Assembly: GCA_017853385.1 (NCBI GenBank)
Contig: JAFMJR010000006.1
Span: forward strand, 1 to 48,447
Direction: 5' to 3'
DNA length: 48,447 nucleotides
Source of the DNA: Ilumatobacteraceae bacterium
Lineage (GTDB): Bacteria > Actinomycetota > Acidimicrobiia > Acidimicrobiales > Ilumatobacteraceae
The notes below the pieces were generated by a model. The model worked only from the letters and a program-made list of their open reading frames with translations. It was not told where the DNA came from and ran no database searches. Position numbers and translations under genes: made by a program. Below are positions 1-48,447 of this stretch, in pieces; within the stretch, counting starts at the first letter, position 1; each line of letters opens with the position of its first letter.

Positions 1-25
1 TTTTTGATCTGGGTGCGTATTCATA

Positions 26-63
26 CTTGACAGTGTCTAGAGCAAAAACTAGATAGTGTCAAG
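26..63 (+). promoter_or_regulatory. Imperfect inverted repeat (cttgacagtgtctag-N8-ctagatagtgtcaag), candidate TetR operator overlapping a putative promoter (TTGACA 27-32, TAGATA 50-55)
   Basis: 13 of 15 arm positions are complementary; it lies directly before the TetR ATG at 66; the -35/-10-like boxes are 17 nt apart. Confidence 0.6.
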
Positions 64-65
64 TT

Positions 66-644
66 ATGGCTCCGACCAAATCTGAAGCGTTGCGCAGGGT
101 TGTGCTTGACGCGGCATTGGCCATTTCTTCAAACACTGGTCCTGATGCATTGTCATTACGCGAAGTTGCCCGTGAAGCCGGCGTATCGCACCAAGCTCCG
201 TACCACCATTTTGGCGACAGAGCTGGAATTTTTGCTGCGATTGCCGAAGAAGGATTCAACAAACTCGCCAACTCTCTTGAACACAGTCAAGAATTCGGTG
301 CAATTTCAATGTGCGAGGCATATGTGCATTTTGCATTGCAAAACAAAGGCCACTTTCGAGTGATGTTTCGCAGCGACCTGTGTGATGTAGACAACTATCC
401 CGATGCATCTTTTCAAGCAAATCGAGCATTTGAAATTCTGCTCAGCGAAGCTAGGTCAATTCTTGGAGTCGATGCGACTGAAGATCGCGCAATACTTCAA
501 GCAACTTTCATGTGGTCCGTTGCTCATGGTCTTGCAACCCTGCTTCTTGATGGACCATTAGAAAACAAACTTGGCGCACAGGAAGATGTAGGGGCTTTCG
601 TACGTAACGTTACGCAAATCGCCATGACAAACGTTCATGCGTAA
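66..644 (+). CDS. TetR/AcrR family transcriptional regulator
   Basis: N-terminal HTH typical of TetR (ALSLREVAREAGVSHQAPYHHFGDRAGIFAAIAEEGF). Confidence 0.9.
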   Translation: MAPTKSEALRRVVLDAALAISSNTGPDALSLREVAREAGVSHQAPYHHFGDRAGIFAAIAEEGFNKLANSLEHSQEFGAISMCEAYVHFALQNKGHFRVMFRSDLCDVDNYPDASFQANRAFEILLSEARSILGVDATEDRAILQATFMWSVAHGLATLLLDGPLENKLGAQEDVGAFVRNVTQIAMTNVHA

Positions 645-685
645 GCCGAAACCCTCCGCGCCTGTATGTTCCCTAAAGTGAAGTA

Positions 686-1726
686 ATGGGTTTTTTGAAA
701 AAATATATTCGATTGCTCGCTTTGATCTCGCTTGTTGCAGCATGTGCTCAATCTCAGACAGTTGAATCAAATGAATCAAAGGCTGTTGACTGTTCAGGCG
801 GCATTGCAATTGAAGGCACCCTGAACATTGCGACAACAGTTGCTCCAATCACCAGCATCGTTGCCAACATTGCAGGTGATTCAGGAGCATCAATAACGGG
901 AATAGTGCCCGAAGGAACCAACTCACACACGTTTGAACCAAAACCCAGCGATGCAGCAACTCTGGAAAATGCAGATGTGATTTTCATCAATGGTCTAGTT
1001 CTTGAAGAACCAACGAAAGAACTTGCACTTGCCAATCTGAAAGACGGCGCCATTATTTGCGAACTTGGTTCTGAAATACTTCCCGAGTCTGAATACATCT
1101 TTGACTTTTCATTTCCTCGTGAAGGTGGCAAACCAAACCCGCACCTATGGACTAACCCGCCGATGGCAAAGCAATACGCACAAGTAGTCCGCGATGTTCT
1201 TTCACGTCTTGACCCAACTCATGCAGATCTCTACTCACAAAACTTTGACGCGTTCGCCACAAAAGTTGATGCACTTGACGCGGCAATGGCTGAGGCAACA
1301 GCAACAATTCCCGTAAATCAGCGCAAGCTGCTCACCTACCACGATGCATATGCGTACTTTTCAGTTCACTACGGCTACGAAGTGATCGGTGCAATTCAGC
1401 CTTCTTCATTTGATGAGCCAACACCGAAAGAAATTGCGGACTTGATTACCCAAGTAAAGGAATCGGGTGTTACAGCAGTATTTGGCAGCGAAGTGTTTCC
1501 TTCTCCTGTGCTCGAGCAGATTGGCGCAGAAACTGGAGTTCGCTACGTTGACGTTCTTCGAGATGACGACCTGATTGGCGAACCTGGCAATGCTGAGCAT
1601 TCGTGGCTTGGGTTGATGCGCTTTAACTACGTCACCATGGTTGAAGCCCTTGGTGGCGATTCCACTGCTCTAAAAAACCTTGACGTCAGTGATGCTGCGC
1701 CAGATAATGCCACCTACCCTCAATAA
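686..1726 (+). CDS. Metal ABC transporter substrate-binding lipoprotein (ZnuA/MntC/TroA-like, cluster A-I)
   Basis: Signal/lipobox-like N-terminus (LVAACAQ), GTNSHTFEPKPSD, NPHLWTNPPMA, LLTYHDAYAYFSVHYGYEVIG; followed by ABC ATPase and permease genes. Confidence 0.88.
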   Translation: MGFLKKYIRLLALISLVAACAQSQTVESNESKAVDCSGGIAIEGTLNIATTVAPITSIVANIAGDSGASITGIVPEGTNSHTFEPKPSDAATLENADVIFINGLVLEEPTKELALANLKDGAIICELGSEILPESEYIFDFSFPREGGKPNPHLWTNPPMAKQYAQVVRDVLSRLDPTHADLYSQNFDAFATKVDALDAAMAEATATIPVNQRKLLTYHDAYAYFSVHYGYEVIGAIQPSSFDEPTPKEIADLITQVKESGVTAVFGSEVFPSPVLEQIGAETGVRYVDVLRDDDLIGEPGNAEHSWLGLMRFNYVTMVEALGGDSTALKNLDVSDAAPDNATYPQ

Positions 1727-1732
1727 CAGAAC

Positions 1733-2503
1733 ATGAGCACTCTCCCGCTAATCAATTGCGAACATGTTTCGTGCACCTACGGCAACGCCGCTGTTCTTGA
1801 TGACGTATATATGAAGATCAATCGCGGAGAATTTGTGGGAGTTGTTGGCCCTTCTGGTTCGGGCAAGACCACACTGCTCAAAGCCATTCTGGGCACGCAC
1901 CCGGTAGCGCACGGGTCAATCACCACACAGCCCAAGCTCACACTTGGCTACGTGCCCCAGGTTGAGACTGTTGATTGGTACTTCCCCGTAACCGTTGAGG
2001 AAGTCATCGTGATGACACGTTCCCGAACAACGTGGTGGCCACGAATTTCAAAGAGTGAGCGCGCTGCAGTTGGCGAGGTTCTAGAGCGTTTAGGAATTGG
2101 CGATGTTGCCCACCGACATATTCGTGAACTCTCTGGAGGGCAGCAACAACGCGTATTTCTTGCTCGAGCAATGTTTCGTGATCCTGACATTTTAATTATG
2201 GATGAGCCAACATCGGGCGTAGACGTGCGCACACGTCACGAGGTGTTGCACTTGCTTGCCGACCTTCACGCTGAAGGCATGACCATTTTGCTCACCACCC
2301 ATGACCTGAACGGTCTTGCCGCCCACCTGCCCCGATTGGTGTGTTTAAACAAACGAGTGATTGCCGATGGGAATCCGCGTGAAGTTCTCACACCTTCAGT
2401 TTTGGAAGCCACCTATGGCGCACCGATGGAAGTACTTGAACACGGCGGCATGCCCTTAATAATTGATCACGGCAGAGTGCAAATGCGAGGAGAAGGAAAA
2501 TGA
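1733..2503 (+). CDS. Metal ABC transporter ATP-binding protein
   Basis: Walker A GPSGSGKTT, signature LSGGQQQR, Walker B ILIMDEPTSGVD. Confidence 0.93.
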   Translation: MSTLPLINCEHVSCTYGNAAVLDDVYMKINRGEFVGVVGPSGSGKTTLLKAILGTHPVAHGSITTQPKLTLGYVPQVETVDWYFPVTVEEVIVMTRSRTTWWPRISKSERAAVGEVLERLGIGDVAHRHIRELSGGQQQRVFLARAMFRDPDILIMDEPTSGVDVRTRHEVLHLLADLHAEGMTILLTTHDLNGLAAHLPRLVCLNKRVIADGNPREVLTPSVLEATYGAPMEVLEHGGMPLIIDHGRVQMRGEGK

Positions 2504-3351
2504 TTCTCTCCTTCGACCTGTTTGAGCCGTACGGTTTTCAGTTTTTCCAACACGGTCTCGTTGTCGCCACTATCGCCGGGGCGTTGTGCGGACTACTTGG
2601 AGTGTTCGTCGTTTTACGTGGAATGAGTTACATCGGGCACGGACTTTCACATGCCGTGTTTGGTGGTGCTGCAGCCAGCGCAGTAATCGGCATCAATTTT
2701 TTCATTGGTGCCGGTATTTGGGGAATCGTTTCTGGAGTATTGATTGCTCGCGTTGCACGCAGACGTGTGCTTGGTGCAGACGCAGCGATCGGTGTAGTTA
2801 CCACTGCTTCATTTGCGCTCGGCCTTGCGCTCATGAATCGCTATGGCCAAGCCTCAAAAAGCATTGAGGCAGTGCTGTTTGGCAGCGTGCTCGGAGTAAA
2901 GCTCGTCGACATTGTTGCTGTCTCCATCGTTGCGCTTTTCGCTCTTTCGGTCATTGTGTTGTGGTACCGCAAGCTGCTGTTTTCAACCTTTGATCCCGAC
3001 GTTGCCCAGGTTTCTGGCGTAAAGGTATCTCTTGTTGAAATGGTGCTGCTGTCGCTACTTTCGCTCACCATCTTGGTCACCATGCGCGTCATCGGAACCT
3101 TGCTCATTTCAGCATTGCTCGTCATTCCAGCCGCAGCAGCACGAATGACCACCAATAGTTTTTCGAAGTTGCTGTGGATTTCTCCCGTAATCGGTGCAAC
3201 AACCTGCTTTGTCGGCATGAATCTCAGTTACCACTTAGATACTTCGGCAAGTGCAACCATTATTTTGCTTGATGCACTCGTTTTTATTGCTGTGTACGCC
3301 ATTGCTGGAACACGAAACCGAATGAAAATGGCATCTCTCGGCCACGTATAA
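2500..3351 (+). CDS. Metal ABC transporter permease (ZnuB/TroC family)
   Basis: Polytopic membrane protein with family features (LRGMSYIGHGLSHAVFGG, DPDVAQVSGV); 4-nt ATGA overlap with the ATPase gene. Confidence 0.9.
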   Translation: MILSFDLFEPYGFQFFQHGLVVATIAGALCGLLGVFVVLRGMSYIGHGLSHAVFGGAAASAVIGINFFIGAGIWGIVSGVLIARVARRRVLGADAAIGVVTTASFALGLALMNRYGQASKSIEAVLFGSVLGVKLVDIVAVSIVALFALSVIVLWYRKLLFSTFDPDVAQVSGVKVSLVEMVLLSLLSLTILVTMRVIGTLLISALLVIPAAAARMTTNSFSKLLWISPVIGATTCFVGMNLSYHLDTSASATIILLDALVFIAVYAIAGTRNRMKMASLGHV

Positions 3352-3368
3352 ACATTTAAATTGAAGAT

Positions 3369-4475
3369 GTGAAACGAACTGGGTTACTTGCGTGCTTCAT
3401 AGCGTTATCTGCATGCGGCACAAGTGAAAACGTTCTTCCCAACACAACTATTAATGAAGATGTTTCAATCAGCATGGCATTTGTCGGTGACGTGCTTGCT
3501 CACAGCCCAATAGTCACTCAGGCTCAACGCAATGCGTTGAAAACAGGAGCAAGCGAATATGACTTCTCACCCATGTTTGCTGATATCAAGCCACTCATTG
3601 CTTCGGCTGATCTTGCTATCTGTCATTTAGAGACTCCAATTGCGCCGCCTGGTGAACCGTTGTCAACATTTCCCAAGTTTGGTGTTCCCCCCGAGATCAC
3701 GAATGCATTGGCCGACACAGGATTTGATCGATGCAGCACTGCAAGCAACCACACATACGACAGAGGCGTAGCGGGAATTGACACGACTGTGAATGCACTT
3801 GAAGCAAACGGCATCAAACAGTCAGGAATGGCACGAACCCCTAATGAAATAGAACCATCAGTATTTGAAATTCATGGCATGTCCATTAGCCATCTCAGTT
3901 ACACATTTAGCTACAACGGTCTCTCGCTTCCTGATGACCAACAATGGCGATCAGCGCTAATTGATACCGAACGCATTCTTCGTGATGCAAAGACCGCACG
4001 AAAACGTGGTGCTGAAGTCGTCATTGTCAGCATGCACTGGGGAAATGAAATGTCACATCAGTTGAATTCACAGCAAATATCAGTTGCTGATGCTCTCACT
4101 AAATCGGGCGACATTGATTTGATCATTGGACATCATGCCCACGTTGTGCAACCCATTGAACAAGTGAACGGCGTATGGGTGATTTACGGAATGGGCAATG
4201 TTCTTTCCAACCTGCCTACCGATGAACGGTGGCCTGCGAGCAGCCAAGATGCAGGTGTGTTTACCACCACCCTGCATCGGGATTCCGATGGAACCATTTC
4301 TTTTGATGCTCCTGTCGTGCACCCAACCTGGGTTGACAAAGAACATGGCTGGATAATTCGTGACATTGCAAAGTCGCTCGCAGATGCAACTCAAATGAAA
4401 ATTAATACGCAAGAACTCGAGTTGTCACTAGGGAGGACAACTCGAGTTCTTGGCGACTTCATCACAAAACAGTGA
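3369..4475 (+). CDS. CapA family protein (metallophosphatase-like, poly-gamma-glutamate synthesis-type)
   Basis: AFVGDVLAHSP, ADLAICHLETPIAP, SNHTYDRG, VVIVSMHWGNE, DLIIGHHAHVVQP motifs; lipoprotein-like N-terminus (ALSACGT). Confidence 0.88.
   Translation: MKRTGLLACFIALSACGTSENVLPNTTINEDVSISMAFVGDVLAHSPIVTQAQRNALKTGASEYDFSPMFADIKPLIASADLAICHLETPIAPPGEPLSTFPKFGVPPEITNALADTGFDRCSTASNHTYDRGVAGIDTTVNALEANGIKQSGMARTPNEIEPSVFEIHGMSISHLSYTFSYNGLSLPDDQQWRSALIDTERILRDAKTARKRGAEVVIVSMHWGNEMSHQLNSQQISVADALTKSGDIDLIIGHHAHVVQPIEQVNGVWVIYGMGNVLSNLPTDERWPASSQDAGVFTTTLHRDSDGTISFDAPVVHPTWVDKEHGWIIRDIAKSLADATQMKINTQELELSLGRTTRVLGDFITKQ
4410..4452. repeat. Perfect 17-bp inverted repeat with 9-nt loop inside the 3' end of the capA-like CDS
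   Basis: caagaactcgagttgtc (4410-4426) / gacaactcgagttcttg (4436-4452); each arm contains the palindrome AACTCGAGTT. Confidence 0.9.
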
Positions 4476-4488
4476 GTGATTTCACCGC

Positions 4489-5865
4489 TTATTTGTGTGA
4501 GCCTTGAAATTCTGGGTACGCAAGTACGCCCATCTCTGGCAAATCGAGACCAGCAATTTCGTCCTCTGCCTTTGAACGAATACCGCCCTTGGTGAACTTG
4601 TTTTGAATGTTGAAGAACGCGTACGACATTGCGCCACACACCACCACGATGGTGACTGCACCTAGTGCTTGCGCACCTAGTTGACCCCAGTCGCCTTTGA
4701 TGATGCCCTTTACGCCTTCACTCGTCGAACCATTCCAACCAGCACCGTATGTTCCATTGGCAAACACACCAACGCTGAGTAGACCAAACAAACCACCCAC
4801 TCCGTGGACAGAAATTGCTCCAACTGGATCATCGATGCCGCGGCGCTCAAAGAAATACACCGCTTCAATAATGAGTACTGCTGCGATGGAACCGATTACT
4901 GCCGATGCCCACGGGTCAATGAATGCGCACGGCGCAGTAATTGCAACAAGTCCGGCAAGCATTCCATTCACCATCATTCCTGGGTCTGGCTTTCCCGTTT
5001 TACGAGTGATGTACAACATTGCGACTACCGAACCAAAGGCTCCTGCAATTGCAGTATTTGTTGCGGCTACAGCAAACTGCACGTCGGTCGCAGCAAATGT
5101 GCTTGCTGCATTAAACCCGAACCAACCGAACAACAAGATGAAAGTTCCAAGCATTGCCATTGGTACGTGATGCCCAGCAATTGTTCGTGGCTTACCATCG
5201 GCACCATATTTGCCGATGCGCGGTCCAAGCACGATTGCTCCAGTAAATGCAGCAACACCACCCACTGCGTGCACAACACCAGAGCCGGCGAAGTCAACAT
5301 AACCGGCACCAAGCGACATTGAGCTCCAGGTCTTTGCTAACCAACCGCCACCCCATGTCCATGCAGCAATCACTGGGTAGTAAATCGCGCCGCAGAAAAA
5401 GCCCCAACCCACGAAGCTGCTCCACTTCCAACGTTCTGCCATCGAACCGGTTGGAATCGTCGCAACCGTGTCCATAAACGCAACCATGTACAAAAAGAAT
5501 CCAACTGCCGCTGGCGTTATTGCATCTCCAGTGAGAGCCCAACCGCCTTTCCAGAAAAAGATCCAATCACCGCTACCAAGAAGAGCGCTTCCCACTGGCG
5601 CATCCATCCCAAATGCTGAATAACTAAATCCACCAAATGAAAACGAAAATCCAACGAGATAAAAACCGATGAACCCCAAACCAAAAATGGCAAAGTTGGT
5701 GCTCACCACGTGTGCAGCATTTTTAGCTTGAGTGAATCCTGTTTCAACAAGTGCAAAACCAGCCTGCATAAACACCACCAATGCGGCACCAATCACAATC
5801 CATAACAGACTGACTTGTTGGCCCAGCACGGTTACCGGATCGGCAACGTCGGCAAGAAATTTCAT
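4489..5865 (-). CDS. amt: Ammonium transporter (Amt family)
   Basis: Typical Amt sequence (FALVETGFTQAKNAAHV, AWTWGGGWLAK, DFAGSGVVHAVGG, SVHGVGGLFGLL); start placed at MKFLADV (5865), preceded by an AAGGAG-like RBS. Confidence 0.95.
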   Translation of the reverse strand: MKFLADVADPVTVLGQQVSLLWIVIGAALVVFMQAGFALVETGFTQAKNAAHVVSTNFAIFGLGFIGFYLVGFSFSFGGFSYSAFGMDAPVGSALLGSGDWIFFWKGGWALTGDAITPAAVGFFLYMVAFMDTVATIPTGSMAERWKWSSFVGWGFFCGAIYYPVIAAWTWGGGWLAKTWSSMSLGAGYVDFAGSGVVHAVGGVAAFTGAIVLGPRIGKYGADGKPRTIAGHHVPMAMLGTFILLFGWFGFNAASTFAATDVQFAVAATNTAIAGAFGSVVAMLYITRKTGKPDPGMMVNGMLAGLVAITAPCAFIDPWASAVIGSIAAVLIIEAVYFFERRGIDDPVGAISVHGVGGLFGLLSVGVFANGTYGAGWNGSTSEGVKGIIKGDWGQLGAQALGAVTIVVVCGAMSYAFFNIQNKFTKGGIRSKAEDEIAGLDLPEMGVLAYPEFQGSHK

Positions 5866-6010
5866 ATCGCGCTCCTTAGAAAATGGTTGAAAGACATTTG
5901 ATGACTGAAATGTCAGGGGCGACGCTGCAACCAGACGTGGCAAAAACTAAACCACTCATGTTTCGGCATTGTCTACGAATTGTTTCGTAAGCGTTATTCT
6001 TTGACCCGTT

Positions 6011-6499
6011 ATGGCCACAAAACGCGCTCAGGCGAAACACCCAGTTAACAAACTGGAGTTACCTCCTCTTGTGGCCGAGCGAATTTCATGCTCATTGTCA
6101 AAATGGGTGGGCGAAATTGGCAAATGCCATTGGTGCAACGAAGTCATCACTGGCAAGCGCCGGCGCACCTGGTGTTCAGATGCTTGTGGCCGTGCCTGGC
6201 AACGTGAACACATTTGGAGATTTGCTCGATCTGCCGCAAAACGACGGGCGAAATATCGGTGTACAAAACCTGGCTGTACTGCAGAGCGACGAGATTGCGA
6301 AGTGAACCACATTCGCGCATTAAATGGTCTTGGCTATGGCCCTGGATGTCACCACCATTCCAAACCAGATGCCAACGGTGAAGGCGGACTTGAAGTGTTG
6401 TGTCGGGCGCACCATGCAGAAATTACTGCTGCGCAAGCAACAGCCAGAGCGGCTGCACGTCGCGAAGCAAAGGAAGCATCAAAAGAAACTACGCTCTGA
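6011..6499 (+). CDS. HNH endonuclease domain protein with N-terminal Cys-pair zinc-binding motif
   Basis: CHWCNE-x-WCSDAC plus CEVNHIRALNG...LEVLCRAHHAEIT HNH signature. Confidence 0.72.
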   Translation: MATKRAQAKHPVNKLELPPLVAERISCSLSKWVGEIGKCHWCNEVITGKRRRTWCSDACGRAWQREHIWRFARSAAKRRAKYRCTKPGCTAERRDCEVNHIRALNGLGYGPGCHHHSKPDANGEGGLEVLCRAHHAEITAAQATARAAARREAKEASKETTL

Positions 6500-6502
6500 C
6501 GA

Positions 6503-6979
6503 ATGGCGTTTCGTGATGGCGACGGTTGGGTGATGTGCTCATGTGGGCATCGCCATTGGGGGCTTCACGGTGCTGCGGGACTACTACTTGTCCGTCGCGA
6601 TTTAGACGAACCTCGTGTGCTGTTGCAGTTACGCGCGGCGTGGACTCATGGTGGAGGCACTTGGGCGTTGCCAGGTGGCGCGCTCGATAGTCACGAAGAT
6701 TCAGTGAGTGCCGCTGCTCGCGAAGCAGAAGAAGAGGCAGGAATTAGTGCTGCCGATATTTCGGTGCGCGACGTATTTAGCGACGACCACGGCCCTTGGC
6801 GATACGACACAGTTATTGCTCATACCTCGACCGATGCAGGAGCTCATGCAGCCAATGCCGAGTCTGAAGACCTTCGTTGGGTACTCATTGACGAGGTCGC
6901 TGATTACCAATTGCACAAAGGTCTCGAGGCAGCCTGGCCGGCACTTCGACTGCGAGTACTTGCCACGTTGACTGCCTAG
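6503..6979 (+). CDS. NUDIX hydrolase
   Basis: NUDIX box GGALDSHEDSVSAAAREAEEEAGI; N-terminal CSCGHRHWGLHGAAGLLL motif. Confidence 0.9.
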   Translation: MAFRDGDGWVMCSCGHRHWGLHGAAGLLLVRRDLDEPRVLLQLRAAWTHGGGTWALPGGALDSHEDSVSAAAREAEEEAGISAADISVRDVFSDDHGPWRYDTVIAHTSTDAGAHAANAESEDLRWVLIDEVADYQLHKGLEAAWPALRLRVLATLTA

Positions 6980-7032
6980 GTCATTCGCCCCTTACTTATT
7001 TCACCCTCGGGCCACTCGTTAGGCTCTGATAT

Positions 7033-8382
7033 ATGACAATCGATCCAACCACCACACCTGGCTTTATCAACGACCGTAAGCACGTCTTCCATTCGTGGTC
7101 GGCGCAGGGAACGCTCAATCCTGTTGAGATCGTGAGTGGTAAGGGTTCGTATTTCACTGATGCTTCTGGCAAAAAGTATCTCGACTTTTCAAGCCAACTC
7201 GTCAACCTAAATCTTGGTCATCAACACCCAAAACTAATTGCAGCAATCCAAGAACAGGCTGCACGTCTGTGCACCATTGCCCCAGCTTTCGCTAACGATG
7301 CACGCAGCGAAGCAGCTCGATTGATTTCAGAACTCGCACCTGGCGATTTGAACATGGTGTTCTTCACCAACGGTGGTGCCGAAGCTGCAGAAAACGCAGT
7401 GCGCATGAGCAAGTTGCACACTGGTCGTCACAAGATTTTGACGATGTACCGTTCGTACCACGGCTCAACTGCCGGAGCGATTGCGCTCACCGGTGACCCA
7501 CGTCGTTGGCCAAATGAGACCGGTGCGTCTGGTGCAGTGAAGTTCTGGGGACCTTACGCATATCGCTCGGCTTTCCACTCGTCAAACGAAGCAGAAGAAT
7601 GCCAACGCGCATTGCAGCACCTTGAAGATGTGTTGATGGTTGAAGGACCACATACCGTTGCCATGATCGGACTTGAAACTGTTGTTGGAACGAACGGAAT
7701 TTTGGTTCCACCTGCCGGATATTTGCAAGGTGTTCGCGATCTATGCGATCGCTACGGCATTGTCATGATGTGCGACGAAGTAATGGCCGGTTTCGGTCGT
7801 TGCGGAGAATGGTTTGCGGTAAACAAGTGGGGCGTAACTCCAGACTTGATTTGCTTCGCAAAGGGTGTGAACTCCGGATATGTTCCATTGGGCGGCGTAA
7901 TCATCAGCCAGAAAATTGCTGACACATTTAAAGATCGCGTGTATCCAGGTGGTCTCACCTACAGCGGCCACCCACTTGCGTGTGCTGCAGCAGTTGCATC
8001 AATCAACATTTTCAAAGAAGAAAAGACAGTTGAAAACGCACGCATGCTTGGCGAAACCGTAATTGGTCCAGAACTTGAAAAACTGAAGGCGAAGCATCCA
8101 TCAGTTGGAGATGTTCGAGGCATCGGTGTGTTCTGGGCGATTGAGCTTGTTCGCAACCGCGAAACACGCAAGCCACTCGTACCGTTTAATGCCGCTGGAG
8201 CAGACGCAAAGCCAATGCTCGATTTCGCTGCAGAGTGTAAGAAGCGTGGCCTATGGCCATTTACTCACTTCAACCGCACCCACGTTGTTCCTCCTTGCAA
8301 CGCTTCGCCTGACGAAGTGCGTGAAGGTATTGCAATCATTGACGAAGCGTTGACGATTGCAGACTCGTTCTACGAAGGCTGA
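7033..8382 (+). CDS. Class III PLP-dependent aminotransferase
   Basis: FFTNGGAEAAENAVRMSK, CDEVMAGFGRCGEWFA, ICFAKGVNSGYVPLGG (PLP lysine), TYSGHPLACAAA. Confidence 0.92.
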   Translation: MTIDPTTTPGFINDRKHVFHSWSAQGTLNPVEIVSGKGSYFTDASGKKYLDFSSQLVNLNLGHQHPKLIAAIQEQAARLCTIAPAFANDARSEAARLISELAPGDLNMVFFTNGGAEAAENAVRMSKLHTGRHKILTMYRSYHGSTAGAIALTGDPRRWPNETGASGAVKFWGPYAYRSAFHSSNEAEECQRALQHLEDVLMVEGPHTVAMIGLETVVGTNGILVPPAGYLQGVRDLCDRYGIVMMCDEVMAGFGRCGEWFAVNKWGVTPDLICFAKGVNSGYVPLGGVIISQKIADTFKDRVYPGGLTYSGHPLACAAAVASINIFKEEKTVENARMLGETVIGPELEKLKAKHPSVGDVRGIGVFWAIELVRNRETRKPLVPFNAAGADAKPMLDFAAECKKRGLWPFTHFNRTHVVPPCNASPDEVREGIAIIDEALTIADSFYEG

Positions 8383-8388
8383 TCTAAC

Positions 8389-8415
8389 TCGGGTTACAGC
8401 TTTGCTGTAACCCGA
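8389..8415. terminator. Hairpin between convergent genes, overlapping the stop codon of the asparaginase gene
   Basis: tcgggttacagc (8389-8400)-ttt-gctgtaacccga (8404-8415), perfect 12-bp stem. Confidence 0.65.
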
Positions 8416-9365
8416 ACTGAACCCACAACATTTCCGTGGCCCATAATGGGCGACTCAAATGCACGGGCGTCCACATTGCTGATGTCGATGCCTAGTGATT
8501 GCAGCGCAAATTTCATTACTGGCGGGCGCGCGCGATTTGCACCATCTGCGATCTTGAGAGCAATTGCTCTGCCGTCTGGCATTGCCACCGCAAAAACTCC
8601 CTCTGCTCCGTCCTTGCCAAATAGCCCCTTGATACCTTGAATTAGCAGCGTGATGTCACGGGTTGGTCCGCCGACCATCTCTGGATGGCTGCGCATGGCG
8701 TGTGCAACTTGCGCGGCAGGCGACCCCTCTTTCGCAATTGCAATTGCACGAAAAGCTCGCGCCAACCCAGTGAGCGAAAGCGAGTGCGCTGGCGCACCAC
8801 AACCATCTACTGCAATTGCAGATGCTTCTTCTCCAGACAACTCGGGCACCATCTCGGTGATTCGCTGCTGCAATGGGTGGTCCACATTCAAATATGTTGA
8901 GCGGTCCCAATTGTTTTGCACACACGTCGCAAGCATGCCCGAATGTTTTCCCGAGCAATTCATTTGCAATGCCGTTTTCACTCCGCCTGCACGAATTATC
9001 GCGTCGTGCGCATCTGGGTCAAGCGGATAATCGGCCGTGTTCTGCAAGTCGTCAGGTGTCAACCCTGCTGTAGCAAGAATTTCTGTTGCGGTTTGTAAAT
9101 GTTCACTTCGGCCATCATGACTTGCACAAACCAATGCAAGCATTCGTGGCGGCAACGCAAGACCATTAGCCACCATCGCAGTTGCTTGAATTGGCTTAGT
9201 AGATGACCTAGGAAAAACAACAGCGCCAGCGTCTCCAAGTGCAAACTCAACTGAGCCATCTGCAGCAAGTGCAACTACTGCCCCATAATGCACCGACTCG
9301 TCATAACCGCTTCGTGTTGTAACGGCAAGCTCAACAAATGCGTTCGACAAAGGCGAATTACTCAT
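8394..9365 (-). CDS. Asparaginase (type II-like family, AnsA-unrelated actinobacterial form)
   Basis: VFPRSSTKPIQA, LALVCASHDGRSEH, MNCSGKHSGMLATC, DGCGAPAHSL motifs. Confidence 0.85.
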   Translation of the reverse strand: MSNSPLSNAFVELAVTTRSGYDESVHYGAVVALAADGSVEFALGDAGAVVFPRSSTKPIQATAMVANGLALPPRMLALVCASHDGRSEHLQTATEILATAGLTPDDLQNTADYPLDPDAHDAIIRAGGVKTALQMNCSGKHSGMLATCVQNNWDRSTYLNVDHPLQQRITEMVPELSGEEASAIAVDGCGAPAHSLSLTGLARAFRAIAIAKEGSPAAQVAHAMRSHPEMVGGPTRDITLLIQGIKGLFGKDGAEGVFAVAMPDGRAIALKIADGANRARPPVMKFALQSLGIDISNVDARAFESPIMGHGNVVGSVRVTAKL

Positions 9366-10291
9366 CGCAGAGAATCCACCAACATTGACATAAATTTTTC
9401 ATGACTTGCACGGGTGACAACTATTGCATTTGGTTCTTGATGCATCACACCCAGGGTGTCCATCACCACCATGCCGCGTGTCAGCGTTGAATGAGTTTCA
9501 GCTGCCAAATACCAATGACGCGCTTCAGTTGCCACGCTTGGGTCAATGGCGTAAGCCATAGCAATCGGGTCTGGAAGATCAAAACCATTGAGGTGGGTCT
9601 CTTCGGCACAAAACTTTTCAAGGACTCGTTGGATATCTACTGAGAACGCAGCCTTTTGGGTACCTAATGATCGGATCATGGCGGATTCCTGCGGAGTGAC
9701 CACCGCTTCTGTTCGCGAAATATCCCAACCAACAAATTCCAAATGCATGCCAGATCGCAAAACAATGTCAACTGCCTCTGGGTCTACCCACATATTGAAC
9801 TCTGCAACTTGTGTGACATTGCCAATATGGTCAGACACTGCTCCCATCACAATGCATCGCTTAACGGTTTTTGCGATGCTTGGGTCTTTTTGCAATGCCA
9901 ATGCGATATTTGTCAATGGCCCCAAGGTCACCAACTCAATATTTCCTGAATGTGCGTGCAGTGCTTCAATCATCTTGTCGATTGCATTTCCCGGCGTAGG
10001 TGTTCGGCCGGTTAACTGCAATCCAATATCGCCCATTCCGTCATGCCCATGCACAAACTGCGCCGTGCCGAGCTCTCGAACCAAAGGTTTTGCCGCGCCA
10101 GCGTAGATAGGCATTGTTGCCCCACATAGTTCTGCCGTATACAAAGCGTTCTGCACGCCCATGTCGAGTGGCACGTTTCCAGCAACTATTGACACACCAA
10201 TTACGTCAATTTCAGGGTGTTCAAAGGCCATTATGAGTGCAACGGCGTCGTCGCTAGCAGTATCTGTATCTATCCAAAATGTGCGTTTCAT
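9362..10291 (-). CDS. Nucleoside hydrolase (inosine/uridine-preferring family)
   Basis: N-terminal WIDTDTASDDAVAL; LVTLGPLTNIALAL; EFNMWVDPEAVDIVL; start chosen at MKRTFW. Confidence 0.9.
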   Translation of the reverse strand: MKRTFWIDTDTASDDAVALIMAFEHPEIDVIGVSIVAGNVPLDMGVQNALYTAELCGATMPIYAGAAKPLVRELGTAQFVHGHDGMGDIGLQLTGRTPTPGNAIDKMIEALHAHSGNIELVTLGPLTNIALALQKDPSIAKTVKRCIVMGAVSDHIGNVTQVAEFNMWVDPEAVDIVLRSGMHLEFVGWDISRTEAVVTPQESAMIRSLGTQKAAFSVDIQRVLEKFCAEETHLNGFDLPDPIAMAYAIDPSVATEARHWYLAAETHSTLTRGMVVMDTLGVMHQEPNAIVVTRASHEKFMSMLVDSLR

Positions 10292-10324
10292 CGGCAAACA
10301 CCGTAACACTCGTAGTATCTGACT

Positions 10325-11233
10325 ATGACAAACAAACGCAAAAGCGCCAGTGCTCTCATTGATGATTATGAGGCTTCAGGAAAACTCTCCACAGAAGAAG
10401 CACGAGCTTTGCGCGAGGCTCCGCAGTGGGTGATTTCATTTACTGATATCGCTTCTTTTTTGGGAGGAGCAGTAATTTTTGTTGGGCTCGTCTGGATCGT
10501 AATTGCTCTGATTCAAGATTTGTCTCAGGAAGCAATTGATGCGGCACTGTTCATTGCATCTGCAGGCACTGCCGCACTCGCCTATTGGCTGATTCGGAAA
10601 GGTGGGCGCATTGCCGTGCTCGGAGAATGCGTTGTTGCAGTCTCAACAACGGCATTTGCAATTGGAATTGCATTGCTGCTTGATATTTGGAATGTGCACG
10701 AAGATTACATTTTGATTATTGCTGCCCTAACGGCTTTGCTCATCGGCATCGGCGTTTCATTTCGCACAGCATTTATTGGCACCATCATTATCGTTGCGGC
10801 AACACAACCTTTCATGGCCGGAATCATTTCTGAATACTTCGCCGACACTTCAGCAGCGCCACTCGTGTTCGTGCTTTCGGGAACTGCTTTGATCTGGTAC
10901 TCGCAGCGCAACATTGGATTGCAATTCGTCGCGAGAGCGGCTGGTGCAGTCAGCATTATGTTTGCGGCAATCGGATTTTCAACTTGGGAAAACAGCACGT
11001 GGCGCCCAATCGTTGGTCTTGTTATCGCAGCCCTGCTCTTTGCTTATGGCGCTAGCCAGCTGCACCTCGAAATCGTGGCCGCAGGTGGCTTCAGCTTTAC
11101 CGTGACCACTGGAGTTCTTGCAGGCCGTCTCTTTGACTCAACGCTCTTACAAGGGTTATCTGTTGTCGCAACCGGTGTAATCATCATTGCTCTGTCACTT
11201 GCTATTTCACGAAAAGCTAAACCCGTCACCTAG
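10325..11233 (+). CDS. Polytopic membrane protein, DUF2157-like
   Basis: Short N-terminal helical region (LIDDYEASGKLSTEEARALREAP) followed by multiple TM segments. Confidence 0.55.
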   Translation: MTNKRKSASALIDDYEASGKLSTEEARALREAPQWVISFTDIASFLGGAVIFVGLVWIVIALIQDLSQEAIDAALFIASAGTAALAYWLIRKGGRIAVLGECVVAVSTTAFAIGIALLLDIWNVHEDYILIIAALTALLIGIGVSFRTAFIGTIIIVAATQPFMAGIISEYFADTSAAPLVFVLSGTALIWYSQRNIGLQFVARAAGAVSIMFAAIGFSTWENSTWRPIVGLVIAALLFAYGASQLHLEIVAAGGFSFTVTTGVLAGRLFDSTLLQGLSVVATGVIIIALSLAISRKAKPVT

Positions 11234-11243
11234 AGTTTTCCCC

Positions 11244-11864
11244 ATGCGCTGGGGGGCCTGTTTTGCACTGCTGTGCTCGGTATTCTTCCCCCGCGTGGCA
11301 CTTGCTCAAGACGAGCCACCGATCTATGTCTTTCCATTTTCGCGCGTGCCAGTTCATTACCCGAAAGATCATGTTGGATACCCAGCGGCAGATGTAGAGG
11401 GTTGCTATTCAAAAGTTCTTGCGCCAACTGCGGGAACCATAGTCAAAGTTCATCGATTCGATAAATGGACCGAAGAAGAGGATTCGCCTGGAACACGAGG
11501 TGGTTTAACGATCACGCTCGTTGGCGATGATGGCGTGCGTTATTTCTTTTCACACCTTGGACGCATCAAAGTTCTACTCAATCAACGTGTTGCTCCGGGC
11601 GATTGGATTGGGGTTACCGGATCGAGTGGCAATGCACGAGTTACGCGTTGCCACACCCATTTTGGAATCTCCCGAGTGTGTCAGCTTGCCGAGGTTTATC
11701 TACTGCAAGGCGAAATATGGCCACAGAAGTATTTGGATGCGTGGAGAAAAGGCGTCCAGTTGTCGCCGAAACGTGAAATGAACAAACTTGTCAAAAACGA
11801 CCCACAAGGATGCACGCGTTCAAGAGCCGACTCGGCAATTGATGGAACGCGCAGTAAGGGTTAG
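11244..11864 (+). CDS. M23-like peptidase domain protein, secreted
   Basis: Signal peptide [67 protein letters not shown]. Confidence 0.72.
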
Positions 11865-12847
11865 ATCAAACCAAGCTGGCGAACAGCATCTCGCTCTTCA
11901 CCAAGTTCTGCAACCGAAGCATCAATGCGAGCACGACTGAACGCATCAATCTCTAGTCCCTGCACAATTTTGTATTCGCCATTTGCACATGTGCATGGGA
12001 ATGATGAAATGAGTCCTTCTGGCACGCCGTAACTTCCATCGGAAGGAACAGCCATCGACACCCAATCTCCTTCTGGAGTGCCCTTTACCCATGAACGAAT
12101 ATGTTCAAGAGCAGCATTTGCTGCAGACGCAGCAGACGATGAACCGCGCGCTTTAATTACTGCTGCACCACGTTTGGCCACAGTTGGAATGTAGGTGTCT
12201 TCGATCCACTGCTGATCATTGATCAGTTGAGCAGCGTTCTTGCCATCGACTTCGGCATGAAAGAGATCTGGATACTGCGTGGTGGAGTGGTTGCCCCAGA
12301 TGGTCATTTTCTTTACTGATGAAACGGGACGTCCCACTTTCTGCGCTAACTGACTTACAGCGCGATTGTGGTCTAGACGAGTCATTGCGGTGAACTGACG
12401 CGGATCAATATTTGGAGCATTGTGCATCGCGATCAGCGAATTGGTGTTTGCTGGGTTACCCACAACGAGCACCTTCACGTTTTTCTTTGCATTCGCGCTA
12501 ATTGCTTGGCCCTGCGGTTTAAAGATTCCACCGTTTGCAGACAAGAGGTCGGAACGCTCCATGCCATCTTTTCGTGGCATCGCACCCACCAACATGGCAA
12601 TGTCAGCATCGCCAAACGCAACGTTTGGATCGTCTGTGCACACGACATCAACGAGTGGACTAAACGCGCAGTCATCCAACTCCATTTTCACGCCACCCAA
12701 GGCGCCAAGTGCAGGTGTTACTTCAAGTAGCTGCAAAATCACTGGTGTATCTGGGCCAAGCATCGCTCCCGAGGCAATGCGGAACAACAAGCTGTAACCG
12801 ATTTGTCCGGCAGCGCCGGTGATTGCAATTCGAACTGGTGATGTCAT
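11861..12847 (-). CDS. mdh: Malate dehydrogenase
   Basis: [55 protein letters not shown]. Confidence 0.96.
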
Positions 12848-12857
12848 GGCGAAAACC

Positions 12858-14756
12858 TTACTTCCCTATTGCTTGCATGATGAGATCGGCGTAGACCTTT
12901 TGGCCTTCATTATTTAAGTGAATTTTGTCGCCATACAAATATTCTGGATGCGCTTCGGCAATCTGATACCAGTCCAGCACTTTCACGTTTCCGTAAGCAT
13001 TTGGCATAGCTCTAACTAGTTCATTATTCGGATCTTGCCACGGCTTGTTTGGAACGTGCGCGGTAATCATCAGCACTAGGTCAACATCCTTAAGTGGCAC
13101 CATGATTTCGTCCAATGTTTCTTGGTCTACATAGTTATTTGTACCGAGGTGAATAATGACGAATTCGCCAAGGCGACCAATTGACTTCACATAGTTGGCA
13201 ATTTCAAGAGCCTGCCTGAAGGGGCGGCTCTTCAGAGCATCAACAGTGATTCCACGCTCGGTCAAAATGTTTGCAGCGCCAAGCATTACCGAGTCACCAA
13301 TTGCCAAAATTGGAATTACCTGTCCATCCAATGTGGTGGTTTGTGAACCCGGAATAGTTGTGGCGTTAGGGTCTGGCGCAACAGTTGTGCCAAGCAAGTT
13401 CTGCACAGCGTCTTCGCCGTTCTTAATACTTTCTGCAATCTTTCCTTCACCAGTTCCCAATGCCAAACTGACAACTGAAAACACAGGCAGCACAGCAGCA
13501 ACTACACCAATTGCGACAAACTTGTTTCGCCGTTCATAATCTGCATCGGTTCGTGGGTAACGCAACTTGTTTAACGAATTAGTCAATCGCCTTTCACGAA
13601 TTGGCATTTCAATAAATCGATACGACGATTCTGTCAGTGCCAAGATGACAATGAACAGCACGATGAATTGAGGAACGCTCAGGTAGTTACTTGCAACCTT
13701 GCGATACAACTGAAACACAGGCCAATGGAACAAATACAAACCATACGAACGACGGCCCAAGTAAGTGAAAACTGGATTTCCTAAAATCTTGTTTCCTAAG
13801 AATGACTGAGGGTGAACGGCAGCAGTGATAATCGCACACGTCGCAACCCCAACGAGCAAGAAACCCCCTTGGAAGAGCGGGTCATAGCCACGAACTCCAC
13901 CAGTTTCAGGAACAAACACCACATCACGGAAAGTCCACATCAAGTAACCGAGGCCAGCGAGCCCTGCAACTGCAAACACCGACACGATGTGGCGGTCACT
14001 TGAATTTTGCGAACCTGTAAACATGTCTGGCCTAAACCAAAATGCAAGCGCAGCGCCCATGAACAAACCACCAGAGCGGCCGATTGTTCCAAGGAAAAGA
14101 AAATCAAGTCGCGAGACTGCATGACCAAAAAGCGAAATGTACTGCTCAGGAGTTTCAATAGGAGTTCCACGCACTCCCGCCGCATAAGTCGTTGCAACAT
14201 ACATCGCGATAGCAACTGAAATTCCTAAGAAAATAAGACCAAGTTTTGCTGGCCTTCTGCCCCAGCGTTTCAGCACAAGTGCAATGAGCACTGGCCACAC
14301 CAAATAGAACTGCTCCTCTACAGCGAGTGACCACAAGTGCCGAAGTGGATCAAGTGCGCTTGCATCGAAGTAGGACGCTCTTGCCCAAATCTTGAACCAG
14401 TTGAAAATGTAAACAAACGCAGCAATTACGTCGCCACGCAATTTGCCCAATTCCTCACGTTCGAATAGCGAACAGTACATGGTGACGCCAAGCAACAATG
14501 TCCAAAGAGCAGGCAATAAACGTCGCGCACGACGAACCCAGAATGAGCGGAAATCAATTCGTCCGTTTTGTTGCGACTCAGTGAGTAGCAACAACGTGAT
14601 CAGGTATCCACTGATCACAAAGAATACTTCTACGCCGAGAAATCCACCATGTAGCCAGTCCTTGTTTGCGTGGTACACAACCACGGCCATAACGGCAATT
14701 GCTCTCAGGCCATCGAGGCCCGGCAAATATGAAATGGTTTGCTGGGGGCGGTTCAC
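12858..14756 (-). CDS. Acyltransferase 3 (OafA/YrhL) with C-terminal SGNH-hydrolase-like domain
   Basis: [51 protein letters not shown]-terminal [11 protein letters not shown] and HLGTNNYVD. Confidence 0.92.
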
Positions 14757-15656
14757 TTAACGAAGGCTATTTACAATTTCGGCCATCAATGAGCCAGCTT
14801 CAGTTGGATTTAGTCCAACCTTTACTCCCGCCATGCGCAACGCGTCCATTTTGCCCTGAGCAGTGCCTTTGCCGCCTGAAACAATCGCGCCTGCGTGACC
14901 CATCTTTTTGCCTGCTGGAGCGGTGACTCCGGCAATGTACGCGCTCATCGGTTTCGTTACATGATGAGTAATGAATTCAGCAGCCTCTTCCTCTGCTGAA
15001 CCACCAATTTCACCAATCATGATGATCGCATGCGTTTCAGGGTCAGCTTGAAATTCTGCCAAGCAGTCAACAAATGAAGTTCCTGGAACTGGGTCTCCAC
15101 CAATTCCAACGCACGTGCTCACGCCAATTCCCTGCTGCTTCAATTCATACAACGCTTGGTAAGTCAAAGTTCCCGAACGCGACACGATGCCAACGTTCGG
15201 ACCAGTTGCAGTTGGAAGTTGAGCGATTTCACCTGCAGTGATTCCGATGTTGCATTTACCCGGGCTAATAATTCCTGGACAGTTTGGTCCGAGCAATCGT
15301 GTTGCAGGAAAATCTCGTTGCAGTGTTGAATACACACGCGCTTCGTCTTGAGCGGGAATGCCTTCTGTAATGCACACAACAAAACCAATTCCCGCACGAG
15401 CGGCTTCGAGAATTGCAGCGGGTGCAGCTTTTGGTGGCACCGCAATAAAGGATGCAGTTGCACCCGTTGCCTTCACTGCATCTTCAACCGAATCAAAGAC
15501 TGGAATGCCTTCAACGTCTTGGCCTGCCTTGCCTGGTGTAACTCCACCAACAACTTGGGTGCCATAAGCCTTATTACGAAGGCCGTGAAAACGACCTTGA
15601 CCACCAGTGAGCCCTTGAACAATGACTTTGGTGTTTTGATCTACGAAAATTGCCAT
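14757..15656 (-). CDS. sucD: Succinate-CoA ligase alpha subunit
   Basis: VIVQGLTGGQGRFH, GPNCPGIISPG, GIVSRSGTLTYQ, MGHAGAIVSGGKGTA (phospho-His). Confidence 0.96.
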   Translation of the reverse strand: MAIFVDQNTKVIVQGLTGGQGRFHGLRNKAYGTQVVGGVTPGKAGQDVEGIPVFDSVEDAVKATGATASFIAVPPKAAPAAILEAARAGIGFVVCITEGIPAQDEARVYSTLQRDFPATRLLGPNCPGIISPGKCNIGITAGEIAQLPTATGPNVGIVSRSGTLTYQALYELKQQGIGVSTCVGIGGDPVPGTSFVDCLAEFQADPETHAIIMIGEIGGSAEEEAAEFITHHVTKPMSAYIAGVTAPAGKKMGHAGAIVSGGKGTAQGKMDALRMAGVKVGLNPTEAGSLMAEIVNSLR

Positions 15657-15665
15657 GACGGTCCT

Positions 15666-16811
15666 TTACTTTGCCAACGCGACAGCTGTGCGAGCAGCTT
15701 CGAGCATGGTTGGTCGACTGGTGAGTTGAGAATCAGGAATTCCTGCTTCAGCAAGAATCTTGCGGCCTTCTTCGGCGTTAGTGCCATCAAGACGAATAAC
15801 GATTGGTGCACGAAGTGTTACTCGCTTAACGGCCTCAACAATGCCTTTGGCTACTTCTTCGCCTCGAGTAATTCCACCGAAAATATTGATGAAAATGCTC
15901 TTGACCTTGGCATCCGAATTGATTACTTCAAGGGCTGCAGTCATGAGTTCGGCATTGGCACCGCCACCAATGTCTAGAAAGTTTGCTGCACTTCCGCCCA
16001 CCTGGTTAACCACATCCAACGTGCTCATTGCCAAACCGGCACCATTAGCGATAATTCCTACAGTTCCGTCAAGTCCGATGTATTGCAGATTCTTTTCGCG
16101 TGCCAATTGTTCACGCGCGTCTAGCTCTTCTGTTGCTGCGTATTCTTCCCATTCAGGGTGACGGAACGCGGCGTTGCCGTCAAGACTGACCTTTGCATCA
16201 AGCGCGTGAACTTCACCCGTTGGCTTCAAAATCAACGGGTTGATTTCAGCAAGATCGCAGTCTCCCTTGGTGAAGCATTCGTACAACTTCACCAACATGT
16301 CAGCGACACCCTCAAGAGCCTTTTCTGGAATCTTCGCATCGACCGAAGCTTGACGTGCTTGTGCAAGCGACAAACCTTCAATTGGATTGATGTGAAGTTT
16401 CACAATCGCTGTTGGATCTTTCGCTGCAACTTCTTCAATTTCCACTCCACCTTGAGCAGACAGCATCAACAAATGTTGCTTTGCCGCACGGTCAAGTGTG
16501 AATGAGGCGTAGTACTCCTCTGCAATGTCGGAAGCATGTTCGATCCACACGCGCTTCACCACGTGTCCCTTAATGTCCATGCCCAAAATATTTCCTGCAT
16601 GCAAACGCACTTCGTCTGCATTTGTTGCCAACTTGATGCCACCAGCTTTTCCACGGCCACCAACTTGAACTTGCGCTTTTACGACAACTGGATATTGCGC
16701 CTTCTCAGCTTCTGCTACGGCTTCTTCAACCGTGTGCGCAACACCGCCAGCAGAGACCGGAATATTGAACTTGGCGAAATACTGCTTGCCCTGATATTCA
16801 AAAAGATCCAT
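15666..16811 (-). CDS. sucC: Succinate-CoA ligase beta subunit
   Basis: MDLFEYQGKQYFAKFNIPV, KAQVQVGGRGKAGGIK, CDLAEINPLI, FLDIGGGANAE, IFINIFGGITR. Confidence 0.96.
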   Translation of the reverse strand: MDLFEYQGKQYFAKFNIPVSAGGVAHTVEEAVAEAEKAQYPVVVKAQVQVGGRGKAGGIKLATNADEVRLHAGNILGMDIKGHVVKRVWIEHASDIAEEYYASFTLDRAAKQHLLMLSAQGGVEIEEVAAKDPTAIVKLHINPIEGLSLAQARQASVDAKIPEKALEGVADMLVKLYECFTKGDCDLAEINPLILKPTGEVHALDAKVSLDGNAAFRHPEWEEYAATEELDAREQLAREKNLQYIGLDGTVGIIANGAGLAMSTLDVVNQVGGSAANFLDIGGGANAELMTAALEVINSDAKVKSIFINIFGGITRGEEVAKGIVEAVKRVTLRAPIVIRLDGTNAEEGRKILAEAGIPDSQLTSRPTMLEAARTAVALAK

Positions 16812-16826
16812 GATGCTTCTTTCTGT

Positions 16827-17231
16827 TTATTGCTCGCGGGCATCGAGCGTTTGCTCTAGCCAACTTGCGATGTCTTTCAACGATGAACCCGGTCCGAAAA
16901 TTTCTCCCACACCTTGATTGCGCAATTCACGCGCGTCGGCATCGGGAATAACTCCTCCGCCAAAAACCAACACATCGCCAAGGTTGCGAGCACGAAGCTC
17001 TTCCATCACTCGCGGAAACAATGTGAGATGAGCACCTGACAACAGTGACAGTCCCACTGCGTCTACGTCTTCTTGCAGTGCCGTTTCAGCAATCTGTTCT
17101 GGCAATTGATGCAGTCCGGTATAGATCACTTCGAAACCATGGTCGCGCAGCGCACGAGTGATGGTTTTGGCGCCTCGATCATGGCCATCTAGGCCAGGCT
17201 TGGCCACTACAACGCGGTAAGGACGTTTCAC
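16827..17231 (-). CDS. Cobalamin-binding domain protein (methylmalonyl-CoA mutase C-terminal/small domain type)
   Basis: DxHxxG motif in VVVAKPGLDGHDRGAKTITRALRDHGFEVIYTGLHQ; stand-alone 134 aa. Confidence 0.88.
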   Translation of the reverse strand: MKRPYRVVVAKPGLDGHDRGAKTITRALRDHGFEVIYTGLHQLPEQIAETALQEDVDAVGLSLLSGAHLTLFPRVMEELRARNLGDVLVFGGGVIPDADARELRNQGVGEIFGPGSSLKDIASWLEQTLDAREQ

Positions 17232-17328
17232 GACTACAGAACCCTACGCCCTTCGGAGTGACCGATACCAACCCGCGAAGTCTGCCGAGAACTAGGCACC
17301 ACCTGAACCCATCGGCAACACTTAGAAC

Positions 17329-17823
17329 ATGCTCAAAGTGCCATCCTCGCCCTTTGCCCGTGCGGTATTGCCGATCGTGGGTGGAATCGCATTTTTTGCA
17401 GCGCTGTTTGGGGTCACCTGGCTCATGGCGACCTACGTCACCAATAGAACCGAGGTCGCCCCCACCACGGGCGACCGCACATTTGTCGTCGGTCAAGTGG
17501 AAGACATTGCAGCATCCATCAGCGAAAACGGACCCGTTCTCTATCCAGATTTACGTGACCCACTTGGCAAACGATCAATTGTTATTGAACACACGGGATC
17601 AGACCCTGCAAAAGGATGGCAGGTGTATTACGCATACCCGGCCGACAAGTCTGCAGATTGCCTGGTAACACAAATACAAAAAACTCATACCTTTACGGAC
17701 TGTGATGGTCGAACACTCGGTGTTGAGCAACTCATGCCGCCTACTGATGTGCGGCCAATTGTGGAAAACAAATCAACTTTGTTGATTGACCTGCGGGGCA
17801 CGATGAACCCCGTGACTCCGTAA
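17329..17823 (+). CDS. Conserved-looking hypothetical protein, single N-terminal TM segment
   Basis: TM segment AVLPIVGGIAFFAALFGVTWLMATYV; no recognised domain. Confidence 0.6.
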   Translation: MLKVPSSPFARAVLPIVGGIAFFAALFGVTWLMATYVTNRTEVAPTTGDRTFVVGQVEDIAASISENGPVLYPDLRDPLGKRSIVIEHTGSDPAKGWQVYYAYPADKSADCLVTQIQKTHTFTDCDGRTLGVEQLMPPTDVRPIVENKSTLLIDLRGTMNPVTP

Positions 17824-17828
17824 CTAAA

Positions 17829-20051
17829 TTACTGACCTAATTTTTTAAGCGGCGCCCACGCCAAGGACAAATGTTTTTCGCCCACTAAACGAAAACGAAT
17901 TGCGGCTTCTGCTTTTTCACCTTGACCGCGAATGTTGATAATGATCCCTTCACCAAAAGTTGGGTGAACAATTTCATCACCAATTCGCAAACCGTGATTT
18001 TCGGTTTGCATTTGCGCAGACGAAGTTGGGGAAACCGTTGGACCGGTTCGCGACAATCGGGTTGATGGTGCATAACCACGGTCTGCTTGTGACCGGTAGC
18101 TATAGCGCTGCGAGTCTGCACCAGAGTCAGTGTTTCCTTCACGCTCAATAAGTTCGTCTGGGATCTCGGCAAGAAATCGCGATGGTGGGTTGTAGTTGGT
18201 GTTGCCAAACAATGATCGACTCCAGGCATGGCTCAACACCAAGCGCTCTTTGGCGCGAGTGATACCCACATATGCAAGGCGACGTTCTTCTTCCAGCTCA
18301 ACTGGGTCGGTCAGCGCGCGATTGTGCGGAAAGATTCCTTCTTCAACTCCCACAATAAACACGACGGGGAATTCAAGACCCTTTGCAGAGTGAAGCGTCA
18401 TCAGAGTGACGTGATTTTCAGAATCAATTTGATCAGTGTCTGCAACTAATGCAACCTGTTCTAAGAATTCATCTACTTGCATGAACTCACTGGCCACACC
18501 AATGAGTTCTTGAATGTTTTCTTCTCGACCAGCCGATTCAACAGTGTCTTCTGCAACGAGTTCTGCAAGGTACCCACTGCGCTCCATGGCATGTCGCAAA
18601 ACCGCACCAGGGCCCTCTTCCAGCATTTGCTGGCACTCATCAATCAGTTGCGTAAATGTATTGATTCCGCGCACTCCTGCGGCCCCAACACCAGCCTCTG
18701 CCGCGCGGCGCAAGCCAAGCGCAAAAGAAATGCCGGTTTCATTAGCAAAAGCGTCCACTTTTGCAACTGTGGTGTCGCCAATGCCACGTTTCGGCACGTT
18801 GAGCACCCGCTTAATACTCACTTCGTCAAGTGGGTTCGAAGCCAAACGCAAATACGCGAGTGCATCTTTAATTTCGCGGCGATCGTAGAACTTTGTTCCA
18901 CCCACCACTTTGTAGGGAACTCCACCGTGCGTGAGCGATTCTTCAAGAACACGACTTTGCGCATTGGTGCGATAAAACACTGCAAGCTCGCTCCATTTGC
19001 GATGCTCTTGATCGTGTAGTTCTTTCAAACGTGCAATCACCCAATTGGCTTCATCAAATTCGTCGTTCGCGAAGTATCGAACGATTTTTTCGCCTTGGCC
19101 CTGATCGGTCCACAGGTCTTTAGGCTTTCGTCCCGCATTGTTCGTGATTACCGCGTTGGCCGCATCAAGGATGGTTTGCGTACTGCGGTAATTTTGCGCA
19201 AGCACCACAGTGGTCACTTCAGGAAATGCGTTTTCAAATTCCAAAATGTTGCGGAAGTCTGCTCCGCGGAAGCGATACACACTTTGGTCAGAGTCACCCA
19301 CTACACAGACGTTGTGGTGATGCGCGCCGAGCATGACCACAATTGCATTTTGCGCCATGTTTGTGTCTTGATACTCATCAATCAGAATGTGCTTGAAACG
19401 CTCCTGATACAGACGAAGCACATCAGGGTGTTGGCGAAACAGTCGAACCACATTGGTAAGTAAGTCATCAAAGTCCATCGCACCAGCGCGCTCAAGTCGC
19501 TTCTGATACTCGCGATACACGTCTACATACTTTTGATCAATCGTGTTATTTACTTGCTGAGCAGCATCGTGGGGAATTACCAGTTCGTTCTTCCACAAAC
19601 TGATTCGAGCTTGCACTCCCCTTGCGCTGTATCGCTTGGGGTCAAGTCCAAGATCTCGAATGCAGTAGCCAACTAAACGCTGTGCATCCGACTGGTCGTA
19701 GATAGAAAACGTTTTTGGATACCCAAGATGTTCTGCCTGAGCACGCAAAATGCGCACGCACGCAGAGTGAAATGTGCTGACCCACATTTGTTTGGCAACC
19801 GGACCAACTAGCGCCTCAACGCGATCGCGCATTTCTTGAGCCGCTTTGTTGGTAAATGTGATTGCCAAAATGTGCATTGGGTGTGCGCCATTGGCAATGA
19901 GATACGCAATTCGTTGCGTCAATACACGGGTTTTTCCTGAACCAGCGCCTGCAACAACAAGCAGCGGCCCTGTCGGGTGAAGAACCGCGTCGCGCTGATC
20001 TGGGTTTAAACCGTCCAGATCAATGCTGGACGGTGGCTGAGAATGTGTCAC
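17829..20051 (-). CDS. pcrA: ATP-dependent DNA helicase UvrD/PcrA
   Basis: LNPDQRDAV, VVAGAGSGKTRVLTQRIAYL, DEYQDTN, GDSDQSVYRFRGAD, TLMTLHSAKGLEFPVVF, VGITRAKERL. Confidence 0.95.
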   Translation of the reverse strand: MTHSQPPSSIDLDGLNPDQRDAVLHPTGPLLVVAGAGSGKTRVLTQRIAYLIANGAHPMHILAITFTNKAAQEMRDRVEALVGPVAKQMWVSTFHSACVRILRAQAEHLGYPKTFSIYDQSDAQRLVGYCIRDLGLDPKRYSARGVQARISLWKNELVIPHDAAQQVNNTIDQKYVDVYREYQKRLERAGAMDFDDLLTNVVRLFRQHPDVLRLYQERFKHILIDEYQDTNMAQNAIVVMLGAHHHNVCVVGDSDQSVYRFRGADFRNILEFENAFPEVTTVVLAQNYRSTQTILDAANAVITNNAGRKPKDLWTDQGQGEKIVRYFANDEFDEANWVIARLKELHDQEHRKWSELAVFYRTNAQSRVLEESLTHGGVPYKVVGGTKFYDRREIKDALAYLRLASNPLDEVSIKRVLNVPKRGIGDTTVAKVDAFANETGISFALGLRRAAEAGVGAAGVRGINTFTQLIDECQQMLEEGPGAVLRHAMERSGYLAELVAEDTVESAGREENIQELIGVASEFMQVDEFLEQVALVADTDQIDSENHVTLMTLHSAKGLEFPVVFIVGVEEGIFPHNRALTDPVELEEERRLAYVGITRAKERLVLSHAWSRSLFGNTNYNPPSRFLAEIPDELIEREGNTDSGADSQRYSYRSQADRGYAPSTRLSRTGPTVSPTSSAQMQTENHGLRIGDEIVHPTFGEGIIINIRGQGEKAEAAIRFRLVGEKHLSLAWAPLKKLGQ

Positions 20052-20054
20052 GAA

Positions 20055-21272
20055 TTATGCGCGTTGCGTAATGCGAACGGGCAATTTACGTGGACCACGA
20101 ACTTGACCAAGACTCCACGTGACCGTGCTTGGGTCTGCAAGTTCAAACTTTGGAAAGCGCTGAATAAATACTTCGACTGCAATGCGCAGTTCAAGGCGCG
20201 CCAAATTGGAACCAAGGCAACGATGAATACCCAAACCAAATGCAACGTGACGATTTACTTCGCGATCAATGATGACCTTGTCTGCATCGGGAAATACCTC
20301 TGGGTCACGGTTTGCAGCAGGAAATGGAAGCAGCACTGATTCGCCACGCTTCACTGGGCAGCCACCAATTTCTGCGTCTTGACTAACAATGCGAGCCATG
20401 GTTACTGGTGCATATGCGCGCAACAGCTCTTCAATTGCTGTTGGCAAAAGCTCTGGTTCGGCAACCATTCGCGCCAAGTCGGCAGGATGATGTGCGAGGT
20501 GCCAAATTGAAGAACCGATTGAACTCCACGTGGTGTCAATACCGGCAACCATCAACAAGATGATCGTTCCGACTACGTGCTGCAACGACAGTGGCTGATC
20601 ATAAATTTTTGCATTGAGCAAGAAGCCAATGAGATCGTCTTTTGGATTATCAATGTGATCTTGAACGTGCTTTGCCAAGTACGCATCAAGCTTTTCGAAT
20701 CCACCTTGACGCTCACCAAACTCGGCGCCAATTTCTTCCAACACCAAGTGCACGGTCTCTCGGAAATAATCGCTGTCTTCAAGTGGTAAACCGAGCATTC
20801 GCGCAATGACATACACAGGAATGTTCTGCGCGTATTGCACAGCTGCATCGACTGTTTCAACATCACCCATGTTGTCAATGAGTTCATTGCACAAGCGGCG
20901 AATTTCTGGTTCCCATTCCGCAACTACCTGCGGGCTAAAGGCAGGAAGCAACAAACGGCGAGCATCGGCATGAAACGGCGGATCGGATGTAATTGGAGGT
21001 GCTGCACCAATTGGCGCAAGAGACACCCATTCTTCGCGCGGCGGACGATTGGCAAGTACCGCGCCTTCGGAGGAGAAATGGTCGGTATCGCGAGCAATCG
21101 CTGAAACGTCGGCGTGCGTAACAGGCAACCATGCGCCGCCGTACCGATCAGTGTGAGCAACCGGGCACGTGCCACGCAATTGGTCCCAAATTTGAGGAGC
21201 GTTCTGGTTGTATGCCGGATCGGCGTGGTCCCAGTCGGTTTCCCAACTTTGCACTGGTTTTACGGTTGCCAT
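20055..21272 (-). CDS. Cytochrome P450
   Basis: I-helix MVAGIDTTWSS, ELLRAY (ExxR), heme loop FGLGIHRCLGSNLARLEL. Confidence 0.95.
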   Translation of the reverse strand: MATVKPVQSWETDWDHADPAYNQNAPQIWDQLRGTCPVAHTDRYGGAWLPVTHADVSAIARDTDHFSSEGAVLANRPPREEWVSLAPIGAAPPITSDPPFHADARRLLLPAFSPQVVAEWEPEIRRLCNELIDNMGDVETVDAAVQYAQNIPVYVIARMLGLPLEDSDYFRETVHLVLEEIGAEFGERQGGFEKLDAYLAKHVQDHIDNPKDDLIGFLLNAKIYDQPLSLQHVVGTIILLMVAGIDTTWSSIGSSIWHLAHHPADLARMVAEPELLPTAIEELLRAYAPVTMARIVSQDAEIGGCPVKRGESVLLPFPAANRDPEVFPDADKVIIDREVNRHVAFGLGIHRCLGSNLARLELRIAVEVFIQRFPKFELADPSTVTWSLGQVRGPRKLPVRITQRA

Positions 21273-21287
21273 GCCCAAAGGTTACTC

Positions 21288-22043
21288 ATGGGTGAGGCAG
21301 ACTTTCGTGTCGTGGCATCACTGTTTATTTTGTTACCACCTTCGGAAGGCAAGGCTGAGGGTGGATCTGCCAAACCAAAATGGCGCGAATCTGCTGGCGA
21401 CTTTGGCAAACAACTTGCTGCGCCACGATCTGAACTTGTTGCCAGATTGAACGCACTGCGAGGCGGCGACGAAAAGTTGCTCGGCGTAGGAAAAGCGCAC
21501 CTTGTGCGTGCTCAACATGCAAATAGATCCCTGATCGGTGCACCGACACTGCCTGCATTTCAGCGATACACCGGCGTGGTGTGGGATCACCTAGACATTG
21601 CCTCGCTCACTTCTGCGCAACAAACGCGAGCACTCAACAGCATTGTGGTCATTTCTGGATTGCTTGGTGCTGTTGGTGCAAATGATCCAATTCCTGATTA
21701 TCGACTGAAAATGGGTGCACGACTAGCGCCGTTTGGATTACTCGCGAAATGGTGGCACGAAAACCTATCTGACGCTTTAAATGCAGCGTTCAAAGGTGCC
21801 GTAGTCATTGACTTGCTTCCGCAAGAACATCGCGCAGCATTCACAATAAATACCGATGTAGTTCGCGAATATTACGTGGTTGGGCTCAACGAAAAGTCCG
21901 GTAAAGCTGGTGGTCACGACGCAAAAGCCGCAAAAGGAAAGCTCGCTCGACACCTCATCACCGAATGCACTACAGCAAGTAAAGCATTACCAAGCCTTAA
22001 GAGTTTTCGTGACCAGCGCTTTGTTGTAAAAATTGAAAAGTAG
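21288..22043 (+). CDS. yaaA: YaaA family (DUF328) peroxide stress protein
   Basis: LFILLPPSEGKAEGG N-terminus; QRYTGVVWDHLD; VVISGLLGAVGANDPIPDYRLKMG; start chosen at MGEADF. Confidence 0.85.
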   Translation: MGEADFRVVASLFILLPPSEGKAEGGSAKPKWRESAGDFGKQLAAPRSELVARLNALRGGDEKLLGVGKAHLVRAQHANRSLIGAPTLPAFQRYTGVVWDHLDIASLTSAQQTRALNSIVVISGLLGAVGANDPIPDYRLKMGARLAPFGLLAKWWHENLSDALNAAFKGAVVIDLLPQEHRAAFTINTDVVREYYVVGLNEKSGKAGGHDAKAAKGKLARHLITECTTASKALPSLKSFRDQRFVVKIEK

Positions 22044-22060
22044 TTACTTCTGTAATTTTT
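22028..22060. terminator. Bidirectional terminator-like dyad spanning two abutting convergent stop codons
   Basis: aaaaattgaaaagtagttacttctgtaattttt: 7-bp outer arms (aaaaatt/aattttt), inner aagta/tactt, with A/T tracts on both sides. Confidence 0.5.
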
Positions 22061-22787
22061 CTTGGAAAAAGTTCAACACTCGAGCTACTCCCTCTTCTTG
22101 AATCTGTTCTGTGAGCACCGAGTGATCTTGCTTAGTTGTCGAAGCAAACTCCACCGCAATGAATGCATCACCAAGCAGTTTGCGTAAGGAATCAAATCGA
22201 GTTCCTACCAATTTGTCACCTGTATATCGAAGCCCAAGTACTTGGCAACCTGCTTGAGCTCGTTCAATAACGCGAGCTTCATCACTTTCACTCAGGTTGA
22301 GATCTGCTGATCGACGCGCCCCAACAGCAAATGGCAACGAAGGCTGCGAGAGCACTGGTGCAACCATGATGTCGTCCACCATCATTCCGAGTGCAAAGCC
22401 ACCGCTAAAACACATACCCACTGCTCCAACACCAACACCACCAACTTCTTGGTGAATCTGTTTTGCTAGAGCGCGCAACCAGCCAATAATTGGGGAGGTT
22501 TTCCGCATCGCCAGTGTGGTGAATTCGTGGGAAATACAGATTTTCCTCATGGATGAAGCGATGTAACCGCCAGATGGTTCGCGTCCTACTTCACCAACAA
22601 GTAGAGGCATGACGACAGTAAAACCCTTATCTACTACGCGCTCAGCAAACTGCAACACCTTTGGCGTAATGCCAGGAATCTCATGCACAACAATTACCGC
22701 CGGGCCACTGCCTTTGCGGAACAACTGGTGCACAATTCCACCATTTGAAAACGAACTTTGTTGCCAGCCCGGAATTTCCACGTTCAT
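22044..22787 (-). CDS. Dienelactone hydrolase family protein
   Basis: VIVVHEIPGITP, GAVGMCFSGGFALGM (G-x-C-x-G nucleophile elbow); start chosen at MNVEIPG. Confidence 0.85.
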   Translation of the reverse strand: MNVEIPGWQQSSFSNGGIVHQLFRKGSGPAVIVVHEIPGITPKVLQFAERVVDKGFTVVMPLLVGEVGREPSGGYIASSMRKICISHEFTTLAMRKTSPIIGWLRALAKQIHQEVGGVGVGAVGMCFSGGFALGMMVDDIMVAPVLSQPSLPFAVGARRSADLNLSESDEARVIERAQAGCQVLGLRYTGDKLVGTRFDSLRKLLGDAFIAVEFASTTKQDHSVLTEQIQEEGVARVLNFFQEKLQK

Positions 22788-22792
22788 ATTTC

Positions 22793-23896
22793 CTATCTTG
22801 GTCGAACCACTCCAACAACACGCGACCAATACACGGCACTCACCTTCACCACGTCACCCGTTCGAGGCGCATGAACCATTTGACCGTTACCCAAATACAT
22901 AGCCACGTGGTGAATTGGGTAACCGCTAAAGATCAGGTCACCAGGTTGAATTGCCGAGGTGGGAATGCGCGAGAGTCCTGCATATTGAGTGCGCGAGGTT
23001 CGCGGAATACCCACACCGGCTACTCCCCACGCCCACGAGGTAAGTCCCGAGCAGTCAAACGACACGCCTGGTGCTTTGGAACCGAATCGATAACGAACAC
23101 CAAGTTGTGACAGCGCGGCGCGAATTGCTGCACCAGCCTTTGAAGAAGCCGGCGCAACATTTGCATACTTTGCGCCCTTGAACTTTGCAGCTTGTGCTTG
23201 TGCAGCTTCTAAGGCAGCAGCTTCGCGCCTCTGACGTTCTGAACGCAACGCTGCGCCTAACTCGCGCTCGGCTTGCGCTTGCATTTGCTCGTACTGACTT
23301 GCCAGAGACTCTGCTCGACTCAACTGTGCAGCTGCATAGTCTGCTGCTGCTTCAGCTTTCTTTTTTTGTTTCTCAAGAGTCGCTCGTTCTTTTGCTAAGT
23401 CGTCAATGATTCCTTGCAACGCGTCGGTATTGCCAACACCAGTATTCAAAGCAACACCAGTCAAATATTTTTTGCGCACAATGTCACTGAGCGAACTTGT
23501 TGAACCGAGAATGCTTGATAGTCCACTGGACAAACCACCGTGAGTAAACGACTTCAATGCAAGTTCTTTTAGCTGAGCCTGCATGGTGGAAAGCTCTGCC
23601 TCTTTTTCAGCAATGCGCTTTTCGGTGTTCTTGATTTCAATTGCAATATCTTCTCGATCATTTTCAGCAAGTGCATAGTCTTCGCCCAGAGCATCAATTT
23701 GTTCGCCGATGCGATCAAGCTCGGCAATGATTTGATTTACTCTCTGTTGTTCGTCGTTTGAAGAACCATTGCGAGGCGAAAAACCCAAAGCGTTTACGGA
23801 CGCATTGGAATAACCCACAGCCACTGAAGTGGTGAGGATGATGGCCACCAATATTGGTGCGCTTCGACGTACACGCCCAATGGCGTCACGGATCAT
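22793..23896 (-). CDS. NlpC/P60 peptidoglycan hydrolase with N-terminal coiled coil (RipA/CwlO-like)
   Basis: Long coiled coil, then LGVRYRFGSKAPGVSFDCSGLTSWAWGVAG and PGDLIFSGYPIHHVAMYLGNGQMVHAPRTG. Confidence 0.93.
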   Translation of the reverse strand: MIRDAIGRVRRSAPILVAIILTTSVAVGYSNASVNALGFSPRNGSSNDEQQRVNQIIAELDRIGEQIDALGEDYALAENDREDIAIEIKNTEKRIAEKEAELSTMQAQLKELALKSFTHGGLSSGLSSILGSTSSLSDIVRKKYLTGVALNTGVGNTDALQGIIDDLAKERATLEKQKKKAEAAADYAAAQLSRAESLASQYEQMQAQAERELGAALRSERQRREAAALEAAQAQAAKFKGAKYANVAPASSKAGAAIRAALSQLGVRYRFGSKAPGVSFDCSGLTSWAWGVAGVGIPRTSRTQYAGLSRIPTSAIQPGDLIFSGYPIHHVAMYLGNGQMVHAPRTGDVVKVSAVYWSRVVGVVRPR

Positions 23897-23970
23897 GATG
23901 TCAAAATTCTACCGCTAGTCGAGTTTTGACGGCATTCAGGCCAAATGCCTTGGAAATAGCGGATATATGC

Positions 23971-25533
23971 CTATTCCCACTCAATTGTTCCAGGTGGTTT
24001 GGACGTGACGTCATAGACCACTCGGTTAATTCCTTTTACTTCGTTAATGATTCGCGAAGACATCTTTTCTAACAACTCATATGGCAAACGTGCCCAGTCT
24101 GCTGTCATTGCATCGTCACTAGTTACTGCACGAATGATGATCGGCCTACCGTACGTACGCTCATCTCCCATCACGCCGACCGAGCGAATATCTGCAAGCA
24201 CTGCAAACGCCTGCCAAATTTCTCGCTCGAGACCGGCGAGTTTTACTTCCTCGCGCACAATGGCATCGGCTTCTTGCAAAATTGCCACTTTGTCTGGAGT
24301 CACTTCTCCAATGATGCGAACACCGAGCCCTGGGCCAGGAAATGGCTGACGCCACACGATTTCGTCAGGAAGCCCAAGTTCGGTTCCAACTTTGCGAACT
24401 TCGTCTTTAAACAATGTGCGCAATGGTTCGCACAGTTTCAAGGTCATGTCTTCTGGAAGCCCACCAACGTTGTGATGGCTCTTGATCACACTTGCGGTTC
24501 CATCAACGCCACCGCTCTCAATCACATCGGGATAGAGAGTTCCTTGCACCAAAAACTTTGCATCAGTGATTCCACCCGTGTGTTCTTCAAAAATTCGCAC
24601 GAAGGTTTCACCAATTGCTTTGCGTTTTGCTTCCGGTTCAGTTATTCCTTGCAGTTTGTCGAAGAACCTTGCACCTGCATCAACATGAATGAGTTCAATT
24701 CCCATGTTGCGCTTAAAGGTTTCTACAACTTGAGCGCTTTCGTTTTTGCGCATCAGACCGATGTCTACATAAATGCACGTCAATTGATTGCCGATGGCTT
24801 TATGCACTAACGCTGCTGCAACCGCCGAATCAACTCCACCCGACAAACCACAGATCACTCGTTCGGTGCCAACAAGCTCACGGATTGCTTGCACTTGCTC
24901 ATCAACAATTGAAGACATCGTCCATGAGCGTTCAGCACCAACAAGATGATGAAGAAATTGTTCCAACACATCTTGACCGTGTTCGGTATGTGCTACTTCT
25001 GGGTGATATTGAACTCCCCAAATTTTTCTTTCTGCACTTTCGATAACCGCCATCGGCGCATCTGGTGTGCTCGCTGTTGCAACAAACCCACTTGGCAGCG
25101 TTGACACGGCATCAAAATGACTCATCCACACGCTGAGTTGTGCTGGAAGTGCATCGTGATGCAATTGCGATGACACGCCGCTAATGCGTTGCAAAACCGT
25201 GCGGCCATATTCTCCTCGCCCACCACGAGCCACCTCTCCGCCCAGCTGCTGAGCAATCAGTTGGCAGCCGTAACAGATTCCCAAAATAGGTATTCCCAAC
25301 TCATAAATTTCAGGGTCAAGCACCGGCGCGCCTTCAACATGCACGCTTGCCGGACCACCAGACAAAATGATGCCAATTGGCTTGCGTTCACGAACTTGTT
25401 GTGCAGAAATGCGATGCGGAACGATTTCTGAATACACCTGTGCTTCGCGCACTCGACGCGCAATCAGTTGCGCGTATTGGGCCCCGAAATCCACCACCAA
25501 AACGGTTGGCTGCATTGTGGATTCTGATGCCAT
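23971..25533 (-). CDS. guaA: GMP synthase (glutamine-hydrolysing)
   Basis: [56 protein letters not shown]-terminal [17 protein letters not shown]; start chosen at MASEST. Confidence 0.97.
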
Positions 25534-25594
25534 AGAGACAACTGACCTTAGTTGAGGACTGGCAATTGAGCCCAAGAAGTGTGACGATACAAGG

Positions 25595-25855
25595 GTGAGT
25601 ACTGACACCACGCAACCAATTGCGCCTACAACCGAAACCACTATTCCAGATCTTTTGAATGGAAAGGACTACAGCGCTTGCATTGGTCTGTACCAAAAAC
25701 CTGGATGCGGCACGAAACCAGTGCTTTCAGGTGATCGTGGTGGCCCGATGCAACTCGCGGTGTTTGGAATATTGATCGCCGCAATGGCCATCATTGGAAT
25801 TCGCATTGCTCGCAGCGTAAGAGCGAGAGATCGAGCGCTAGACCCAACCGACTAG
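25595..25855 (+). CDS. Small single-TM hypothetical protein
   Basis: 86 aa ORF divergent from gua[27 protein letters not shown] then a TM segment [19 protein letters not shown]. Confidence 0.6.
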
Positions 25856-25864
25856 TTTTTTCGT

Positions 25865-26779
25865 GTGCTGAAAAACCGTGGGGTCCTTGGAGTTCTGTTT
25901 GGACTCATCAGCGCCAGCCTCTATGGAATCACACCAATATTTGTGTACCACGCGACCGAACATGGAGCCGACTCTTTCGGATTGATGTGCTCTCGGTACG
26001 TCATTGCAGTAGTCATCCTGCTGGCAGTGCGCACAATCAAAATGGGTTTTGGAAAGTGGCCCGAGCGAAAACTGGGAACAAAACTTTTTCTGCTCGGTGC
26101 AGTTGGTCTGTACTCAAACAGTATTTGTATGTTTACGGCATTTGAATACCTACCGAGTGGCTTATCAATGGTGCTGTTTTATTTCTATCCAATTCTTGTT
26201 GTGCTTTTTGGTTGGGTGTTTTTCCGTCATGTTCCACCAAAAATTATTTGGCCTTGTCTTGCAATTACTCTGCTTGGTGTAGCGATGAGCGCAAGTGATC
26301 TTTCTGGTGGTCAAGCAAAAGGTGTTGCCATCATTGTGTTCGGCGCTTTTGCATACGCGATTTATTCGGTGCTTGCTGCAGCATCGATGCCGCGAACTGA
26401 TTTGCTTTCCGGACTCATTCTCATTTTCGGTGGAGCAGGATTTTCATTTGTTGTGGTGTGGTTAATTGACCCACCTGGGCTACCAACAACAATGCCCTTT
26501 GTTGCAGATGTCTGGCTTCCAGCATTAGAGATCGGCACTATTGGCACGATTGGTGCAATGGGTATTTTCTTTGCAGGAATGAATTTGATTGGCGCCAGCA
26601 AAAGCGCCGTAGTGCAAACCTGGGAGGTACTCGTTGCCATTTGTAGCGGCGTGTTCTTTCTTGATCAGAGTTTCAGCGTGCGCCAACTGTTTGGTGCAGT
26701 CCTGATTTTGAGCGGTGTAATCGTGCTGCTTCGCGTAGAGGCCAAGCAAAATAACCCCGATATCCTGTTACCCACATAG
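25865..26779 (+). CDS. EamA/DMT superfamily transporter
   Basis: About ten TM segments; duplicated EamA architecture (LFGLISASLYGITPIFVY; FLDQSFSVRQLFGAVLILSGVIVLL); GTG start. Confidence 0.85.
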   Translation: MLKNRGVLGVLFGLISASLYGITPIFVYHATEHGADSFGLMCSRYVIAVVILLAVRTIKMGFGKWPERKLGTKLFLLGAVGLYSNSICMFTAFEYLPSGLSMVLFYFYPILVVLFGWVFFRHVPPKIIWPCLAITLLGVAMSASDLSGGQAKGVAIIVFGAFAYAIYSVLAAASMPRTDLLSGLILIFGGAGFSFVVVWLIDPPGLPTTMPFVADVWLPALEIGTIGTIGAMGIFFAGMNLIGASKSAVVQTWEVLVAICSGVFFLDQSFSVRQLFGAVLILSGVIVLLRVEAKQNNPDILLPT

Positions 26780-26790
26780 CAATGTGAGTA

Positions 26791-26914
26791 CTTCTTGCAG
26801 GGTTGGGTGAAATCCCCTACCGGCGGTGAAAGCCCGCGACCCCCACGAGCAATCGTGGGGCTGATCTGGTGAAATTCCAGAGCCGACGGTCATAGTCCGG
26901 ATGGGAGCAGGAAG
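26791..26914 (+). ncRNA. FMN riboswitch (RFN element)
   Basis: Conserved blocks GGGTGAAATCCCCTACCGGCGGTGAAAGCCCGCGA and CTGATCTGGTGAAATTCCAGAGCCGACGGTCATAGTCCGGATGGGAGCAGGAAGG; P1 cttcttgc/gcaggaag; variable stem ccccacga-gcaa-tcgtgggg; directly upstream of ribD. Confidence 0.97.
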
Positions 26915-27042
26915 GCAAAGGTTGCGCTTGCGTTTGCACGAACCGCTTTTTGCGGTCTGTTTGCACATGCCGGTGTGTCCCGTGCCGTCTTCGCTCTGCC
27001 CTACCTGTGGTTCGCACTGCGCAACAACAAAGGGCAACTTCA

Positions 27043-28032
27043 TTGAACACACTCGACGAACAACACATGCGATTGGCAATCACCACAGCCAATGATGCAC
27101 GTCTTCGTTCACGCCCAAACCCGTGGGTTGGAGCTGTTGTCGTTTCACGTGAAGGAAAAGTTTTTGTTGGAGCTACGCGTGAACCGGGCAACGCTCACGC
27201 CGAAATTGTTGCTCTTCAACAGGCTGGTGATCTTGCACAAGGGGCCACGCTGTTTTCAACTCTTGAGCCATGTAGCCATACCGGCCGCACTGGTCCTTGC
27301 ACTGCCGCAATTATTCAAGCAGGCATCACACGTGTTGTTGTTGGAACACAAGATCCAGATGTAAAAGTTTCCGGAAATGGCATTCAGCAACTTCGCAATG
27401 CAGGAATTTCTGTTGAGGTTGGAGTACTTGAACACGAAGTGCGGAGCCAACTTGCCGCTTACCTTCATCACCGATCAACGGGCCGTCCATATGTGGTGTT
27501 GAAAATGGCCAGCACGATTGATGGACGAATTGCTGCTGCCGACGGTACGAGCAAATGGATTACTGGGCAAACAGCTCGCAAGCGCGTTCATGAATTACGT
27601 GCACAAAGTGATGCGATAGTTGTTGGTGCCGGCACGGTACGCGCAGACAATCCATCACTCACCGTGCGCGATGTTGATGGACCTTCCCCTCGACGCATTG
27701 TGCTCGGCAAAATCAGCGACCAAGCACTGGTTCATCCATGCACGCAATGGACAGGCACGTTGCCAGATTTGCTTGACACACTTGGCAAGGAAGGCGTGGT
27801 ACAACTTCTCGTTGAGGGCGGTGCTCGCGTTGCCGCCTCATTTCATCGTGAGCGCCTAATTAACCAATACATCATGCATATTGCACCGGTCATTGCGGGT
27901 GGAGACAATGCTGCTGGAGTTTTTGCTGGTCCTGCAGCGGCAACCATGACCGACATGTGGCGTGGACGTGTGGTGTCGACCACCAATCTTGACGGCGATA
28001 TTGAAATCATTCTCGAACCAAATCTCAACTAA
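27043..28032 (+). CDS. ribD: Bifunctional diaminohydroxyphosphoribosylaminopyrimidine deaminase / 5-amino-6-(5-phosphoribosylamino)uracil reductase
   Basis: RPNPWVGAVVVS, HAEIVALQQAGDLAQGATLFSTLEPCSHTGRTGPC, reductase VLKMASTIDGRIA and VEGGARVAASF; TTG at 27043 (after aaaggg) or ATG at 27067 are the likely starts. Confidence 0.93.
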   Translation: MNTLDEQHMRLAITTANDARLRSRPNPWVGAVVVSREGKVFVGATREPGNAHAEIVALQQAGDLAQGATLFSTLEPCSHTGRTGPCTAAIIQAGITRVVVGTQDPDVKVSGNGIQQLRNAGISVEVGVLEHEVRSQLAAYLHHRSTGRPYVVLKMASTIDGRIAAADGTSKWITGQTARKRVHELRAQSDAIVVGAGTVRADNPSLTVRDVDGPSPRRIVLGKISDQALVHPCTQWTGTLPDLLDTLGKEGVVQLLVEGGARVAASFHRERLINQYIMHIAPVIAGGDNAAGVFAGPAAATMTDMWRGRVVSTTNLDGDIEIILEPNLN

Positions 28033-28044
28033 AGGAACCCCTAA

Positions 28045-29280
28045 ATGAGTAACAAACAAGTGGAAATGTCACCCATTGAAGATGTTGTTGCGGCAATTGC
28101 CCGCGGTGAAATGATCGTGATGGTTGACGACGAAGATCGTGAAAATGAGGGCGATCTCATCATGGCTGCACAGTTTGCAACACCTGAAAAGATTGCATTC
28201 ATTGTGCGCCACACATCGGGCGTAGTTGTTGCCCCATTGTCTGGCGAACGTTGCGACGACCTGCGACTTCCGCTCATGGTTGACAACAACACCGAAAGCC
28301 ATCGCACCGCGTTCACTATTTCTGTTGACCTCTTAGAAGGAACAACTACAGGAATTTCTGCAGCAGATCGCGCAGCAACTTTGCGAGCACTTGCCGACCC
28401 ATCAATTTCACATTCTGCGTTTGCTCGACCTGGACACATATTTCCATTGCGAGCTCGTGAAGGTGGCGTGCTGAAGCGCGCAGGACACACCGAAGCCGCA
28501 GTTGACCTTGCTCGTCTTGCTGGTTTGCAGCCTGCTGGAATCATCTGTGAAATCCAAAACGACGACGGCACCATGTCGCGCTTGCCAGACCTTCGCAAGT
28601 TCTGTGCAGAGCACAATCTGTTGCTCTCCTCCATTGCCGACCTTGTTGAATATCGTCGCCATCATGAACGCCTTGTTGAACGAGTTGGTTCAGCAGCCGT
28701 TCCAACAGAGTGGGGCGGATTTACCTGTGTTGCCTACAAGAGCACGATTGACGGCATTGAACATCTTGCATTCGTGAAAGGTGATGTCAGTGACGGCACG
28801 CCAGTACTTACTCGCGTGCATAGCGAATGTTTGACGGGTGATGTGTTTGGAAGCAAGCGCTGCGACTGCGGTCCTCAACTCGCTGCAGCAATGCAGCAAA
28901 TTGAAACTGCGGGTAAAGGCGTTGTCGTGTACTTACGCGGACACGAAGGACGTGGAATTGGAATCGGCCACAAGATTCGTGCTTATTCGTTACAAGATGA
29001 AGGCTTCGACACAGTAGATGCCAATACGCAACTTGGATTACCGGTTGATAGCCGCGAGTACGGCATTGGTGCACAAATTTTGGCTGACCTTGGTGCACGC
29101 GAACTGCGCTTAATGACCAACAACCCGGCCAAATACGGCGGCATTGCTGGATACGGACTCAGCATTGTGGAACGAGTTCCGTTGAGCATTGAACCCACAC
29201 CAGAAAATGAGGCTTACTTGCGCACAAAACGCGAGCGCATGGGACACGTATTCGATTCATCAGACATTTCAGGGAAATAA
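28045..29280 (+). CDS. ribBA: Bifunctional 3,4-dihydroxy-2-butanone-4-phosphate synthase / GTP cyclohydrolase II
   Basis: [90 protein letters not shown]. Confidence 0.97.
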
Positions 29281-29290
29281 GGAGATCATC

Positions 29291-29761
29291 ATGACCACAT
29301 TTGAAGGAACGCAAGACGGAACCGGACTCCGTGTAGGCATTGTCTGCTCACGATTTAACGAGTTCATTGTGAGTGCACTACTTGACGGAGCAAAGCGCGG
29401 TCTTGCACATCATGGCGTTGCTGAAACCAACATCGACGTTGCCTGGGTGCCAGGTGCATATGAGATTCCGGTCACCGCAAAGGCAATGGCGCTTACCGGT
29501 CGCTACGACACCTTGGTCACCCTTGGCGCAGTAATTCGTGGAGAAACTGCACACTTTGAATATGTTGCTGGTCCAGTTGCAGATTCAATTGCCCAAATTC
29601 AACTTGAAACCGGAATGCCAATTGGCTTCGCTGTGCTTACGGTTGAAAATGTGGAACAAGCCGTAGAACGCTCCGGCCCAGGAGCAGGAAACAAGGGCGA
29701 AGAAGCAGCTGTTGGCGCAATTGAAATGGCCAACGTGTTACGCGCAATTCGCTCAAAATAG
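29291..29761 (+). CDS. ribH: 6,7-dimethyl-8-ribityllumazine synthase
   Basis: GIVCSRFNEFIVSALLDGA, WVPGAYEIPVTAKAMA, LGAVIRGETAHFEYV; start at 29291 after aaggag. Confidence 0.96.
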   Translation: MTTFEGTQDGTGLRVGIVCSRFNEFIVSALLDGAKRGLAHHGVAETNIDVAWVPGAYEIPVTAKAMALTGRYDTLVTLGAVIRGETAHFEYVAGPVADSIAQIQLETGMPIGFAVLTVENVEQAVERSGPGAGNKGEEAAVGAIEMANVLRAIRSK

Positions 29762-30592
29762 TTACAGGAATGGCTTGTCGCCAAGAATGGTTGCACGATG
29801 CATTACCCGTCTATGCGGCATGTAATCGGCAGTTGCATAATGCTGTGTGAGACGGTTGTCCCAAAATGCAAGGTCGTACTGCTTCCACTTCCATCTCACG
29901 GTGAACTCAGGCCTAGACACGTGCGATGTTAAATAGCTAAGAACCATTTCGCTTTCGCGGGTTGAAAGCTCCATGATTCGCGTAGTAAACGAATAGTTGA
30001 CAAAGATTCCGCGTTGCTTACTAACTGGATGAGTTCGAACAACTGGATGAACTACCGGAGGGTTTTTCACCCGCGCATTTTCGACCATTTTGCGAGTCTC
30101 TGGCGAATTGCCGTAGCGCTCAACCGTGAATGATGCAGCAATGTCATGTTCTGCGGTCAAGTTGAGGATGAATTCTTTAAACGAATCAGAAAGAGCCTCA
30201 TATGCGGCAATGCCACTCGCCCACAGCGTGTCGCCCCCAAATGGCGGAAGCACTCGGGCCGAGAGCAACGCCCCAAGTGGCGGGTTTTCAATGAATGTCA
30301 CGTCTGTATGCCACTCATCACTATCTGGTGGATTCTTATCGTTTGTGTCGAGCACGATTATTTCTTTTGCTTCACTCGCATTTGGATAAATGGGGTGAAT
30401 GTGCAGTTCTCCAAATCGCTGCGCAAGATCTCGGTGCTGCACTGGAGTAAGCGGTTGATTCTCAAAAAATAAAACCTGATGTTCAACAAGATGTGCCGAA
30501 ATTTCATCACGTAGGTCATCAGATAGAGGCTGGCAAAGGTCAACTCCTGAAACAAGCCCTCCGAGGGCCGGTGATATTCGTGTTACTTGCAC
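29762..30592 (-). CDS. TauD/TfdA family Fe(II)/2-oxoglutarate-dependent dioxygenase
   Basis: DEWHTDVTFIENPPLGALL (HxD), WDNRLTQHYATADYMPHRRVMHRATILGD. Confidence 0.93.
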   Translation of the reverse strand: MQVTRISPALGGLVSGVDLCQPLSDDLRDEISAHLVEHQVLFFENQPLTPVQHRDLAQRFGELHIHPIYPNASEAKEIIVLDTNDKNPPDSDEWHTDVTFIENPPLGALLSARVLPPFGGDTLWASGIAAYEALSDSFKEFILNLTAEHDIAASFTVERYGNSPETRKMVENARVKNPPVVHPVVRTHPVSKQRGIFVNYSFTTRIMELSTRESEMVLSYLTSHVSRPEFTVRWKWKQYDLAFWDNRLTQHYATADYMPHRRVMHRATILGDKPFL

Positions 30593-30710
30593 ACAAAAAG
30601 ATTAGCCAACAAATACTTCACACCAAAGAGCGAATCACCTGCGCATCTGCAACACATTCCTGCACACATTGCCTGTAGGGCACTCGCCCGGCATAGGAAA
30701 GGAAACAATC

Positions 30711-31160
30711 ATGGGCTTCTTGCTCAATTCACTCGCTGCGGTTGCAAGCCTGCTCACCGTCAATTTGCCACAACGCATTTCTCCACCCGCGTTTGAATCA
30801 CCTATTGAAGCGGTGAGCTACGTGATGTTTGATGTTGACTTCACTTCATTTATGCGCGAGAAGTACACACTGAAGCGCGCATACCCTTACCTCGACTGGA
30901 CAACCGATGGTTGTTCTGCCCCTGTTGTTGGCAATGAAGGCCGATCATTCAATTTCACCAATGCGTGCACTCGACACGACTTTGGGTATCGCAACACCAA
31001 AAGACTCGGGCAATTCAATGAGTCAATTCGCTTGCGTATCGACGAGCAATTTCATCGCGATCTGGAAGCTTCATGTGCAAAGCAAATTCGCACAAGAAAA
31101 GTTCGGTGTCTGATGTGGGCAGAAACGTTCTTTGTTGCAGTGCGTACAACCGGTGGCTAA
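30711..31160 (+). CDS. Prokaryotic phospholipase A2-like protein, probably secreted
   Basis: DGCSAPVVG...FNFTNACTRHDFGYRNTKRLGQFNE...IDEQFHRDLEASC; hydrophobic N-terminus; AGGAAAGGA upstream of ATG 30711. Confidence 0.8.
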   Translation: MGFLLNSLAAVASLLTVNLPQRISPPAFESPIEAVSYVMFDVDFTSFMREKYTLKRAYPYLDWTTDGCSAPVVGNEGRSFNFTNACTRHDFGYRNTKRLGQFNESIRLRIDEQFHRDLEASCAKQIRTRKVRCLMWAETFFVAVRTTGG

Positions 31161-31164
31161 CGCC

Positions 31165-31839
31165 TCAGGCCCACTCCTTCAACACCGCAATGTTGATTAA
31201 TTGGTGCAGCATTTTTCCTGTTGCGCCCCAAATCGTTTCATCATCTAAATGGAAAAAATGAATTTGATATTGATTGGGCGGATTACCCCAATGCTCTTCA
31301 ACATAAGTGTCATCACGTACCAGGTCTGCAAGTGAAACCGAAAATACTCGATCAACTTCCGCGTTGACCGCACTCATAGAAGGTGGCGTCTGCAAATACG
31401 CCAACACGGGAACGATGTGGCTATTGCTCACGTACGTAGAAAGTGCACTCATCTCGCCAATCACCTGCACATGAGCAGGGTCGAGATTGATTTCTTCATA
31501 TGCTTCGCGGATTGCTGCTTCAACAAATGTTTCACCTTCATCAACACGGCCACCAGGAAACGACACTTCCCCTTTGTGATTCGTTAACGCCTTTGAACGC
31601 CTGGTCAACACCACCTCGGGGCCGTTTGCGCCATCAAAAATCGGCACCAAGACAGCCGATGCTCGCGACCCTGGCGGCGGTGGCGCCTGCTTAAGCGTGC
31701 TCGTAAATCGTTGCAATCTCCCCAATAAATCGGCTGTATTTCGAAGGGGTGAATGATCAAGGCGTGCAAACGGATTGGTAGGCCTTACCCACACCGAAGC
31801 GGGACGTGGGATTACCTGATCGCCTCCGGCGCGCAACAT
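31165..31839 (-). CDS. NUDIX hydrolase, CoA pyrophosphatase-like
   Basis: VVLTRRSKALTNHKGEVSFPGGRVDEGETFVEAAIREAYEEINL. Confidence 0.9.
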   Translation of the reverse strand: MLRAGGDQVIPRPASVWVRPTNPFARLDHSPLRNTADLLGRLQRFTSTLKQAPPPPGSRASAVLVPIFDGANGPEVVLTRRSKALTNHKGEVSFPGGRVDEGETFVEAAIREAYEEINLDPAHVQVIGEMSALSTYVSNSHIVPVLAYLQTPPSMSAVNAEVDRVFSVSLADLVRDDTYVEEHWGNPPNQYQIHFFHLDDETIWGATGKMLHQLINIAVLKEWA

Positions 31840-31847
31840 GGAGTTAC

Positions 31848-32015
31848 TTATGCTTGCGGGGTCCAACCACTTGCAAGTAGTTGGCGAATTACTTCATCAA
31901 GACCAGCAGTCTTCAAGTTGGCAAGTGTTTTGCCAGGTTGTTCTTCACCGCGCTCCCATGTTTCCCAAGCTAAACGGATTTTTTCAAGGTCGGGTGCTGG
32001 TGTAGTGAAGCCCAT
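31848..32015 (-). CDS. Small protein of unknown function (55 aa): MGFTTPAPDLEKIRLAWETWERGEEQPGKTLANLKTAGLDEVIRQLLASGWTPQA
   Basis: Manual translation from ATG (32013-32015) to TAA (31848-31850); fills the only unannotated gap between same-strand genes; below the length cutoff of the supplied ORF track. Confidence 0.65.
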   Translation of the reverse strand: MGFTTPAPDLEKIRLAWETWERGEEQPGKTLANLKTAGLDEVIRQLLASGWTPQA

Positions 32016-32024
32016 AACCTCAGC

Positions 32025-32384
32025 CTAACGAGAAGGTGTTGACTGTGCACCACGCTTCGCAAAGTTAGTGCCAAGAACAATGATTCCGAGCACAAGACCA
32101 ACTCCAAGAAGTACGAGGCGTCCATTTGTTTCAATGTCGGCGATGAACGACAACACCAAGCACGCAACGATGATGAGCCAATCAATCAAGCGATGTATTC
32201 CGCGACTGATCCACTTAAAAGCACTGAGTACGCCGTCAGCAATTGCGGCATTTGCCAAGATAATTAGTCCCATGACTGCAGGAACAGTTGGCTCTTGTAG
32301 CTGTGCAGACATCATGACCACTCCACCACCAATGAAGTACTCCACCAATTGGTGCATCCAGAATCCGCGACCGTTACTTGCCAT
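32025..32384 (-). CDS. Small integral membrane protein of unknown function
   Basis: Several TM segments (VPAVMGLIILANAAIADGVLSAF; LIDWLIIVACLVLSFIADI; LVLLGVGLVLGIIVLG). Confidence 0.65.
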   Translation of the reverse strand: MASNGRGFWMHQLVEYFIGGGVVMMSAQLQEPTVPAVMGLIILANAAIADGVLSAFKWISRGIHRLIDWLIIVACLVLSFIADIETNGRLVLLGVGLVLGIIVLGTNFAKRGAQSTPSR

Positions 32385-32408
32385 GAGTTAACACACTAGA
32401 AGAGAAAT

Positions 32409-32442
32409 GAAAATGCCTCGGGTTTTCACCCGAGGCATTTTC
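32409..32442. terminator. Strong terminator hairpin downstream of groEL
   Basis: gaaaatgcctcgggt-tttc-acccgaggcattttc, perfect 15-bp stem with A/T flanks. Confidence 0.9.
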
Positions 32443-32471
32443 ACAATTGTGTAGTTCGTTAAGGAAACGAC

Positions 32472-34139
<1,668 letters not shown>

Positions 34140-34149
34140 CTAGAAAAAA

Positions 34150-34440
34150 TCAGGCAACAACTGCGAGTACGTCGCGGCTGGTGAGAATAAGAAGATCGTC
34201 TCCACCATGGGTGACTTCGGTTCCGCCGTACTTGCTGTACAACACAACATCGCCAACTTTGATGTCAAGTGCGAAATGCTTGCCTTCGTCATCGCTCCAG
34301 CGGCCAGGTCCGACTGCAAGAACGGTGCCCTGCTGTGGCTTCTCTTTTGCGGTGTCTGGGATAACGAGACCAGATGCGGTGGTCTGCACTGCTTCGCTTG
34401 GCTTGACCACGATGCGGTCGTCTAGGGGCTTCAAGTTCAT
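34150..34440 (-). CDS. groS: Co-chaperonin GroES
   Basis: [47 protein letters not shown]. Confidence 0.98.
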
Positions 34441-34495
34441 ATGTGAGGTCCTCCGTGTGGCGTGTTCCGGGTGGTTCACGCGGTTGGTTGTTCAG

Positions 34496-34522
34496 TTAGC
34501 ACTCAACGAGTGCGAGTGCTAA
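34496..34522. promoter_or_regulatory. CIRCE element (HrcA operator)
   Basis: Perfect ttagcactc-N9-gagtgctaa upstream of groES. Confidence 0.97.
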
Positions 34523-34551
34523 TGATACGGACCTAGGCCCCAATTTTCCAA
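34522..34551 (-). promoter_or_regulatory. Putative groESL promoter
   Basis: Minus strand TTGGAA (34546-34551)-N18-TATCAT (34522-34527), abutting CIRCE. Confidence 0.5.
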
Positions 34552-35162
34552 CTGAGCCCACATTGGGCAAGCAGATCGGCCAGGGGTTCAAGAGGCAGGC
34601 CCACAACAGTGGTGAAACTGCCCTGAAGCGTTTCCACCAGTTTCCCGCCATCACCTTGCAGGGCGTATGCCCCCGCCTTGTCAAGGGACTCCCCTGTGGC
34701 CAAGTACCACTCCATGAGCTCCTCAGAGATCTGAACAAGGGTGACCGAAGCCGAGTCAACGGTATGGGCCTGTTGTTCCCCTCGCACCACCGAGATGGCG
34801 GTGTGCACGCGATGGGTGCGGCCTGACATTTCGTTCAGCATTCGACGCGCGTCATCCAGGTTTTCTGGCTTACCAAAAATTTCACCGTCAACATCAACCG
34901 TGGTGTCAGCAGCAATTACCACCACATCACTTCCTGTGAATCGCTGAGCAATTGTCTGCGCCTTACTTTGCGCCAATCGCTGTACGTGCGCAAGTGGTGT
35001 CTCGTGTTCGAACGGTGTTTCATCGATGTCAGCCGGCTCAATGTCAAAAGTCATTTGGCCTTCTCCGAAAATTTCATCGACAAACTTTGTGAGCAGATCT
35101 ACACGTCGTGGGGAACGTGATGCGAGAACAATTCTTGGCTGCGAGGTACTCGGAGGTTCCAT
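34533..35162 (-). CDS. maf: Maf-like nucleoside triphosphate pyrophosphatase
   Basis: IVLASRSPRRVDLL, VIAADTTVDVDGEIFGKPENLDDARRML, YALQGDGGKLVETLQGSFTTVVGLPL. Confidence 0.95.
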   Translation of the reverse strand: MEPPSTSQPRIVLASRSPRRVDLLTKFVDEIFGEGQMTFDIEPADIDETPFEHETPLAHVQRLAQSKAQTIAQRFTGSDVVVIAADTTVDVDGEIFGKPENLDDARRMLNEMSGRTHRVHTAISVVRGEQQAHTVDSASVTLVQISEELMEWYLATGESLDKAGAYALQGDGGKLVETLQGSFTTVVGLPLEPLADLLAQCGLSWKIGA

Positions 35163-35169
35163 AGCGAAA

Positions 35170-36339
35170 TCAGCCACCACTCAGTCGCATAACTTCACCG
35201 TCATCTGGAATGGTCATGTCATCGCGATCATCAAGGTAACCCTCAGGCAAAATCACTTTGATCGGTCCGTTGGTGTGACCCCGAGCAATGCGCTCTCCGC
35301 CTTCAACAATTGAAGCATTGGCATCCAACATGGTGGCAAGCGTGCGCAACTCGTGCAATGACTTCACCTCAGAAAACTTGCGGCGCATTTCGCCACCAAC
35401 TGGATATCCCGTGAGATACCAACTGGTGTGCTTGCGGAAATCACGAATTCCTCGATCTTCATCAAGATGTGCACACAGGCCTTCGGCATGTTCAATCATT
35501 ACTGCAAGCACTTCGCCAAGCTTCGGAGTTGCACCGATTGGTCGACCGCTAAATGCATCAACAAGATCACGAAACAACCACGGTCTACCTAAACAGCCAC
35601 GACCAATCACTACACCATCGCATCCAGTTTGTTCCACCATCGCCAGCGCATCTGACGCTTCCCAAATATCTCCATTGCCAAGTACCGGAATGGTTTTCAC
35701 TGCTTGCTTAAGTTGACCAATTGCTTCCCAATGAGCACTCGGCGCATAGTGCTGTTGTGCAGTGCGAGCATGCAAGGCAACTGCTGCAGCACCAGCTTCT
35801 TCACAGATCAGTCCAGTTTCGATGAATGTGATGAGTTCATCATTAATTCCCATTCGGAACTTGCAGGTAACAGGTATTCCATACTCGCGTCCTGCATTCA
35901 CCGCAGCCGAAACAATCGCTCGAAGTAATTGACGCTTCAGCGGAACTGCCGCACCACCGCCACGACGCGTGACTTTGGGTGCTGGACATCCGAAATTCAA
36001 GTCAATGTGATCTACTGCCCCGGCTTGCCCGAGTTTGTGAACTGCTCGACCCAACATGTCGGGATCGCTTCCGTATAGCTGCAGTGATCGGAAATCTTCA
36101 TCGGGTCCGAACTTCAACATGGTGTCCGTCTTGCGATTTCCGTGCACAAGACCAGTTGCCATGATCATTTCATTTACGTACACAAGACCTGGGCCAAATT
36201 TGCGACACAACGACCGAAACGGAGCATTCGTTACGCCCGCCATTGGAGCAAGCACAACAGGTGGCCACACGCTGCGCTCACCCAGCGCAATTGCAGGAAG
36301 GGTTGCTGAAGCAGGAATTGGGGTGTCGGTTGCTGTCAT
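35170..36339 (-). CDS. dus: tRNA-dihydrouridine synthase
   Basis: VVLAPMAGVTNAPFR, HIDLNFGCPAPKVTRRGGGAA, VLGNGDIWEASDAL, DGVVIGRGCLGRPWLF. Confidence 0.95.
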   Translation of the reverse strand: MTATDTPIPASATLPAIALGERSVWPPVVLAPMAGVTNAPFRSLCRKFGPGLVYVNEMIMATGLVHGNRKTDTMLKFGPDEDFRSLQLYGSDPDMLGRAVHKLGQAGAVDHIDLNFGCPAPKVTRRGGGAAVPLKRQLLRAIVSAAVNAGREYGIPVTCKFRMGINDELITFIETGLICEEAGAAAVALHARTAQQHYAPSAHWEAIGQLKQAVKTIPVLGNGDIWEASDALAMVEQTGCDGVVIGRGCLGRPWLFRDLVDAFSGRPIGATPKLGEVLAVMIEHAEGLCAHLDEDRGIRDFRKHTSWYLTGYPVGGEMRRKFSEVKSLHELRTLATMLDANASIVEGGERIARGHTNGPIKVILPEGYLDDRDDMTIPDDGEVMRLSGG

Positions 36340-36346
36340 GGCGTTA

Positions 36347-37369
36347 TCAGTTGGTGCGATCAGTCAACTTCAAGTTGGGCATGGCGCCCATCCCCAAATC
36401 GCTCGGACCGTCTTGCAGTAAACGGTACCAACCAGCGGAAGCAATCATTGCCGCATTGTCGGTGCACATTGCCCGACTCGGCAATACCAGCCTCCATCCA
36501 TGCTGTGCGCACGAACTTGTCATGTGTTCACGCAGTAAGGAGTTTGCGGCAACACCACCACCAAGTGCAACAGTTTTTGCCCCAATGTGCTGGGCTGCCT
36601 TAATTGCTTTTGCTACAACCACATCTACAACCGCAGTTTGAAATGATGCAGCAACATCTTGCGTTGATACATCTGGGTGCTTGCGCACATAGTTCACTAC
36701 TGCAGTTTTCAAGCCACTAAATGAAAGATCAAAACCTTCGTGCAACATTGCGCGTGGAAACTCAATGGCTTGTGCGTTACCTAGTTTTGCCTCACGGTCA
36801 ATTGCTGGGCCGCCAGGGTGACCAAGCCCCAAGTATCGCGCAACCTTGTCAAAGGCCTCTCCTGCTGCATCATCAATGGTTTGTCCAACAATTGAATATT
36901 TTCCGTGCGACTCCATATTCACAAGCAACGTGTTGCCACCAGAAACCAACACCACCAACATGGGAAATTCAACATCTGGGTCATCTAGCAATGCTGCATA
37001 GAGATGTGCCTCTAAATGATTTACGCCAACAAATGGCTTGTTGAGAGCAAGAGCAATTGATTTTGCGGCTGCAACCCCAACCAACAACGCCCCAACCAAT
37101 CCAGGGCCAACAGTTGCAGCAACCGCATCAATGCGTTCAAACCCGACGCCAGAATCGCTTATTGCTTTGCGAATTACTGGTGTCATTGCTTCAACGTGCG
37201 CACGACTCGCAATCTCAGGAACAACTCCACCAAATCGTGCGTGCTGCTCAATTTGCGTCGCAATAACCGACGACAACACGTCGTTGCCACCCATCACCAC
37301 TGCTGCTGCCGTTTCATCGCAACTGGACTCAATGCCAAGAACGACCGTGGCTTCGTCAACATGAATCAT
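36347..37369 (-). CDS. tsaD: tRNA N6-adenosine threonylcarbamoyltransferase TsaD
   Basis: VLGIESSCDETAAAVV, GVNHLEAHLYAALL, VSGGNTLLV, GGGVAANSLLRE. Confidence 0.97.
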   Translation of the reverse strand: MIHVDEATVVLGIESSCDETAAAVVMGGNDVLSSVIATQIEQHARFGGVVPEIASRAHVEAMTPVIRKAISDSGVGFERIDAVAATVGPGLVGALLVGVAAAKSIALALNKPFVGVNHLEAHLYAALLDDPDVEFPMLVVLVSGGNTLLVNMESHGKYSIVGQTIDDAAGEAFDKVARYLGLGHPGGPAIDREAKLGNAQAIEFPRAMLHEGFDLSFSGLKTAVVNYVRKHPDVSTQDVAASFQTAVVDVVVAKAIKAAQHIGAKTVALGGGVAANSLLREHMTSSCAQHGWRLVLPSRAMCTDNAAMIASAGWYRLLQDGPSDLGMGAMPNLKLTDRTN

Positions 37370-37932
37370 GGTCGAGTCTTTTCAATATTGCGTAACCGAT
37401 CACGGAACGCATCGTCTTGAATATCTTGACACCACATCACAATTGCATCATCAGTATTTTCGTAGTACTTGCGACGCACCCCTGCTGGAACAAAACCAAA
37501 TCTTCGATACAGCTCTTGTGCCGTGGTGTTGGTATGGCGAACCTCAAGAGTCATTGCTTCACATTTTTGCTTTCGTGCATACCAAGCAAGCTCGAGCATC
37601 ATTTCTGTAGCAATCCCTCTTTGCTGCCAATCTGGATGCACTGCAATATTCGTGACATGAGCATCGGTATCGGCAAACAGCAAACCGCAGTACCCCACTA
37701 ATTCGCGGCCAACATGAGCAACGGCATAGTAGCGATGACCACGATTCATCATCTCGATTTCATCAGCAAACACCTTGGCCGTCCATGGCTTCGGATACAC
37801 CACTTCCTCAATTGGCATGATGTCTCGAATGTGGCGTCGTTGCATTCGAGACACTTCAAGCACCGGATTGCCCAATTGCTGCTGCGTATTTGCAGGGTCA
37901 ATCTTTTTTATCAAGCGGTCAATAATGCTCAC
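37366..37932 (-). CDS. rimI: Ribosomal protein S18-alanine N-acetyltransferase-like GNAT
   Basis: GNAT motif NIAVHPDWQQRGIATEMMLEL, MTLEVRHTNTTAQELYRRFGFVPAGVRRKYY; located between tsaB and tsaD. Confidence 0.93.
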   Translation of the reverse strand: MSIIDRLIKKIDPANTQQQLGNPVLEVSRMQRRHIRDIMPIEEVVYPKPWTAKVFADEIEMMNRGHRYYAVAHVGRELVGYCGLLFADTDAHVTNIAVHPDWQQRGIATEMMLELAWYARKQKCEAMTLEVRHTNTTAQELYRRFGFVPAGVRRKYYENTDDAIVMWCQDIQDDAFRDRLRNIEKTRP

Positions 37933-38642
37933 TGACTGCTCCTCGTTGACCAGTTAATTTCGGCATCTGGTGCACGCAAATACATAGGAGAAACTTCATC
38001 AACCTGCACCCAGTCACCACGCAATGCTCGTTCGTGAGCAATTTCTACCAACGTTGAGGCAAGCGGCATTGAATGCTTATCATCAGCGAACTCCACTAAG
38101 GGAAGCACGGGAATCAAGCGCTCGCGAAATTCGGTCTCGTGCTTTATTGCGCCAGTTCCGACCAGCATCGTTGACTGCCCTCGATCAAGAACATCAACTG
38201 CACAGAGTTCAGGTGATCCAATTTGTGGCGCGCTCACCTGCTTTCGCTTTCCATCAATAAGTCGATACAGCGACCAATACACTTCGCCACGTCTTGCATC
38301 AACAATTGATGCAATCACTTCGCAGTTGCTGTGAACAGCTGCAGACAAGATATCCAGACTGGTAACCGGAATAATCGGTACATCAATAACTTGTGCAATT
38401 GCCTGGGCTGATGCAATGCCAACTCTCATGCCTGTAAACAAACCTGGTCCGATGTCAACCGCAATGCCACCAACATCCCACAACTCAATAGCTGCCTGTT
38501 TACAAACGAAGTCAATCATGGGTGTGAGAGCTTCAGCATGCTGTCGATCGCTGCGAATTTCACTACTCGCCAACACAGATTCGCCATCATGCAGCGCCAC
38601 GCTTACTGCATCAGTTGCAGTATCAATTCCCAAGATAATCAT
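37929..38642 (-). CDS. tsaB: tRNA threonylcarbamoyladenosine biosynthesis protein TsaB
   Basis: MIILGIDTATDAVSVALHDG, VDIGPGLFTGMRVGIASAQAIA; start chosen at MIILGID. Confidence 0.94.
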   Translation of the reverse strand: MIILGIDTATDAVSVALHDGESVLASSEIRSDRQHAEALTPMIDFVCKQAAIELWDVGGIAVDIGPGLFTGMRVGIASAQAIAQVIDVPIIPVTSLDILSAAVHSNCEVIASIVDARRGEVYWSLYRLIDGKRKQVSAPQIGSPELCAVDVLDRGQSTMLVGTGAIKHETEFRERLIPVLPLVEFADDKHSMPLASTLVEIAHERALRGDWVQVDEVSPMYLRAPDAEINWSTRSSQ

Positions 38643-39121
38643 GCAGACCACCGAGACAATGCTGAACGTAATTTGTCCCACCGCGTTTCCCATTGCTTGC
38701 CGCGCCAACCGATAGAAATATGCCGCACGTCGTCACTACCGTCTACATGCTCAATAGTGATGGTCAGTCCATCTCCGATATCGTCACCTACTACGTCGCC
38801 CCATTCCACCAATGCGACGCCACCCGCCTCAACAAGTTCTGCGATTCCTAAATCTGCAAGCTCACCTGTTCGTTCCAATCGATACAGATCGGCATGATGC
38901 ATAGGCAATCGGCCGCCTTGATAATTGTGCAGCAAATTAAATGTTGGCGAAGTAATTGGCTCAGTTACACCTAGTGCAGCACCAAACTGTTGCGCGAAAA
39001 ACGTCTTTCCTGCTCCCATTTCACCAATCAACACAAACATGTCGCCAGGTTTTGCCATTTCTGCAAGCACTGCGGCAATACTCGCAGTGTCGGAGGGGTT
39101 GGAAGCGGTCAAAGTGATCAT
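38639..39121 (-). CDS. tsaE: tRNA threonylcarbamoyladenosine biosynthesis ATPase TsaE
   Basis: VLIGEMGAGKTFFAQQFGAALGV, SPTFNLLHNYQG, HHADLYRLE. Confidence 0.96.
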   Translation of the reverse strand: MITLTASNPSDTASIAAVLAEMAKPGDMFVLIGEMGAGKTFFAQQFGAALGVTEPITSPTFNLLHNYQGGRLPMHHADLYRLERTGELADLGIAELVEAGGVALVEWGDVVGDDIGDGLTITIEHVDGSDDVRHISIGWRGKQWETRWDKLRSALSRWSA

Positions 39122-39162
39122 GGCATTTGGGCTTATTCAGCCTAGGTAGTTATTTCGACGAA

Positions 39163-40299
39163 CTAATTGATGTAGTAACGCGGCATGCGAGCACTTATTC
39201 CACAGACCACTTCATAGCCAATGGTGCCTATTTTGTTGGCCCATTCGTTTGCCGTGATGTGTTCGGAGCCTTGCCTGCCAATCAACACCACTTCATCGCC
39301 AATACTCACATGATCGTCTCCGCAGTTAACCATGATTTGATCCATGGTGACCACTCCGGCAAATGGTCTGCGCTTGCCGCCAATGAGCACCGACCCGCTC
39401 GCCCACAGACCGCGTGGGACTCCATCGGCATAACCGAGTGGGATAGTTGCAATGTTGGCATCTGTTTCAATCGTTCGCTTCAGTCCATATGAAACCGCTT
39501 CACCCGCCTTTACGCGTTGCACATGAGAGACACGTGCATGAACTGACATCACAGGTTGAAGTGCGAGTTGACTTTCAGCCCCAAACGAATCTGTTTGCGC
39601 ATCTCCAGCAATGCCATACATTGCAATACCAATTCTTGACATGGTGCAGTGCAAGTCGGTATCCAACTTTCTGATTGCAGTTGCAGAATTAGCAACATGC
39701 AATTGCGGTACCGCAATTCCTGCTTCACGTATGGCGGCCACCGTTTGTCCAAAGAGTGAAATTTGGCGATCTGCAAAACTGCTGTCTGATGCATCCGCAG
39801 TTGCACAATGCGTGAAAACTCCATCGAGCGTGAGCCATTTGTTGCTCGCTATTTTCTGTGCCACTGCAACCGCGCGTTCTGGCCTCACACCCACTCGGTG
39901 CATGCCAGTGTCAACCTTGAGATGCACAGTTGCCATGATCTCTAAATCTTGTGCAGCCTTAGCAAACTGATCAATCACCGATTCGTTATACAACGTTGCT
40001 GTTAGGCCATAGACAATCATGTCGCGATGCTGATTAGTTGGCTGCTCGCTCATCACCAAAATCGGAGCGTTCACACCAGCTTGACGAAGCGCAACTCCTT
40101 CTGCAACTAATGCAACGCAGAGTCCATGTGCGCCCGACTGCAACGCAAACTTTGCGCAGTCAACTGCACCGTGACCATATGCATCGGCTTTCACTACAGC
40201 CCACAGTTGCTGTGGCGCAATATGTGCAGCAAGCGATCGCACATTGTGTTGTAAAGCTGAGCGATCAATGTTCGCCCAAGCCCACCGCTGCGTATTCAT
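39163..40299 (-). CDS. alr: Alanine racemase
   Basis: AVVKADAYGHGAVDCA, KVDTGMHRVGVRPE, EAVSYGLKR, MDQIMVNCGD. Confidence 0.96.
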   Translation of the reverse strand: MNTQRWAWANIDRSALQHNVRSLAAHIAPQQLWAVVKADAYGHGAVDCAKFALQSGAHGLCVALVAEGVALRQAGVNAPILVMSEQPTNQHRDMIVYGLTATLYNESVIDQFAKAAQDLEIMATVHLKVDTGMHRVGVRPERAVAVAQKIASNKWLTLDGVFTHCATADASDSSFADRQISLFGQTVAAIREAGIAVPQLHVANSATAIRKLDTDLHCTMSRIGIAMYGIAGDAQTDSFGAESQLALQPVMSVHARVSHVQRVKAGEAVSYGLKRTIETDANIATIPLGYADGVPRGLWASGSVLIGGKRRPFAGVVTMDQIMVNCGDDHVSIGDEVVLIGRQGSEHITANEWANKIGTIGYEVVCGISARMPRYYIN

Positions 40300-40305
40300 T
40301 GCTTC

Positions 40306-40671
40306 CTACTCCGCCGCAACAACGGCAACAGCAACTGTTTCTGTGTGAGAAATCGAAACTTGCCACGAGGTCACGCCCTTGCTCTTGGCAAGTTGCTCTG
40401 CCCTGCCAGTGACCCGCAAGGTTGGCTGCCCAGACGAAAGTTTGGCAACCGAAACATCGTGAAGATCAAAAGCTCCAAGCCCAACCCCCAATGCCTTCAT
40501 CGCGGCTTCACGCACTGCGAACCGTGCGGCAAGGCTGGAAACCTGATCCGCTTTTGCACTCAACGACTGCAGTTCATCGTGCGTAAATAGTCGACTGCGC
40601 AAACTTGGCGTCCGTTCTAGAGCAGCACGAAACCGACTTATATCAACGGCGTCAATGCCGAGACCACGCAT
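40306..40671 (-). CDS. acpS: Holo-[acyl-carrier-protein] synthase
   Basis: MRGLGIDAVDISRFR, LAARFAVREAAMKALGVG, SISHTETVAVAVV. Confidence 0.93.
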   Translation of the reverse strand: MRGLGIDAVDISRFRAALERTPSLRSRLFTHDELQSLSAKADQVSSLAARFAVREAAMKALGVGLGAFDLHDVSVAKLSSGQPTLRVTGRAEQLAKSKGVTSWQVSISHTETVAVAVVAAE

Positions 40672-40673
40672 TG

Positions 40674-43600
40674 CTACGACCCGTTTTGGGTAGTGCGCCA
40701 GTGGTTTGCCGACTCACTAATGGGCAAAATCAGTAAATCGGCAACTGAAACCTCTGCCAGGCGATCTTCGCGGAACGAGCCTTCGGTTTCCGTTACCCAG
40801 TCAACAAGTCGGTTGTATCGATCGTCGTATCCCTGCAACACATTTTTCATTGTTGCGGCAGGAAGTCGATCGTGGAAAAGCACATGAAGCAACGTGATGC
40901 CCGTGGTCTCTGACCCTTTTGTTTCGGGAACAAAAATCACTGTTCGATTATCTCGCCGACCTCGCGCAACCAACACATTGCGATCTGTTGCAACGCGGTG
41001 CTTGGTGCCCACCAATGTGGAGTTGCGATCTACGCGCGAAGTAAGTTCACGCGAAATTCCGCCGCGATCAATCACGTTGACAGTTGCAGTATTTCCTTCA
41101 ACATCACCTTCAATCGCATAACGAGTGAACCCGACCACAGATGCAACCGCAGAGTCAAGATCGGCAATTACTTTCAGAGCTTTGTACGACAGTCGATCTC
41201 GTGAAACACCGGCTTTCAATACTTCTTGCACGAGTGCTCGATCAAGCAGACCTTCATCACTGCGAGAAATTCCTACGGTCACCGTCTTGGCCTGGTGCTT
41301 AATTGCATCTACAGGTCGGGTGAGTTCATCAATTGCACGAGTGAGAGCACTTGTTAGATCGTCAAGCAAAGCCTCTGGCGAACTGATCTTGCCTGTACTG
41401 ATCTGAAACGCTTGCAATGGATCTGACGCCATCGCGTCACGAAGCATGGTGACAACTCGTACTGCCGTACTTGCTTCAAGATTTCCGTCGTACATTCCAG
41501 TGGTGAGGGCATCAAAGAATCGTGTTGCTGGAACTCCAATTTCAGATCGCACCTTTGATAGCAGCTGGCTACCAACGCCACCGCGCTCAACTGCATGCTC
41601 GACAACTTCTCGAGCAGATCGCAATGGGCGTGCAAGTGAGTCAATTGCCAGTGCAGCCTCATATCCAAACAAGTGACCGACCATGACGCTCAGGATGAAT
41701 GCAACACGTGGATCAACACGTGGAACTGAAATCACTGCAGCTGCAGCATCAAATCTCTGTTCGCCTTCCTGGGCAATAACTATTGGCAACGCTTTGTGCG
41801 CGCGATAAATGGCAATTTCTTTCGCAACGTCAGAAGCGGTGCCATCAGATAAGCCCGTCGCACAGACAATGATCATTGGCTCACACGACAAGTCGATGTG
41901 TTTTTTATCTTCAGTGATGTCACAAGCAATGGACTTGTAACACAATTCAGAAAGCTTGATTCGCACTTCTTCGGCAGCAACAGCGTTGAAACCATTGCCC
42001 ACCACTGTCCAGTAGCGGCGTGCCGGAGCGAATTGTCGCGCAGCCTCGGCGATCTGAGGTCGCAGGGCCAATACCTGGAACATGGCATCGGGAATGGTGC
42101 GTAATGCAAGCAGTAATTGGTGCCGATCTTCGGCCGAACCACTGCCTAACGATGCAGAAATTGCGCATGCGAGCAACGCTCCAGCAGCCACCTGCGAATA
42201 AAACGCCTTGGTGCTAGCAACACTCATTTCAACATCTCGCCCGTCAGATGTGAACAACACACCATCTGCTTTGGCCGACAATTCACTTCCTCGTCGATTC
42301 ACAATGGCAAGCACCGAAGCTCCACGAGTGCGCGCAAGGTCAACTGTGCGGTTGGTGTCGGTTGTGGTTCCACTTTGACTGATTGCAATGATCAATGTGT
42401 CGGTCATGTCAAGCTGCAATTGAAAACCAGACAATTCCGTTGCCGGCAAAGCATCTACTTGCACACGATGGTCAACCATTTGTCGCAACAACTGAGCCAA
42501 GCTGCGGCCTGCAATAGCTGCTGTGCCTTGGCCAATTACGCGAATGCGAGTGAACACTCCCGATGCAAGTTTTTGGCGAATGTCATCAGGCAACACTGTT
42601 GCATCGAGTGTCGCTTCAAGTTGTCCATTGCGCTCGGAGATTTTCCCACGCAATGTTTTGCGAAAACTCAGTGGCGCCTCTGCAATTTCCTTTGACAAAA
42701 AGTGCTTGTGCTCTCCTCGGTCAATGTCGCGAGTGGTGACTTCAGCCGTTGCTATGTGTTGTTCACCTAGTTCGAGGTTTGTGCCGTCATAGGCAAGCAA
42801 CTTCATTCCAGCAATTGATCCTGCAGAGTCTCCTTCAAGCACAATGACCTGACCGCGGCTAGAGGGATTATTTGCATCTGCGAGAACTTCCCCGTCCATT
42901 CGCACATAGTGCAAAGTTTCTTCAACAACCCCGTATGGTTCGCTCGCAACAATGAAACGATCTTCTGCGATTCCCACGTACAAACCCTGACCGCTGCCAC
43001 GCAATGCAAGCATCATCGTGTTTGGTTCATCGGCATTTGCAACTGCGATAGCAACACTGCCTTCAAACTCTGCAACTGTCTCTCTAAATGCGTCTGTGAA
43101 CGACAGTCCTGCAGCGTGTTTGCGGGCAACAACTGTTGGTATCACCTTGGCATCGGTGGTGATCGGGTCTGCAATGTGTAGACCATTGCGAACTTTGATG
43201 TCCGCGTGATTGTCTACGTCACCATTGAGTGCCGCAAGCATGTACGGAGCCGCTGCGTTGCCGCCAACTTCTTCGCTATTGACGGGGTGAGCATTGGGCT
43301 CTGAAATGATTCCGACACTTGCCCATCTGGTGTGACCAAGGATGGACACGCGTGCGTTTGGTTGACTCACCAGCAAGCGAAGCAGCGCATCTGATGCAAC
43401 TGCTGCGCGCATTGCACGAGTGTTGTCACCCAACTCGCCAATCTCGGCTGCTGCTTTATACACAAATGACCAAGCCCGGTTTCCTGCACCAACCCGTACC
43501 GAGCCATTGGTAAACAATGCATCGTCGAGGCGCCCTGCAAGCAGTGGAGCAACTCGCTTATCGGTTGCATCCAATCCATGGCCCCACACCAACACGTGCA

Positions 43601-44099
43601 CGCCAGCAGAATCTCGGCCGCGTACTTCCATGCGGTCGAGTGCAGAAAAAGCTTGCTGGATTGAAAAGTACGCATTCCGTGCGCTTGCACTTGCATCTTT
43701 TCCGGCAAGTTCACCAACCGCTTTTGCTGTTCGCAATCGATCGTTGCGTAGCGACCAGGTTGCATCGCGAAGCGCAATCAATTCATTGCTGCGACGCTCA
43801 ACTTCGCGAGTTGACAGTCCCGATTCAGACTCCAACTGGGCTTCGGCATCTGAGGCCAACGCATCCAATTGATCAACACGAGAAATCAATCCACTCACCA
43901 AGGCGATGTTGTCGATCAAGGTTCCTAAACCAGCTTCGCCACGAAGTGCAATGTCGGCCTGCGCCACCAATCGTCCCGCTTCAGCAACATTGCCTTGAGT
44001 AGCTATAGCAATCGCTCGGTCTAGAGCATCAAGAATGTCGGCAGCCAGTGGCAAGGGTCTTGCCGATGGCCGCGACACAACGCAGATGATGCCGCACAT
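40674..44099 (-). CDS. Giant GlmS-like glutamine amidotransferase/SIS-domain protein (1141 aa)
   Basis: Start MCGI (catalytic Cys2), VRGRDSAG, GHTRWASVG..NAHPV, LNGDVDNHADI, then SIS motifs HFLSKEIAEAPLSFRKTLRG, ISQSGTTTDTNRTV, EMSVASTKAF; extra segments relative to canonical GlmS. Confidence 0.9.
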   Translation of the reverse strand: MCGIICVVSRPSARPLPLAADILDALDRAIAIATQGNVAEAGRLVAQADIALRGEAGLGTLIDNIALVSGLISRVDQLDALASDAEAQLESESGLSTREVERRSNELIALRDATWSLRNDRLRTAKAVGELAGKDASASARNAYFSIQQAFSALDRMEVRGRDSAGVHVLVWGHGLDATDKRVAPLLAGRLDDALFTNGSVRVGAGNRAWSFVYKAAAEIGELGDNTRAMRAAVASDALLRLLVSQPNARVSILGHTRWASVGIISEPNAHPVNSEEVGGNAAAPYMLAALNGDVDNHADIKVRNGLHIADPITTDAKVIPTVVARKHAAGLSFTDAFRETVAEFEGSVAIAVANADEPNTMMLALRGSGQGLYVGIAEDRFIVASEPYGVVEETLHYVRMDGEVLADANNPSSRGQVIVLEGDSAGSIAGMKLLAYDGTNLELGEQHIATAEVTTRDIDRGEHKHFLSKEIAEAPLSFRKTLRGKISERNGQLEATLDATVLPDDIRQKLASGVFTRIRVIGQGTAAIAGRSLAQLLRQMVDHRVQVDALPATELSGFQLQLDMTDTLIIAISQSGTTTDTNRTVDLARTRGASVLAIVNRRGSELSAKADGVLFTSDGRDVEMSVASTKAFYSQVAAGALLACAISASLGSGSAEDRHQLLLALRTIPDAMFQVLALRPQIAEAARQFAPARRYWTVVGNGFNAVAAEEVRIKLSELCYKSIACDITEDKKHIDLSCEPMIIVCATGLSDGTASDVAKEIAIYRAHKALPIVIAQEGEQRFDAAAAVISVPRVDPRVAFILSVMVGHLFGYEAALAIDSLARPLRSAREVVEHAVERGGVGSQLLSKVRSEIGVPATRFFDALTTGMYDGNLEASTAVRVVTMLRDAMASDPLQAFQISTGKISSPEALLDDLTSALTRAIDELTRPVDAIKHQAKTVTVGISRSDEGLLDRALVQEVLKAGVSRDRLSYKALKVIADLDSAVASVVGFTRYAIEGDVEGNTATVNVIDRGGISRELTSRVDRNSTLVGTKHRVATDRNVLVARGRRDNRTVIFVPETKGSETTGITLLHVLFHDRLPAATMKNVLQGYDDRYNRLVDWVTETEGSFREDRLAEVSVADLLILPISESANHWRTTQNGS

Positions 44100-44109
44100 G
44101 GGTTATAGG

Positions 44110-45420
44110 TTACCGAACCCCGCCAAAGCGCTGGGACGCTGCCTCAGCAAGCCCTGCGGCAATGGATTCTGCGGTCTCCTCCGTTGCTGCTTCAACCATC
44201 ACGCGAATTACGGGTTCTGTGCCACTCGCACGCAATAACACTCTTCCCACTCCGCCGAGACGCACATTTGCTTGAGCGATTTCAGCAGCCAAATCTGAAG
44301 CTGGGTCTGCAACAACATTGGCAACACGAACGTTGATCAGCGTTTGAGGAAGCGAGGTCATTGCGTTACGCGCAAGAGTTGCAAGTGGTTTTGCTTCTCG
44401 ACGCACAAGGTCTACAAGCATTGCCCCCGCAAGCAAACCATCTCCAGTTGTTGCGTGGTCACGATAAATAATGTGACCACTTTGTTCGCCACCAAGCGCA
44501 ATGTCATGTTCATCAAATGCAACCAAAATATTTCGATCACCTACGGCTGTTGTCACAACATTGATTCCATGTAGTTGCATTGCAGCGTGGAATCCTGCAT
44601 TTGTCATTACCGTCACCGCAACAGCATTTGACTTCAACTTGCCGCGTTTGTGCATGTCGATTGCTGCAAGTGCAATCAAATGATCGCCATCAACTACATC
44701 GCCAACGTGATCAACCGCAATCACGCGGTCACCGTCACCATCAAATGCAAGTCCGAGATCTGCTTTGTGTAAACGTACTGCTTCACTCACTAATTCAGGA
44801 TGGGTGGCTCCGCACTTCTCATTAATGTTCTTGCCGTTTGGTTCATCATTCATCACAATGACCGTTGCTCCAAGTCGCGCAAATGCAAGTGGCGCCACCT
44901 CGCTCATCGCGCCGTTGGCGCAATCAAGCACGATGCGAATGCCAGAAAATGCAAGCACGGGAAACAGCCCAACGATGTGCGACACATATTCATCGAGCAG
45001 TTGCACCGGTTCAGGTGATGCAGCTTGAACCAATGCATTTCCGGTCATATGCGATTCGATGGCGTCTTGTTGGGCATCACTCAGCTTCAATCCCCCATTG
45101 GCAAACAGCTTTACTCCGTTATCTGCAAATGGGTTATGAGATGCAGTGATTGCTGCACTTGCGCAACCGCGCTTTGCTGCAAGAAACGCAATCGCTGGCG
45201 TAGGAGCAACTCCAAGCAACTCAACCGACACTCCACCGGCGAGCAATCCGTTTGCTAACGCTGCTTCTAATCGCGGTCCTGATTCGCGTGTGTCACGCCC
45301 AATAAGCACCTTTTTAACACCAAGTTGTTGGGCAGCAACAAGCCCAAGTTCTGCAACATAGTTTTCGGTAAGTTCGGTGAAGGCAACTCCACGAACACCG
45401 TCGGTGCCAAATCGAAGCAT
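44110..45420 (-). CDS. glmM: Phosphoglucosamine mutase
   Basis: MLRFGTDGVRGVA, AAITASHNPFADNGVKLF, GLAFDGDGDRVIAVD, RASGTEPVIRVMVEA. Confidence 0.96.
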   Translation of the reverse strand: MLRFGTDGVRGVAFTELTENYVAELGLVAAQQLGVKKVLIGRDTRESGPRLEAALANGLLAGGVSVELLGVAPTPAIAFLAAKRGCASAAITASHNPFADNGVKLFANGGLKLSDAQQDAIESHMTGNALVQAASPEPVQLLDEYVSHIVGLFPVLAFSGIRIVLDCANGAMSEVAPLAFARLGATVIVMNDEPNGKNINEKCGATHPELVSEAVRLHKADLGLAFDGDGDRVIAVDHVGDVVDGDHLIALAAIDMHKRGKLKSNAVAVTVMTNAGFHAAMQLHGINVVTTAVGDRNILVAFDEHDIALGGEQSGHIIYRDHATTGDGLLAGAMLVDLVRREAKPLATLARNAMTSLPQTLINVRVANVVADPASDLAAEIAQANVRLGGVGRVLLRASGTEPVIRVMVEAATEETAESIAAGLAEAASQRFGGVR

Positions 45421-45434
45421 CGTTTACACACACA

Positions 45435-45458
45435 TTCGCGCGATGAATATCGCGCGAA
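45435..45458 (-). terminator. Hairpin downstream of rpsI
   Basis: ttcgcgcgat-gaat-atcgcgcgaa, perfect 10-bp stem in the rpsI-glmM gap; no clear T-tract. Confidence 0.5.
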
Positions 45459-45469
45459 CCAACACGTGA

Positions 45470-45865
45470 TTAACGCTTCGTGTACTGAGGCGCCTTGCGC
45501 GCCTTCTTGAGGCCGTACTTCTTGCTTTCCTTCTTGCGTGAGTCGCGAGTAAGCAAGCCAGCCTTGCGAAGCACCGAGCGCTTCTCTTCATCCAACTCGA
45601 GGATTGAGCGAGCAATTGCCATGCGCAATGCACCAGCTTGACCAGCAATACCGCCGCCCTGAATATCACAGTCCACGTCGTAGGTGGTCTCTGCTTCAAC
45701 AACACGAAGTGCTTCGGTCGCTGCAGCACGCTGCAAGGCATTTGGGAAATAATCCTCGAACTCACGTCCGTTGATTACTACTTTGCCAGTGCCTGGACGC
45801 AAGCGCACGCGTGCGACTGCTTCCTTGCGACGACCGGTTGTCTGTGTCAGTGGCTTAATTCCCAC
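45470..45865 (-). CDS. rpsI: 30S ribosomal protein S9
   Basis: TTGRRKEAVARVRLRPGTGKVVINGR; C-terminal KKYGLKKARKAPQYTKR. Confidence 0.98.
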   Translation of the reverse strand: MGIKPLTQTTGRRKEAVARVRLRPGTGKVVINGREFEDYFPNALQRAAATEALRVVEAETTYDVDCDIQGGGIAGQAGALRMAIARSILELDEEKRSVLRKAGLLTRDSRKKESKKYGLKKARKAPQYTKR

Positions 45866-45893
45866 GGTTGCTCCTCTATTCGATCTTTAGTAA

Positions 45894-46343
45894 TCAGCGC
45901 GCTTTTGCGTGCGGGATGTTCAAAACTTTTGGTGACTGTGCTTCATGACCGTGTTGTGGTCCTGAGTGAACCTTCAACTTCTTGATCATTTGACGACCAA
46001 GTGGACCCTTTGGCAACATGCCTCGGATGGTGCGACGAATCGCATCTTCTGGCTTACGGCTCAACAAGTTTGCATAAGTCTGCGTGCGCAAACCGCCTGG
46101 GTAACCGCTGTAGTCGTGAACGAGTTCTTTGTCAGCTTTGCCCTTGGTCATCACGATCTTTGATGCGTTAACGATGATGACGTGGTCGCCGGTGTCCATG
46201 TGCATTGCGAACATTGGCTTGTGCTTGCCGCGCAAGATTGCAGCGACTTCGGTGCACATGCGACCAAGTACCAAGCCGTCAGCATCAACAAGATGCCACT
46301 CGCGCTGAATTTCACTTGCTTTTGGACTGTACGTGCGCATCAT
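45894..46343 (-). CDS. rplM: 50S ribosomal protein L13
   Basis: RTYSPKASEIQREWHLVDADGLVLGRMCTEVAAILRGKHKP; GMLPKGPLGRQMIKKLKVHSGPQHGHEAQ. Confidence 0.98.
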   Translation of the reverse strand: MMRTYSPKASEIQREWHLVDADGLVLGRMCTEVAAILRGKHKPMFAMHMDTGDHVIIVNASKIVMTKGKADKELVHDYSGYPGGLRTQTYANLLSRKPEDAIRRTIRGMLPKGPLGRQMIKKLKVHSGPQHGHEAQSPKVLNIPHAKAR

Positions 46344-46433
46344 AAAAAACTACTTTCGAAATCTGAGTACTTGACCGAAAACTCAGCCAAACGTTGCCCC
46401 TATGGACCGTTTCAGGATAGGGGTCTCGGGGGT

Positions 46434-47213
46434 CTAATCACAATCGGCTGGGTAGCCAACTTCCCACAAAATCAAGCCTTGCGGGGGTGCCACTGGGGCT
46501 GCCTCTGCCCTGTCGCCTGAAACGATCAGCCCACGCATATCGCTTGGTGGACGCTTGCCAAGACCGATCTCGATGAAGGTGCCAACTAGCGCCCGCACCA
46601 TTTGATGGCAGAAGGCATTTGCACGGACATCAAAGCGCAGCACGCCTTCGCCTAAATCATGCCAATCCGCGTTCATCACATACCGACGCATTGAATGCTC
46701 GTAGGTGTCGTTTTCGTCTGTTGGTTTTGGCTTGCGACAAAATGCCGAGAAATCGTGCTCTCCAATGACCGCGTCAGATGCCAATTGCATGGCGCGCAGC
46801 TTCAATGGCTTGATGATGTGCCATGCCGAATCCACCATGAACGGATTCGGAGTTTCGGTGTTTAACACCGTGTAGCGATATGAACGCCACAACGCCGTGT
46901 ATCGCGCGTGAAAATCGGGTTTAGTCCAGACGGCTTCGCGAATTGCAATTGATGGACCACACAACGAGTTCAGCTGCTTCATCAAAACTGGCAGATTCAC
47001 TCGGTCTGGCAAGTCAACACCAATTACCTGGCCCCATGCATGAACTCCCGCATCGGTACGCCCGGCAGGTGTTACTCGCACTTCTTCTTGAAGAATTTGT
47101 GCAAGCGCACCCTCAAGTGAAGACGCGACCGTATCAACTCCAGGGTTGATGGCAAAGCCGTGAAATTGATCGCCCTTATAGGCAATCGTCATGCGTGCGC
47201 GACGCATGGCCAT
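46434..47213 (-). CDS. truA: tRNA pseudouridine synthase A
   Basis: MTIAYKGDQFHGFAINPG, AGRTDAGVHAWGQV, FCHQMVRALVGT. Confidence 0.96.
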   Translation of the reverse strand: MAMRRARMTIAYKGDQFHGFAINPGVDTVASSLEGALAQILQEEVRVTPAGRTDAGVHAWGQVIGVDLPDRVNLPVLMKQLNSLCGPSIAIREAVWTKPDFHARYTALWRSYRYTVLNTETPNPFMVDSAWHIIKPLKLRAMQLASDAVIGEHDFSAFCRKPKPTDENDTYEHSMRRYVMNADWHDLGEGVLRFDVRANAFCHQMVRALVGTFIEIGLGKRPPSDMRGLIVSGDRAEAAPVAPPQGLILWEVGYPADCD

Positions 47214-47219
47214 AACGAA

Positions 47220-47591
47220 TTAGACGAGTTCGATGCGCGCCATAGGTGCATTGTCACCATGGCGTGGACCAAGCTTGAGCACGCGGGTGTATCCACCATT
47301 GCGTCCGGTGTAGCGAGGTGCAACAACGTTGACCAACTTGTTGGTCATTTCCTTGTCATTCAAATACGACTGAATTTGACGAATGCGGTGAATACGCATT
47401 GGGCCTTCACCTTGAGCTTTGATTGCCTTGGTGATCAACTTCTCGGCGATTGGGCGAAGAGCCTTTGCCTTACCTTCAGTTGTCACAATGCCTTCTGCAG
47501 CAAAAAGTGATGCAGCGAGGTTTGCCATCAACAATTTTTGATGGTGTGCGCTATGGCCGAAGTTACGGGCTCGTCTTGGTGTTGCTGGCAT
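47220..47591 (-). CDS. rplQ: 50S ribosomal protein L17
   Basis: FGHSAHHQKLLMANLAASLFAAEGIVTTEGKAKALRPIAEKLIT; GGYTRVLKLGPRHGDNAPMARIEL. Confidence 0.98.
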   Translation of the reverse strand: MPATPRRARNFGHSAHHQKLLMANLAASLFAAEGIVTTEGKAKALRPIAEKLITKAIKAQGEGPMRIHRIRQIQSYLNDKEMTNKLVNVVAPRYTGRNGGYTRVLKLGPRHGDNAPMARIELV

Positions 47592-47632
47592 GATTCATCG
47601 TCTCCTATGAAATGGTGCGTATTGGTGCGCTA

Positions 47633-48447
47633 TCAGATGCGCAGTGACAATCCGCGTTCGTCGAGCTTCAACTTGATTTCATCCAACGACTTCTGACCGA
47701 AGTTGGTGATGTTCAAAAGATCTTCTTCGCTACGGAGCAGCAACTCGCCAACAGTGTTGACCTGTGCGCGCTTCAAGCAGTTGCGTGGACGCTCGCTCAA
47801 GTCGAGGTCTTCAATGCTCAAGTCGAGGTCTGGCGAACCAGCACCGGTTCCTGCGAGTTCACCGAGCTCAAGTGCCATTGGAGCATCGCTCATGGTGGCA
47901 ACGAGGTCTACCAGTGAACGAAGTGTTGCGCCTGCTGACGCAAGTGCTTCGCGTGGCTCAATGGTTCCGTCGGTTTCGATATCCAGAATGATCTTGTCGT
48001 AGTTCGTTGACTGCTCTACACGTGTTGGTTCAACAACGTAGGTGCAACGACGAACTGGTGAGAAAATTGCATCGATTGGAATGATGCCAATGACCTTGCG
48101 GGTGTCACGGTCGCTTGATGCATAACCTTTGCCGCGCTCGATGGTGAGGTCTACGACCAAACGACCCTTCGCTGACAATGTGGCAATGTGCTGTGACTTG
48201 TTGAGAATTTCAACACCTGCTGGGCACACAATGTCTGCTGCAGTTACGTCTGCAGGACCCTTGACATCAAGCGTGATGACAACTGGCTCGTCGCTTTCAG
48301 ACACCACAACGATGTCCTTCAAGTTCAAAATGATTTCGGTGACATCTTCAGTGATTCCTTCGATGACATCGAACTCATGAAGAGCTGACTCAAACTTGAC
48401 CGAGGTGATTGCTGCGCCAGGAATTGACGACAACAACATGCGGCGAA
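47633..48447 (-). CDS. rpoA: DNA-directed RNA polymerase subunit alpha (5' end truncated by window edge)
   Basis: LLSSIPGAAITSVKFESALHEF near the edge; alpha-CTD LDLSERPRNCLKRAQVNTVGELLLRSEEDLLNITNFGQKSLDEIKLKL. Confidence 0.97.
   Translation of the reverse strand, partial: RRMLLSSIPGAAITSVKFESALHEFDVIEGITEDVTEIILNLKDIVVVSESDEPVVITLDVKGPADVTAADIVCPAGVEILNKSQHIATLSAKGRLVVDLTIERGKGYASSDRDTRKVIGIIPIDAIFSPVRRCTYVVEPTRVEQSTNYDKIILDIETDGTIEPREALASAGATLRSLVDLVATMSDAPMALELGELAGTGAGSPDLDLSIEDLDLSERPRNCLKRAQVNTVGELLLRSEEDLLNITNFGQKSLDEIKLKLDERGLSLRI

Follow-up and report, generated by a model that had tools for sequence, protein, structure and literature searches.

Entry into cell-wall sugar synthesis is guarded by GlmS, an essential enzyme that is also a drug target. 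E. coli GlmS (PDB 2J6H and 1JXA) and human GFAT-1 (PDB 6R4E) combine an Ntn glutaminase with two SIS domains, an architecture common to the protein described here. Closing of the active site is believed to depend on a freely moving C-tail. Elsewhere, this step is controlled by the glmS ribozyme, by the small RNAs GlmY and GlmZ, by GlmR/YvcK and through inhibition of GFAT by UDP-GlcNAc. In E. coli the C-tail is restricted by an Arg331-Glu608 salt bridge, and tags at the ends of GFAT are reported to interfere with catalysis (PMC8041777); a C-terminal His-tag on human GFAT2 is reported to have little effect (PMC7948480).

We analysed a stretch of 48,447 nucleotides from an Ilumatobacteraceae bacterium (contig JAFMJR010000006.1; "the window") which carries a GlmS-like gene of 1141 codons. 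Unlike GlmS and GFAT, its product (the long form) has a 129-aa insert after MCGI, an enlarged glutaminase loop, about 107 aa ahead of the C-tail and an extra domain, some 190 aa long, behind it. In literature searches of partial coverage we found no relevant paper on GlmS in Acidimicrobiia or Acidimicrobiales or on a GlmS-GAF fusion, and no characterised homologue of about 1100 aa, whose existence the initial annotation had said would remove the novelty.

A long GlmS homologue next to glmM

The initial annotation described an ORF beginning with MCGI between acpS and glmM, with glutaminase signatures (RGRDSAG, GHTRWASVG, NAHP, LNGDVDNH), two SIS domains and nearly twice the canonical length. 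We find the same: the frame opens with ATG, the signatures are all in place, and the NCBIfam glmS models and the E. coli and human GFAT sequences align over residues 239-818, covering both SIS domains. The locus is organised as follows.

40306-40671, minus strand: acpS, directly downstream of the long-form gene (synteny)
40674-44099, minus strand: long-form GlmS, whole gene, 1141 aa (ORF, NCBIfam and PDB matches, homologues, fold match)
44110-45420, minus strand: glmM, 10 bases upstream of the long-form gene; its product uses GlcN-6-P (synteny)

Above the Pfam cut-offs the protein matches GATase_6 and one SIS domain, and a sequence search of the PDB gave E. coli GlmS and human GFAT. Against TIGR01135 (NCBIfam, residues 239-818) it scores 233.7 bits, far under the equivalog cut-off of 418, and all of the long forms listed in the order likewise fall below that cut-off. 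Annotation would therefore miss or misname the long form: the curated model would call such genomes glmS-negative although the step is probably present. Core identity between long form and canonical GlmS is 24-34% (mean 30%), compared with 40-49% between E. coli GlmS and canonical actinobacterial GlmS, and in the tree the long forms sit on a very long branch relative to canonical GlmS.

A low family score could also be read as the mark of a catalytically dead or purely regulatory homologue, or of an assembly or frame artefact. We consider this extremely improbable, given some 80 full-length homologues (967-1172 aa) with the same layout in independent assemblies, their invariant catalytic residues and the lack of any other GlmS in the genome; the homologues also establish that the length of 1141 aa is not an artefact.

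In the window we found no glmS ribozyme. Separately, an FMN riboswitch (RF00050, 116 bits) lies at window positions 26789-26916 on the plus strand, upstream of ribD-, ribBA- and ribH-like genes.

The long form takes the place of canonical GlmS

The genome search that the initial annotation had proposed turned up no second, canonical glmS in the same genome (1.5 Mb, 90% complete), which has no GlmS-like gene other than the one for the 1141-aa protein. We sampled 118 genomes of the order: the long form is present in 72, canonical GlmS in 44 (over the cut-off in 43, on fragments in one), neither in two and both in none. The same exclusion holds across the class, where 98 of 247 genomes have the extension, 130 have canonical GlmS over the cut-off and none has both. 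Families f72, f99 and f102 each hold both types, with different genomes carrying one or the other. Both forms occupy, in whole or in part, the slot rplM-rpsI-glmM-[glmS]-acpS-alr (canonical at L143, L144, L171 and L173; long at L132, L140, L141, L175 and L177), so that the operon position of the long form is that of canonical glmS in related genomes. In G035, a genome 98% complete and of the same genus as G085 (see below), neither form was detected.

In the phylum, the extension was found in 31 of 397 genomes, nine of them outside the class. Long forms make up a clade with SH-aLRT support of 100 in the phylogeny, which was likewise among the proposed checks; the tree does not fix the root of this clade relative to canonical GlmS. 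Because the outside-class members in the tree nest within the long clade of the class (SH-aLRT 96 for a group of 14 rows to which they belong), their placement points to horizontal transfer of the long form into other actinobacterial classes. There too it usually replaces canonical GlmS, as eight of the nine outside-class genomes lack canonical GlmS over the cut-off. The ninth, G159, has a long and a canonical GlmS (G159:C313 and G159:C155) and is the only genome seen with both; it is a MAG with 5% contamination, and a stray contig is possible. Our profile searches covered Actinomycetota and a peptide-pattern scan covered other phyla, so the range of the long form may be wider. Hits of that scan were Acidimicrobiia-like, and a few MAG titles among them (Bifidobacterium breve, Acidobacteria) look mislabelled.

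That an essential gene has been replaced several times over is our strongest evidence that the long form and canonical GlmS have the same function. The initial annotation had also entertained a paralogue with different substrates, an idea we reject because the two forms never coexist in the order and class samples; the shared slot, the invariant catalytic residues and the conserved C-tail lysine disfavour it further. Put more broadly, the protein could be an amidotransferase-isomerase acting on another sugar phosphate, with GlcN-6-P coming from salvage or from a reversed NagB-type deaminase. Deep divergence and changes at the contacts His77, Ser303 and Glu351 (see below) would suit such an enzyme, but it would have to be reconciled with the exclusion of canonical GlmS, its replacement in other classes, the adjoining glmM and the invariance of Lys603, Lys485, Glu488 and His504, and we judge it improbable. 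MurA is present in the same genome and thus the amino sugar is needed. A search there for a deaminase that could supply GlcN-6-P by running in reverse found none: NagB was rejected as such a source since the sole PF01182 match is a 6-phosphogluconolactonase.

GlmU over the cut-off (TIGR01173) was not found in this 90%-complete assembly, a point that counts against the GlmS reading; of the weak matches to the model that were inspected, three resemble, by eye, RmlA-, GDP-mannose- and GalU-type nucleotidyltransferases. Either GlmU is missing from the assembly or it too has been replaced by something unusual.

The catalytic core is conserved

Alignment to E. coli GlmS divides the core of the long form into the following segments.

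44067-44099, minus strand: first strand of the glutaminase, bearing the N-terminal nucleophile Cys2, residues 1-11 (MCGI invariant)
42735-43679, minus strand: Ntn glutaminase core, residues 141-455 (alignment to E. coli GlmS)
43365-43583, minus strand: enlarged glutaminase loop with a conserved K.A.EIGELGDNT motif, residues 173-245 (alignment)
41640-42734, minus strand: two SIS domains, isomerase, residues 456-820 (Pfam, NCBIfam, alignment, fold match)

Residue conservation was measured in 33 diverse long forms and is given in E. coli GlmS numbering. The N-terminal Cys nucleophile (E. coli Cys1, here Cys2 after Met) is invariant (33/33), as are the glutamine-site residues Arg73, Trp74, Asn98, Gly99 and Asp123 (here Arg258, Trp259, Asn292, Gly293 and Asp316) together with His86. 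In the SIS domains, which contain the motifs SQSGTT and VASTKAF, all 33 long forms keep Thr302, Ser347-Gln348-Ser349-Gly350, Thr352, Val399 and Ser401. The isomerase residues Glu481, Lys485, Glu488 and His504 (here Glu711, Lys715, Glu718 and His734) are identical throughout, and so is Lys503. The second-SIS segment cited in the initial annotation was quoted correctly and its histidine is indeed conserved; the accompanying remark that neighbouring residues diverge understates the conservation, because these five residues are kept in every long form. Four contacts in the neighbourhood of the active site are changed: Thr76 to Ser, His77 to Val or Ile (Val in the difference from E. coli GlmS), Ser303 to Ala and Glu351 to Thr. 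Neither a canonical glmS elsewhere in the genome nor loss of the sugar-phosphate residues, the pair of observations that the initial annotation held would speak against a replacement, was found.

An AlphaFold2 model of the full protein built from 28 sequences (pLDDT 84, pTM 0.72), a further check that had been suggested, keeps the GlmS fold, and its best PDB fold matches are GFAT/GlmS (E 5e-26), spanning both SIS domains. The catalytic loops and the segment 937-950 have low pLDDT, so the model gives no position for the tail. Taken as a claim of its own, apart from any sensing, it is very probable that the 1141-aa protein is a GlcN-6-P synthase.

The canonical C-tail lies inside the chain

Canonical GlmS ends in ..VD(Q/K)PRNLAK(S/T)VTVE. 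Full-length alignment, unprompted, places this tail gap-free on VDAIKHQAKTVTVG at residues 930-943 of the long form, where it is followed by about 200 aa and is not the end of the protein as it is in canonical GlmS. The initial annotation had missed this feature.

41262-41318, minus strand: internal C-tail, residues 928-946 (RPVDAIKHQAKTVTVGISR), with Lys938 equivalent to E. coli Lys603 (alignment, profile, conservation)

The segment 928-946 is the most conserved of the protein, with a mean column identity of 0.96 and 15 of 19 columns invariant, and is present in all sequences of the first set. Ala602-Lys603-Ser/Thr604-Val605-Thr606-Val607 is kept in 40 of 40 long forms as AKT(V/I)TV, with one Val605Ile. 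Glu608 is Gly in all 40 and Arg331 is not kept; both partners of the E. coli salt bridge are thus changed and the long form is without it. In each of the seven long forms shown, this site is the top match of a canonical-tail profile, with a lead of 19 to 31 bits over the second-best site. The score of the window protein was equalled by 5 of 2000 shuffles, and the case for the tail therefore draws also on its invariance and its position. We rejected the idea that the C-tail lysine had been lost: a first alignment, made without the extension, had put Arg830 at Lys603, whereas the full protein aligns the tail without gaps. With the tail at 930-943, it follows that an insertion of about 107 aa separates it from SIS2 and an addition of about 190 aa follows it.

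One long form, that of G085 (L170, around 4352-7517), stops at ..RPIDAIRHQAKTVTVGISRR, directly after the C-tail motif, and about 20 bases beyond the stop the following gene starts, which by eye is NnrD-like. No remnant of the last domain was found downstream and no acpS was found at the locus. If this is not an assembly fault, G085 would have lost the predicted sensor cleanly, which puts its tail back at the end of the protein. Since the frame ends right after the tail and the next gene follows, the last domain appears to be separable.

Added segments and a predicted sensor domain

Three further segments set the long form apart.

43680-44066, minus strand: helical insert, residues 12-140 (129 aa), separating the first strand of the glutaminase fold from its first helix (alignment, model)
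41319-41639, minus strand: helical segment, residues 821-927 (about 107 aa), from SIS2 to the C-tail (alignment, models)
40698-41261, minus strand: predicted PAS/GAF-like sensor domain, residues 947-1134, after the C-tail (models, fold matches)

The N-terminal insert is modelled by AlphaFold2 as five helices (19-132) before the first canonical helix, with pLDDT mostly over 90. Its mean conservation is 0.48, and no convincing PDB match was found beyond a weak coiled-coil resemblance. Its length varies, being shortened in the long forms of 1075-1085 aa at L087, L091 and L093.

Towards the C-terminus, AlphaFold2 predicts a helical segment at 843-935 and an a/b domain at 955-1134, the latter with the order b-b-a-b-b-b and flanking helices. 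Modelled alone, the C-terminal 300 aa reached pLDDT 88, and the best fold match was L-GDH180 of M. smegmatis (PDB 7JSR; E 4e-4), a nitrogen-metabolism enzyme whose large fused PAS-type/ACT-like modules are proposed metabolic sensors (PMC8175468). This similarity is at the level of the fold; L-GDH180 has a different catalytic core and carries its sensors N-terminally. The last domain also matches the GAF domain of an Acinetobacter phosphoenolpyruvate-protein phosphotransferase (PDB 3CI6) with probability 0.96-0.97 and E 0.02-0.06, in flexible alignments with rmsd up to 21 A and a low whole-model TM of 0.25 by query and 0.40-0.42 by target. With moderate confidence, the models suggest that the last domain is PAS/GAF-like.

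No PAS/GAF or other sequence family matched the extension above threshold. DUF7124, a sub-threshold match in 4 of 29 members (best E 0.0099), was not used. Nothing convincing for the extension was found in the PDB sequence search and nothing in a viral fold library; no stand-alone copies were found on plasmids or viral contigs, and genomic matches lie in frames that fit the long form or its contig-cut fragments.

As its first option the initial annotation had offered a GlmS remodelled to carry regulatory domains of its own. Remodelling is borne out by the sole gene, the mutual exclusion, the synteny and the residues; "regulatory" is a deduction from the predicted fold, by which the fused control modules are somewhat more apt than not to sense a ligand. 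The added domains of a GlcN-6-P synthase might instead help it to oligomerise or to dock with a partner such as GlmM. Dimers are common among PAS/GAF-like and coiled helical modules, the N-terminal insert is helical with its weak coiled-coil likeness, and the glmM neighbourhood is constant in many genomes. Several outside-class long forms, however, keep the domain without an adjacent glmM in the stretch read. Some of the residues that never vary in the last domain (G990, R993, Y994, K1033, D1050, R1052, P1058 and E1059) are polar, which also weighs against docking; neither point is decisive. We regard oligomerisation or docking as rather unlikely. The likely reading of the whole is a GlcN-6-P synthase whose mobile tail is under the control of a fused sensor.

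Proposed mechanism

Because the long form replaces canonical GlmS, we infer that it produces GlcN-6-P from Fru-6-P and glutamine. Cys2 would hydrolyse glutamine and the ammonia would travel on to the isomerase site of the SIS domains for the isomerisation and amination of Fru-6-P. The internal C-tail (930-943, with Lys938) would close the sugar site and line the channel for ammonia, the part played in E. coli by the C-tail with Lys603. Here, though, the tail would be held at both ends, by the helical segment leading from SIS2 and by the PAS/GAF-like domain directly behind. A small molecule, most plausibly a product of the pathway, for example UDP-GlcNAc, or a nitrogen or carbon signal, may bind the last domain, and binding may shift the tail and so switch the coupling of glutaminase and isomerase.

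We tentatively propose, giving it slightly less than an even chance, that the mobile catalytic C-tail is now trapped, with a helical arm on one side of it and a ligand-sensing domain on the other, such that a metabolite gates the ammonia channel and sugar site, and that this arrangement replaces control of GlmS by RNA or partner proteins in a large part of the class. The controls described elsewhere act on the same point, the first amino sugar step; in the long form, the fused domains would carry that control. The presence of about 190 residues behind the tail in a large set of Acidimicrobiia suggests that the tail is able to work inside the chain, which would offer a direct route of regulation.
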